47,141 bases of DNA. Source: Ancalomicrobiaceae bacterium (GTDB lineage: Bacteria; Pseudomonadota; Alphaproteobacteria; Rhizobiales; Ancalomicrobiaceae). Both the position numbers and the translations under genes were made by a program. The notes below the pieces were generated by a model. The model was given only the letters and a program-made list of their open reading frames with translations. It was not told the origin of the DNA and did not search any database. Positions 1 to 47,141 of the stretch are shown in pieces. Where the stretch lies: the NCBI GenBank assembly GCA_031291595.1, contig JARLIU010000290.1:1-47141 (forward strand). Direction: 5' to 3'. How positions within the stretch are numbered: the first letter of the stretch is position 1; every line of letters starts with the position of its first letter.

Positions 1-315
1 CTGGGATGCGACCAGGATGGGCGGACGCACGTGATGTTGCGTCGACCCGAGGGCGATGGATTCGCAGTTTCCTTCTCGCCCGCCGAGTTCCCGCATCCCG
101 TGCGCTGGCTGATGCGCAACAAGAATGTGCAGGCAGCAGGGATCGCCTTGCCGGCCACGTGCCGCCCGGAGGGCTATCTCGCAGAACGGCGCGCCGGGCG
201 CGTGCGCAGCATCGCCGCGGGCGCGACTGCGAGCTTCGCTCTGGCTCTCGGCTATCTCGACCGGCCGGCTGCGGACGGGCTCGAATCCACCATACACAGG
301 CTGACAAGCCAGTAA
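1..315 (+). CDS. Aldose-epimerase-like protein, C-terminal part (5' end outside window)
   Basis: The reading frame is open from base 1 and stops with TAA at 313-315, giving about 104 residues with no start in the window. The sequence looks like the C-terminal beta-sandwich of a galactose mutarotase-like (aldose 1-epimerase or DUF4432-type) protein: alternating beta-strand-like segments, a PEGY turn, a basic stretch before the last strands and a final GYLD strand. Such enzymes interconvert sugar anomers in the cytoplasm. The catalytic His/Glu would lie mostly upstream, so activity cannot be judged. It is on the same strand as the next gene but 120 bp away. Family assignment comes from remembered similarity only and is moderately uncertain. 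Confidence 0.5.
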   Translation: MGCDQDGRTHVMLRRPEGDGFAVSFSPAEFPHPVRWLMRNKNVQAAGIALPATCRPEGYLAERRAGRVRSIAAGATASFALALGYLDRPAADGLESTIHRLTSQ

Positions 316-435
316 CGCACGCGGACGGCGGCCTGCGGTCGGCGAGCGCGTCGCAAGACAGCGGCCCGCCGACCGACCTCTACAGCCAAACGGACGAACA
401 TCGCGAAAATGGCTCCAACCCCCAGGAGAACTTCT

Positions 436-2157
436 ATGACAGTGAGCACCGCAAACGCTATCCTCGATCCGAGGGGTAAGCGCGATCCCGCACATCTCAA
501 GCTGGCTCAGCGGGTGGATCTCGAGACCCTCCGCAAGGGACCGGTGGTGTTCTATGACAACACCAAACTCAGCTTCTGCAACTACATGGAGGTGTTTCGG
601 CGGATAAAGGCCAATTTCGCCAAGCAGGGCATCACCAACATCATCGATTTTCGCGAAACGGTGCGCGGCAAGTCGACCCAGGGCCTGAAGGATTATGCCG
701 CCAAGAAGCTGGCCTCGGTAAAGCCCGTTGCGGCAATTGTCGCCATTGGCGACATGGGGACCAGTCCGGCAACGACGATCGTGACCATCGCATTGGAAGA
801 ACTGGGCATCCCCAGCGTCTATATTACGGCACCTCCCGGCGCCGATCTGGTGAAGGGCGTGGCCTACTATCGGGCCGGACACCTGTGTCTGTGTCCGATC
901 GATATCTATCAGGGCAGCACCGTCGAGGAGATCGACGAAAAGATCGATGCGGCCATGCCCGTCATCTTCGATTCCCTCACCCTGCCCGGCACGGCGATCA
1001 TGGCTCGGGCGTCGCTAGACTTCGCTCTCGACAGAGATCCTCCGTCGGATGACGGCATCCTCCGGCAGGCCGAAAAGATCACGCTGAGCACCGAAGCGCG
1101 TTCCGAGCCTGCCGCCGGTCTCGAAGAAATCACCGATCTTTTCAATGAACTGCACCTCGGAGACGGGTTGCCCATCGTTCCGCCGACGCCCGCTCGCCTA
1201 AAGCGGATGATGAGCTATTGCCCGTTCCACGAAAACGAGGTGCTGGCCAAGGAAATCGGCCCAAGCGGCAAGGACATCATCGTGCGTGACGTCGCGCTCG
1301 CCGCCGTCATGGCCGGGTGCAAGCCGACCGCCATGCCGATTCTGATCGCAGCGTTCAAGGCCATGGCCAACGCGCGCTACAACTTCCTGCAGTCGGTCAG
1401 CACGTCGCATCCGGGCGGAAACATGGTCCTGGTCAGCGGTCCGCTGGCAAAGGAGATCGGCATTTATGGCGGTCCGGGCTGCCTCGGCCCCGGCTTTGCC
1501 GCCAACATGACCATCGGACGGGCCGTCAACCTCGTGCTGGTGAACACCTGCCGTACGGTTCCAGGGATCTCGGATCTGGCGTGCATCTCGTCGCAGGCCG
1601 AACTGAGCTTCTGCTTTGCCGAAGATCCGTCGCTCACGCAGTGGAAGACGATCAATGCAGAGCGGTATGATGACCAGACGACGACGGTCTACGTGCTCAA
1701 GGCTGAGCCGCCTCATGATATCATCGATTTCTTGAGTCTGACCGGCGGCGACCTGCTCGACACGATTGTCGACAGCTGCACCACCCTCGGCTCCAACAAT
1801 GCCTATATGCCGGGTCCTCTCATCGTGGTGATCACCCCGGATCACTATTGGCTATTGGAGAAGGAAGGCTGGACCAAGCAGTCCATCCGCGAGCACATCC
1901 ATCGCTATGCCTTCAATCAAGTCCCGATGGTCCGCGACAGGGGCCTGGTTCCGGTCCGTCCGGAAAGCTTCGCGAATCGGCACCCGATGCCGGTGACGCG
2001 GACACCCGCCGATGTCGAAATCGTGGTGGCGGGAGGACGCGGTGGCCATTCCGCCGTCATCCTGCCCTGGGCCCTGCACAGTGAAGGGATCGTCGAGAGA
2101 GTCCTGCTGCCAGGAGGAAGGGTTCCCAAGTCGATCGAGGATTTCAGGGTGAAATAG
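436..2157 (+). CDS. UGSC-family-like two-domain protein lacking the selenocysteine/cysteine motif
   Basis: A 573-residue protein. I chose the ATG at 436 because AGGAGA (424-429) sits 6 bp upstream; an earlier ATG at 409 has no such site. Residues about 30-190 look like the domain of the UGSC family of (seleno)proteins: a beta-strand, a glycine-rich turn (AIGDMGTS), a helix and LGIPSVYI. In that family, as I recall it, the turn carries Sec/Cys-Gly-Ser-Cys; here it reads Met-Gly-Thr-Ser, so the redox pair appears lost. The second part starts near LGDGLPIVPPTP, continues with VMAGCKPTAMP and GGPGCLGPGF, and is often found in the same protein family without known chemistry. Several cysteines remain in the C-terminal half. 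No signal peptide or membrane segment is seen. The gene stands alone: a strong hairpin follows it and an integrase remnant and tRNA lie beyond. Function unknown. Confidence 0.7.
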   Translation: MTVSTANAILDPRGKRDPAHLKLAQRVDLETLRKGPVVFYDNTKLSFCNYMEVFRRIKANFAKQGITNIIDFRETVRGKSTQGLKDYAAKKLASVKPVAAIVAIGDMGTSPATTIVTIALEELGIPSVYITAPPGADLVKGVAYYRAGHLCLCPIDIYQGSTVEEIDEKIDAAMPVIFDSLTLPGTAIMARASLDFALDRDPPSDDGILRQAEKITLSTEARSEPAAGLEEITDLFNELHLGDGLPIVPPTPARLKRMMSYCPFHENEVLAKEIGPSGKDIIVRDVALAAVMAGCKPTAMPILIAAFKAMANARYNFLQSVSTSHPGGNMVLVSGPLAKEIGIYGGPGCLGPGFAANMTIGRAVNLVLVNTCRTVPGISDLACISSQAELSFCFAEDPSLTQWKTINAERYDDQTTTVYVLKAEPPHDIIDFLSLTGGDLLDTIVDSCTTLGSNNAYMPGPLIVVITPDHYWLLEKEGWTKQSIREHIHRYAFNQVPMVRDRGLVPVRPESFANRHPMPVTRTPADVEIVVAGGRGGHSAVILPWALHSEGIVERVLLPGGRVPKSIEDFRVK

Positions 2158-2166
2158 CGATCGGGA

Positions 2167-2209
2167 GCGGAATGATCCCAGGTCCTCTGTCGGCTTGGGG
2201 TCATTCCGC
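2167..2209 (+). terminator. Stem-loop downstream of the UGSC-like gene
   Basis: Arms 2167-2180 (GCGGAATGATCCCA) and 2196-2209 pair over 14 positions with a single mismatch (a possible G-U pair), with a 15-nt loop. It begins 9 bp after the TAG stop. No run of T follows, so it may protect the 3' end or work with Rho rather than act as a classical intrinsic terminator. Confidence 0.5.
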
Positions 2210-2469
2210 GTCCGGAACACCTCGGCGGCTGCTCGTCTCGAACCGGGTCGCCGGATCGACGTGCTTTCGCGCGCCGCCCGGGACGGCCAGACGTGGCGTT
2301 GAGGCCACCCCCCGTTCCCCGAAGCCACTACCCACGGACTACGGACGCGGCAATGCACTCCCCTAAGGATGTTGGCATATTACCAAATACGTCCGTACCA
2401 GACGGCGCGGCTACACAGATCGCAATGTCCACCGGGCAGGAGCGGTGCCGGACCGCCTGCCCCCATTCT

Positions 2470-2757
2470 TTACAATGGGCATAGGGGATAAAGGCCGAAG
2501 CGGGCGTCCTCGTTCATGTCGGCCAACGCGCCGCCAAGAAATCGCGTCTGGCCTCGGATGAGGCTCTTCCAGAAACGTTCAAGCTCTTCGTTGAGGGTCA
2601 GCGCAACCCGCGCGGCGCGACGGCCGACACGATCATCGACGACTTTGACGCGGGTGGAATGCCGCACGATGCCACGCGGATCGAGCGCAGCAAATTCCGT
2701 CGGGACGCGGCGAACGAACTGTCAGGTGCCACCCCGGTGGGTGAGAAAATCGGACAT
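2470..2757 (-). pseudogene. Tyrosine-type recombinase/integrase, N-terminal remnant with in-frame stop
   Basis: Read on the minus strand from the ATG at 2757, the frame gives MSDFLTHRGGT, then TGA (2722-2724), then QFVRRVPTEFAALDPRG and about 65 more residues to a stop at 2470. This matches the N-terminal segment of the tyrosine integrases that begin with a short basic strand, 'xxFVRRVPxxF.DLDPRG..R.ST', followed by a helix. In relatives a tryptophan (TGG) commonly stands where the TGA is, which suggests a nonsense mutation. The catalytic domain with its R-H-R-Y residues is absent. The remnant starts about 135 bp from the 3' end of tRNA-Gly, the usual place for the integrase of a tRNA-targeted island. 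Assignment is by remembered pattern; truncation and the stop are seen directly. Confidence 0.6.
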
Positions 2758-2892
2758 CGGAACCATGCCTTGTTGGACGAAATGCTAGACGCATTTCGCC
2801 TCAGACACTCCCCGAAACCCTTGGAAAGCTTGGTAACCCGTTGCGTTGTCGTACATTCTGTACAACAGGGTGGAGCGGGCGACGCGCTTAAT

Positions 2893-2967
2893 TGGAGCGG
2901 GAGAAGGGATTCGAACCCTCGACCCCAACCTTGGCAAGGTTGTGCTCTACCCCTGAGCTACTCCCGC
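2893..2967 (-). tRNA. tRNA-Gly (anticodon GCC)
   Basis: The minus strand folds as a complete cloverleaf. The acceptor stem is GCGGGAG paired with CTCCCGC, with discriminator T and an encoded CCA (2893-2895). The D arm is GCTC...GAGC; the anticodon stem CAACC/GGTTG encloses TTGCCAA with anticodon GCC; the T arm contains GGTTCGAATCC. It decodes GGC/GGU. Length is 75 nt including CCA. Its 3' end faces the integrase remnant at 2470-2757, consistent with use as an integration site. Confidence 0.97.
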
Positions 2968-3431
2968 ATCCATTTTCGCATGCAACGGCCAAGCCGCTGA
3001 TAACGATGGGTAGGCCCGGCACCGCCGGGCGGGCGTCTCTATGCACCAAGCCGGGGGACTTTGCAACACCGCGACGACGGATTTTTCGCCGCCCGATCCC
3101 CGGTGTGGAGAACGCCGGACCACGGCCGGCGAGTGATGCCGGCGGTCGCGGCGCTGCCTCGTCCTCAGGCGCCGGCGGCCGCATGCACCGGCAACAGCGA
3201 CCAATCCGCTCATTCCTGCAGCATTCTCTGCCGCGCTTGCGGGCTTTCCTTGCGGCTGCCCAACCATTAGGCTGTCGTCGTGCAAGTCCTGGTGCCGCCA
3301 GCGACCGCGGCGATCGGGTCGCAGCGACGCGCAATCGGTGCCGTCAGGCTTTCGGTTTCGGCGGCGGAGGGCGCTCCGCTGGCGACGACACCGGGGCCGG
3401 CACGTCGGTTCGACAACTTCACCGGTGATCC
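2968..3431. other. Intergenic region before the transglutaminase operon
   Basis: 464 bases between the tRNA-Gly 5' end and the DUF2126 gene. It should hold the tRNA promoter (minus strand) and the operon promoter (plus strand), but I see no convincing -35/-10 pair, hairpin or small gene. Open frames here are low-complexity, arginine-rich translations typical of GC-rich non-coding DNA. Confidence 0.5.
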
Positions 3432-6400
3432 TTGGCCATTCTGACCGCTCTCCACCACGTCACCAGCTACACCTACGACCGGCCGATCAATCTCGGCCCG
3501 CAGGTGATCCGCCTGCGGCCGGCGCCGCACGCCCGCACGCCCGTACGCGGGTATTCGCTCAAGGTCCTGCCCGAACCGCATTTCGTCAACTGGCAGCAGG
3601 ATCCGCACGGCAATTGGCTGGCGCGCTACGTCTTCGCGGAAAAGACCACCGAATTCCGCATCACCGTCGATCTCGTCGCGGAAATGGCGGTGTTCAACCC
3701 GTTCGACTTCTTCGTCGAGAGTTATGCCGACGACTATCCGTTCACCTATGCGCCGGACCTGGCAGTGGAGCTGGCGCCGTATCTGGTGACAGATCCGCCG
3801 ACGCCGCTCGTCGATGACTTTCTCGCCACGGTTTCACGCGACAAGACGCGGATCGTCGACTTTCTCGTCGAGATCAACCAGCGGCTCAGTCAGCACATCC
3901 GCTACGTGATCCGCATGGAACCGGGCGTGCAGGAGCCGGAAGCGACGCTGCAACTCAGATCCGGCTCCTGCCGCGATACCGGCTGGCTCTTGGTGCAACT
4001 GCTGCGCCGGCTCGGGCTCGCCGCCCGCTTCGTCTCGGGCTACCTGATCCAGTTGAAGCCGGACGTGCAGTCGCTCGACGGCCCGTCCGGCACAGACCAC
4101 GATTTCACCGACCTGCACGCCTGGTGCGAGGTCTATATTCCCGGCGCCGGCTGGGTCGGGCTCGATCCGACCTCCGGCCTGTTCGCCGGCGAGGGTCACA
4201 TCCCGCTTGCCGGCACGCCGCACTACGCGTCGGCGGCGCCGATCAGCGGGCTGGTCGATCCGGCGGAAGTGCATTTCGACTTTGCCATGAAGGTGACGCG
4301 CATTGCCGAGGCGCCGCGGGTCACGCTGCCGTTCTCGGATGCCTCCTGGGCCGCGCTCGATGCGCTAGGCCACAAGGTCGATCAGGACCTGAAGGCCGGC
4401 GACGTGCGGCTCACCATGGGCGGCGAACCGACCTTCGTCTCCATCGACGACTACCAGTCGGCGGAATGGAACACCGCCGCGGTCGGGCCGACCAAGCGGA
4501 CCAGAGCCGACGATCTCATCCGGCGGCTGCGCGAACGTTTCGCTCCCGGCGGCTTCCTGCACTACGGCCAGGGCAAATGGTATCCGGGCGAAAGCCTGCC
4601 GCGCTGGGCGTTCGGCCTCTATTGGCGCAAGGACGGCAAGCCGATCTGGCGCGATCCCAAGCTGATCGCGCGCGAGGATGGCAAGCGGGACGCGACCATC
4701 GCGCAATCCGAGGTGGTCGCCATGGGCATCGCCGAGCGGCTCGACATCGGCGGCGACTATGTCGTCGCGGCCTATGAGGATCCGGCGGTGTGGCTGGTCA
4801 AGGAGGCGGAGCTGCCGGCCAACGTCGACCCGGCGAATTCGAAGCTGGAGGATGCCGAGGAACGCTACCGCATCGCCCGGGTATTCGATCGCGGCCTGAC
4901 CAAGCCGACCGGCCATGTGCTGCCGGTGCAGCGCTGGAATGCGGCGGCCGGCTCCGGATGGTATTCCGAACACTGGCGCTTGCGGCGCGAGAAGCTGTTC
5001 CTCATTCCCGGCGACTCGCCCGTCGGCTATCGGCTGCCGATCGGCTCGCTGCCCTATATCCCGCCGTCGAGCTACCCCTATTCGAATGAACTCGATCCGT
5101 TCGCCGAGCGCGGGCCGCTGCCCGATCCGGAGGAATTGGCGCAGGTCTACCGGCGGTCCGTGCCGGCCGAACGGCAGACGCAGCGCTGGGTCGAAGAGAT
5201 CGGCGTGGATCAAGTGCGCACGGCGCTCACGGTGGAACCGCGCGATGGCGTCATCCACGTGTTCATGCCGCCGCTCGAAGAGCTCGATGACTACCTCGAG
5301 CTGATTGCTGCGATCGAGGCGACGGCCGAAGCCGCCGGCACCCCGGTGCATATCGAGGGCTATCCGCCGCCGTGGGATCCGCGCCTCGGCGTCATCAAGG
5401 TCACGCCCGATCCCGGCGTCATCGAGGTCAACGTGCAGCCGGCGGCATCGTGGGACGAATGCGTCGACATCAGCATCGGCCTCTACGAGGATGCACGGCT
5501 GTCGCGGCTCGGCACCGAGAAGTTCATGGTCGACGGCCGCCACACCGGCACCGGCGGCGGCAATCATGTCGTGGTCGGCGCCGCCTGGCCGTCCGACAGC
5601 CCGTTCCTCCGGCGTCCGGACCTGTTGAAGAGCCTCATCATCTATTGGCAGCGCCATCCGGCGTTGAGCTACCTGTTCTCCGGCATGTTCATCGGCCCGA
5701 CATCCCAAGCGCCACGGGTCGACGAGGCGCGGCACGACACGCTGTACGAACTGGAAATCGCGCTCGCCAATGTGCCGGATCCGGCTTCGGGGTTGGCGAC
5801 GCCGCTGCCGTGGATCACCGATCGACTGTTCCGCAACCTGTTGACCGACGTCGCCGGCAACACCCATCGCACCGAGATCTGCATCGACAAGCTGTTCTCC
5901 CCCGATGGGCCGACCGGCCGGCTGGGGCTGGTGGAATTCCGCTCGTTCGAGATGCCGCCGGATCCGCGCATGTCGCTGGCCCAGCAGCTGCTGTTAAGGG
6001 CGCTCGTCGCCATGCTGTGGGCGCGGCCGATCGACGGGCCGTTGGTGCGCTGGGGGACGGCGCTGCACGACAGGTTCATGCTGGACCATTTCGTCTGGCA
6101 GGATTTCCTCGACGTCCTCGCCGATCTCGGGGGGGCGGGCTACGGCTTCGATTCGGAGTGGTTCACGGCGCAGCGCGAGTTCCGCTTTCCGTTCTGCGGC
6201 TCGGTCGAGCATTCCGGCGTGACGCTCGAGATCAGGCAGGGGCTCGAGCCGTGGCACGTCACCGGCGAGGAGGGGGCGACAGGTGGCACGGCGCGCTACG
6301 TCGATTCCTCGGTCGAACGGCTGCAGATCAAGGCGACCGGGCTGGTCAAGGGCCGGCACGTGGTCGCCTGCAACGGCCGCCGCGTGCCGATGACCTCCAC

Positions 6401-6737
6401 TGGCAAAGTCGGCGAGATGGTCGCCGGCGTGCGCTTCAAGGCATGGCAACCGGCCTCGGGCATCCATCCGTTGCTGCCGGCGCAGGCGCCGCTGACCTTC
6501 GACGTCCTGGACACCTGGACCGGGCGGTCGCTCGGCGGCTGCGTCTATCACGTCGCGCATCCGGGCGGACGAAGCTACGAGACGTTCCCGGTCAATTCCT
6601 ACGAGGCGGAAGCGCGGCGGCTCGCCCGCTTCACCGACCACGGCCATACGCCTGGATTCTTCACTCCGGCCCCCGAGGAGAGCACGAAGGAATTTCCGCT
6701 GACGCTCGACCTCAGGCGGCCGGCTCACCTGGCTTGA
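3432..6737 (+). CDS. Transglutaminase family protein with DUF2126 domain
   Basis: 1101 residues, a usual length for this two-domain family. The start is a TTG at 3432 ([13 protein letters not shown]), matching the conserved N-terminus of the transglutaminase N domain; no good ribosome binding site is seen. Residues about 1-290 form a bacterial transglutaminase-like domain with a visible Cys-His-Asp triad: C180 in GSCRDTG, H229 in DLHAWCE and D245 in LDPTSG. The remaining roughly 800 residues are the large DUF2126 region, rich in conserved Trp, Gly and Pro segments ([33 protein letters not shown]). Such proteins are encoded with circularly permuted ATP-grasp and alpha-E genes and have been proposed to process or couple a peptide made by the ATP-grasp partner; the substrate is unknown. 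It is the first gene of a three-gene operon, probably cytoplasmic, with no signal peptide. Confidence 0.92.
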
Positions 6738-6795
6738 TCGGCGCCCGATAGTCCCGCACGATGGCGGCTTGGGCAGCGAATGGGGGCGACGACAG

Positions 6796-9339
6796 GTGAC
6801 GCCGACGGATCAGCTCGAGTTCGAGATGCGGTTCGGCGGCAGGGTCCGGCCGGATCTCGCGCCGCTCATCGCCGGCTATCGGCCGCATCCCGGCGTCTAT
6901 GACGAACTCATCGATGCCTCCGGCGGCATGCGTTCGCATTGGGAACCGCTGATCGGGCAGCTTGCCGGCTACGGCACGGAAGCGACGGCGCGCATCTTCG
7001 AGGCGGCCGACCGGCATCTGCGCGACGCCGGCGTCGTCTATCGCGTCTATGACGGGCCGGGCGGCGCCGAGCGGCCCTGGCCGCTATCGCATCTGCCGCT
7101 GGTCATGCCGCTCGCCGAATGGCAGATCCTGGCCGACGGCATCGTGCAGCGTGCCCGGCTGCACGAAGCGCTGCTGGCCGATCTCTACGGCGAGGCGCGC
7201 ACGGTGAAGGAGGGCCTCGTCCCGGCGGCGCTGGTCGCCGGCAATCGCGAGTACCTGCGCCCGCTCATCGGCGTTTCGCCGACCGGAGGGGCCTATCTGC
7301 ACCTCTACGCCGCCGACGTCAGCCGCGCTCCGGACGGGCGCTGGTGGGTGCTGAACGATCGCACGCAGGCGCCCTCCGGCCTCGGCTATGCCATCGAGAA
7401 CCGCATCGCGCTGTCGCGGGCGGTGCCGGAGCTGTTCCGCAGCCTCAACGTCGACCGGCTGGCCGCGTTCTACCAGCGCTTCCGCGCCTCGCTGGCGAAC
7501 CTTGCCGGCCGGCCGGATCCGCGCATCGCGGTGTTGAGCCCCGGACCGCTCAACGAGACCTATTTCGAGCACGCCTATCTCGCCCGCTCAATGGGGTTTC
7601 TGCTCGTTGAAGGCGGCGACCTGACGGTGCATCGCGATGCGGTCTATGTGCGCACCGTCGACGGCGCGCAGCGGGTCGATGCCATCATCCGGCGGATCGA
7701 CGCCGATTTCGCCGATCCGCTCGAACTCAATACCGCCTCGCGTCTCGGCGTGCCCGGGCTGATCGAGGCGATCCGCGCCGGCACCATCATTCTCGCCAAT
7801 GCGCTCGGCTCCGGCGTGGCGGAGGCTCCGGCGCTCGGTGCCTATCTGCCGGCGCTGGCCCGGCGGCTGATCGGCGAAGACCTGCAGCTGTCCAATCTCG
7901 CCACCTGGTGGTGCGGCGATCCGGCTGTCAGGGCCGACGTCATCGCGCATTTGAACGAACGCGCGGTGCTGCCAGCGTTCGGGCGCACGCTGTCGAACGG
8001 GCAGATGGAGCATTCCGGCATCGTCGGCGCCGGACTGACGTCGCCCGAGCGCATCCGGCTGATCGGCATGCTGCAGACCAGGGGCCTCGATTTCATCGGG
8101 CAGGAGCCGGTCAGGCTCGCCACCACGCCGGTGTGGGAGCGCGGTCGGCTGGTGCCGCGTCACTATGCGCTCAGGGTGTTCGCGGCGCGCGCGTCCGACG
8201 GCTGGCATGTCATGCCCGGCGGTCTCTGCCGCATCTCCGAACGGGCGGACGCACGGCAATTGTCGATGCAGCGCGGCGGGCGGTCGGCCGATGTCTGGGT
8301 CACCTGCGATCGGCCGCCGGACTGGTCGATCCTGGTGCCGGCCCCGGAGGATGTCGAGGTCAGCCGCGAGACCAGCGCGCTGCCGAGCCGGGCGGCCGAC
8401 AACCTGTTCTGGCTGGGGCGCTATCTCGAACGCGCCGACGCGCTGCTGCGGCTGGTGCGCGGCCTCGTCGGCTGGGGCAGCGAATCCGGCCCGAGCGATG
8501 ACGAAGAAACCCCGTCGGAACGACTGTCAGGGATCCTCGCCTCCTGGGGCGCCATTCCGTTTGCCACGACCGAGCCACGGGTCGCCGCCGCCGAAGCGCT
8601 CAGGTCGGAATTCGTCGGTGCGCTGCCGTCGGTGCTCGGTCAGGCGCTCAGGACCGCCTCTGCCGTGCGCGACCGGTTGTCGCCCGACGCCTGGAGGGCG
8701 CTCGGCGAGCTCTCGGCCAGCTTTCCGCCGCACCGGCAGGGCGCCGAGCGCGACGACTTGGCGGGCGCCGCGGATCGCTCGGCGCCGGAGATGTCGGATC
8801 GCATTGAGGCGGCGCTCAGGACCATCTCGGCGCTGGCCGGCCTGGCGCACGAGAACATGAACCGCGCTGGCGGCTGGCGCTTCCTCGATCTCGGCACAAG
8901 GGTCGAACGGGCGATCGTGGTGGCGCGGTTTTCCCGCCGCATGGCGCAGCCCTCGTCGGACCCGAGCCTCGCCATCTCCTCGCTCGACCGCCTGCTCGAC
9001 CTGACCGACGCGCAAACCGCCTATCGGGCACGTTATCTGAGCGGACCGGCGCTGAAACCGGTGCTCGACTTGGTGCTGCTCGACGCTTCGCATCCGCGCT
9101 CGGTGGCGTTTCAAGTCGAGCGCATCGTCGCGCATCTCGACAAGCTGGGCGGACGCGGGCTGCAGACGCAGCCGGATGTGGCGCAGACCCGGGCGTATCG
9201 GCTGTGCGAGCGGCTGCGGCGCATCGAGGTCTCCAGCCTTGGCGAAGAGGCGATCGTGGAGACGGAAGCAGCGCTGATGGTGATTTCCGATGCGATCACC
9301 GAGCGCTATCTCGCCGGTCCACCGCCGGCCGAGGATTGA
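6796..9339 (+). CDS. Circularly permuted ATP-grasp / alpha-E fusion protein
   Basis: About 847 residues from the GTG at 6796; a TTG at 6769 would add 9 residues, and neither has a clear ribosome binding site. Residues 1 to about 480 are a circularly permuted type-2 ATP-grasp domain (DUF404/DUF407 type): VYRVYDGP, WPLSHLPLVMP, the WWVLNDRTQAPSG.GYAIENR core that carries nucleotide-binding residues, SPGPLNETYFEHAYLARSMGFLLVEGGDL and IANALGSGVAE-like segments. From RAADNLFWLGRYLERAD to the end is an alpha-helical alpha-E (DUF403) domain. In many bacteria these are two genes; here they are fused. The family is proposed to be an amide/peptide ligase making an unknown peptide or tag. It sits 58 bp after the DUF2126 gene, and a second transglutaminase gene follows 62 bp later. 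Confidence 0.9.
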   Translation: MTPTDQLEFEMRFGGRVRPDLAPLIAGYRPHPGVYDELIDASGGMRSHWEPLIGQLAGYGTEATARIFEAADRHLRDAGVVYRVYDGPGGAERPWPLSHLPLVMPLAEWQILADGIVQRARLHEALLADLYGEARTVKEGLVPAALVAGNREYLRPLIGVSPTGGAYLHLYAADVSRAPDGRWWVLNDRTQAPSGLGYAIENRIALSRAVPELFRSLNVDRLAAFYQRFRASLANLAGRPDPRIAVLSPGPLNETYFEHAYLARSMGFLLVEGGDLTVHRDAVYVRTVDGAQRVDAIIRRIDADFADPLELNTASRLGVPGLIEAIRAGTIILANALGSGVAEAPALGAYLPALARRLIGEDLQLSNLATWWCGDPAVRADVIAHLNERAVLPAFGRTLSNGQMEHSGIVGAGLTSPERIRLIGMLQTRGLDFIGQEPVRLATTPVWERGRLVPRHYALRVFAARASDGWHVMPGGLCRISERADARQLSMQRGGRSADVWVTCDRPPDWSILVPAPEDVEVSRETSALPSRAADNLFWLGRYLERADALLRLVRGLVGWGSESGPSDDEETPSERLSGILASWGAIPFATTEPRVAAAEALRSEFVGALPSVLGQALRTASAVRDRLSPDAWRALGELSASFPPHRQGAERDDLAGAADRSAPEMSDRIEAALRTISALAGLAHENMNRAGGWRFLDLGTRVERAIVVARFSRRMAQPSSDPSLAISSLDRLLDLTDAQTAYRARYLSGPALKPVLDLVLLDASHPRSVAFQVERIVAHLDKLGGRGLQTQPDVAQTRAYRLCERLRRIEVSSLGEEAIVETEAALMVISDAITERYLAGPPPAED

Positions 9340-9401
9340 CGGCGGCGCTTCGGACCGTCACTTTTCCTGTTCCCGATGCTTTTCGAACCGCCATTGGCGT
9401 C

Positions 9402-10343
9402 ATGGCCCGTGCGACGACCTATGAGATCCGTCATCTGACCGCTTACGAGTACCGTATGGCGGTGCCGTTCGCGCGCTGCGTGCTGCGGCTGACGCCGATC
9501 GACCGCAGCGGTCAGGTGGTGCGTTCGGCCGGGCTCGAACTCGATCCGCCGCCGGAGGAATGCCAGGAGGGCACCGACGATTTCGGCAACCGCATCATCC
9601 GCATCGCCTTCCATCGGCCGCACACGCGGCTCTCCATCCGCTCCTATGCCCGCGTCGAGGTTGTCGACGCCGATGCCGACGCCGCAGTCGGTGCGCTGGC
9701 GGCCCGTTCGCCCAATTGGGAGAGGATGTGCGATCTGGCGTTGGCCGGGCGCGACATCCGCGGGCTGGCCCCGGTCGGCTTCCTGTTTTCGAGCCGCCTC
9801 GTCGTGCTCGCCGATCCGATCCTCGCTTATGCGGCGCGCTCGTTCGAGCCTGGGCGGACGGTCGTGGCAGCCGCGATCGATCTGACCCGCCGCATCCGCC
9901 GCGATTTCGTCTACGACCCGGCCGCGACCAACGTATCGACGCCGGTGCTGGAAGCCTTCCACGCGCGGCGCGGCGTCTGCCAGGATTTCGCCCACGTGAT
10001 GATCGCCGGGCTTCGCGCCCTCGGCGTGCCGGCCGCCTATGTCAGCGGCTATCTCAGGACCGAGCCACCACCCGGTCAGCCACGGCTCGAAGGCGTCGAT
10101 GCCACGCATGCCTGGGTGTCGGTGTGGTGCGGGCCGGAAATCGGCTGGATCGGGCTCGATCCAACCAATGGCATCGCCGCCGGCTCGAGCCATGTCGTCC
10201 TGGCCGTCGGACGCGACTATTCCGACGTTTCGCCGGTCGACGGCGTGGTGCTGACGGCCGGCGAGCAGGGTTTGCGCGTCGCCGTCGACGTGGTCGAGGT
10301 CCCTGCTGCTGCCAAGACCGGCGACCAGAGCATGGCCGACTAG
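9402..10343 (+). CDS. Transglutaminase family protein (small, single domain)
   Basis: 313 residues from the ATG at 9402, chosen because MARATTYEIRHLTAYEY is the typical opening of the transglutaminase N-terminal beta domain; the open frame extends further upstream but overlaps the preceding gene. The cysteine-protease-like core is intact: C193 in GVCQDFAHV, H236 in DATHAWVS and D253 in LDPTNG. Enzymes of this type cleave or exchange amide bonds. It is the third gene of the DUF2126 / ATP-grasp-alpha-E / transglutaminase operon, so the operon has two transglutaminases, one fused to DUF2126 and one alone. No signal peptide. The proteasome-like peptidase gene that sometimes accompanies such clusters is not next to it; a TerC gene follows instead. 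Confidence 0.9.
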   Translation: MARATTYEIRHLTAYEYRMAVPFARCVLRLTPIDRSGQVVRSAGLELDPPPEECQEGTDDFGNRIIRIAFHRPHTRLSIRSYARVEVVDADADAAVGALAARSPNWERMCDLALAGRDIRGLAPVGFLFSSRLVVLADPILAYAARSFEPGRTVVAAAIDLTRRIRRDFVYDPAATNVSTPVLEAFHARRGVCQDFAHVMIAGLRALGVPAAYVSGYLRTEPPPGQPRLEGVDATHAWVSVWCGPEIGWIGLDPTNGIAAGSSHVVLAVGRDYSDVSPVDGVVLTAGEQGLRVAVDVVEVPAAAKTGDQSMAD

Positions 10344-10481
10344 GCCGGATAACAGTGTCGCGCCATTGCACTCGTCCGGAGGCGACCCCACCTGAGACGG
10401 ACAAACAAGGGGCGTGCATGGTGGCGTCCGGTCGCGGCCGGGTCCCCGGCCGGCGAGCAGCAAACGAGGTGAAGTCGTTCC

Positions 10482-11183
10482 ATGCTGACGGACGCATTTG
10501 CCACGGAGGCGGTCTCCGACCTCGTGGCACTGGCGAAGGTCGTGTTCATCGACGTTGTGCTCGCCGGTGACAACGCGGTGGTGGTCGGGATGGCCGCCGC
10601 CGGCGTGCCGCACGCGGTGCGCGGTCGCGTCATCTTCTGGGGCATTGCCGGTGCCGTCGTGCTGCGCATCCTGTTGGCGGTGTGCGCCACGCACCTGCTG
10701 GCGCTCGTCGGCCTGACCTTTGCCGGCGGCATCCTGCTGCTTTGGGTGTGCTGGAAGATGTATCGCGAAATCCGCGAGGTCAGGGTGCTGGTGCAGCGCA
10801 TCGCCTCCGGACCGCAGCCGCTGCTCGCGGTGCATCTGCCGCAGAAGAGTTTCCGCCAGGCCATTCTGCAGATCGTCGTCGCCGACGTGTCGATGTCGCT
10901 CGACAACGTGCTGGCGGTCGCCGGCGCGGCACGCGACCATATGGTCGTGATGATCCTCGGCCTGGTGCTGTCGGTCGGGCTGATGGGATCGGCAGCCTCG
11001 ATCATCGCCAACATGCTGCACCGCTATCGCTGGTTGATGAAGGCGGGCCTCATCGTCATCTTTGTCGTGGCGGTGGAGATGATCTGGCGCGGCAGTCAGG
11101 AGATCGCCTGTTCGGGCTTCGGCTCGGAGATGTGCCGGCACGGGGTGATCGACTATCACGCCGTGATGTCGAGCTTCAGCTGA
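10482..11183 (+). CDS. TerC/YjbE family integral membrane protein
   Basis: 233 residues with about seven hydrophobic segments. Two internally related motifs mark the TerC family: FIDVVLAGDNAVVVG (residues 22-36, D24 and D30) and VADVSMSLDNVLAVAG (residues 133-148, D135 and D141), in which membrane-buried acidic residues probably bind a metal ion. YjbE-type members have been linked to manganese export or metal supply of exported proteins. The ATG at 10482 follows GAGGTGAAG about 8 bp upstream. A 138-bp gap separates it from the transglutaminase gene, so it may have its own promoter. I looked for the manganese-sensing yybP-ykoY leader often found before such genes and could not see its conserved core. 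Substrate is not shown by the sequence. Confidence 0.88.
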   Translation: MLTDAFATEAVSDLVALAKVVFIDVVLAGDNAVVVGMAAAGVPHAVRGRVIFWGIAGAVVLRILLAVCATHLLALVGLTFAGGILLLWVCWKMYREIREVRVLVQRIASGPQPLLAVHLPQKSFRQAILQIVVADVSMSLDNVLAVAGAARDHMVVMILGLVLSVGLMGSAASIIANMLHRYRWLMKAGLIVIFVVAVEMIWRGSQEIACSGFGSEMCRHGVIDYHAVMSSFS

Positions 11184-11403
11184 GGCGCCGCTGGCTCGAT
11201 TCGCTCGCAGGTTACGATCCCGTCATGATTTTCGGCTGGCTATTGGGCAGCCGAGGTCCTAGAAATTCGTTGCTCCAGATCGGCTCGCCGCTGAGGTCGC
11301 CGGTCATCGCGATCGGCAGCAACGAGTTCAGGGCGGGACGGCGAAAGCCGCATGCACTTTTCGCCCTCGCGCTCCAGAAAAGCGAATGTGGGAAACGGCC
11401 AGG

Positions 11404-12165
11404 ATGAGCGGAGCCATCTATCCCGATCTCGACGGCAAGGTCGTTCTCGTCACCGGCGGCGGCTCGGGAATCGGAGCCTCGATCGTGCGCCATTTCACCC
11501 GTCAGAAGGCGAAAGTCGGCTTCATCGATATTGCACGCGAGCCGTCCGAAGCGCTGGTCGCCACGCTTTCGGCCGAGGGCGCAGAGGTCGTCTTCCACGA
11601 GGCCGATCTGACGGATACCGCGTCGCTGCGCAACGCCGTCGAGGCCGTCAGGACCCGGCTGGGGCCGATCGGCGTGCTCATCAACAATGCCGGCCATGAC
11701 GAACGTCACCGGATCGAGGATGTGACGCCGGAGTTCTGGGACGAGCGGATGGCGGTCAACTTGCGCCATCAGTTCTTCGCCGCCCAGACGGTCGTCCCCG
11801 ACATGAAGGCGGCGGGCTTCGGCTCGATCGTCAACCTGGGCTCGATCAGCTGGCTCGTCGGCGTCGGCGGGCTCGTCGCCTATGCCACCGCCAAAGCCGG
11901 AGTGCTCGGCTTGACCAAGGCGCTCGCCCGCGACTTCGGCCCATTCAACGTCCGGGTCAACGCCATCGCTCCCGGCTGGATCATGACCGAGCGCCAGCTC
12001 GGCAAATGGGTGACGCCGGAGGCGATCGCCGACGCGCTCAACCGTCAATGCCTGAAGCGCCGTTTGGTGCCGGCCGACGTTGCCAAGGTGGCGATGTTCC
12101 TGTCGTCGGAGGAGGCGAGCGGCTGTACCGCGCAGCAGTATATCGTCGACGGCGGCTGGGTATAG
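11404..12165 (+). CDS. xylB: SDR oxidoreductase, D-xylose 1-dehydrogenase-like
   Basis: 253 residues, standard for a classical short-chain dehydrogenase. It has the NAD(P)-binding TGGGSGIG (17-24), NNAG (94-97) and the catalytic S147-Y160-K164 set (GSISW...YATAK). The opening 'MSGAIYPDLDGK', the 'NNAGHDERH' segment and 'GSISWLVGVGGLVAYATAKAG' are very like the xylose dehydrogenase XylB of Caulobacter as I remember it, which oxidises D-xylose to xylonolactone with NAD+ in the Weimberg pathway. The neighbouring aldehyde dehydrogenase fits the last step of the same pathway. The ATG at 11404 gives the family's usual N-terminus. The exact sugar (xylose, arabinose or another) is inferred, and the pathway's lactonase and dehydratases are not in this window. 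Confidence 0.75.
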   Translation: MSGAIYPDLDGKVVLVTGGGSGIGASIVRHFTRQKAKVGFIDIAREPSEALVATLSAEGAEVVFHEADLTDTASLRNAVEAVRTRLGPIGVLINNAGHDERHRIEDVTPEFWDERMAVNLRHQFFAAQTVVPDMKAAGFGSIVNLGSISWLVGVGGLVAYATAKAGVLGLTKALARDFGPFNVRVNAIAPGWIMTERQLGKWVTPEAIADALNRQCLKRRLVPADVAKVAMFLSSEEASGCTAQQYIVDGGWV

Positions 12166-12332
12166 GCGCCGCGTCCCGCGATCCGGCCGGCCGCGCTGCC
12201 CGATGCCATGCCGGCCATCACCGGCGAGGATGTCGTTTCGGGAAAACCGCCTCCGGCAGATGCCTGCTATGGGGAGCCGGCCCAGCCCCTGCAGTCGAGC
12301 GACCAACGTCCACAGTCGAGGATCTCCCAGTC

Positions 12333-13778
12333 ATGTCCGAAGCGTTCCACAACTTCATCGCCGGCGAATGGGTCGGCGCCGATGACGCCGTCGCCGACAT
12401 CAATCCGTCCGACACCAACGATGTCATCGGCCTCTACCCGCGCGCCTCGGTCGCCGACGTCGCGCGCGCCATCGCGGCGGCCAAGGCGGCCTTCCCCGTC
12501 TGGAGCCGTTCGACGGCGCAGGAGCGCTACGACGTCCTGAAGAAGATCTCCGACGAGATCCTCGCCCGGCGCGAGGAACTCGGCCGCATCCTGTCGCGCG
12601 AGGAGGGCAAGACGCTGGCCGAAGGCATCGGCGAGACGGTGCGGGCCGGGCAGATCTTCGCCTTTTTCGCCGGCGAGGCGTTGCGGCTGGGCGGCGACAC
12701 CGTGCCGTCCGTCCGTCCGGGCGTCGGCATCGAGGTGACGCGCGAGGCAATCGGCGTCGTCGGGCTGATCTGCCCGTGGAATTTCCCCGTTGCCATTCCC
12801 GCCTGGAAGATCGCCCCGGCGCTGGTCTACGGCAACACCGTGGTGATCAAGCCGGCCGAACTGGTGCCGGGGACGGCGCTGGCGCTCGCCGAGATCATCT
12901 CGCGGGCGGGATTGCCGGCCGGTGCCTTCAACCTCGTCAACGGTCCCGGCTCGGTGGTCGGCGAGGCGCTCATCAACAGCCGCGACGTTGCGGCGATCTC
13001 GTTCACCGGTTCGGTCGGCACCGGACGGCGCGTGGCGCTCGCCGCGGTGTCGTCGAACCCGATGAAGAAAGTGCAGCTGGAGATGGGCGGCAAGAACCCG
13101 CTCGTGGTGCTCGACGACGCCGACCTGAAGATCGCCGTCGAATGCGCCGCGAACGGCGCCTTCTTCTCCACCGGCCAGCGCTGCACCGCCTCGTCGCGGC
13201 TGATCGTCACCGAGGGCATCCACGATCGCTTCGTCGATGCGCTGACCGAGCGGCTGAAAAGCCTCGTCGTCGGCGACGCGCTGAAGCCGGGGACCCACAT
13301 CGGCCCGGTGGTCGACGGCAAGCAGCTCGAGCAGGACCTGAAATACATCGCCACCGGCAAGGCCGAGGGCGGCAAGCTGGTGTTCGGTGGCGAACTGCTC
13401 AATCGCGAAACGCCCGGCTTCTATCTGTCGCCGGCGCTGTTCACCGAGGTGCCGAATTCGGCGACCATCGCGCGCGAGGAGATCTTCGGGCCGGTGGCCA
13501 GCGTCACCCGGGTGCGGGACTACGACGAAGCGCTCGCCGTGGCCAACGACACGGAATTCGGCCTGTCCGCCGGCATCTGCACCACGAGCCTCAAGTACGC
13601 CACGCATTTCCGCCGCAACGCGGAAGCCGGCATGGTGATGGTCAACCTGGCGACCGCCGGCGTCGATTATCACGTGCCGTTCGGCGGGCGGAAGGGCTCG
13701 TCTTACGGGCCGCGCGAGCAGGGCGCCTACGCCAAGGAATTCTACACCACGGTGAAGACGGCCTACACGCTCGCCTGA
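12333..13778 (+). CDS. Aldehyde dehydrogenase, probable 2,5-dioxovalerate (alpha-ketoglutarate semialdehyde) dehydrogenase
   Basis: 481 residues, the usual NAD(P)-dependent aldehyde dehydrogenase length. Visible features are the cofactor-binding and oxyanion region ICPWNFPVAIPAWKIAPAL (N150), FTGSVGTGR, the general base E250 in LEMGGKNPLVV and the catalytic C284 in FFSTGQRCTASSR, plus EIFGPVASV and the C-terminal PFGGRKGSSYGPREQG. The sequence resembles the ketoglutarate semialdehyde dehydrogenases that finish the oxidative pentose (Weimberg and arabinose) and glucarate pathways by making 2-oxoglutarate. It lies 167 bp after the xylose dehydrogenase-like gene on the same strand. The ATG at 12333 has GAGGA about 10 bp upstream. 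Substrate choice is inferred from family and neighbour. Confidence 0.85.
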   Translation: MSEAFHNFIAGEWVGADDAVADINPSDTNDVIGLYPRASVADVARAIAAAKAAFPVWSRSTAQERYDVLKKISDEILARREELGRILSREEGKTLAEGIGETVRAGQIFAFFAGEALRLGGDTVPSVRPGVGIEVTREAIGVVGLICPWNFPVAIPAWKIAPALVYGNTVVIKPAELVPGTALALAEIISRAGLPAGAFNLVNGPGSVVGEALINSRDVAAISFTGSVGTGRRVALAAVSSNPMKKVQLEMGGKNPLVVLDDADLKIAVECAANGAFFSTGQRCTASSRLIVTEGIHDRFVDALTERLKSLVVGDALKPGTHIGPVVDGKQLEQDLKYIATGKAEGGKLVFGGELLNRETPGFYLSPALFTEVPNSATIAREEIFGPVASVTRVRDYDEALAVANDTEFGLSAGICTTSLKYATHFRRNAEAGMVMVNLATAGVDYHVPFGGRKGSSYGPREQGAYAKEFYTTVKTAYTLA

Positions 13779-13880
13779 GCGGTGGCGGGATGGCCGGAAT
13801 CGGCCGGAGCCAGCGGCAGGGCTCCGGACGGCGGGCATTCGTCGCATGACCGTCAGGCGATGGTCGAAATACGACGCAGC

Positions 13881-13897
13881 CTGTCGTTTGCTGTCAA
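13881..13897 (+). promoter_or_regulatory. Loose Pho-box-like direct repeat
   Basis: CTGTCGTTTGCTGTCAA contains two CTGTC half-sites, 10 bp apart start to start. The PhoB consensus has CTGTCAT half-sites with an 11-bp period, so spacing and the first half-site deviate. It lies about 290 bp before btaA. Betaine-lipid genes are PhoB-controlled in Sinorhizobium, which makes the match worth recording, but the sequence alone is weak evidence. Confidence 0.25.
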
Positions 13898-13907
13898 GAG
13901 CGCGACG

Positions 13908-13931
13908 CTGTCGCATGGAATCATGCGACAG
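13908..13931. promoter_or_regulatory. 24-bp perfect palindrome, candidate operator (site 1)
   Basis: Arms CTGTCGCATG and CATGCGACAG are perfect reverse complements around a 4-nt centre (GAAT). The same 10-4-10 layout and half-site occur twice upstream of chaC (29944-29967 and 30039-30062). It ends 258 bp before the btaA start. A dimeric regulator site is the simplest reading; a hairpin in the leader RNA is the alternative. Confidence 0.45.
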
Positions 13932-14189
13932 TTGGTGCAGTGCGTTTAAGTTATTGATAGTGCAGTAAGTTGGCTTTCGAATGGATCGCTGCGCCGATGC
14001 CGGGCGCAAGCATTGCGCTTGAGTCATTTTCCGTATTTAGGGTTTGCGTGCGACGCAGAATGTCGTATTCACGTCATACGTCCATGCTTAGTCGGAAGAC
14101 CGATTTGCTCGACCTGAATCAGACGGAGCAGCAATTGCTCCGAACGGGACGTCGGTTGGTATCAACGCTCCAGATCCGGACCCCATCTC

Positions 14190-15404
14190 ATGAAGAACCA
14201 TCTGCTCGAAGATGCCGTGCACGCCAATGCGCTGACGACCAAGCAAGGGCTTCTCGAGCGGCTGTTCACCCTGGCGTTTTCCGGCCTCGTCTATCCGCAG
14301 ATCTGGGAGGATCCGGAGGTCGACATGGCGGCGCTCGAGCTCGGGCCGGACAAGCGCATCGTGACGATCGCGTCGGGCGGCTGCAACGTCATGAGCTACC
14401 TGACCGCCTCGCCGGGGCGCATCTCAGCCGTCGACCTCAATCCGGCGCATGTGGCGCTCTTGAAGCTGAAGCTTGCGGCGATCAAGCACCTGCCGGACTA
14501 TGAGGCGTTCTTCCGTTTCTTCGGCCATGCGGACGAAAAGGCCAACACCATCGCCTACGACCGCTACATCCGCCAGCACCTGGATGCGACGACGCTGGCC
14601 TATTGGGAAACCAAGCGCTTCGGCACGGGACGGCGGATCAATCTGTTTGCCCGCAACGTCTACCGCTTCGGGCTGCTCGGCCGTTTCATCGGCACGGTGC
14701 ACGTGCTGGCGCGCGCCTATGGCAAGAACCCGCGCCGCATGCTCACCGCCAAGAGCCTGGAAGACCAGCGCCGGCTGTTCGAGGAGACGCTGGCGCCGGT
14801 GTTCGACACCAAGCTGGTGCGCTGGCTGTGCCGCATGCCGGTGTCGCTCTACGGTCTCGGCATCCCGCCGGCGCAATATGCCTATCTGTCGGCCCAGGCG
14901 GGCGGCAATGTCGCCGGCCTGCTGCGCGACCGGCTGGAACGGCTCGCCTGCGATTTCCCGCTCGAAGACAATTATTTCGCCTGGCAGGCGTTCGGCCGCG
15001 GCTACGACCGGCTGGACCGGGTGGCGGTGCCGCGCTACCTGGCGCCGCGCTATTATGAGATGGTGAAGGCCAATGCCGACCGGGTCGAGGTCGAGCATAC
15101 GTCGTTCACCAAGCGGCTGGAGCGCGAAGGGGAAGCGAGCCTCGACGGCTACGTGCTGTTGGACGCGCAGGACTGGATGTCGGCCGAGCAGTCGACGGAG
15201 CTGTGGCGCGAGATTACCCGCACCGCCAAGTCCGGCGCGCGCGTCATCTTCCGCACCGCCGGCGACGACAGCCACCTGGAAGGTTCGCTGCCGCCTGAGA
15301 TCCGCCAGCGCTGGTCGTACGATCGGGATGCCTGCCGCGCCTATGTGGCCAAGGATCGTTCGTCGATCTACGGCGGCTTCCACCTCTACGAATTCCAGGG
15401 CTGA
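14190..15404 (+). CDS. btaA: S-adenosylmethionine:diacylglycerol 3-amino-3-carboxypropyltransferase BtaA
   Basis: 404 residues, the usual size of BtaA (DUF3419). It moves the aminocarboxypropyl group of S-adenosylmethionine onto diacylglycerol, making diacylglyceryl-homoserine, the first step to the phosphorus-free betaine lipid DGTS at the inner membrane face. Visible family segments are FSGLVYPQIWEDPEVDMAAL, the SAM-binding-like ASGGCNVMSYL with SAVDLNPAH, and the C-terminal LLDAQDWMS.EQ...LW and VIFRTAGDDSHLEG. The ATG at 14190 gives the standard N-terminus. The next gene, 7 bp downstream, encodes the methyltransferase for the second step. Betaine lipids usually replace phospholipids under phosphate limitation; the upstream region has a weak Pho-box-like repeat and a clear palindrome. 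Confidence 0.92.
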   Translation: MKNHLLEDAVHANALTTKQGLLERLFTLAFSGLVYPQIWEDPEVDMAALELGPDKRIVTIASGGCNVMSYLTASPGRISAVDLNPAHVALLKLKLAAIKHLPDYEAFFRFFGHADEKANTIAYDRYIRQHLDATTLAYWETKRFGTGRRINLFARNVYRFGLLGRFIGTVHVLARAYGKNPRRMLTAKSLEDQRRLFEETLAPVFDTKLVRWLCRMPVSLYGLGIPPAQYAYLSAQAGGNVAGLLRDRLERLACDFPLEDNYFAWQAFGRGYDRLDRVAVPRYLAPRYYEMVKANADRVEVEHTSFTKRLEREGEASLDGYVLLDAQDWMSAEQSTELWREITRTAKSGARVIFRTAGDDSHLEGSLPPEIRQRWSYDRDACRAYVAKDRSSIYGGFHLYEFQG

Positions 15405-15411
15405 TCTTGCG

Positions 15412-16068
15412 ATGGCCGACGTGAGTGTTCCCGCGCGCCAAGCCGCAGCCATGGACCGGATGTACCGCTATACCCGGCACATCTATGACCTCACGCGCAA
15501 GCCGTATCTCCTCGGGCGCGACCGGCTGATCGAGCGGCTCGACCTCGATGCCGGCGGGCGGGTGCTGGAAATGGGCTGCGGCACCGGGCGCAATCTGATC
15601 GCGCTGGCGCGGCGCTATCCCAGGGCCGAGCTGTACGGCTTCGACATTTCCGAAGAAATGCTGAAGACGGCGCGGGCCAGCGTCGACCGGGCCGGGCTGT
15701 CCGAGCGCATCCGGCTGGCACAGGGCGATGCGACGGATTTCGATCCGGCAGCCGCCTTCGGCATCGCCCGGTTCGACCGGGTGTATTATTCCTACGCGCT
15801 GTCGATGATCCCGCCGTGGCGGGCGGCGCTCAGGCACGGGCTGGCGCTGACGGCGCCCGACGGACGCTACGGCGTCGTCGACTTCGGCTTCTGCGACGGG
15901 CTGGGCGGGCTCGTCCGTTCGTCCCTGCACGGCTGGCTGCGGCTGTTTCACGTGCAACCTCGTGCCGAACTCGAGGCCGAACTGGCCGCGATCGCCGTTG
16001 AACAGCAACGGCGGTTGACGTTCGAGCGGCCTTATCGCGGCTACGCACAGCTCGCTATCGTGCGCTGA
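15412..16068 (+). CDS. btaB: Diacylglyceryl-homoserine N-methyltransferase BtaB
   Basis: 218 residues, a class-I SAM-dependent methyltransferase: motif I VLEMGCGTGRNL, acidic loop LYGFDIS.EMLKTA, QGDATDFD and the post-motif FDRVYYSYALSMIPPWRAAL, which is characteristic of BtaB. It methylates the amino group of diacylglyceryl-homoserine three times to give DGTS. The start ATG at 15412 lies 7 bp after the btaA stop, so the pair is one transcription unit. The gene converges on the RND operon, whose last stop is 62 bp away. No terminator hairpin is obvious between them. Confidence 0.92.
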   Translation: MADVSVPARQAAAMDRMYRYTRHIYDLTRKPYLLGRDRLIERLDLDAGGRVLEMGCGTGRNLIALARRYPRAELYGFDISEEMLKTARASVDRAGLSERIRLAQGDATDFDPAAAFGIARFDRVYYSYALSMIPPWRAALRHGLALTAPDGRYGVVDFGFCDGLGGLVRSSLHGWLRLFHVQPRAELEAELAAIAVEQQRRLTFERPYRGYAQLAIVR

Positions 16069-16130
16069 GGCGGACGCGCCCCGTTCTTATTACGCCATGT
16101 TCCGACAGCCTTTTCCGACCATCCGAACGC

Positions 16131-19100
16131 CTATTCCCCCGGCGTCCGCGCTCGCATGCCGAGGGCATGGCCGAAGCGGCTGACCGGGTGCTGGCCGCGT
16201 CGGCGCAGCTTGTCCAGCAACAGGTAGATCACTGGCGTCGTGTAGAGCGTCAGCAATTGGCTGAGCGCCAGGCCGCCGACAATGGTGATGCCGAGGGGAC
16301 GGCGCAGTTCGGCGCCCGGGCCGGTGCCGAGCGCCAGGGGCAGGGCGCCCAAGAGCGCGGCCAGCGTCGTCATCAGGATCGGGCGGAAGCGTTCCAGACA
16401 GGCCTTGTGGATGGCCTCGCGCGGGGAAAGCCCCTCTTCGCGCTCGGCGGCGAGCGCGAAGTCGACCAGCATGATGCCGTTCTTCTTCACGATGCCGATC
16501 AACAGGATGATGCCGATGAAGGCGATGATGGAGAGCTGCGAACCGACGGCGTTGATGGCGAGGAGCGCGCCCAGCCCGGCCGACGGCAGCGTCGAGATGA
16601 TGGTGATCGGGTGGATCAGGCTCTCGTACAACACGCCGAGGATGATGTAGACGGCCAGCACCGCGACCAGGATCAGCACGGCCATGTTGGAGTTGGTGCT
16701 GCGCGCGTCCCTGGCGTCGCCGGCGTATTCGGCGTGCAGAGTCTCCGGCAGGTGCAGGTTGGCGACGACGCGGTCGATGTCGACCGAGGCGGTGTCGAAG
16801 GCGACGTTCGGCGCCGTGTCGAAGGTGATGGTGATCGCCGGGAACTGGCCCTGGTGGTTGACCAGCAGCGGCGCCGAGCCGCGCTGCATATGGGCGACGG
16901 CGGAAAGGGGCACCTGGACGCCGCCGCTTCCCGGCACATACAGGCCCTCGAAGTCGCCGGGATCGCGGCGGCGACTGTCGTTCACCTCCATCACCACGGT
17001 GTACTGGTTGCGCTGGGTGTAGATGGTCGATATCTGGCGCTGGCCGAAGGCGTCGGAGAGGACAGTGTCGATGTCCTGGATTCGGACCCCCAGGCGGGAG
17101 GCGGTCGAGCGGTCGATCACCAGCTTGGCATCGAGCCCGCCGGGATTGCGGTCGGTGGAAACGTCGACGAGGCCGGGCAGCTTCTGCAGTTCGGCCACGA
17201 CCTTCGGCGTCCATGCAACCAGTTCGGCGAGATCTGGGTCCCACAGCGTGTACTGGTAGGCGGATTTGCCGGCGCGGCCGCCGGCGCGCAGGTCCTGCAC
17301 CGGCACCAGGAACACGTTGATGCCGGCGAGCCGCTGCAGCGGGCCGCGCAGCCGGGCGATGACCTGAGGCGTGGTCAGGCCCCTGACCGCCTGCGGCTTC
17401 AGGTTGACGTAGAACTGGCCCTGGTTCATCGAGTGGCCGCCGCCAAGCGATGAGGCGATGTGTTCGACCGCCGGGTCGGCCATGATGACGGCGGTGGCGC
17501 GCTGCTGCAAGACGCCCATCGCCTCGAACGAGACGTCGGGCGCCGCCTCGGTGAAGCCCATGATCAGGCCGGTGTCGTCCTGCGGGAAGGCGCCTTTCGG
17601 CGTGGAGCGGTAGAGATCGACGGTGACGAACACGGTCGCCAGCATCACCATCAGCATGCCGATCGGCCGCCGCAGCGCGCCGGACAGCGTCCAGGCGTAG
17701 CCGCGGATGAGGGCGTTCAGCGCCGCCTCGAAAGCACGGTCGAACCAGGAATGGCGGTCGTTCGAGCCATGACGGATGAAATGGCCGCAGATCATCGGCG
17801 TGACCGTCAGCGAGACGACGGTCGAGACCAGAATCGCGAAAGTCAGCGTGCCGGAGAACTCGAAGAACACCCGACCGGCGATGCCGCCGATGAAGAAGAT
17901 GGGAATGAAGGCGGCGATCAGCGACACGCTGATGGAGATGACGGTGAAACCGATCTGGCCGGAGCCGACCACTGCGGCCTGCAGCCGGCCCATGCCCTTC
18001 TCGATGTTGCGGTGGATGTTCTCGATCATCACGATGGCATCGTCGACGACGAAGCCGACGGCGACGATGATCGCCATGAGCGAGATATTGTCGAGGGTGA
18101 AGCCGGCCACCCACATGGCGGCAGTGGTGCCGGCGAGCGACAACGGCACGGTGATGCCGGCGGCGATGGTCGGGGTGGCGCGCCGCAAAAAGACGAAGAC
18201 GACCATCATCACCAGCGCGATGGAGATCAGCAGCGTCTTCTGGATTTCGAAGATGGAGGCGCGGATGGTGACGGAGCGGTCGGTCAGCACGGCGACATCG
18301 AGGCCGGCTGGCACCCAATTGGCGAATTCCGGGATCAGCGCCTTCACCCGGTCGACCGTCTCAATGACGTTGGCGTTCGGCTGCTTGGTGATGTTGATGA
18401 GCACGGCCGGTTGGCCGTCGTACCAGCCGGCGGAATACGAGTTGCGCACGCCCTGGTCGACGGTGGCGACATCGCCGAGACGAACCACGGTGCCGTTCGG
18501 CCGGTTGGCGACGATGATCCGGCGGTAGTCCTCGACCGAGGAGATCTGGTCGGTGGTGGAAATGACATGCGATTGCCAGCGGCCGTCGAAGGCGCCGACG
18601 GGGGAGGCGACGTTGGCGCCGGTGATCGCGGTCCGGATCGCATCGAGCGGCAGCCCCATGGCGGCCAGCCGGGCGGGATCGACGCGCACCCGGACAGCCG
18701 GCTGTTCGGCACCGTTGACCGCGACGTCGGCGACGCCGTCGACCTGAGCGAGGCGCTGGGCGATGACCGTGTCGGCGAGATCGTAGATCTTGCTCGGCGG
18801 CATGGTCTTCGAGGTCAGCGCCAGGATCAGCACCGGCATCGAGGCAGGATTGAACTTGCGGAATTGCGGCAGCGACGGCAGGTCGCCGGGCAGGTCGGTG
18901 GCGGCGGCGTTCAAGGCTGCCTGCACGTCGCGACCGGCGCCGTCGAGGCTGCGGTCGAGCGAGAACTGCACGATGATCGAGGTCGAGCCGAGCGACGAGG
19001 ATGAGGTCAGCTCGGTCACGCCGGCGATGCCGCCGAGGCGGCGTTCCAACGGCGCGGCCACCGTCGCGGCCATGGTTTCCGGGTCGGCGCCGGGTCGCGT

Positions 19101-19247
19101 CGCCATCACCCTGATCGTCGGGAAGTCGACCGACGGCAGGCTCGCCACGGGCAACACCACATAGGCGACGACGCCGGCGAGAAACAGGCCGACCGCCATC
19201 AGGATGGTGCCGACCGGGCGGGCGATGAAGGCGCGCGACAGATTCAT
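16131..19247 (-). CDS. RND efflux pump inner-membrane subunit (MdtC-like)
   Basis: 1038 residues, the usual length of an HAE1 resistance-nodulation-division pump protein. It opens with NLSRAFIARPVGTILMAVGLFLAG (helix 1) and has the two-fold repeat of large periplasmic loops and membrane bundles. Helix 4 carries VGFVVDDAIVMIENIHRN, with the twin Asp of proton relay. Near the end GIVKKNGIMLVDFAL and FRPILMTTLAALLGALPLALGTGPGAELR match the MdtB/MdtC type. The pump moves amphipathic compounds from periplasm or membrane to the outer channel using proton influx. It is the last gene of the operon: GGGAGG overlaps the stop of the preceding pump gene, and the start follows after 10 bp. MdtB and MdtC subunits normally form a heterotrimer. 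Its substrate cannot be read from sequence. Confidence 0.9.
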   Translation of the reverse strand: MNLSRAFIARPVGTILMAVGLFLAGVVAYVVLPVASLPSVDFPTIRVMATRPGADPETMAATVAAPLERRLGGIAGVTELTSSSSLGSTSIIVQFSLDRSLDGAGRDVQAALNAAATDLPGDLPSLPQFRKFNPASMPVLILALTSKTMPPSKIYDLADTVIAQRLAQVDGVADVAVNGAEQPAVRVRVDPARLAAMGLPLDAIRTAITGANVASPVGAFDGRWQSHVISTTDQISSVEDYRRIIVANRPNGTVVRLGDVATVDQGVRNSYSAGWYDGQPAVLINITKQPNANVIETVDRVKALIPEFANWVPAGLDVAVLTDRSVTIRASIFEIQKTLLISIALVMMVVFVFLRRATPTIAAGITVPLSLAGTTAAMWVAGFTLDNISLMAIIVAVGFVVDDAIVMIENIHRNIEKGMGRLQAAVVGSGQIGFTVISISVSLIAAFIPIFFIGGIAGRVFFEFSGTLTFAILVSTVVSLTVTPMICGHFIRHGSNDRHSWFDRAFEAALNALIRGYAWTLSGALRRPIGMLMVMLATVFVTVDLYRSTPKGAFPQDDTGLIMGFTEAAPDVSFEAMGVLQQRATAVIMADPAVEHIASSLGGGHSMNQGQFYVNLKPQAVRGLTTPQVIARLRGPLQRLAGINVFLVPVQDLRAGGRAGKSAYQYTLWDPDLAELVAWTPKVVAELQKLPGLVDVSTDRNPGGLDAKLVIDRSTASRLGVRIQDIDTVLSDAFGQRQISTIYTQRNQYTVVMEVNDSRRRDPGDFEGLYVPGSGGVQVPLSAVAHMQRGSAPLLVNHQGQFPAITITFDTAPNVAFDTASVDIDRVVANLHLPETLHAEYAGDARDARSTNSNMAVLILVAVLAVYIILGVLYESLIHPITIISTLPSAGLGALLAINAVGSQLSIIAFIGIILLIGIVKKNGIMLVDFALAAEREEGLSPREAIHKACLERFRPILMTTLAALLGALPLALGTGPGAELRRPLGITIVGGLALSQLLTLYTTPVIYLLLDKLRRRGQHPVSRFGHALGMRARTPGE

Positions 19248-19257
19248 GGGCGCCTCC

Positions 19258-22200
19258 CTATTTGGCCGACCGGCCGTCTTCGGCCAGGCTGACGGCGTCG
19301 GGCCGGTCGATGGCGGAGAGGTCGATCGGGCCGGAAATGCGCTGCCGGCCGCCGAGCCTGGTGCTCACCCAGTCGACCATCAGGTAGATGACCGGCGTCG
19401 TGTAGAGGGTCAGCAGCTGGCTGAGCAGCAGCCCGCCGATGATGGTCACGCCCAAGGGGACGCGCAGCTCACTGCCGGTGCCATGGGCGAACGCCAGCGG
19501 CACGGCGCCGAGGAGGGCGGCAAGCGTCGTCATCATGATCGGGCGGAAGCGGAGATGGCAGGCCTTGACGATCGCCGCCTCGGGGTCGAGGCCTTCGTGC
19601 CGTTCGGCTTCGAGCGCGAAGTCGATCATCATGATGGCGTTCTTCTTGACGATGCCCATCAAGAGAACGATGCCGATCAAGGCGATGATCGACAGATCCA
19701 GGCCGGCGAGGTTCAAGGCGATCAGCGCGCCGACGCCGGCCGACGGCAGGGTCGAGAGGATCGTCACCGGATGGGCGAAGCTCTCGTAGAGCACGCCGAG
19801 CACCAGATAGATGACGACGACGGCGGCAAGGATGAGCAGCGGTTCGTTGGCGAGCGACTTTTCGAATTCGGCCGCATCCGCCGAGAAGGTGCCGATGACG
19901 GTCGCCGGCATGGAGATCGCGGTCTGCGCCTCCTGGATCGCCGCGAGCGCGCCGTCGAGCGAGGCCCCTGGGGCGAGGTCGAAGGAGATGACCGCTGCTG
20001 GAAACTGTTCCTGGTGCGAGATCGACAGCGGGGCGGTGGAGCGCTCGACGCTCGAAAAGGCGCCGAGCGGTATCTGCTGGCCGTTGCCGTTGACGTAGAT
20101 CTTGTCGAGGAAGTTCGGGTCGGTCTGATAGCGCGGCCCCGCCTCAAGGATGACGCGGTACTGGTTCGACTGGGCGTAGATGGTGGAAATCTGCCGCTGG
20201 CCGAAGGCGTCGTTCAGAGTGTCGTCGATCGACTGCACCGAGATGCCGAGCCGGCCGGCCTGTTCGCGCTCGATATGGACGCGCGCCTCGAGCCCGCCGA
20301 TCTGCGTTTCCAGCGCGACATTGGCAAGCGCGGGTGAGGTCGCCAAACGTCGCACCAGCTTGCCGGCGGTCGACGACACTTCGCCGGCATCGGCACCGGC
20401 GAGCGTGTATTGATATTGCGAGCGGCTGACGCGGGTGGTGATCTGGATGTCCTGCACCGGTTCGAGATAGGTCGCGGTGCCCGGGATCCTGGCGGTGGCG
20501 GCGCGCAGCCGTTCGCCGATTTCGGCGGCGCTCGCCGTTCGCTCGGCGCGCGGGCGAAGCGTGACGGTCAGGCGGGCAATATTGCCGGTCGGGTTCAAAT
20601 CGCCGATGCCGACGACGGAAATGACGCTCGAAACGTCCGGGTCGCGGCGGATTTCCTGCGCTACCCGCTCCTGCAGCCGACTCATCTCGGCGAAGGAGGC
20701 ATCGACATTGCCCTCGAGCACCACGGCGAGGAGCCCGGTGTCCTGGCTCGGCAGGAAGCCCTTGGGGCTCTTGATGTAGAGGTCGGTGGTCAGCGCCAGC
20801 GTGGCCAGCGTGATCAGCAGCATGGTGCCGCGGTGGCGCATGGCCCAGCCGAGCGAGGCGCCATAGCCGGCCGCCATCCAGTCGAACGGCGCCTCGGCGA
20901 TGCGGGCGAGGATGCCGGGCTTCTCGTCGGATTTCACCTTCAGCAGCAGCGAGCACATCATCGGCGTCAGCGTCAGCGAGACGATGGCCGAGACGACGAC
21001 AGCGATGGAGAGGGTCAGCGCGAATTCACGGAACATGCGGCCGACCAGGCCGGTCATGAACAGCAGTGGAATGAACACCGCAATCAGTGAGACGGTGAGC
21101 GAGATCACGGTGAAGCCGATCTCGCCGGCGCCTTCGAGCGCCGCCTGGCGCGGCGCCATGCCGAGCTCGATCTTGCGCACGATGTTCTCGATCATGACGA
21201 TGGCGTCGTCGACGACGAAGCCGGTGCCGATCGTCAGGGCCATCATCGACAGATTGTCGAGGCTGAAATTGGCGTACCACATCACCGCGAAGGTGGCGAT
21301 GATGGAGAGCGGCAGCGCCACGCCGGCGATGATCGTCGCCCGGAGCGTGCGCAGGAACAGCAGCACCACGCCGACCACCAGCAGGGCCGAGAGCGCCAGC
21401 GTGAATTCGACGTCGGCGATGGAAGCCCGGATCGTCTCGGTACGGTCGTGCACGATGGCCAGCGTCGCGCCCTTCGGCAGTGAGCGCTGCAGCCGCGGCA
21501 GTTCCTTCTTCACCAAGTCGGCGGTCTCCACCACATTGGCGCCGGGCTGGCGCTGCACGTCGAGGATGACCGCCGGCTCGCCCTGATACCAGCCGGCGAC
21601 GCGGGCATTCTCCAGCCCGTCGACGACATCGGCGACGTTCTTCAACAGCACCGGCGCGCCGTTGCGATAGGCGACGAAGATGCTCTCATAGGCCTTGGCG
21701 GCGGAGATCTGGTCGTTGGCCGAGATGGTGTAGGACTGCTGCGCGCCGTCGAGCGAGCCCTTGGAGCCGGCGACATTGGCGGCGACGATGGCCGCACGGA
21801 GATCTTCCAGCCCGAGCCGGTAGTTGGCCAGCCGGGCGAGATCGGCCTGGATCCTGACCGCCGGGCGGATGCCGCCTTCGACCGACACATGTCCGACGCC
21901 GGCGATCTGCGACAGCCGCGGCGCGATGAGCGTATCGGCGAGGTCGGAGGTGGTCCTGAGCGATTCGGTCGACGAGGTCAGCGCCAGCGTGACGATCGGC
22001 GTATCGGCCGGGTTCACCTTGGAATAGACCGGCGGGTACGGCAGGTTGCGCGGCAGCGAGGAAGCCGCGGCGTTGATCGCCGACTGCACGTCCTGCGCGG
22101 CACCGTCGATGTCGCGATCGAGTTGGAACTGCAGGGTGATGGACGAGCGTCCGAACGAACTTTCCGACGTCATGGTGGCAAGCGCGGCGATCTGGCCGAA

Positions 22201-22410
22201 CTGGCGTTCCAACGGGGCGGTGATGATCGAGGCGATCGTATCCGGATTGCCGCCGGGCAATTGGGTGACCACCTCGATGGTCGGGAAATCGACCTGCGGC
22301 AGCGAGGAAACCGGCAGCGAGCGAAACCCGAGTATGCCGACGAGCAGCACCGCGATGCCGAGCAGCGATGTCGCGACCGGCCGCTCGATGAAGGGGGTCG
22401 AGACGCTCAT
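19258..22410 (-). CDS. RND efflux pump inner-membrane subunit (MdtB-like)
   Basis: 1050 residues, a second complete HAE1-type pump protein. It starts SVSTPFIERPVATSLLGIAVLLVG, a typical MdtB opening. The proton-relay helix reads GTGFVVDDAIVMIENIVRK, and the C-terminal half has GIVKKNAIMMIDFALEAER and FRPIMMTTLAALLGAVPLAFAHGTGSELR. The presence of two different pump subunits in tandem is the hallmark of MdtABC-type tripartite pumps; MdtB is thought to do most of the proton translocation and MdtC the drug transport. It starts 3 bp after the adaptor gene stop and is followed 10 bp later by the second pump gene. No frameshift or missing region is seen. Confidence 0.9.
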   Translation of the reverse strand: MSVSTPFIERPVATSLLGIAVLLVGILGFRSLPVSSLPQVDFPTIEVVTQLPGGNPDTIASIITAPLERQFGQIAALATMTSESSFGRSSITLQFQLDRDIDGAAQDVQSAINAAASSLPRNLPYPPVYSKVNPADTPIVTLALTSSTESLRTTSDLADTLIAPRLSQIAGVGHVSVEGGIRPAVRIQADLARLANYRLGLEDLRAAIVAANVAGSKGSLDGAQQSYTISANDQISAAKAYESIFVAYRNGAPVLLKNVADVVDGLENARVAGWYQGEPAVILDVQRQPGANVVETADLVKKELPRLQRSLPKGATLAIVHDRTETIRASIADVEFTLALSALLVVGVVLLFLRTLRATIIAGVALPLSIIATFAVMWYANFSLDNLSMMALTIGTGFVVDDAIVMIENIVRKIELGMAPRQAALEGAGEIGFTVISLTVSLIAVFIPLLFMTGLVGRMFREFALTLSIAVVVSAIVSLTLTPMMCSLLLKVKSDEKPGILARIAEAPFDWMAAGYGASLGWAMRHRGTMLLITLATLALTTDLYIKSPKGFLPSQDTGLLAVVLEGNVDASFAEMSRLQERVAQEIRRDPDVSSVISVVGIGDLNPTGNIARLTVTLRPRAERTASAAEIGERLRAATARIPGTATYLEPVQDIQITTRVSRSQYQYTLAGADAGEVSSTAGKLVRRLATSPALANVALETQIGGLEARVHIEREQAGRLGISVQSIDDTLNDAFGQRQISTIYAQSNQYRVILEAGPRYQTDPNFLDKIYVNGNGQQIPLGAFSSVERSTAPLSISHQEQFPAAVISFDLAPGASLDGALAAIQEAQTAISMPATVIGTFSADAAEFEKSLANEPLLILAAVVVIYLVLGVLYESFAHPVTILSTLPSAGVGALIALNLAGLDLSIIALIGIVLLMGIVKKNAIMMIDFALEAERHEGLDPEAAIVKACHLRFRPIMMTTLAALLGAVPLAFAHGTGSELRVPLGVTIIGGLLLSQLLTLYTTPVIYLMVDWVSTRLGGRQRISGPIDLSAIDRPDAVSLAEDGRSAK

Positions 22411-22413
22411 GGC

Positions 22414-24060
22414 CTACCTCGTCGGCATGGACGGCAGCATGGCGGGCTGATTGGCGCCGCCCGGCTGCAGCAGCAGGTCTGCCGGCGAACGTAGGGTCGT
22501 AGCCGCCAGGGGTGCATTGCCGGGGAGGGCGGCACGGGGCTGGACGGGTTGCCCGGGGCCGGAACGGCGCCGCTGCGGGTCCGTCGACGGATTGGACGGG
22601 CTCTGCTGCATCGGCGGCTCCGGCTGGACGTTTGGCTGACCGGGCGCGATGCGGCGCTGGTCGTTCGACCGTTTCGGCGACGTCGCCTCGGCGGTACCGA
22701 TCGTCACCTTGGTGCCGTCGATCAGCCGGGCGAATCCGGTCGTGACCACGGTTGCCGGCGGCTTCAGCCCGTCGGTGACCACGGCGCTCATCTCGTCCTG
22801 GCGACCGATGGTCACCGAGGTTTGCCGCGCGGTGTCGTTGTCGCCGACGACGAAGACATAGGCGCCGTTGGGTCCGCGCTGCACGGCGGCGGAGGGAACG
22901 ACGACGGCGTCCTTGAGCGTTTCGACCAGGACCCGCACGTTGACGAACTGGCCGGGCCACAACTGGCTCTGCGCGTTGGGGAAGGTGGCCTTCAACCGGA
23001 CTGTGCCGGTTGTCTGGTCGACCTGATTGTCGATGACCGTCAGGGTGCCGTGGTCGATGACGCTGGTCTCGTCGGCGTCGAGCGCCTCGATATCGACGGG
23101 GCCGCGCGCCATGGCGGCGTTGAGAGCCTTCAACGACTGCTGCGGCAGGTTGAAGATGATCGCAATCGGCTGGACCTCGGTCAGGACAACGATGCCGTTC
23201 TGGTCGTTGGCGTGAACGATGTTGCCGGCATCGACCGAGCGGATGCCGGTGCGGCCGTCGATCGGCGCACGGATGGTGGTGTAGTCGAGAAAGGTGCGGG
23301 CATTGTCGATCTGGGCCTGGTCGGCACGGATGCCGGCCTGCAGCTGAGCGACGAGCGACTTCTGCGTATCGGCCTGTTGGCGGGTGCCGTAGTCGGTGGT
23401 GGCGAGCTTCTCGTAGCGGGCGAGGTCGGTCTGGGCATTGGCCAACTGCGCCTCGTCCTGCGCCTTCTTGGCGACCATCTGGTCGTACTGCGCCTGATAG
23501 GTGCGGCCATCGAGCCTGGCGAGCACGTCGCCTTTCTTGACGAACTGGCCGTCCTTGAAATCGAGTTCCCGCAACAGCCCGTCGATCTGCGGCTTGACCG
23601 CGATGGTGGCGAGCGCCTGTACCGTGCCGACGGCATCGGTGGTGACGGGCACATCCTCGGTCTTGACCTGAGCGACCAGCACCGGGACGGCCTCGGCGCC
23701 GCCCGGCCGCACGTGGCGTGCCGGTCCGGTGGGTTCATTGGCAGCGTTTTTGGCCGGCTTGGCGGTCGCCGACCAGGATTCGACTGCCACCCGCAGCGGA
23801 GCCGGCAGCAGTTGAACCAGCCGCTGCGCCACGGTTCCGGCCGGCCAGAACGGCAGACTGCCGGTCTTGTCGAGGTAGGCGCCGATGGCGATGACGACGA
23901 TCAGCGGCAGCAGGAAACCGCCGCGGCGGCGCTTCGGGGCGCCGAAACCCGGCTGGCTGCCGTCCGTTTCCGCCTCCGCGGCATCGACGGGCTCGTCTGC
24001 CGACGACTGAAAGCGCCCGTTGATCTTGCGGAAACCGGATTTCGTCGGCCTGAAGTTCAC
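22414..24060 (-). CDS. RND periplasmic adaptor (HlyD family, MdtA-like) with long C-terminal tail
   Basis: 548 residues starting with GTG; the GTGA overlaps the stop of the upstream outer-membrane gene by 4 bp, suggesting coupled translation. Residues 1-50 are charged and cytoplasmic, followed by one membrane anchor (LLPLIVVIAIGAYL). Then come the barrel-sandwich (lipoyl-like) halves, an alpha hairpin rich in Lys/Gln around VAKKAQDEAQLANAQTDLA, the YTTIRAPIDGRTGIRSVDAG strand and a beta-barrel domain. Roughly the last 100 residues are a low-complexity tail of Pro, Gln, Arg and Ser that ordinary MdtA proteins lack. The adaptor links the pump to the outer-membrane channel. It is the second gene of the four-gene efflux operon. 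Confidence 0.9.
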   Translation of the reverse strand: MNFRPTKSGFRKINGRFQSSADEPVDAAEAETDGSQPGFGAPKRRRGGFLLPLIVVIAIGAYLDKTGSLPFWPAGTVAQRLVQLLPAPLRVAVESWSATAKPAKNAANEPTGPARHVRPGGAEAVPVLVAQVKTEDVPVTTDAVGTVQALATIAVKPQIDGLLRELDFKDGQFVKKGDVLARLDGRTYQAQYDQMVAKKAQDEAQLANAQTDLARYEKLATTDYGTRQQADTQKSLVAQLQAGIRADQAQIDNARTFLDYTTIRAPIDGRTGIRSVDAGNIVHANDQNGIVVLTEVQPIAIIFNLPQQSLKALNAAMARGPVDIEALDADETSVIDHGTLTVIDNQVDQTTGTVRLKATFPNAQSQLWPGQFVNVRVLVETLKDAVVVPSAAVQRGPNGAYVFVVGDNDTARQTSVTIGRQDEMSAVVTDGLKPPATVVTTGFARLIDGTKVTIGTAEATSPKRSNDQRRIAPGQPNVQPEPPMQQSPSNPSTDPQRRRSGPGQPVQPRAALPGNAPLAATTLRSPADLLLQPGGANQPAMLPSMPTR

Positions 24061-25532
24061 TTGCCATCTCCTGGGGCGCTAGCGGCAATGTCCTGGCGGG
24101 TCCAGCCGCCGCCGAGCGCTTGATAAAGCGACACCACTGCCTGAAGCCGCTGCAGCCGGATCTGCACGAGCTGATCCTGGGCCTGGAACAGCGTCGATTG
24201 CGTTTGCGACAGCGTCACAATATCGATCGTGCCTTCGCGCAGGCGCTGCTCGCTGATCTGATAGGCGCGGCGCGACGCCTCCACGACCGCCATCTGCAGG
24301 CGCAGGTGCTCGCTGGTCTTGCGGACAGCAACGAGCGCGGACTCTACGTCCGAAAACGCCGATATGATGGCCTTTTTGTAGGTCTGCAGCAGTTCGATAT
24401 AGAGGCCTCGCTGGTTGGCCAGTTGGTTCTCCAAGTTGAAGCCGTCGAAGATCGGCTGGGTCAGTCCCGCGGTCAGCTGGTAGAACTCGGCATCGGGCCG
24501 GAACAGCGTCTTCAACGCCATGCTTTCGAGCCCGCCACGGGCCGAAAGGTCGATCGAGGGGAAGAAAGCCGCGCGGGCCGCGGCGACATTGGCGCGGGCG
24601 GACTTCAACCCGGATTCGGCAGCGGCGATATCGGGGCGGCGGCCCAGCAATTCCGACGGAATGCCAGGCGCAATGCGCGGCACCTTCACTGCGGCGAGCG
24701 AACCGCCCTTCAGCGTCAATGCCACCGGCGGTATGCCGAGCAGCACCGCGAGGGCAGCCTTCTGCTGGGCGATCTCCTGTTCGAGCGGCGGGATGGACGC
24801 GCGCTGCGTGGCGACGACGCTTTCCTCCTGCGCCACGTCGAGCGCGGTCGCCGTTCCGACCGACAGCCGGCCGCGGATGGCGGCGAGCACGCGGTCGGCG
24901 GTGCGGACGTTGTCGCGCGCGATGGCGATGCGGTCCTCGGCCGCCAGCACGTCGAAATAGGCATTCACCACCGCGGCCACCGTGGCCAGAGTCGTGACGT
25001 CGCGCTGGTAATGGGCCTGAACTGCAGACTGGCGGGCGGCTTCCAGGGTGGCGGCGTTCTTGCCCCAGATGTCGAGCGTGTAGCTGGCGGAGAGCCCGAG
25101 CGAATAGCTGTGCGAGATCGAGGAATGGAACGGTGGGTCAGGCCGCTGCAAGGTGCCGGGGTTGAGCGAGGTCGACGCATTGGCATCGCCGGAAATCTGC
25201 GGATAGAGGCCGGATCCGGCAATGCCGGCCTGGGCCTCGGCCTGCAGGATGCGGGCGCCGGCGACCGCGATGTCGAGGTTGTCGATCTTGGCGTCGTGCA
25301 CGAGCCTGGTCAGTTCGGTCGAGCCGAAGACGGAGGGCCACTCGAGCGGCAACAGCACGCCCGGTTTGGCGGCGGTGTCGACATAATGGGCGGGGGTCGC
25401 GAGATCCGGTTCGGCGAGCGGCTCGAAACCGGCGCACCCGGCCAGCAGCAACATCGCCAGGGCGGCGAGAGGTCCAAGCCCAGCTCGATGGTTCGACGTG
25501 CGAGACGGAACCGACTGACGCAACCCACGCAT
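24057..25532 (-). CDS. Outer-membrane efflux lipoprotein, NodT/OprM family
   Basis: 491 residues from the ATG at 25532, chosen because AGAGGAG lies about 8 bp upstream and a lipoprotein signal follows: a hydrophobic stretch ending LLLAGC, with the Cys to be lipidated near residue 34. The open frame upstream of it is low-complexity. The mature part shows the two TolC-like repeats: helices with ILQAEAQAGIAGSGLYPQI and SYTLDIWGKN, then IALARANV-type repeats, GRRPDIAAAESGLKSARANVAAARAAFFPSI and LTQPIFDGFNLENQLANQ. Such proteins form the trimeric channel across the outer membrane for RND pumps. It is the first gene of the operon with the adaptor and two pump subunits; having the channel gene first is less common than last. 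Confidence 0.9.
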   Translation of the reverse strand: MRGLRQSVPSRTSNHRAGLGPLAALAMLLLAGCAGFEPLAEPDLATPAHYVDTAAKPGVLLPLEWPSVFGSTELTRLVHDAKIDNLDIAVAGARILQAEAQAGIAGSGLYPQISGDANASTSLNPGTLQRPDPPFHSSISHSYSLGLSASYTLDIWGKNAATLEAARQSAVQAHYQRDVTTLATVAAVVNAYFDVLAAEDRIAIARDNVRTADRVLAAIRGRLSVGTATALDVAQEESVVATQRASIPPLEQEIAQQKAALAVLLGIPPVALTLKGGSLAAVKVPRIAPGIPSELLGRRPDIAAAESGLKSARANVAAARAAFFPSIDLSARGGLESMALKTLFRPDAEFYQLTAGLTQPIFDGFNLENQLANQRGLYIELLQTYKKAIISAFSDVESALVAVRKTSEHLRLQMAVVEASRRAYQISEQRLREGTIDIVTLSQTQSTLFQAQDQLVQIRLQRLQAVVSLYQALGGGWTRQDIAASAPGDGK

Positions 25533-25906
25533 GACCGACGGCTCCTCTGGCCGGGCAGAGCACCTCGGGACCGTGCCGGCGATCCGCCCGGGTGCCGCGA
25601 CCGACCACTCGACACCACATTCCTGCCGACCGGACGCGTGACGATGTTGCGAGCGTTCGCTGTTGCGCCTGCTCCCGAAAAGTCTCGACCGTTTCGGCAC
25701 CAGGTTCAAGGCCCGGCCGCACACGCCCAGCCAATCCGACAGCGTTCCCGGTCCGGGGCCGAGCCGGTTCCGAGCAGGCCCAGCTCAGCCTATACCGTGC
25801 GGCTGCTGACGATGGCGTGACTGATTGTTTCCGTCCACATCTTATTAGTTCCCGGACAAGGAGAATTCAGCCGCTGGCGGAGCGGGCGAACGGTCCGCTC
25901 GCCGCT
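25533..25906. other. Intergenic region upstream of the efflux operon
   Basis: 374 bases between the efflux operon start and the end of the sugar-regulator gene. The promoter of the efflux operon must lie here, since it is the first gap on that strand. I see no dedicated regulator gene beside the operon and no clear operator. The part at 25823-25866 is relatively AT-rich. A hairpin next to the regulator stop is listed separately. Confidence 0.45.
25877..25905 (-). terminator. Hairpin after the SorC/DeoR-type regulator gene
   Basis: On the plus strand GCGG-AGCGG (from 25877) pairs with CCGCT-CG-CCGC (ending 25905), leaving a 2-nt bulge. It lies immediately after the TAA of the regulator gene at 25907. 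No T run follows on the minus strand, so it is a weak candidate. Confidence 0.3.
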
Positions 25907-26848
25907 TTACGGCAACAGCGCGCGGGCGGCCTCGGCATCGAGCGCGATTCCGTTCAAGATGCCGCCGGTGAGCGCCGCGCCGATGGCCGGCGCCTTGGCT
26001 TCGCCGATGGCGGCGCCGATGCGCAAGGGAGCGCGGCGCAGTTCGTCGAGCGTCACCGACAGCGTGCGGTCGTCGAACTCGGTCGGGAAATTCTTGCCGT
26101 CGGCGCCGTAGAAGCGGGCGCAGATGGTGCCGACGGCGCCCTTGGCCCGGATCGTGTCGATGTAGGATACGTCGATGACGCCGTGGCGGAATACGGTGGC
26201 GCGCGGCGAAATCGAGCCGATGCCGACGAGGGCGATCGACATGCGGTGCATCAGGTCGAACACCGATTTGATCGTCGCGGTTTCCTTCAGCACCTTCGCA
26301 GCAGAGACGTCGTCGACGACGGCGGGCACCGGCAATTGCCAGGCCCGCGCTCCCAGTCCGTTCGCCAGCACGCGGCAGACTTCGCTCGAATGGGTCGGCA
26401 TCTGCGGTGCGCCGACGCCGCCGATGAGCGAGACGACGTCGACGTCGGAGGAGCGAGCGCGACGGATGCCGGCGGCAACCGCGGCAATCGTGTCGCCGTC
26501 GGAGACGCCGAGGATGGCGCCGGGCTGGATGCGCTCCTCGATGGCGCTGGCGACCGCCCGGCCGAGCACCTCGTAGGTCGACACCGAACTGGCACGCGGC
26601 TGCACGACGATGGCGAGATCGAGGCCGTAGCGGGCGATCAGCCGGCGCTCGAGTTCAAAGTCGCGCAGGCCGAACGGCGTGATCTGGATTTCGACGAAGC
26701 CGAGATCCATCGCTGCCTTGAGGAAGCGGCTGACGGTCGATTCCGACAGGGTGAGCAACCGGGCGATCTCGTTCTGCGGCAGGCGCTGGTCATAACGCAT
26801 CCGCGCGATCCGCAGGATCATCTCTTCGTCGCGTCGATTTCGGGCCAT
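25907..26848 (-). CDS. Sugar-binding transcriptional regulator, SorC/DeoR type
   Basis: 313 residues from the ATG at 26848 (MARNRRDEEMILRIARM), chosen to match the family N-terminus; the open frame continues 16 codons further. Residues about 10-50 hold a helix-turn-helix (RLPQNEIARLLTLSESTVSRFLKAA). The rest is the SorC sugar-phosphate-binding domain, a NagB-like fold, with GVSDGDTIAAVA, VVSLIGGVG, ALVGIGSISP, GAVGTICARFYGADG and a C-terminal PLRIGAAIGEAKAPAIGAAL-type segment. Members bind phosphorylated sugars and repress or activate sugar genes. It lies 295 bp downstream of the transaldolase gene on the same strand, separated by a terminator-like hairpin, so it may or may not control it. 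The ligand is unknown. Confidence 0.88.
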   Translation of the reverse strand: MARNRRDEEMILRIARMRYDQRLPQNEIARLLTLSESTVSRFLKAAMDLGFVEIQITPFGLRDFELERRLIARYGLDLAIVVQPRASSVSTYEVLGRAVASAIEERIQPGAILGVSDGDTIAAVAAGIRRARSSDVDVVSLIGGVGAPQMPTHSSEVCRVLANGLGARAWQLPVPAVVDDVSAAKVLKETATIKSVFDLMHRMSIALVGIGSISPRATVFRHGVIDVSYIDTIRAKGAVGTICARFYGADGKNFPTEFDDRTLSVTLDELRRAPLRIGAAIGEAKAPAIGAALTGGILNGIALDAEAARALLP

Positions 26849-27100
26849 GGAATCTCGAAGGCGGCAGCTCTTGGTGGGAGGCGCCCTCCTTAACATGCCG
26901 CTCGGCGCACGTCTCTAGGGCGAATGGGGAAACGGCGGCCGCAATGAGTGATTTTCGCTATCGGCCCACGGGCTCTATCCGGCCGCACCGGCTGCCGATC
27001 GCGACTTAGCCGGCTGCCGCGACTAGGTAGGGTAGGACGGAGGAGGGGAGACGGCGCAAGCCGCGGCAAGAGGAGAGGAGGGGCGTCAGGACGGGAAGGA

Positions 27101-27125
27101 GCGCCGGGCTTATGAAACCCGGCGC
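27101..27125 (-). terminator. Terminator-like hairpin after the transaldolase gene
   Basis: GCGCCGGG (27101-27108) and CCCGGCGC (27118-27125) form a perfect 8-bp stem with a 9-nt loop, 18 bp downstream of the transaldolase stop. On the minus strand it is followed by a pyrimidine-rich stretch (TCCTTCCCGTCC) rather than a pure T run. Confidence 0.5.
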
Positions 27126-27143
27126 GGCAACATCGGCAGCCGG

Positions 27144-28097
27144 TCAGGCCAGCTTTTCGGCGACCAGTCGCCGCAAGGCACGCAAGTCCTTGGCGAACAG
27201 GCGGATGCCCTCGGCCAGCTTCTCGGTCGCCATGGCGTCCTCGTTCATGGTCCAGCGGAAGGTCTTCTCGTCCATGACGATCTTCTCGGGCTTCGAGGTG
27301 ACGAGTTCCGGCGCGAGCTTCCTCTGCAGCGTGCCTTCTTCCTCGGCCAGACCCTTCAGCAGCGCCGGGGACACCGTCAGCCGGTCGCAACCGGCCAGCG
27401 CCTCGACCTCGCCAACGCTGCGGAACGATGCGCCCATGACGACCGTCTTGATGCCGTGGGTCTTGTAGTAGTCGTAGATGCGCTTGACCGAAATGACGCC
27501 CGGATCCTCGTCAGGCGAGAAGGCGTGACCCTCGGCCTTGACGTGCCAGTCGAGGATGCGGCCGACGAACGGCGAGATCAGGAACGCGCCGGCGTCGGCG
27601 CAAGCGATCGCCTGCGCGAGCGAGAAGATCAGCGTCAGGTTGCAGTCGATGCCTTCCTGTTGCAGGACGCGGGCTGCCTGGATGCCTTCCCAGGTCGCGG
27701 CGACCTTGATGAGGATGCGATCGCGTTTGATGCCGCGCGCTTCGTAGGCGGCGATGACGGCACGCGCCTTGGCGATGGTGGCGTCGGTATCGAAGGACAG
27801 ATCGGCGTCGACCTCGGTCGACACGCGGCCGGGCACGATCGTGGTCAGCGCGGCGCCGACGGAAATGGCCAGGCGATCGGCCACGACCTTGGCGACCGCT
27901 TCGCCGGAGCCCTGCGTGCGGCCCCAGGAGATCGCTTCGTCGACCAGATCGGCGGCTCCGGGCGATCCGACGGCCTTCAGCACAAGCGTGGGATTGGTGG
28001 TGCAGTCGACCGGTTTGAATGCTTTGACCGCCTCCAGATCGCCGCTGTCGGCAACTACGACAGTCATGGCTTTCAGCTGGTCCAATTTCGATACCAT
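27144..28097 (-). CDS. tal: Transaldolase
   Basis: 317 residues, the same length as the classical TalB-type enzyme. It transfers a dihydroxyacetone unit between sugar phosphates in the non-oxidative pentose phosphate pathway. The conserved [13 protein letters not shown] opening, the Schiff-base lysine K131 in [13 protein letters not shown], and segments [31 protein letters not shown] and [23 protein letters not shown] are all present. The ATG at 28097 follows a strong AGGAGG about 7 bp upstream, which rules out the longer frame to 28178. It is probably transcribed alone or with the downstream SorC-type regulator. Its upstream region contains copy 1 of the double-hairpin element. Confidence 0.97.
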
Positions 28098-28603
28098 CGC
28101 AGGGTCCTCCTGACGGTTCTCAGCGCCCTTGCCGAAGCGGCGTCCAGGCGTCTTGCGGCGACAGTATAGTCCCGCCACAATTTGAAAGAAATTGCAAAAC
28201 GAAAAAAATTTCAGCAGATGCTTTGCGCCAGATCATGGCGACTGCGTCGTCGCACGTCCTCGGCAGACAACGCCACTGGCGCGAAGTGGTTCCGGTACGA
28301 CCGCCCATGCCCAGAACGTCTGTCTCTGTCCGCATGAACTGGATCCCACCTAGTGGAGCGAATTTGACATTTGAGTCCCACCGAGCGTCGCGGCCCAACT
28401 CAAATATCAAATTCAAAGCTCCACTAGAATCAATAAATTGCTAGTGGTCCTGGGATTCCGACATTTGCGTATGAACGCGCGGCAAGTGGGATGCAAATGT
28501 CGGAATCGGACCACTAGCGGATCAGGTAGTGCGATTCAGCGGATCCCGCAAGCCGGCGCCAGCAAACGTGCGGCCGGGCGCCGATTTCCGGGACGACCCC
28601 GGC
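28098..28603. other. Intergenic region between DUF2125 gene and transaldolase gene
   Basis: 506 bases. 28351-28518 is copy 1 of the bipartite hairpin element. 28170-28215 is an A/T-rich stretch close to the transaldolase start, on the minus strand a likely promoter region. No gene is convincing here. Confidence 0.5.
28351..28518. repeat. Bipartite double-hairpin element, copy 1
   Basis: Two long imperfect palindromes in a row. Hairpin 1: left arm 28351-28376 (TAGTGGAGC GAATTTGACATTTGAGT) pairs with 28398-28426 with a 3-nt bulge on the right arm and one mismatch. Hairpin 2: left arm 28440-28468 pairs with 28493-28518 with a 3-nt bulge on the left arm and no mismatch. The 13-nt linker GAATCAATAAATT separates them. 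A related copy lies at 32967-33133. Base composition is clearly more AT-rich than neighbouring genes. It lies between the end of the DUF2125 gene and the start of tal. Confidence 0.85.
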
Positions 28604-29644
28604 TCAGAACAACCGCGGCAGATGCCCGAGTGTGGTCGAGCCGACTTTTACCGTGCCCTTGTCGATGACGACGTCGAGGGCGCGGCCACGCCCCGACGCG
28701 GTGGTCGAAGGCTTGCCCAACAGCAGGAATGCGCTGGCGACCGCCATGAGCTCCGCCCTGCCTTTCAGCGAATTGCCGGCGAGCAGCCCGGTTTCGAGGC
28801 CGGTCGCGACCAGCCGGATCGTGCCGTTCAGCTGTCCGTCGGCGTCGGGCGACAGCGTGCCCGCGCCCTCGATCGCGAAGCCGCCGATCGACCAGTGCGC
28901 CGAGCGGACATCGAGCGTGCCGCCGTCGTCGGCCCAGGCTTTGGCGGGCGCGGCGCCGGAGCGGAGCGAAACCGGGACATGCCGGGCGACCGCGGCGACG
29001 GTCAGGTTGCTGCCGGCCGGTCCGAGCGGCTTGTCCGCCTGGAACAGCGCCAGCGCGTCGAGGCGGGCGAACACGTCGTAGTCGGTCGAGCCTGGCGCCG
29101 CGTCGGCGGCGGGGCGAAAATGGATCTCGGCATGATCGGCGGTCAGCCGGCTCTCGGCCGCATTGGCGGGGGCGAGGCTGGCGGAAAGCGCGTCGGCGGC
29201 GACCGAGATGCGCTCGGGACGGAAGCCGTTCAGGCCGATGCTCGCCTGCAACAGCTGCCAGTTGGCCTTGACCGTCTCGCCGCGCGGACCGTCGGCGGCG
29301 AGCGGTCCGTCGGCCTCCAGCACGATGCGGTCGGGCTGGTAGACGAGCGCGGCCACCCGCAGGGCGCCGGCGGAAACATGGGCAGCCGGCTCGGCGATCT
29401 CGATCGAGGGGGCTCGGCAGTCGATGTCGATGCGGAACGGCCAGCCGCCGATGCCGCGATCGGGGCAGGTCACGGCGACGCCGCGCGCCTGTTTGAGCGT
29501 GGCGATTTCGACGTCCATGCGGGCCGCGACCTGACTGCGCAGATAGACCCAGCCGCCCGACCAGGCGACGCTGACGACGATCACCGCGACGACGACGAAG
29601 ATCGGCCAGCGCCCGGAGCGGGAGGGAGGTGTGGTCTCTGGCAT
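28604..29644 (-). CDS. DUF2125 domain-containing membrane-anchored protein
   Basis: 346 residues from the ATG at 29644, which has AAGGAC 6 bp upstream. Residues 13-33 form one membrane anchor (WPIFVVVAVIVVSVAWSGGWV), after which the protein should lie in the periplasm. The rest matches the alphaproteobacterial DUF2125 family: ARGVAVTCPDRGIGGWPFRIDIDC near the start of the soluble part, then repeated beta-rich segments and LNGTIRLVATGLE and a C-terminal VKVGSTTLGHLPRL. Function is unknown; the repetitive beta structure recalls lipid-binding tube proteins, which is only a suggestion. It is divergent from chaC, and the 461 bp between them hold a tandem duplication. Confidence 0.82.
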   Translation of the reverse strand: MPETTPPSRSGRWPIFVVVAVIVVSVAWSGGWVYLRSQVAARMDVEIATLKQARGVAVTCPDRGIGGWPFRIDIDCRAPSIEIAEPAAHVSAGALRVAALVYQPDRIVLEADGPLAADGPRGETVKANWQLLQASIGLNGFRPERISVAADALSASLAPANAAESRLTADHAEIHFRPAADAAPGSTDYDVFARLDALALFQADKPLGPAGSNLTVAAVARHVPVSLRSGAAPAKAWADDGGTLDVRSAHWSIGGFAIEGAGTLSPDADGQLNGTIRLVATGLETGLLAGNSLKGRAELMAVASAFLLLGKPSTTASGRGRALDVVIDKGTVKVGSTTLGHLPRLF

Positions 29645-29943
29645 CGGTAGGTCCTTTCGGCTCGGCGTCCGGCGTCGCATAATGTTGCACTCAATAGCCG
29701 GTCCATCGGCCGGGTGCCACCGGCTGCACGCGGGGACGGGCGCGGGCTGCAGCTTGACATTCGTCGGGGTCGTCGCCTCAATCGGGCGTGGCGTGCGACC
29801 ATGCGGCGTCATTGCGGCCGGTGCGGGGCTTGAACGGGGGATTCGGGCAGCTTGGAGCAGGATGATTTCGGATGGAATTGGCGAGGCGATCGATCGATTT
29901 GCTGTCATCACTGCTCTATCAAAAACTTGGGACGCTGATTCAG

Positions 29944-29967
29944 CTGTCGCATGGTCCCATGTGACGG
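29944..29967. promoter_or_regulatory. 24-bp palindrome, candidate operator (site 2)
   Basis: Left half CTGTCGCATG, centre GTCC, right half CATGTGACGG. The left half is identical to site 1 (13908-13917) and the right half differs at two positions. Nineteen of 24 positions agree with site 1. It sits in unit A of the tandem duplication, 139 bp before the chaC start. Confidence 0.45.
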
Positions 29968-30038
29968 CATCGCGCCCCGGGCGGTCCGTTGAAATCCGGA
30001 TTACTGCTCTGTCGAAAGGTTTTGGGACGCCGGTTCGG

Positions 30039-30062
30039 CTGTCACGGCTGTGCATGTGATAG
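30039..30062. promoter_or_regulatory. 24-bp palindrome, candidate operator (site 3)
   Basis: Left half CTGTCACGGC, centre TGTG, right half CATGTGATAG. Layout equals sites 1 and 2, and the outer seven bases of each arm (CTGTCAC and GTGATAG) pair with one mismatch; the inner part is degenerate. It lies in unit B, 43 bp before the chaC start, a position where a regulator could block or assist RNA polymerase. Confidence 0.4.
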
Positions 30063-30105
30063 GATCGCGCCGAAGGGCGGTGGGGCGGGGCACTGGGACA
30101 CGGCA

Positions 30106-30672
30106 ATGACGGATTTCTGGGTGTTCGGCTACGGGTCGCTGATGTGGAATCCCGGCTTTCCCCACCTGGAAACGGTCGCTGCCCGGCTCGATGGCTGGCA
30201 CCGATCGTTATGCGTCTATTCTTACGTGCATCGCGGGACGCCGGAGCAGCCGGGGCTGGTGCTCGGGCTCGACCGTGGCGGCCGCTGCCGCGGGTTCGCC
30301 TTCCATGTGGCGGCGTGGCACGCGGCGGAAACGCTGGCCTACTTGCGGGAACGCGAGCAGGTCACCGGCGTCTATGTCGAAGCGACGAAGCGGGTTCACC
30401 TTCTCGACGGCAGCGGGCGGATGGCGGAGGCGCTGGTGTACCTGGTCAACCGCGATCACCAGCAATATGCCGGCAAGCTTGCTCCCCACGATGTCGAGCG
30501 GCTGGTCCGACAGGGCACCGGCCGGTCCGGCGCCAATCCGCATTACGTGCTGGCGACCGTGGCGCACATGCGCGAGTCCGGCATTCGCGATTCGCGACTG
30601 AGTGCGCTTGCCGACCGGCTGGACGATTGGTCGAAGCCCGAGGCGGCCGCGGTCGAGCGACGTCAGGCCTGA
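30106..30672 (+). CDS. chaC: ChaC-like gamma-glutamylcyclotransferase
   Basis: 188 residues. ChaC enzymes cleave glutathione to 5-oxoproline and Cys-Gly in the cytoplasm. The substrate-binding loop YGSLMWNPGF (residues 9-18) and the REREQVTGVY segment (81-90) with the likely catalytic glutamate are present, followed by AL.YLVNRDH, YAGKL and GANPHYVL...HM.ESGI.D, all as in the family. The ATG at 30106 gives MTDFWVFGYGSL, the usual opening. Upstream is a tandem duplication carrying two candidate operator palindromes, so expression may be regulated. The 3' end overlaps the convergent small gene by 10 bp. Confidence 0.93.
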   Translation: MTDFWVFGYGSLMWNPGFPHLETVAARLDGWHRSLCVYSYVHRGTPEQPGLVLGLDRGGRCRGFAFHVAAWHAAETLAYLREREQVTGVYVEATKRVHLLDGSGRMAEALVYLVNRDHQQYAGKLAPHDVERLVRQGTGRSGANPHYVLATVAHMRESGIRDSRLSALADRLDDWSKPEAAAVERRQA

Positions 30673-31016
30673 CCGCCGGCGAGATCGAGCATGGTGCTGT
30701 GGCGGTCGGTGTCGCTGCCGGCGGGAAAATGCACGAAAGTGCGGGTGGTGCCGCCGCCGCGGGTCCGGCCGAGCGCATAACCGTTGCGCGCACCAAGGCC
30801 GTCGACCTCGCCGAGCCAGACGGGCGCCGGCTCGCAGCCGCGCTGCGGATCGGCCGCCTCGATGACGACGACATTGCTCAGTCCGTCGATCGCATCGGCC
30901 GGAACCGCCGAGAACAGATAGCGCCGTCCCGACACGCCGCGCCAATAGCGGAAGCCGTCGCCGAGCCCGAGCGTTCGGGCGGTCAGTGGCGTTCCGGCTG
31001 AGGTTGGCATCATCAT
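30663..31016 (-). CDS. Conserved-looking hypothetical protein
   Basis: 117 residues; three ATG codons in a row at 31008-31016 leave the exact start open, and no strong ribosome binding site is seen. The composition is that of a real cytoplasmic protein rather than a frame shadow: FRYWRGVSGRRYLFSAVP, NVVVIEAADP and RTFVHFPAGS have hydrophobic-polar alternation of beta strands. I do not recognise a named domain. It converges on chaC with a 10-bp overlap at the stops. No signal peptide or membrane segment. Confidence 0.65.
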   Translation of the reverse strand: MMMPTSAGTPLTARTLGLGDGFRYWRGVSGRRYLFSAVPADAIDGLSNVVVIEAADPQRGCEPAPVWLGEVDGLGARNGYALGRTRGGGTTRTFVHFPAGSDTDRHSTMLDLAGGQA

Positions 31017-31321
31017 GGTGGGGACCGTGTCGAGAGGAACCGTCGGCGAGCGTCATAGTGGGCGGGAGCGACAGGAGACAACACCCCGCCCACCGACAGG
31101 AACATAACTAGAACACCAGCTCTCGCGACGCAAGCCGGTCGACGGGAGGCATCGCTCCGATCCTGTGGCGGCTCTGGAAGACGGTCCGGCGCGATCGGCC
31201 TGCATGCATTATGTGGGAATGGGGTGTGGCGACTTCTAGGCATTTGCGCGCCGATGTGGCGAATATTTTCACGTTGTCGTGATCTCAACCAACTGCGCGC
31301 ACGAATTTCTTGACTGTTGCA
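31017..31321. other. Intergenic region between small hypothetical gene and plsC
   Basis: 305 bases. The inverted repeat GTGGGCGGG (31058-31066) and CCCGCCCAC (31085-31093), 9-bp perfect arms with an 18-nt loop, lies about 42 bp upstream of the small hypothetical gene on the minus strand and could be a leader hairpin or an operator. The segment 31195-31320 is less GC-rich and follows the plsC stop. No gene seen. Confidence 0.4.
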
Positions 31322-32047
31322 TCAAGGCCGCGCCGCCAGTGCTTCCCGGCGCAGCCGATCGGAGGCGGTCTCGATCCCGTCCTGCAGCGCCTTGAAGAAG
31401 GCCTCGCGTTCCATGCCCGGTGGAATCGGCGACAGGAACTCGACGACGATCCGGCCGGGACGGCGGATGAAACCGCGTCGCGGCCAGAACGAGCCGGAAT
31501 TGAGTGCCACCGGCACGCAGGGAATGTCGAGCTGGCGGTAGAGTTGGGTGACGCCGTACTTGTAGGCCGGCTCGGCGGTGGGGGGACGGCGGGTGCCTTC
31601 CGGATAGATGATGATCTGGCGACCGGTGGCAACCACCACCTCGGCGCGGTTGACCATGTCGCGCAGGGCGCTGTGCCCCTTGCCGCGATCGACCGGAATC
31701 ATGGCGAGGCGCGCCAGATACCAGCCGAACAGCGGGATCAGGGTCAACTCCCGCTTCAGGACGAAGGCGGGGCGGTCGAAGAAATGCAGCAGGCACACGG
31801 TTTCCCAGGCCGACTGGTGCTTGGAGGCGATGATCGCCGGTCCCGTGGGCAGGTTCTCCAGGCCGCGGAACTCGACGTCGGTGCCGGCGAGATGCTTCAG
31901 CATGAAGGCGTTCAGCCGCGACCAGACGGCGATCATCCGCCACAGCCTGGCCGGCGGCAGCAGCCCGAACGGGATGAGCACGATCAGCCAGAGGACGAGG
32001 TTGACGTAGAAATAGACGTTGAACGCCAGGGATCTCAGCCAAATCAT
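31322..32047 (-). CDS. plsC: 1-acyl-sn-glycerol-3-phosphate acyltransferase (PlsC)
   Basis: 241 residues with an N-terminal membrane segment (about 10-32). It adds the second fatty acid to lysophosphatidic acid at the inner membrane, making phosphatidic acid. The first acyltransferase block reads KHQSAWET, that is H77-X4-E82, where most PlsC proteins have H-X4-D; the Glu form is, as I recall, common in alphaproteobacterial members. Block III YPEGTRRPP and block IV-like VPVALNSG are standard. The ATG at 32047 gives the normal N-terminus. It is the last gene of the ftsE-ftsX-YdcF-plsC row, 83 bp after YdcF. Confidence 0.93.
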   Translation of the reverse strand: MIWLRSLAFNVYFYVNLVLWLIVLIPFGLLPPARLWRMIAVWSRLNAFMLKHLAGTDVEFRGLENLPTGPAIIASKHQSAWETVCLLHFFDRPAFVLKRELTLIPLFGWYLARLAMIPVDRGKGHSALRDMVNRAEVVVATGRQIIIYPEGTRRPPTAEPAYKYGVTQLYRQLDIPCVPVALNSGSFWPRRGFIRRPGRIVVEFLSPIPPGMEREAFFKALQDGIETASDRLRREALAARP

Positions 32048-32130
32048 GCCGTTCACGTCTCCGGGAGGGAGTTTGCGCCGCTCGGTCGCCAATCGGTCGC
32101 GATGAGCCAAGCCAGACCCGGCGAGCGCGA

Positions 32131-32778
32131 TCAATGCAGCTCGAAGGCCTGTCTCGCCCGCGAGACCGTATACTTCAGGTATTCCAGCATGAGAAGCTTG
32201 GCAGTGTCGGTGCTCAGGTACCAACGCGCAAGATCGAGTTCGGCGTGGCGGATCGGGTAGGGGATGAGGACGATGCCCGGCATGGCTTCGGTGAATTCGG
32301 CGAGCGAGCGCGGCATGTGGTAGGCGCTGGTGACGACGATCAGCGAACGGAATCGTCGCGCGGTGGCCCAGGCGGCCGTCTCCTGAGCGTTGCCGACGGT
32401 GGAGGCGGCCTGAAAGCCAAGGTCGACGCAACAGGCGAACAGCGGCTCGTCGCCCTCGCTCTGCCGGCGCAGCGTCTCGGCGCGAGTCAGGTGATGGACG
32501 CCGGTAATGAGCAGGCGCTGGCCACGGCCCGCCTTCAGCAGTTCGACGGCGCCATGGATGCGGTCGCGTCCGCCGGTCAGGACAACGATGCCTTCGGCAT
32601 GTTCGCCGCCCGTCGGCTCGAGATCGGCGACATCGGTGGCAAACTGCAGAAAGCCGCCGAGCGCGAGGGCGAGCGTGACGGCAGCGGCAAAGCGGGCAAA
32701 ACGCAGCAGCCCGAGCCACAACCGGCGCGAACCGGTTTCATCGCTGCAATCCGTCGGCGGCCGATCGGGCTTTGTCAT
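32131..32778 (-). CDS. YdcF/ElyC/SanA family membrane protein
   Basis: 215 residues from the ATG at 32778; a TTG 6 codons earlier is possible but less likely. One membrane anchor lies at about 27-45 (FARFAAAVTLALALGGFL). The YdcF domain follows: AEGIVVLTGGRDRIHGAVELLKAGRGQRLLITGVH, the STVGNAQETAAWA loop, SLIVVTSAYHMPRSLAEF and a C-terminal EYLKY segment. Members are involved in envelope or peptidoglycan-precursor processes without a settled reaction. Its place between ftsX and plsC is conserved in alphaproteobacteria, pointing to cell-envelope growth. Copy 2 of the hairpin element lies between it and ftsX, so it may be transcribed separately. Confidence 0.87.
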   Translation of the reverse strand: MTKPDRPPTDCSDETGSRRLWLGLLRFARFAAAVTLALALGGFLQFATDVADLEPTGGEHAEGIVVLTGGRDRIHGAVELLKAGRGQRLLITGVHHLTRAETLRRQSEGDEPLFACCVDLGFQAASTVGNAQETAAWATARRFRSLIVVTSAYHMPRSLAEFTEAMPGIVLIPYPIRHAELDLARWYLSTDTAKLLMLEYLKYTVSRARQAFELH

Positions 32779-32916
32779 GGTCGTCACAAGATACAATGCC
32801 TGTCCTGTCTGCTTGCCGACAATCGGGATGCGCGGGCGGATGTTGACGCTCCGCGGCCGATCGCGATGAGTTCGGGCCGTTGGCGCCGAAACCCGTCGCG
32901 ATCGATATCAAACAGT

Positions 32917-32967
32917 TGGAGCGGAACTTATGGCGAAAACCACACACACTTTCGCCATTCCGCTCCA
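32917..32967. repeat. Additional hairpin abutting element copy 2
   Basis: Left arm 32917-32938 (TGGAGCGGAA-CTTA-TGGCGAAA) pairs perfectly with 32950-32967 (TTTCGCCATTCCGCTCCA) apart from a 4-nt bulge on the left arm. The loop is CCACACACAC-like. It shares its last base with the first arm of element copy 2 and repeats the TGGAGCG word found there, so it may be a third module of the same mosaic. A clear counterpart beside copy 1 was not found. Confidence 0.7.
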
Positions 32968-33133
32968 GTGGAGCGAATTCGGCATTCGAGTCCGAGCGCG
33001 CGGGGCGAGACGTACTCGAATGTCGAATTCAAAGCACCACTCGAGTCAATAAGTTGCTGGTGGTCCATTGGCTCCGGCATTTGGTCAGGCAGGTACGGCA
33101 ACCGGGATGCAAATGGCGGAGCCGGACCGCTCG
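32967..33133. repeat. Bipartite double-hairpin element, copy 2
   Basis: Same layout as copy 1. Hairpin 1: 32967-32991 (AGTGGAGCGAATTCGGCATT...) pairs with 33014-33041, again with a TTT-derived 3-nt bulge. The linker GAGTCAATAAGTT corresponds to GAATCAATAAATT in copy 1. Hairpin 2: from 33056 (GCTGGTGGTCC) pairs with 33109-33133, again with a 3-nt bulge after GGTCC. Several T-A pairs of copy 1 are C-G pairs here on both arms. It begins 15 bp after the ftsX stop. Confidence 0.85.
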
Positions 33134-33147
33134 AATCGCCGGCCGGC

Positions 33148-34407
33148 TCAATCGATCTGATTCAGGTAGCTGCGCACGGTCAGGCGCGAGGTCAGCGCGG
33201 TCAGTCCGGCCACCAGCAGGACGATGCCCGCGGCACCGACATAGCCGCTCCAGCCGACCGAGAAGCCGCCGAACAGCGCGTGCAACTGGTCGCTGCCGGA
33301 CAGCCCCGGCGTCTCGCGCGTCACCCAGTCGGCGGCGGCAAACGAGATCATGGCCGACAGCCCGCCGCCGATGCCACCCTTGAGGCCGAGGATCAGGAAA
33401 TGCTGCTGGAATTCGCCGGCGACGAAGGAATCCTCGGCGCCGACGAAATGCAGCACCTCGATGACGTCGCGATTTCCCGCCATGGCGGCACGGGTGGCGA
33501 AGACGACGGACAGCACCATCGCCGTCAAGACCAGCACCAGCACGATGCCGCCGGCAGCGACCATGGTACCGGCCATGGTCCTGAGGCGCTTCGCCCAGAT
33601 GCTGTGGTCGTCGAGCAGAACATTGGGCAGGGCCGACGTCAGCCGCTGCGACAGGCCGGAGAGGTCGGACGAGGCGGGATCGGTGAGGTCGATGAGGATC
33701 AGCCGCGGAATCGGCAGCGCCGAGAGGTCGACGCCGGAGCCGAACCAGGGTTCCAGCAGGTCGGAGGAATCGCGCTCCGACATCAGCCGCACATTGCGCA
33801 CGCCGGCGGTCTGGCGTGCGAGATCCATGGCGGTCTGCAGCATCGGCTCGATCGGCTTGCCGTCGACGGGCTTCACCTGGATCGTCACCTCGCGCGCCAC
33901 GTCGAGCTGCCAGTCGCGCGCGGCCTCCTGCACCAGCACCAGCGCGCCGACCGCCAGGCAGGCGAGGAAGCACATGATGCCGACGACCAGGATCAGTGCG
34001 CGGCCGGCAACCGACTGCGGCGGCACGATCGGATTGGCCTCGGGCAGTCCGGGCACCGAACGTGCGTCGCTGCCGCCGCTGGCGCGCGCGCGGCTGGTCT
34101 CGCGGCGGCGGGTCGGCGGAGCCACCTGATCGAGCGGCCGTTCGGCCGAATCGGGTGCCGCCGCAGTGGCGGATGCGGCAGTCGGGGGCGTGACGACGGG
34201 TGGCGTAGCCATTTGGGGAGCGGCCTCCGGCTGCGCAGCCATTGGGGGAGGGGCGCCGGTCGCCCGTTCGGGGCGCGGCTCCGGATCGGCGAGATGGCGC
34301 GACACAAGCAGGCTCTTCTCCGCGCCATCGGCCACCGGCCGCGGTTCGGGCGCGCGCCGCCGCCGTTCGCCGCCCTCGCTTCCGTCCCTGTTGCCCAAGT
34401 CCGTCAT
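33148..34407 (-). CDS. ftsX: Cell-division permease FtsX with long N-terminal extension
   Basis: 419 residues; typical FtsX proteins have about 300. FtsX is the membrane partner of FtsE and links the divisome to peptidoglycan hydrolases. Residues 1 to about 130 are low-complexity and rich in Pro, Ala, Arg and Glu, probably disordered and cytoplasmic. Then follow helix 1 (ALILVVGIMCFLACLAVGALVLV), a periplasmic domain (REVTIQVKPVDGKPIEPML...), and three more helices: TMVAAGGIVLVLVLTAMVLSVVFATRAA, the GLKGGIGGGLSAMISFAAA segment and a C-terminal one. 'NRDVIEVLHFVGAEDSFVAGEFQQHFL' is the conserved coupling region. It follows ftsE with an 8-bp gap, forming one unit. Confidence 0.9.
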   Translation of the reverse strand: MTDLGNRDGSEGGERRRRAPEPRPVADGAEKSLLVSRHLADPEPRPERATGAPPPMAAQPEAAPQMATPPVVTPPTAASATAAAPDSAERPLDQVAPPTRRRETSRARASGGSDARSVPGLPEANPIVPPQSVAGRALILVVGIMCFLACLAVGALVLVQEAARDWQLDVAREVTIQVKPVDGKPIEPMLQTAMDLARQTAGVRNVRLMSERDSSDLLEPWFGSGVDLSALPIPRLILIDLTDPASSDLSGLSQRLTSALPNVLLDDHSIWAKRLRTMAGTMVAAGGIVLVLVLTAMVLSVVFATRAAMAGNRDVIEVLHFVGAEDSFVAGEFQQHFLILGLKGGIGGGLSAMISFAAADWVTRETPGLSGSDQLHALFGGFSVGWSGYVGAAGIVLLVAGLTALTSRLTVRSYLNQID

Positions 34408-34415
34408 GGCGGGCC

Positions 34416-35075
34416 TCAGTCCACGATCTCGACGCGACCGTCACCCAGCACCAGCCGGCGCGCATCGATCTGATCCATCAGGCCGAAATCGTGCGTGGCG
34501 ATGATGACGGAGGTCCCCAGCCGGTTCAGTTCGATGAACAGCCGCAACAGCCGCTTGGCCAGTGGCGGGTCGACGTTGCCGGTGGGCTCGTCGGCCAGCA
34601 GCAGTTCGGGTTTGGTGATCAGCGCCCGGGCGATCGCCGCCCGCTGTTTCTCGCCGCCCGACAGCACCGGCGGCAGCACGTGCATGCGTTCGCCAAGGCC
34701 GACCCATTTCAGCAGGTCGACCACGTCGGCGCGATAGCTCGTCTCGTCGCGGCCGAGCACGCGCAAGGGAAGCGCGACGTTCTCGTAGGTCGTCAGATGG
34801 TCGAGCAGGCGGAAATCCTGGAACACGACGCCGATGCGGCGCCTGAGCGACGGCAGCTGATCGCGGCCGAGCCGGGAGGTGTCCTTGCCGAAGGCGGAGA
34901 TCAACCCGCGCGTCGGCCGGAGCGACAGGAAGATGAGGCGGATGAGACTGGTCTTGCCGGCGCCGGACGGGCCGGTCAGGAACTGGAAGGTGCGCGGGCC
35001 GATCTCGAACGAGACGTCGCGCAGCACCTCCGGCCCCATTCCGTAGCGAAGACCGACGTTCTCGAACCGGATCAC
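34416..35075 (-). CDS. ftsE: Cell-division ATP-binding protein FtsE
   Basis: 219 residues, the standard size. It is the cytoplasmic ATPase of the FtsEX complex at the division septum. Walker A is GPSGAGKT (35-42), the Q-loop VFQ (84-86), signature LSGGEKQR (138-145), Walker B LLLADEP (158-164) and switch H195 in ATHD. The ATG at 35075 is the first codon of MIRFENVGLRYG, matching the family. It is first in the minus-strand row ftsE-ftsX-YdcF-plsC and divergent from the MJ0042 zinc-ribbon gene, a conserved arrangement in this order of bacteria. Confidence 0.96.
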   Translation of the reverse strand: MIRFENVGLRYGMGPEVLRDVSFEIGPRTFQFLTGPSGAGKTSLIRLIFLSLRPTRGLISAFGKDTSRLGRDQLPSLRRRIGVVFQDFRLLDHLTTYENVALPLRVLGRDETSYRADVVDLLKWVGLGERMHVLPPVLSGGEKQRAAIARALITKPELLLADEPTGNVDPPLAKRLLRLFIELNRLGTSVIIATHDFGLMDQIDARRLVLGDGRVEIVD

Positions 35076-35155
35076 TTGGTCTCTCCGCGCCGCCTTTTCT
35101 CGTGCTGCGCCTCATCGGTATTCGGGCGCCGCTCCACCCAGTCCACGCAAAAATG

Positions 35156-35185
35156 GCACGAACACGATCGCATCGTGCGATTTTT
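35156..35185 (+). terminator. Hairpin with T run in the ftsE / zinc-ribbon divergent region
   Basis: ATCGCA-TCG-TGCGAT (35067+: 35167-35181) is a perfect 6-bp stem with a 3-nt loop, followed directly by TTTTT (35181-35185). An alternative, overlapping pairing is GCACGA (35156-35161) with TCGTGC (35173-35178). It has intrinsic-terminator shape in plus orientation, although the nearest upstream gene is on the other strand. It lies about 125 bp before the zinc-ribbon gene. Confidence 0.4.
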
Positions 35186-35309
35186 CTCTCGCGGTTTACC
35201 GCTCGTTCAACACGATGAGCGATTCTTGGCCGTATCATCGCCTGTCCGGCCGTCCGCCGGTCCCAGCGCTGATAGATCCGTCGAGACCGCGATCAACCCA
35301 GGCGTTGCG

Positions 35310-36242
35310 ATGCGAATCACCTGTCCCGCCTGCGAAACTTCCTACAATATCGCTGATGACAAGGTCGGCGCGAAGGGTCGCGTCGTGCGCTGCGCCGGCT
35401 GCGGCACGAAATGGACGGCGTTGCCGGCCGCCGACGAACTGGAAGACGCCTTCGAAGCCCTGTCGGCCCGATCGGCGGAGGCTCCGATGCTGGCGCCGCA
35501 GGCGGCCGTCGCGGATCCGCCCCGCCCCGAACCGCCGCGTCCAGAACTGCCGCGCCCCGAATCGCAGCGCTCCGAATCGCAGCGCATCGAACTCGCCGAC
35601 CTGCCGCCGGCCTTGGCCTCGCCGCTGTTCGGCGAAGACGCGCGGGAGCTGGCCGCAGCGCCGCCGGCCGATATCCAGCACCCGCATGTCGACGTCGAGA
35701 CCTACGCCAAGAAGGTGCGGATCCGGCTGAGCAAACACAAGACGCAGGCCTACCTCCGCCTGCATCGCATCGATTTCGAACGCTTCCTGGTCAGGGCTCG
35801 GCCGGTGTTCGGCGCCAGCGTGCTGGTGCTGTCGCTGGCAGTGCTCGGCATGGCGGTGCTGCTCAGGACCTCGATCGTGGCGGCTTTTCCGAGCCTGGCA
35901 CTCGTCTACGACACCATCGGCATGCCGGTGAACCTGCGCGGGCTGGAATTCCGCAAGGTCGAGATGATGCGCGAGGTGGAAAACCAGCAACCTGTGCTGG
36001 TCGTCGAGGGCGAACTGGAAAATCCGACGACGGTCGAGCGCGAGGTGCCCGGCATCCGTTTCGCGCTTCGTAGCGATGACGATCAGGAAATCTATGCCTG
36101 GTCGATCGAACCAAAGGCGACGGTATTGACCCCCGGCGCAAACCTGCGTTTCCGCACACGGCTTGCCTCGCCACCGGAACAGGCGTCTGATATCCAGGTT
36201 CGCATGATCGATCGCCGCAAAACCCAGGCCGCTGCCGAATGA
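35310..36242 (+). CDS. MJ0042-type zinc-ribbon, single-pass membrane protein (DUF3426-like)
   Basis: 310 residues from the ATG at 35310. An N-terminal zinc ribbon with four cysteines (C5, C8, C28, C31 in CPAC...CAGC) is the MJ0042 motif. It is followed by a Pro/Glu/Arg-rich linker of about 60 residues with repeated RPEPPRPELPRPE-like units, a cytoplasmic stretch, one membrane helix near residue 165-190 (VFGASVLVLSLAVLGMAVLL) and a periplasmic domain with LRGLEFRKVEMM and LVVEGELENPTTVEREVPGIRFALR, like DUF3426/FxLYD modules. Function unknown. Its stop overlaps the start of hpt by 4 bp (ATGA), so the two are co-translated, and it is divergent from ftsE. Confidence 0.88.
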   Translation: MRITCPACETSYNIADDKVGAKGRVVRCAGCGTKWTALPAADELEDAFEALSARSAEAPMLAPQAAVADPPRPEPPRPELPRPESQRSESQRIELADLPPALASPLFGEDARELAAAPPADIQHPHVDVETYAKKVRIRLSKHKTQAYLRLHRIDFERFLVRARPVFGASVLVLSLAVLGMAVLLRTSIVAAFPSLALVYDTIGMPVNLRGLEFRKVEMMREVENQQPVLVVEGELENPTTVEREVPGIRFALRSDDDQEIYAWSIEPKATVLTPGANLRFRTRLASPPEQASDIQVRMIDRRKTQAAAE

Positions 36243-36790
36243 ACGATTCCATACCGCAGGTACAAATCGATTCGCTGTTTTCGGCTGAGGAGATTGCGGA
36301 GCGGACAATGGCGCTGGCCCAGGAGATCCGCCGGGCCGGCTTTACCGACAACGTGCTGGTCGTCGCCGTGCTGAAGGGCAGTTTCGTCTTCGCCGCCGAC
36401 CTGATCCGCGCTCTGCACCACGCCAATATCTCGCCGCTTGTCGATTTCATCTCGCTGTCGAGCTATCGTGCGGGAACGGCGTCGTCGGGCAAGGTTACGG
36501 TCCTGCGCGATCTCGAAACCGACGTGGCGGGGCGCGATGTGCTGCTCGTCGACGATATTCTCGAATCCGGCCGCACGCTGGCCTATGCCAAGGCCCTGAT
36601 CGCCAATCGTGGCGCCCGCCGCGTTGCGACCGCCGTGCTGCTGGAAAAGCCCGGCAAGCGGGCCGAATCGTTCGAAGCGGAATTCGTCGGCTTCCTCTGC
36701 CCGGACAAGTTCGTCGTCGGCTACGGCATGGACATGGGCCACCATTTCCGCGAACTGCCGTTCATCGGCATGGTGGTCGGGGCGGACTGA
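36239..36790 (+). CDS. hpt: Hypoxanthine phosphoribosyltransferase
   Basis: 183 residues, the normal length. It salvages hypoxanthine and guanine with PRPP to make IMP and GMP. The PRPP-binding loop VLLVDDILESGRTL (101-114), the VAVLKGSFVFAADL segment, the flexible-loop region SSYRAGTASSGKV and FLCPDKFVVGYGMDMG near the C-terminus identify it. The ATG overlaps the previous stop by 4 bp. The downstream neighbour, a cupin gene, is convergent. Confidence 0.95.
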   Translation: MNDSIPQVQIDSLFSAEEIAERTMALAQEIRRAGFTDNVLVVAVLKGSFVFAADLIRALHHANISPLVDFISLSSYRAGTASSGKVTVLRDLETDVAGRDVLLVDDILESGRTLAYAKALIANRGARRVATAVLLEKPGKRAESFEAEFVGFLCPDKFVVGYGMDMGHHFRELPFIGMVVGAD

Positions 36791-36820
36791 TGCGGCCGGC
36801 CCGCGCGACGGGCGCGCTGG

Positions 36821-37270
36821 TCATCCTTTGCCGGGCCGCCAGCCGGGCGGGGCCAACTCGAACCGCGAATAGAGGAAGCCCGGCGCCACGGTGCAGCCGA
36901 CCAGCACCCAGCCGCCGAGCGGGCGGGCCGATTGCCAGGCCCGATGCGGTACGATCGCCTGCGGTCGTTCGCCGGCCAGGATGTCGTTGCCGAGGATGAT
37001 CGTCTCCGGCTCATCGTCATCCTCGTCATCGGCACAGATCAGTTCCAGCTTGGCGCCGGCGTACCAGTGCCAGACTTCGACCGCATCGATCCGGTGCCAA
37101 TGCGAGGACTCGTTCTCCTTCAACAGGAAGTAGATGGCGGTGGAGGCGGCGCGGCCGTCGACCGCCTGACTGTCGCAGAACGTCTGGATGTACCAGCCGC
37201 CTTCGGGGTGCGGGCTCAACTGCAGCGCCGCAATGATGGCCTCGGCGGTGGCGGGTGCTGTCGTCGGCAT
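36821..37270 (-). CDS. Cupin DUF985 protein
   Basis: 149 residues of the DUF985 (Cupin_5) family. Characteristic segments are LSPHPEGGWYIQTF, AIYFLLKENESSHWHRIDAVEVWHWYAGAKLEL and the C-terminal GWVLVGCTVAPGFLYSRFEL. The double-stranded beta-helix has the usual His residues in SHWHR and WHWY; some members act on sugars or are epimerase-like, but no reaction is established for most. It follows gloB on the same strand with a 3-bp gap, so the two are one transcription unit; an aldehyde or sugar metabolic role is only a guess from that. Confidence 0.88.
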   Translation of the reverse strand: MPTTAPATAEAIIAALQLSPHPEGGWYIQTFCDSQAVDGRAASTAIYFLLKENESSHWHRIDAVEVWHWYAGAKLELICADDEDDDEPETIILGNDILAGERPQAIVPHRAWQSARPLGGWVLVGCTVAPGFLYSRFELAPPGWRPGKG

Positions 37271-37273
37271 GGC

Positions 37274-38050
37274 TCAGCCTTTGAAGTCGTTCTTCATCTG
37301 CCTGAGCCGGGCGAAGACGTCGACATCGCCGGCGCCGGCCATGCCGAGCTTTTCCTTCACGGTCCGGGCGGAAGCGCGCAGGAACGGGTTGGTGGCGATC
37401 TCCTCTGCGATCGTGGTCGGCAATGTCATCCGATCCTCGGTCCTGAGCGCCTCCACCGTCTTCATCCGCTCGACCAGCGCCTGATTGTCGCCATCGACTG
37501 AGAGGGCGAAGCGGCCGTTCGACAGGGTGTATTCGTGGCCGCAGTAGACCACGGTATCGCCGGGCAGCGCCGCAAGCGCCTCGAGCGAAGCCCACATCTG
37601 CCTTGGGGTGCCTTCGAGAATGCGGCCGCAACCGAGCGCGAACAGCGTATCGCCGACGAACGCCAGCTGCTCCGACGGCATATGGAAGGCGATGTGGCCG
37701 GCCGTGTGGCCGGGAACGTTGATGACCTCGATGTCGCGGCCGGCAAAGCTGAAGATGTCGCCGCCAGCGACGGCGAGATCGAGCGGTCCGATCTTGTCAG
37801 CCTCGCTCGTCGGCCCGACGATGCGGGCGTCGTAGATCGCCTTCAGTCCCGGAACGCCCTCGACATGGTCGTAGTGGTGGTGGGTGATGAGGATGTCGGT
37901 CAGGCGCCAGCCGAGCCTGGCGAGTTCGGTGCTGACCGCCGCTTCGTCCGGAGCGTCGATGGTGGCGGTCGCGCCGGTGTCCGGATCGTGTACGAGGACG
38001 CCGAAGTTGTCGGTGCGGCAGATGAATTGCTGGATGACGAGCTTGGCCAT
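37274..38050 (-). CDS. gloB: Hydroxyacylglutathione hydrolase (glyoxalase II)
   Basis: 258 residues from the ATG at 38050, which has GAGGAGA about 5 bp upstream. The metallo-beta-lactamase metal site is THHHYDH (56-62), followed by VPGHTAGHIAFH, FVGDTLFALGCGR and YCGHEYT; the C-terminal glutathione-binding part includes NPFLRA. It hydrolyses S-D-lactoylglutathione to lactate and glutathione, finishing methylglyoxal detoxification. It is first in a two-gene unit with the DUF985 cupin and divergent from leuC. The window also has chaC, so glutathione use and turnover are both represented. Confidence 0.93.
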   Translation of the reverse strand: MAKLVIQQFICRTDNFGVLVHDPDTGATATIDAPDEAAVSTELARLGWRLTDILITHHHYDHVEGVPGLKAIYDARIVGPTSEADKIGPLDLAVAGGDIFSFAGRDIEVINVPGHTAGHIAFHMPSEQLAFVGDTLFALGCGRILEGTPRQMWASLEALAALPGDTVVYCGHEYTLSNGRFALSVDGDNQALVERMKTVEALRTEDRMTLPTTIAEEIATNPFLRASARTVKEKLGMAGAGDVDVFARLRQMKNDFKG

Positions 38051-38288
38051 GGTCTCCTCGAAAGCTGGGATGGCGCCGGGCCGTCCGCGTCTATCCTGTT
38101 CGAAGCCGGATGCGAAAACAACCGCATCGGACGCATTCGTCGCCTGCGGCGATGGGCCTGCCGGCGGCGGCAGCACGTCGGCCGATGCGCGTCATTGCGA
38201 AAATGCGTAGCTTCCGCCCTTTTCCACAGCGGTCTAATCCGCTATTTGAACCGTCCACCATTTGAGATGCGTTACTGGAGAAGATGCC

Positions 38289-39695
38289 ATGGCCCCGCGT
38301 ACGCTCTACGACAAGATCTGGGACGACCACATGGTCGACCAGCAGCCGGACGGGACCTGCATTCTCTACATCGACCGGCATCTCGTGCACGAGGTCACCA
38401 GTCCGCAAGCCTTCGAGGGGCTGCGCATCGCTGGTCGCAAGGTGCGGGCGCCGGAGAAGACGCTGGCCGTCGTCGATCACAACGTGCAGACCACCGACCG
38501 TTCGAAGGGCATTGCCGATCCGGAATCGGCGCTGCAGGTGGCGACGATCGCCAAGAACGCGGCCGAGTTCGGCGTCGAATACTACGACGAGCACGACATC
38601 CGCCAGGGCGTCGTGCATGTGATCGGCCCGGAACAGGGCTTCACGCTGCCCGGCAAGACCATCGTCTGCGGCGACAGCCATACCTCGACGCACGGAGCAT
38701 TCGGCGCCTTGGCGCACGGCATCGGCACCTCCGAAGTCGAGCACGTGCTCGCCACCCAGACGCTGCAGCAGCGCAAGGCGAAGAACATGCGCGTCGTCGT
38801 CGACGGTGCGCTGAACGACGGCGTCACGGCGAAGGACATCGCGCTCGCCATCATCGGCCGCATCGGTACCGCCGGCGGCACCGGCCACGTCATCGAATAT
38901 TGCGGCTCGGCGATCGACGCCTTGTCGATGGAAGGCCGCATGACGGTGTGCAACATGTCGATCGAGGGCGGCGCTCGCGCCGGGCTCATCGCTCCCGATG
39001 AAAAAACCTTCGCCTACATCAAAGGCAAGCCGAAGGCGCCGGCGGGAGACGCCTGGGACGGCGCCGTCGCCTATTGGCGGAGCCTGAAGTCGGACGAGGG
39101 CGCGCAGTTCGATACGGTGATCGAGCTGCGGGCAGAGGATATCGCTCCGACGGTCACCTGGGGCACCAGCCCGGAAGACGTCGTTGCCGTCACCGGCTTC
39201 GTGCCGAACCCGGACGATATCGCCGACGAGACCAAGCGGACCTCGAAGTGGCGGGCGCTCGACTACATGGACCTGAAGCCGGGCACGAAACTCACCGACG
39301 TGGCGCTCGACAAGGTGTTCATCGGCTCCTGCACCAACGGCCGCATCGAGGACATCCGTGCCGCCGCTGCCGTGGTCGAAGGCCGGACGGTGGCGTCGAA
39401 CATCAAGCTCGCCATGGTCGTGCCGGGCTCCGGGCTGGTCAAGCAGCAGGCGGAGGCCGAGGGGCTCGACAAGATCTTCACCGCGGCCGGCTTCGAATGG
39501 CGCGAACCCGGCTGCTCGATGTGCCTGGCCATGAACGACGACCGTCTGTCGCCCGGCGAGCGCTGCGCCTCGACCTCCAACCGCAACTTCGAGGGCCGGC
39601 AGGGTTTTAAGGGCCGCACCCACCTGGTGTCGCCGGCGATGGCGGCGGCGGCGGCAATCGCCGGCCACTTTGTCGACATTCGCGAATGGAAATGA
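38289..39695 (+). CDS. leuC: 3-isopropylmalate dehydratase large subunit
   Basis: 468 residues, full length for LeuC. With LeuD it isomerises 2-isopropylmalate to 3-isopropylmalate in leucine synthesis. The three 4Fe-4S ligands are C348 (GSCTNGR), C409 and C412 (GCSMC). The substrate-binding [12 protein letters not shown] and [10 protein letters not shown] segments are present. The ATG at 38289 follows CTGGAGAAG; a longer frame to 38262 has no support. leuD is not in the window, which is usual in alphaproteobacteria. The 238 bp upstream, shared with divergent gloB, show no clear leader peptide or attenuator. Downstream lies a GC-rich inverted repeat and a convergent RidA gene. Confidence 0.97.
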
Positions 39696-39744
39696 GCGGA
39701 CATTGGGGGTTAGAACCCTCCATCCGCCGTTCTGTGGTCGTTTG

Positions 39745-39889
39745 ACCCCTCTCCCGGCCGCTGGCCACCCTCCCCCACAAGGGGGGAGGGCGAAAGAGCC
39801 GCTCTTTCAATGCCAGTGGCTTGAGATCGATCGCGCCCCATCGCCCTCCCCCCTTGTGGGGGAGGGTGCCCGAAGGGCGGGAGAGGGGT
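39745..39889. repeat. GC-rich long inverted repeat of the CCCTCCCCC type
   Basis: Left arm from 39745 (ACCCCTCTCCCGGCCGCTGG...) to about 39793 and right arm 39841-39889 are near-complete reverse complements, each with the inner palindrome CCCTCCCCC-ACAAG-GGGGGAGGG. Between them is a small perfect hairpin GAAAGAG-CCG-CTCTTTC (39792-39808). This type of intergenic palindrome is very common in Hyphomicrobiales genomes. It lies between convergent leuC and the RidA gene and may end transcription from both sides. Confidence 0.85.
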
Positions 39890-39909
39890 GAGGTGCACCA
39901 GAAGTGCCC

Positions 39910-40302
39910 TCAAAACCGCCGCGCCACCAAGTCCACCTCGACAAGCGCGTTTCGGGCCAGCGCGGTGACGCCGACGCAGGTGCGGGCCGGCAGCTTCCCC
40001 GGCTCGAAATAGCTCTGGTAGACCGCGTTGAACGCGGCGTAGTCGCGCTCGAACCGGGTCAGATACGCCCGCGCCATGGTCACGTGGGCGAAGCTCAGCC
40101 CGAGGCCGGCCAAGACTGCGCCGAGATTCCGCATCACCTGATGCGCCTGGCGCTCGATGCCTTCGGCGAGCGGCGCCTCCGGCTCACCCGGCACCGTCGG
40201 CATCTGGCCGGTGACGAACACCCAGCCGTCGATCTCCGTGGCGTGGCTGAAGGTGGCGACCGGCTCGGGCGCCCCGGCGACCATGTGGAAGTCGATGGGC
40301 AT
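39910..40302 (-). CDS. RidA family protein
   Basis: 130 residues from the ATG at 40302, with GAGGAA 7 bp upstream; the longer frame to 40542 is arginine-rich and unlikely. RidA-type proteins are trimers that hydrolyse reactive enamine/imine intermediates from PLP enzymes to keto acids and ammonia. The conserved core is present: GWVFVTGQMPTVPG, QAHQVMRNLGAVLAGLGLSFAHV and a C-terminal GKLPARTCVGVTALARNALVEVDLVA whose PARTC arginine binds the carboxylate. Substrate range is unknown. It stands alone between convergent leuC and the divergent CoA-ester lyase gene. Confidence 0.9.
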   Translation of the reverse strand: MPIDFHMVAGAPEPVATFSHATEIDGWVFVTGQMPTVPGEPEAPLAEGIERQAHQVMRNLGAVLAGLGLSFAHVTMARAYLTRFERDYAAFNAVYQSYFEPGKLPARTCVGVTALARNALVEVDLVARRF

Positions 40303-40540
40303 GCTGGTTCCTCGTTTGTCACGATCGGCGGACGGGCCGCGATCGGCTGCTTGCGCAGCATAGCCTGTCGAATGGCGCGGCCGAAGCCCGGAGAATGGGC
40401 GGTCCGTACCTGGGGCTATCGCCGTCCATCGCGTCGCGCCGCGATCGTCTGTCGCAGGTCCTTCCCCCAATTGTGCATTGCGGTATGGGCGGCCGGCAGC
40501 TAGGCTCATCGGACTGCAAAGCGTGAAGCGAGACAACACC

Positions 40541-41428
40541 ATGGCAATCAGGCCGCGCCGCAGCGTACTTTACATGCCGGGATCGAATGCGCGGGCTTTG
40601 GAGAAGGCACGGGCGCTCCCCGCCGACGCGCTCATCCTTGATCTCGAGGACTCCGTGGCGCTGGAGGCGAAGGAGCTGGCACGCGTCCAGGTCGTCGCTG
40701 CGGTGAAAGCCGGCGGCTTCGGCGGTCGCGAGGTGGTGGTGCGGGTCAACGGACTGAAGACGCCCTGGGGCGCCGACGATCTCGCGGCGGCGGTCGAGGC
40801 CGCCCCGGACGCCATCCTCATCCCGAAAGTCGAATCGGCCAGCGAGATCCGCGACATCGGCGCGCGGCTGGAGCATCTGGCGGCGCAGGCCGGTACGCGG
40901 CTGTGGGCGATGATCGAGACGCCGCTCGGCGTCATCCGCTCCGTCGAGATCGCGGCGGCGCGGCAGACGGCCGGCGGCGAGCGGCTCGACTGTTTCGTCA
41001 TCGGCACCAACGATCTGGCCAAGGAGACGCGCTCGCGGCTTGTGCAAGGCCGGCAGCCGATGCTCGCCTGGCTGTCGACAGTGGTCATCGCCGCCCGCGC
41101 GTACGGGCTCGACGTGATCGACGGCGTCTCAAACGATCTCGACGACGCGGAGGCCTTTCTCGCCGAATGCCGGCAGGGGGTGGAACTCGGCATGGACGGC
41201 AAGACGCTGATCCATCCGAAGCAGATCGCCGCCGCCAACGCGGTTTTCAGCCCGTCGCCCGACGAGGTGGCCTGGGCGCGCAGGGTGCTCGCCGCCTTCG
41301 CGCTGCCGGAGAATTCCGGCAAGGGTGTTATCGCGCTTGACGGGCGCATGGTCGAATGGCTGCATGCCGAGATGGCGGGACGCACCGTCGCCATCTCTGA
41401 GGCGGTCGAGGCCGGAGTGGCGGCATAG
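40541..41428 (+). CDS. CoA-ester lyase (HpcH/HpaI, citrate lyase beta/malyl-CoA lyase type)
   Basis: 295 residues from the ATG at 40541 (MAIRPRRSVLYMPGSNARALEKA), the family opening. The TIM-barrel carries DALILDLEDSVA, the arginine in VVRVNGL, IPKVESASEI and the metal-binding glutamate in WAMIETPLGVI, followed by IGTNDLAKE, DGVSNDLDD and GKTLIHPKQIA. Members cleave or form malyl-CoA, methylmalyl-CoA or citramalyl-CoA, or act as malyl-CoA thioesterases; which reaction applies cannot be read here. DUF1737 and acyl-CoA synthetase genes follow at 51 bp and about 90 bp on the same strand, suggesting a CoA-thioester operon. Confidence 0.88.
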   Translation: MAIRPRRSVLYMPGSNARALEKARALPADALILDLEDSVALEAKELARVQVVAAVKAGGFGGREVVVRVNGLKTPWGADDLAAAVEAAPDAILIPKVESASEIRDIGARLEHLAAQAGTRLWAMIETPLGVIRSVEIAAARQTAGGERLDCFVIGTNDLAKETRSRLVQGRQPMLAWLSTVVIAARAYGLDVIDGVSNDLDDAEAFLAECRQGVELGMDGKTLIHPKQIAAANAVFSPSPDEVAWARRVLAAFALPENSGKGVIALDGRMVEWLHAEMAGRTVAISEAVEAGVAA

Positions 41429-41479
41429 GCCTGCCTTGCGCAAACCTTAAGCGATTGACATGAAAGCGATTGGCGACAG

Positions 41480-41686
41480 ATGATCCTCTACCGCTATTTG
41501 ACCGGGCCCGATGACAATGCCTTCTGCAAGCGCGTGTCCGCCGCGCTCAATCGCGGCTGGACGCTGGCCGGGCCGCCGACGCTGACCTTCGATCCGGTCA
41601 GGGGCCGCGCCATCTGCGGCCAAACCATCACCAGGACGGTCGAAGGCGTCGACTATTCGGACGACACCGTGCTGTCGGACTACTGA
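41480..41686 (+). CDS. DUF1737 domain protein
   Basis: 68 residues, nearly all of it the DUF1737 domain: MILYRYLTGPDDNAFCKRV, ALNRGWTLAGPPTLTFDPVRG and ICGQTITR. The family is small, cytoplasmic and of unknown function, and is frequent in alphaproteobacteria. The ATG at 41480 is preceded by GGCGACAG, a weak ribosome binding site. It lies between the CoA-ester lyase and the acyl-CoA synthetase on the same strand. Confidence 0.85.
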   Translation: MILYRYLTGPDDNAFCKRVSAALNRGWTLAGPPTLTFDPVRGRAICGQTITRTVEGVDYSDDTVLSDY

Positions 41687-41777
41687 GCGCCGCGGCGTCT
41701 CCGGACGGTGCTTCTGCCCGGCGGAGACATTGCGCAACACCGCATCGCGCGCCCTGTTCACAATCGCAGACTATCGG

Positions 41778-43469
41778 ATGGCGCGCATGCTGGAGTATCG
41801 CGGCACCTACGACGACGTGATGCGCGGCTTCCGCTGGCGGCTGCCGCGGCGGTACAACATCGCTACGGCGGTGTGCGAGGATTGGGCGCGGCGCGAGCCC
41901 GATCGGCCGGCACTCGTCTATCGCAATGGCGACGGGGGCAATGAGACCTGGAGCTACGGTCGCATCGACGCCGCGGCCAACCGGCTCGCGAATGGACTGA
42001 GGCACTTGGGGCTGCGGCGCGGCGACCGCGTCGCGATCATGCTGCCGCAGGGGCCAGAGACGCTGATCTCCCATCTCGCCATCTACAAGCTCGCGGCGAT
42101 CGCGCTGCCGTTGTCGACGCTGTTCGGTGTCGAGGCGCTCGGCTACCGGCTGGAGAACGGCGGCGCGCGGGCGATCATCACCAACCGCGCCGGGCTCACC
42201 CCACTCGCCGAAATCGCCGGTGCGCTGCCGGACTTGCGCCACGTGCTCGTCGCCGATGCCGGCGCCAGCGGGGTGGAGACGGTGCCGGGCCTGGCGGTCG
42301 CCGATCTCGCCGGCCTGATGGCAGCGGCCTCCGACCGGTTCGAGACCGAGCCGACCGGGCCGGACGATCCGGCGATGATGATCTACACCTCGGGCACCTC
42401 GGGCCCGCCGAAGGGCGCGCTGCACGGCCACCGCGTGCTGCTCGGCCACCTGCCGGGAATTCAATTCGTGCATGAGGGGTTTCCGCAGGCCGGCGACGTT
42501 GCCTGGACCCCGGCCGACTGGGCCTGGGCCGGCGGACTGCTCAATCTGCTGTTGCCGGCGCTGTCGTTCGGCGTACCGGTGATCGCCGGCCGGGCGGAAA
42601 AGTTCGATCCCGAATTCGCCTTCTGGCTGATCGAGCGCTACGGCATTCGGACCGCGTTCATTCCGCCGACGGCGCTCAGGCTGATGCGCCGGGTCGACCA
42701 TCCGCGCGAGCGCTTCGATCTCAGGCTCAGGACCATCGGGTCGGCAGGCGAGTCGCTGGGATCGGAAACCTTCGAATGGGCACGGGCGGACCTCGGCATC
42801 ACCGTCAACGAATTCTACGGCCAGACCGAATGCAACATCGTCATCGGCTCCTCGTCCAAGCTCGGCGTGGCGCGTGCCGGCCTGATCGGCAGATGCGTGC
42901 CCGGCCACCGGGTGGCGATCGTCGACGATAGCGGCGACGAGTTGCCTGCGGGCGAACTCGGCCAGATCGCGGTTCGCGCTCCCGATCCGGTGATGTTCCT
43001 GGAATATTGGCAGCGGCCGGAGGCGACGGTCGAAAAGTTTCTCGGCGACTGGATGATCACCGGCGATGTCGGCGTGATGGACGAGGAGGGCTACGTGCGC
43101 TTCGTCGGCCGCAACGACGACGTCATCACCTCCTCCGGCTACCGGATCGGTCCGGCCGAGATCGAGGACTGTCTCGCCGGCCACCCTGCCGTGGCGCTCG
43201 CCGCCGTCGTCGGCAAGCCGGATCGACTCAGGACCGAGACCGTCGCCGCTTTCGTCAAGCTGGCTCCGGGCGCCGTGCCGTCGGTCGAACTCGCCGCCGC
43301 CTTGCGCGAACACGTGCGCAAGCGCCTGTCGGCGCATGAATATCCGCGTGAGGTGACATTCGTCGACGAGATTCCGCTCACCACCTCGGGCAAGGTCATC
43401 CGCAGGCTGTTCCGCGAACGGGCGCATGCCGAAGCCGCCGCCGAAGAGGCGTCGATACACTGGGAATGA
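41778..43469 (+). CDS. AMP-binding acyl-CoA synthetase
   Basis: About 563 residues from the ATG at 41778; a second ATG at 41787 and a TTG at 41730 are alternatives, none with a strong ribosome binding site. It activates a carboxylic acid with ATP and links it to coenzyme A. The AMP-binding P-loop MIYTSGTSGPPKGALHGH (about 200-217), the EFYGQTECN motif, GDVGVMDEEGYVRFVGRNDDVITSSGYRIGP hinge and the C-terminal lysine region LTTSGKVIRR are complete. The opening RYNIATAVCEDWA and overall form resemble the medium-chain/benzoate-type synthetases, but the acid is not predictable. It is the last gene of the possible CoA-thioester operon starting at 40541. Confidence 0.9.
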   Translation: MARMLEYRGTYDDVMRGFRWRLPRRYNIATAVCEDWARREPDRPALVYRNGDGGNETWSYGRIDAAANRLANGLRHLGLRRGDRVAIMLPQGPETLISHLAIYKLAAIALPLSTLFGVEALGYRLENGGARAIITNRAGLTPLAEIAGALPDLRHVLVADAGASGVETVPGLAVADLAGLMAAASDRFETEPTGPDDPAMMIYTSGTSGPPKGALHGHRVLLGHLPGIQFVHEGFPQAGDVAWTPADWAWAGGLLNLLLPALSFGVPVIAGRAEKFDPEFAFWLIERYGIRTAFIPPTALRLMRRVDHPRERFDLRLRTIGSAGESLGSETFEWARADLGITVNEFYGQTECNIVIGSSSKLGVARAGLIGRCVPGHRVAIVDDSGDELPAGELGQIAVRAPDPVMFLEYWQRPEATVEKFLGDWMITGDVGVMDEEGYVRFVGRNDDVITSSGYRIGPAEIEDCLAGHPAVALAAVVGKPDRLRTETVAAFVKLAPGAVPSVELAAALREHVRKRLSAHEYPREVTFVDEIPLTTSGKVIRRLFRERAHAEAAAEEASIHWE

Positions 43470-43624
43470 GCCGCGAGACATGCCGGCAGCGCTTCTCCAA
43501 CTATTCATAGAGCCGTGATTCAGCATATCGATGGAATCGCCCGGCGATCCATCTGAAAGCATCCTGCTTGTCTTATGCGCGGGGTGCCGATGCCGTCACG
43601 ATGGCCAAGTCCGGGCCGTCACCG

Positions 43625-44050
43625 TCATTGCTGGATGAGGATGCGCGTGTTCGCCTTGCCGTGCTGCATCACCAACGAATAGAGCGCCTCGGCGTCCCTC
43701 GGATCGAGCCGGATGCAGCCGTGCGACGCCGGCTTGCCGAGATTGCGGGTTTCGACCGTGCCATGCACCGCGTAGCCGCCGGCAAAGAAGATCGAGTGCG
43801 GCATCGGCGAGTTGTGATACTTGTGCGAATAGTACTTCTTGTACATTTCCTGCGGCCGATACACGCCCCTCGGCGTAATGTAGCCCCTGCGCGCCGTCGA
43901 AACGCGCCAATCGTACTGCTGGACCCCGTCGACAAAGACCTGCATGTGCTGGGTCGAAATATTGATCCGTGCTTCGACCGCGGCCTCGGCCGCCTTTGGC
44001 CCATAAAATACACATGCGAAGAATACGAACAGCATCGCAACGATACGCAT
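43625..44050 (-). CDS. L,D-transpeptidase (YkuD domain), exported
   Basis: 141 residues from the ATG at 44050. Residues 1-23 are a signal peptide (IVAMLFVFFACVFY, cleavage near AEAAVEA). The YkuD catalytic core is complete: H96 in YAVHG and SHGCIRL (109-115) with nucleophile C112. Such small enzymes make 3-3 cross-links in peptidoglycan or attach proteins to it in the periplasm; the opening 'ARINISTQHMQVFVDG' and 'TPRGVYRP' are typical of the short rhizobial members. It is divergent from the small secreted protein gene, with a 316-bp AT-richer region between. Confidence 0.92.
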   Translation of the reverse strand: MRIVAMLFVFFACVFYGPKAAEAAVEARINISTQHMQVFVDGVQQYDWRVSTARRGYITPRGVYRPQEMYKKYYSHKYHNSPMPHSIFFAGGYAVHGTVETRNLGKPASHGCIRLDPRDAEALYSLVMQHGKANTRILIQQ

Positions 44051-44366
44051 GACTCTACCCTGTGTATAGTGCTGTCGATGAAACCGTCGTACGGGAAGGA
44101 ATGCGGCAACGCCCCAGCGGGAAGACCCCTGAAACAGAAACATTCCGGATGCTATTCCAATAGCTGGAATATGACAACCGTACGAATGTCTCGCCTATCC
44201 GCATGCCCGGCGCCAGATGACGGGCTTATCGAATGTTCATAGACGAAACATCTTAAATTTCAGTGGATAATCCGATTTACGATGTATAAACGCGGCGTAT
44301 TTACGAAATATTTACCATCAATAGACGATGAATGCTCGACTCCATTCAGTATCATAGAGGCGATAC
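44051..44366. promoter_or_regulatory. AT-richer divergent promoter region
   Basis: 316 bases between the L,D-transpeptidase gene and a small secreted-protein gene. The part 44229-44345 is markedly lower in GC than the window, with TATAAA, ATTTACG and AATATTTACC words suitable for promoters on either strand. A 7-bp inverted repeat, TATTCCA (44153-44159) and TGGAATA (44165-44171) around 5 nt, could be a regulator site. Confidence 0.4.
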
Positions 44367-44756
44367 ATGACCAGGTGGCTATCGCTATCCCTTGCAGTGA
44401 TCGCATTGACGGCATCATCGGCCCACGCCGACGACTTTCCCAAGCAGCTGATGCCGGAATTGCTTCAGGTCGAACACGAGGTGTGCAAGACGTCGACGGC
44501 CTACGGCAAGCGTTTCATCGTGCGCGCCGATATCGACGGCGATCACAAGCCCGACGTGATCCTCGATTATCGCGACGCCATGTGCGGCTGGAACTCGACG
44601 TTCTTCTGCGCCGCCGACGGCTGCCTGCTGAGGATCTATGCGACGCGCGGCGGCTGGCATCGCGTCTTCGATGGTCGCGCGCGGCAGTGGCAGTTCACGG
44701 CGGACCGCGGCATGCCGGTCGTCATGATCGACGGGCGGCCGCTGGCGCCGCGCTGA
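44367..44756 (+). CDS. Small secreted protein with DxDGDxKPD calcium-loop-like motif
   Basis: 129 residues. Residues 1-21 are a clear signal peptide (WLSLSLAVIALTASSAHA, cleavage after AHA). The mature part has RADIDGDHKPDVILDYRDAMCGW, a DxDxDxxxD loop as in EF-hand, dockerin or FG-GAP repeats, and four cysteines (C40, C64, C72 and C77 approximately) that may form disulphides in the periplasm. I do not recognise a named family. It is divergent from the L,D-transpeptidase gene. The ATG at 44367 follows AGAGGCGAT, an acceptable ribosome binding site. Confidence 0.75.
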   Translation: MTRWLSLSLAVIALTASSAHADDFPKQLMPELLQVEHEVCKTSTAYGKRFIVRADIDGDHKPDVILDYRDAMCGWNSTFFCAADGCLLRIYATRGGWHRVFDGRARQWQFTADRGMPVVMIDGRPLAPR

Positions 44757-44906
44757 CGGGCCGCCGCATCGCGACCATTGACGGACATCGTTTCGGCAAA
44801 CCCGGATTTCGCTTTCGCCGGCCAGCCACTATAGCACTGGGACCGTGCTGCGGCGTTCCGGCTGCTGGCACTGCCTTCCCACTCGATTGCGTCAGGCAGT
44901 CTGAAC

Positions 44907-45866
44907 ATGACCTTTGCCGAGATCGGCCCCATCGTCACACCGGTGTTCGGCCTCATCGCACTCGGCTACGGCGCGGCGGCGGTCAAGCTGTTCGCCAGCG
45001 AACTCGGCGAGGCGCTGGGCGAATTCGTGTTTTCGCTGCCGCTGCCGGTGTTGATCTTCCGCACCATCGCGGTGGCGCATTTCCCGGACGTGTCGCCCTG
45101 GCCGCTATGGGGCGCCTATTTCTGCGGCGTGATCTTGGCCTGGGGGACGGGAACGCTGGTTGCCCGACGCGTCCTCGGCCTGTCGCCGGCCGAAGGGGTG
45201 ATCGCTGGCGTTTCCTCGTCGTTCTCCAACACGGTGATGATCGGCGTGCCGCTCATCTACACCGCCTTTGGCGACGACGGAACGGTGCCGCTGTTCCTGA
45301 TCATCTCGGTGCATATGCCCGTCATGATGACCGCGGGCACCATCATGAGCGAGCGGGCGGCGCGCCTGCAGGATCCCGACCATCAGGCGTCGTCGATCCT
45401 GCATGCGCTGAAGGCCGTGGCGCGCAATCTCGCCACCAACCCGATCGTCCTCGGCGTCGTCGCCGGCGGTCTCTGGCGGGCGTCAGGCTGGCCGCTCGAG
45501 GGCTCGCCGCGCACCATCATCGACCAGATGGCCAATGCCGCCGTGCCCTGCGCGCTGTTCTCGCTCGGCATGGGGCTGAAGCGCTACGGGCTGTTCGGGC
45601 AGTTTCCGCTCGCCATCATGGCGACGACGCTGAAGCTCGTCGTCATGCCGCTGATCGTCTATGTCATCGCCTCGCGGCTGACCAACCTGCCGCCGTTATG
45701 GGTGACGGTCTGCACCATCTGCGCCGGCCTGCCGTCGGGAGTGAACTCCTACCTGTTCGCCGTGCGCTTCAACGTCGGCCAGGCCGGCGCATCGAGTGCC
45801 ATCACGCTGACCTCGACGCTCGGCGTCATGTCGCTGATCGTCTGGCTCAATCTCCTGGCTGGATGA
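44907..45866 (+). CDS. AEC family transporter
   Basis: 319 residues with about ten hydrophobic helices split into two halves, as in auxin-efflux-carrier-type (BASS-fold) secondary transporters. Recognisable parts are FAEIGPIVTPVFGLIALGYGA at the start, FSLPLPVLIFRTIA, GVSSSFSNTVMIGVPLIYTAFG with the helix-breaking Asn, and a second-half ICAGLPSGVNSYLFAVRF. Family members move organic acids such as malate across the inner membrane; the substrate here is unknown. It follows the small secreted gene after 150 bp and converges on gluQ with a 12-bp gap. Confidence 0.9.
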   Translation: MTFAEIGPIVTPVFGLIALGYGAAAVKLFASELGEALGEFVFSLPLPVLIFRTIAVAHFPDVSPWPLWGAYFCGVILAWGTGTLVARRVLGLSPAEGVIAGVSSSFSNTVMIGVPLIYTAFGDDGTVPLFLIISVHMPVMMTAGTIMSERAARLQDPDHQASSILHALKAVARNLATNPIVLGVVAGGLWRASGWPLEGSPRTIIDQMANAAVPCALFSLGMGLKRYGLFGQFPLAIMATTLKLVVMPLIVYVIASRLTNLPPLWVTVCTICAGLPSGVNSYLFAVRFNVGQAGASSAITLTSTLGVMSLIVWLNLLAG

Positions 45867-45878
45867 CGGCCGGTCGCG

Positions 45879-46820
45879 TCACAATCCGCACAGCCGCCGG
45901 ATCTCCGCCGGGCTCATGCCGCGATCGATGAGGGCGGACAGGCCCGTGTCGCCCTCGCTCTTCGACAGTTTGCGCCCCTCGGCGTCGGTGACGAGCGCGT
46001 GGTGGTGGTAGCGCGGCTGCGGCAGATCGAGGAGCACCTGCAACAGCCGATGCACGGAGGTCGCGGCATAGAGGTCGCGGCCGCGCACCACGTCGGTCAC
46101 GCCTTGCAGCGCGTCATCGACGACGACGGAAAGGTGATAGGAGGTCGGGATCTCCTTCCTTGCCAGCACGACATCGCCCCAGTCCGCCGGAGCGGCGCGG
46201 ATGGTGCGGGCTTGCAGCGTGCCGGCGGCGCGCGCGGCGACCGCCGCGACATCGGCGGCGAGGTCGTCTCGGTGGTCTGGGCCGGTCTCCTGCCAGCCGA
46301 GCGGCGCGCCGTCGAGCCGTTCCCAGAGCATTGCCATGGCCTTGTCCATGTCGAGCCGCCAGGTGAACGGCGTGCCCGCAAGGAGGCGCGCGCGGGCGTC
46401 CGCTGCCGGCAGCTGGCGTTCCTCGGTCGGGTAGAGCGGCGCGGCATCGGGATCGCGCGGCCAGACCCGGCCCGTAGCTTCGGCGGCCGCGACGCGTGCC
46501 CGGATCTCGGCGCGCGTCAGGAACGCCGGATAGACGAGGCCCATTGCCTGCAACCGGTCGAGCGCTGCGGCATAGACGTCGAAATGCTCCGATTGCCGTC
46601 GCACCTCGCCATCGGGATGAAGGCCGAGCCGGTCGAGATCGCGGCGAATGGCGGCCTCGAACTCCGGCCGGCAGCGGGTCACATCGATATCTTCGATGCG
46701 CAACAGGAACCGTCCCCCGACCGCCCGCGCCAAGTCGTGGTTGAGAAAGGCCGAGCGGCCATGGCCGAGGTGGAGCGGCCCGTTGGGGCTCGGAGCGAAG
46801 CGGAAGGTGGGCTCGGACAT
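45879..46820 (-). CDS. gluQ: Glutamyl-queuosine tRNA(Asp) synthetase (GluQRS), zinc-ligand-free form
   Basis: 313 residues from the ATG at 46820, the usual GluQRS length, lacking the anticodon-binding domain of true glutamyl-tRNA synthetases. It attaches glutamate to queuosine in the anticodon of tRNA-Asp. The Rossmann signatures are HLGH (17-20, HIGH motif) and RKLSKS near the C-terminus (KMSKS motif); RIEDIDVTR is also typical. Where many GluQRS proteins have a zinc knuckle with Cys residues (CFCTR and YPGTC), this one reads AFLTRAEI and LYPTEERQL, with no cysteine, so zinc binding appears lost. It is divergent from the glycosylase gene. Confidence 0.92.
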   Translation of the reverse strand: MSEPTFRFAPSPNGPLHLGHGRSAFLNHDLARAVGGRFLLRIEDIDVTRCRPEFEAAIRRDLDRLGLHPDGEVRRQSEHFDVYAAALDRLQAMGLVYPAFLTRAEIRARVAAAEATGRVWPRDPDAAPLYPTEERQLPAADARARLLAGTPFTWRLDMDKAMAMLWERLDGAPLGWQETGPDHRDDLAADVAAVAARAAGTLQARTIRAAPADWGDVVLARKEIPTSYHLSVVVDDALQGVTDVVRGRDLYAATSVHRLLQVLLDLPQPRYHHHALVTDAEGRKLSKSEGDTGLSALIDRGMSPAEIRRLCGL

Positions 46821-46965
46821 GTTGTCGGGCGGTCTGAGGGCGAATTGCGGCAGCGAAACCGGGTGGCCGGCGCGGCCGAATCGATCATAATCGATTCTGC
46901 GGCTTGGTCGCTCTCGCCGGGCCGATTGACGCAGCCGCCATGACCGGGTCAGGAAGCGAGGTTCC

Positions 46966-47141
46966 ATGCGCCGCATCGAAACCGACGAGGACGTGTTGGA
47001 AGGGCTCGACGCGCTCGTCCGTGTCGATCCCCGGCTGGCTCAGGTCAGGGCCATTGCCGGCGATATCCCGTTGCGCCGGCGCGAGCCCGGCTTCGAGGGA
47101 TTGGCCCGCATCATCGTATCGCAGCAGGTGTCGGTCGCGGC
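46966..47141 (+). CDS. DNA-3-methyladenine glycosylase II, N-terminal part (3' end outside window)
   Basis: The first 58 residues of a gene that runs off the window. After MRRIETDEDVLEGLDALVRVDPRL, the segment GFEGLARIIVSQQVSVAA is the opening helix of the HhH-GPD base-excision glycosylases of the AlkA/Mag type, which remove alkylated purines from DNA. The catalytic helix-hairpin-helix Asp lies beyond the end. The ATG at 46966 has GAGG 5 bp upstream. It is divergent from gluQ with a 145-bp gap. Confidence 0.85.
   Translation, partial: MRRIETDEDVLEGLDALVRVDPRLAQVRAIAGDIPLRRREPGFEGLARIIVSQQVSVA

Follow-up and report, generated by a model that had tools for sequence, protein, structure and literature searches.

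The proteins of the UGSC family carry selenocysteine (Sec) or Cys at the first position of a short redox motif and Cys at the fourth. Near the beginning of the 47,141-nucleotide window, that is, the whole stretch of DNA analysed here, a gene encodes a protein with a UGSC-like domain in which these two positions are M107 and S110. The locus raises the question of what such a domain does when its motif holds neither Sec nor Cys, and where the chemistry of the protein might now reside.

The features of the gene are collected in Table 1. The reading frame contains no internal stop, AGGAG at 424-428 lies 7 nt 5' of the ATG at 436, and a second in-frame ATG is present at 409. The Pfam model UGSC (PF24696) matched residues 9-132 with 27.2 bits (E 5.1e-6), above its gathering cut-off of 25, and matches at E up to 1 were obtained for 30 of the 31 aligned members of the clade described below. 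The NCBIfam UGSC equivalog NF041046, with a cut-off of 125, gave 18.8 bits for the window protein and 23.8 and 24.0 for its homologues from Sporomusa and Vibrio. When the N-domain profile of the 31 clade members was compared by hhalign with that of 23 canonical UGSC domains, 181 columns were aligned with E 7e-19 (1.9e-16 with a larger canonical set), against a best E of 0.097 for 12 unrelated control profiles. The UGSC kinship asserted by the original prediction is thereby borne out. In the same type of profile alignment, GDMGTS of the clade sits opposite the canonical GDCGSC, and M-G-T-S occupies residues 107-110 (nt 754-765, codons ATG GGG ACC AGT), so that the claimed reading of the motif position also stands. 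The fusion to a domain of DGLPIVPPTP type was likewise correctly recognised, as the signature begins at residue 243 and the profile of the C-terminal half matches the separate canonical partner proteins with E 1.7e-77. No Pfam or NCBIfam model matches this DGLP half, and a PDB sequence search returned nothing relevant.

Table 1. Position of the fusion gene, its domains and its conserved residues in the window
Feature	Position	Strand	Basis
M-G-T-S-type UGSC-DGLP fusion protein, 573 aa	436..2157	+	ORF and translation; AGGAG 5' of start; full-length homologues
N-terminal UGSC-like domain, residues 1-222 (limit set from alignment)	436..1101	+	Pfam PF24696; hhalign; AlphaFold2 model
D106-M107-G108-T109-S110, at the canonical (G)D-[U/C]-G-S-C position; loop from beta3 (99-105) to helix 110-122	751..765	+	alignment; secondary structure of model; codons
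C151-L-C153, just before/in N-domain strand 5	886..894	+	C151 31/31 clade, 0/24 canonical; C153 26/31
C-terminal DGLP domain, residues 223-573	1102..2154	+	profile match to separate partner genes; model
DGLPIVPPTP signature, residues 243-252	1162..1191	+	translation; conserved in canonical and M-G-T-S forms
C295 in AGCxP, kept in both forms	1318..1320	+	31/31 clade, 28/29 canonical partners
C349 in GxGCxGxG, clade-invariant, mostly absent from canonical partners	1480..1482	+	31/31 clade, 6/29 canonical partners
R362 in GRA, invariant in both forms	1519..1521	+	31/31 clade, 29/29 canonical partners
C393-x-x-E396, kept in both forms	1612..1623	+	C393 31/31 and 26/29; E396 31/31 and 29/29
C448 in DSCTTLGSN, not invariant	1777..1779	+	25/31 clade

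For comparison, the canonical form was collected from two samples. The first round gave 26 loci; two of these, L056 and L069, contain a DGLP gene without a UGSC partner in the examined stretch, which leaves 24 N-domains, 10 with TGA and 14 with Cys (the fragment U_L073 is counted here and is absent from the 23-row hhalign profile). A survey of the window's class found 97 UGSC places in 38 of 385 genomes, and 91 of the 97 contain one in-frame TGA. The motif was read at 40 of these places (36 with in-frame TGA, 4 with Cys). Sec or Cys occupies the first motif position in 24/24 and 40/40 domains and Cys the fourth in 24/24 and 39/40, giving 64/64 and 63/64 for the combined set. One canonical-type UGSC domain (L145) reads C-G-S-S, in which the first Cys is kept and the second lost. 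As many as 8 UGSC matches were observed in a single genome of the survey (G818), and many of the surveyed places sit in frames long enough to be fusions.

The canonical UGSC domain is regularly accompanied by DGLP. In a plasmid collection, 20 records match the window protein; 16 of them hold a canonical UGSC domain, and in every one of the 16 the DGLP match either shares the frame of UGSC or is no more than about 220 bp away. The distance is below 500 bp in 38 of the 40 loci added from the class survey. The arrangement varies: the two genes overlap with UGSC first in Natrinema zhouii, the DGLP gene comes first in Roseovarius and Arthrobacter, the Acidovorax plasmid p2-T1 carries a fused Sec form whose motif includes an in-frame TGA, and fused Cys forms are found in Variovorax boronicumulans and Neorhizobium. 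This association was found here and is not a curated criterion; the window protein displays it in the fused state. The Global Ocean Sampling survey of 2008 (PMC2398784) had already described UGSC fused to a conserved domain of unknown function, termed Unknown_1, and in its account UGSC is among the more abundant marine selenoprotein families; Unknown_1 of that account probably corresponds to the DGLP domain. Additionally, two selenoprotein genes were seen to be misannotated. The fused selenoprotein of Acidovorax sp. T1 p2-T1 (L012:7947-9600) is annotated as a short hypothetical protein ending at the in-frame TGA, the remainder of the frame having no listed gene, and the TGA-containing UGSC gene of Paracoccus ferrooxidans pFER4 (L059:4408-4977) is annotated as two hypotheticals, with selB a few kb away.

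The M-G-T-S replacement, which the original prediction had presented for this protein, turned out to be a property of a whole clade. Outside the window, 32 further loci were found in several phyla, 2 of them plasmid homologues and 30 from the genome collection, all colinear fusions with 44-77% full-length identity to the window protein. The plasmid homologues, from Sporomusa termitida (60% identity) and Vibrio europaeus (47%), both read MGTS. The lineages represented are Desulfovibrio-type bacteria, Dehalococcoidia, Acidobacteria, Bacillota, Actinomycetota, alpha- and betaproteobacteria, Serratia, Vibrio and Xenorhabdus. The clade was collected by scanning with N-domain peptides from outside the motif, and conservation of the motif is therefore not built into the sample. 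The alignment of 31 rows omits the two plasmid homologues and L042, a shorter ORF of 517 aa whose motif also reads MGTS. Across these 31 members, D106 and G108 are invariant, and the remaining positions read M28/V2/I1 at 107, T27/V3/I1 at 109 and S29/A1/C1 at 110. In a tree of the C-domain all 31 fall on one side of a single branch of length 1.61 with support 100/100. It can be seen from the alignment that 96 of 573 columns are invariant, 24 of the 96 lying in the N-domain. Of 86 candidate stretches in viral contigs, none was confirmed. A literature search at the level of titles and the beginnings of abstracts found no description of the M-G-T-S form. Two loci show more than one relevant gene. 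L022 contains the fusion gene as a tandem duplicate (7977-9692 and 9833-11548), the second copy reading IGVS, and L041 contains a canonical DGLP and Sec-type UGSC pair (6-842 and 988-1503) followed about 6.5 kb further on by a divergent clade member reading MGIC.

Since V or I at 107, V or I at 109 and A or C at 110 are tolerated, the motif position would hold neither a selenol/thiol centre nor an obligatory nucleophile, and judged from the alignments selenol or thiol chemistry at 107-110 is very unlikely. What is conserved instead is a set of residues around the old site. N42, T43, K44, R77, G78, P134, G135, Y145, R146 and C151 are invariant across the 31 aligned members, and D156, Y158 and Q159 are nearly so. 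G135 stands in place of a canonical F (24/24) and D156-I157 in place of a canonical H-P (20/24 and 22/24). C48 is present in 25/31 members, a figure that, like others of its kind, is partly shaped by the scan, one peptide of which held this region. Other near-conserved cysteines of the clade are C262 (30/31) and C383 (28/31).

The original prediction had offered two alternatives, namely a transfer of activity to cysteines of the C-terminal half or a non-redox protein. Both of the cysteine strings that it quoted, GGPGCLGPG and DSCTTLGSN, are present in the protein, with C349 and C448. Of these two, C349 is invariant in the clade (and 6/29 outside it), and C448 is not. The two alternatives also miss a third, the N-domain residue C151. 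A conserved cysteine elsewhere in this domain had been named as an outcome that would speak against the proposal, and C151 is such a residue; the other outcome so named, a lack of relation to UGSC, is contradicted by the profiles. C295 and C393, which were not among the cysteines named at that time, are those common to the canonical and M-G-T-S forms. The conserved strings of the C-domain may have a structural role.

The AlphaFold2 model of the protein (pTM 0.89, mean pLDDT 87.9) presents the N-domain as five alternating beta/alpha units with strands at 37-41, 69-73, 99-105, 127-131 and 152-154. In this model most of the clade-invariant N-domain residues come directly after the end of a strand, and C151 lies just before the short fifth strand. 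Strand ends are the usual active-site edge of such alternating folds. The order of a Trx-type domain is beta-alpha-beta-alpha-beta-beta-alpha. The UGSC fold is described as probably Trx-like in PMC2398784, whereas the model of the window protein has five alternating units and the best among the matches listed for it, with Z about 10, appear Rossmann-like. A Foldseek search with the full model gave no match at E up to 0.001. The best VIA-align result was a LacI-type regulator (9kpr_B; Z 10.4, 2.9 A, 130 residues) with many unrelated Rossmann-like proteins close behind, and these matches would indicate the fold class only. For the C-domain, the model of which used an alignment without L044 (a duplicate of L028), Foldseek likewise found no match at E up to 0.001. 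Encapsulins (Z 6.6 over about 80 residues) as well as cytosolic fumarate hydratase and PrpD-like enzymes (Z about 5 to 5.6) were considered as fold relatives of this domain and discarded, their values being in the range of common arrangements.

In the host genome the gene appears as a stranger. The order sample contains 2 genomes from the genus of the host and 10 from its family, and none of them gave a match; the gene has a GC of 0.605 and a GC3 of 0.767, compared with 0.659-0.702 and 0.846-0.860 for four neighbouring ORFs; for these reasons it was probably acquired horizontally. SelA gave no match in the host genome (95.65% complete; E. coli as positive control). Window position 1 is the start of the contig, and the upstream side of the gene lies beyond it. 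Downstream, a tRNA-Gly (gcc) is found on the minus strand at 2893-2967, soon 3' of the fusion gene with its low GC, and this may be an integration neighbourhood. It is followed at 3432-9339 by a DUF2126/transglutaminase protein and then a circularly permuted ATP-grasp/Alpha-E protein. These first downstream genes of the window give no pathway hint.

Of the 33 clade loci, 12 have an FAD oxidoreductase (PF12831), the commonest neighbour found, no more than 3 kb away, and 6 (Vibrio, Serratia, Xenorhabdus) have an enolase paralogue at such a distance, compared with 0/23 for each in a canonical set that leaves out L056, L069 and L041; queries with both gave no match in the 40 further canonical loci. 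The annotations place aconitase X and DUF126 close to the Sporomusa and Vibrio genes, and a cluster of aconitase X homologues is present in 5 loci. TctA-cluster genes occur in 5 loci (Pfam identity checked in L034 only) and DctP proteins in L020 and L043. Aconitase X enzymes have been described as cis-3-hydroxy-L-proline or phosphomevalonate dehydratases (PMC5144071, PMC8184944, PMC10040528). These neighbours suggest small-carboxylate metabolism. The neighbourhoods vary by sub-group, and one shared pathway does not emerge. In Vibrio and Serratia (L011, L037, L038 and L042) the cluster was observed to consist of aconitase X, DUF126, the M-G-T-S fusion, the enolase paralogue, an AzlC/AzlD exporter and an AraC-type regulator; of these, Xenorhabdus (L039 and L040) has the fusion together with the enolase paralogue and the regulator. 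The idea of a phosphonate-type cluster, prompted by the enolase and aconitase-X neighbours of Vibrio, Serratia and Xenorhabdus, was followed into the literature, and the search gave nothing useful.

Thioredoxin reductase was also considered as a marker of the difference between the two forms. In the first sample it was near 0/33 clade and 9/23 canonical loci (p 1.1e-4), and among loci with 4 kb on both sides near 0/19 and 8/18 (p 0.0011). With only 2/40 in the further canonical loci, the pooled figures became 0/33 and 11/63 (p 0.014, for clade members that are not phylogenetically independent). The contrast, which had appeared strong, faded from 9/23 to 11/63 in the larger sample and was abandoned as such; it is at most a weak hint.

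At the level of sequence, the clade, the loss of its motif, its conserved residues and its two-domain architecture are established. The explanation that we favour, with moderate confidence, is a distinct clade of fusion enzymes that has given up the chemistry of the motif, still binds a ligand and performs catalysis with residues partly shared with the canonical form and partly its own. The two domains would be the counterpart of the two-gene system, in which a UGSC selenoprotein or Cys protein and a DGLP partner are normally adjacent or fused, and the Sec/Cys-G-S-Cys motif at the end of N-domain strand 3 would have become M-G-T-S. The strict polar conservation around the old site (N42-T43-K44, R77, D106, Y145-R146) would imply that the N-domain still binds something and is probably no mere spacer. 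Because C295, C393, E396 and R362 are conserved in both forms, they are suggested to do work common to both; catalysis would most likely depend on them together with C151 and C349, which are specific to the clade, and a thiol relay from the N-domain would not be needed. Such a division of labour would have the two domains cooperate. As to the reaction, a lyase, isomerase or hydrolase type acting on a small carboxylate may be guessed, as the neighbours include tripartite tricarboxylate, TRAP and ABC transporters, the FAD oxidoreductase, and enolase or aconitase-X paralogues.

The loss of the motif is compatible with redox chemistry elsewhere in the protein, which has four invariant cysteines and the FAD oxidoreductase as commonest neighbour. 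The main rival builds on this. It holds that the protein is still a thiol oxidoreductase, the pair having moved from 107/110 to, for example, C151-C349, C151-C153 or cysteines of the C-domain, with electrons supplied by the neighbouring FAD oxidoreductase and not by thioredoxin reductase. The invariance of C151 and C349 within the clade and their absence or rarity outside it agree with such a move, as do the many near-conserved cysteines (C262, C383, C153, C48, C448), the 12 loci with the oxidoreductase and the many members from anaerobe-type lineages. However, most of these cysteines are missing from one member or another, which leaves C151, C295, C349 and C393 as the only candidates for an essential role; 13 aligned copies of the FAD oxidoreductase share a single invariant Cys and contain no CxxC; and thioredoxin reductase is near none of the 33 loci, a thioredoxin-like match being seen at one only (L031). 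On balance this explanation appears unlikely.

A second rival regards the N-domain as a remnant without catalysis, structural or allosteric in role, and the DGLP domain alone as the enzyme. This would account for the disappearance of the motif, for inert residues being accepted at its three variable positions, and for DGLP genes such as those of L056 and L069. A mere spacer would be expected to drift, yet the N-domain holds a quarter of the invariant columns, including the charged residues K44, R77, D106 and R146 at strand ends, and all 30 genome-collection loci stay fused; a dead domain is thus improbable. Lastly, a pseudogene, an assembly error or a chance resemblance to UGSC is scarcely credible and can be regarded as refuted by sequence conservation, for although the Pfam score is only 2 bits over its cut-off, the NCBIfam equivalog score is far below its own and the genome is broken into 319 contigs with a contamination of 3.4%, the 32 other loci come from unrelated assemblies, the controls are at E 0.097 or worse and 96 columns are invariant.

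The favoured reading, a fusion enzyme without chalcogen chemistry at the motif, can be placed among known systems as follows. The window protein resembles UGSC (PF24696, NF041046) in N-domain homology, in the N-terminal DPxG and DNxK segments, in the position of the (G)DxG loop and in the association with DGLP. It differs in that the clade lacks Sec/Cys at 107 and 110 apart from one C at 110, in the exchange of F135 and H156-P157 for G135 and D156-I157, in the gain of C151 and in its score below the equivalog cut-off. It resembles the UGSC/Unknown_1 fusions of PMC2398784 in that a UGSC domain is joined to a conserved domain, as in the fused Sec examples seen here, such as Acidovorax p2-T1; unlike it, the fusions described in that survey contain Sec. 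A more distant similarity concerns the canonical family. Against five PF07355 (GrdB/PrdB-type) proteins, which are close relatives of each other with partial Pfam matches, canonical UGSC gave hhalign E-values of 5.4e-5 one way and 5.8e-6 the other, with no control below 0.088, and a 63-sequence canonical profile gave 1.5e-4 and 4.3e-6 (controls 0.036 or worse). The motifs are in register, DCGSC lying opposite NCPVC, and the PrdB motif is given as UxxC in Table 2 of PMC2398784. The M-G-T-S N-domain aligned with the GrdB/PrdB-like profile of the same five closely related proteins at E 0.0033 and, unlike GrdB/PrdB, has no UxxC or CxxC motif. The alignment may serve as a lead for the chemistry of canonical UGSC and makes no claim of membership for the M-G-T-S clade.

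The window gene is best read as a paralogous enzyme that has kept the two-domain architecture and abandoned the selenol/thiol chemistry of the N-domain motif. A wider scenario, somewhat short of probable and offered tentatively, is that a Sec-built reductase turned into a non-redox or differently wired family, in which scaffold and ligand pocket were kept, both chalcogens lost, C151 and C349 gained, and the gene spread horizontally across phyla into carboxylate metabolism. A label of "UGSC (seleno)protein" transferred by Pfam match alone would be wrong for this clade. The fixed pairing with DGLP and the weak alignment with GrdB/PrdB are concrete leads on the chemistry of the canonical family. 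Moreover, a large clade without the Sec/Cys motif in which the surroundings of the motif are kept constitutes a natural experiment, which could part the redox role of the UGSC-DGLP pair from its roles in ligand binding and as a scaffold.
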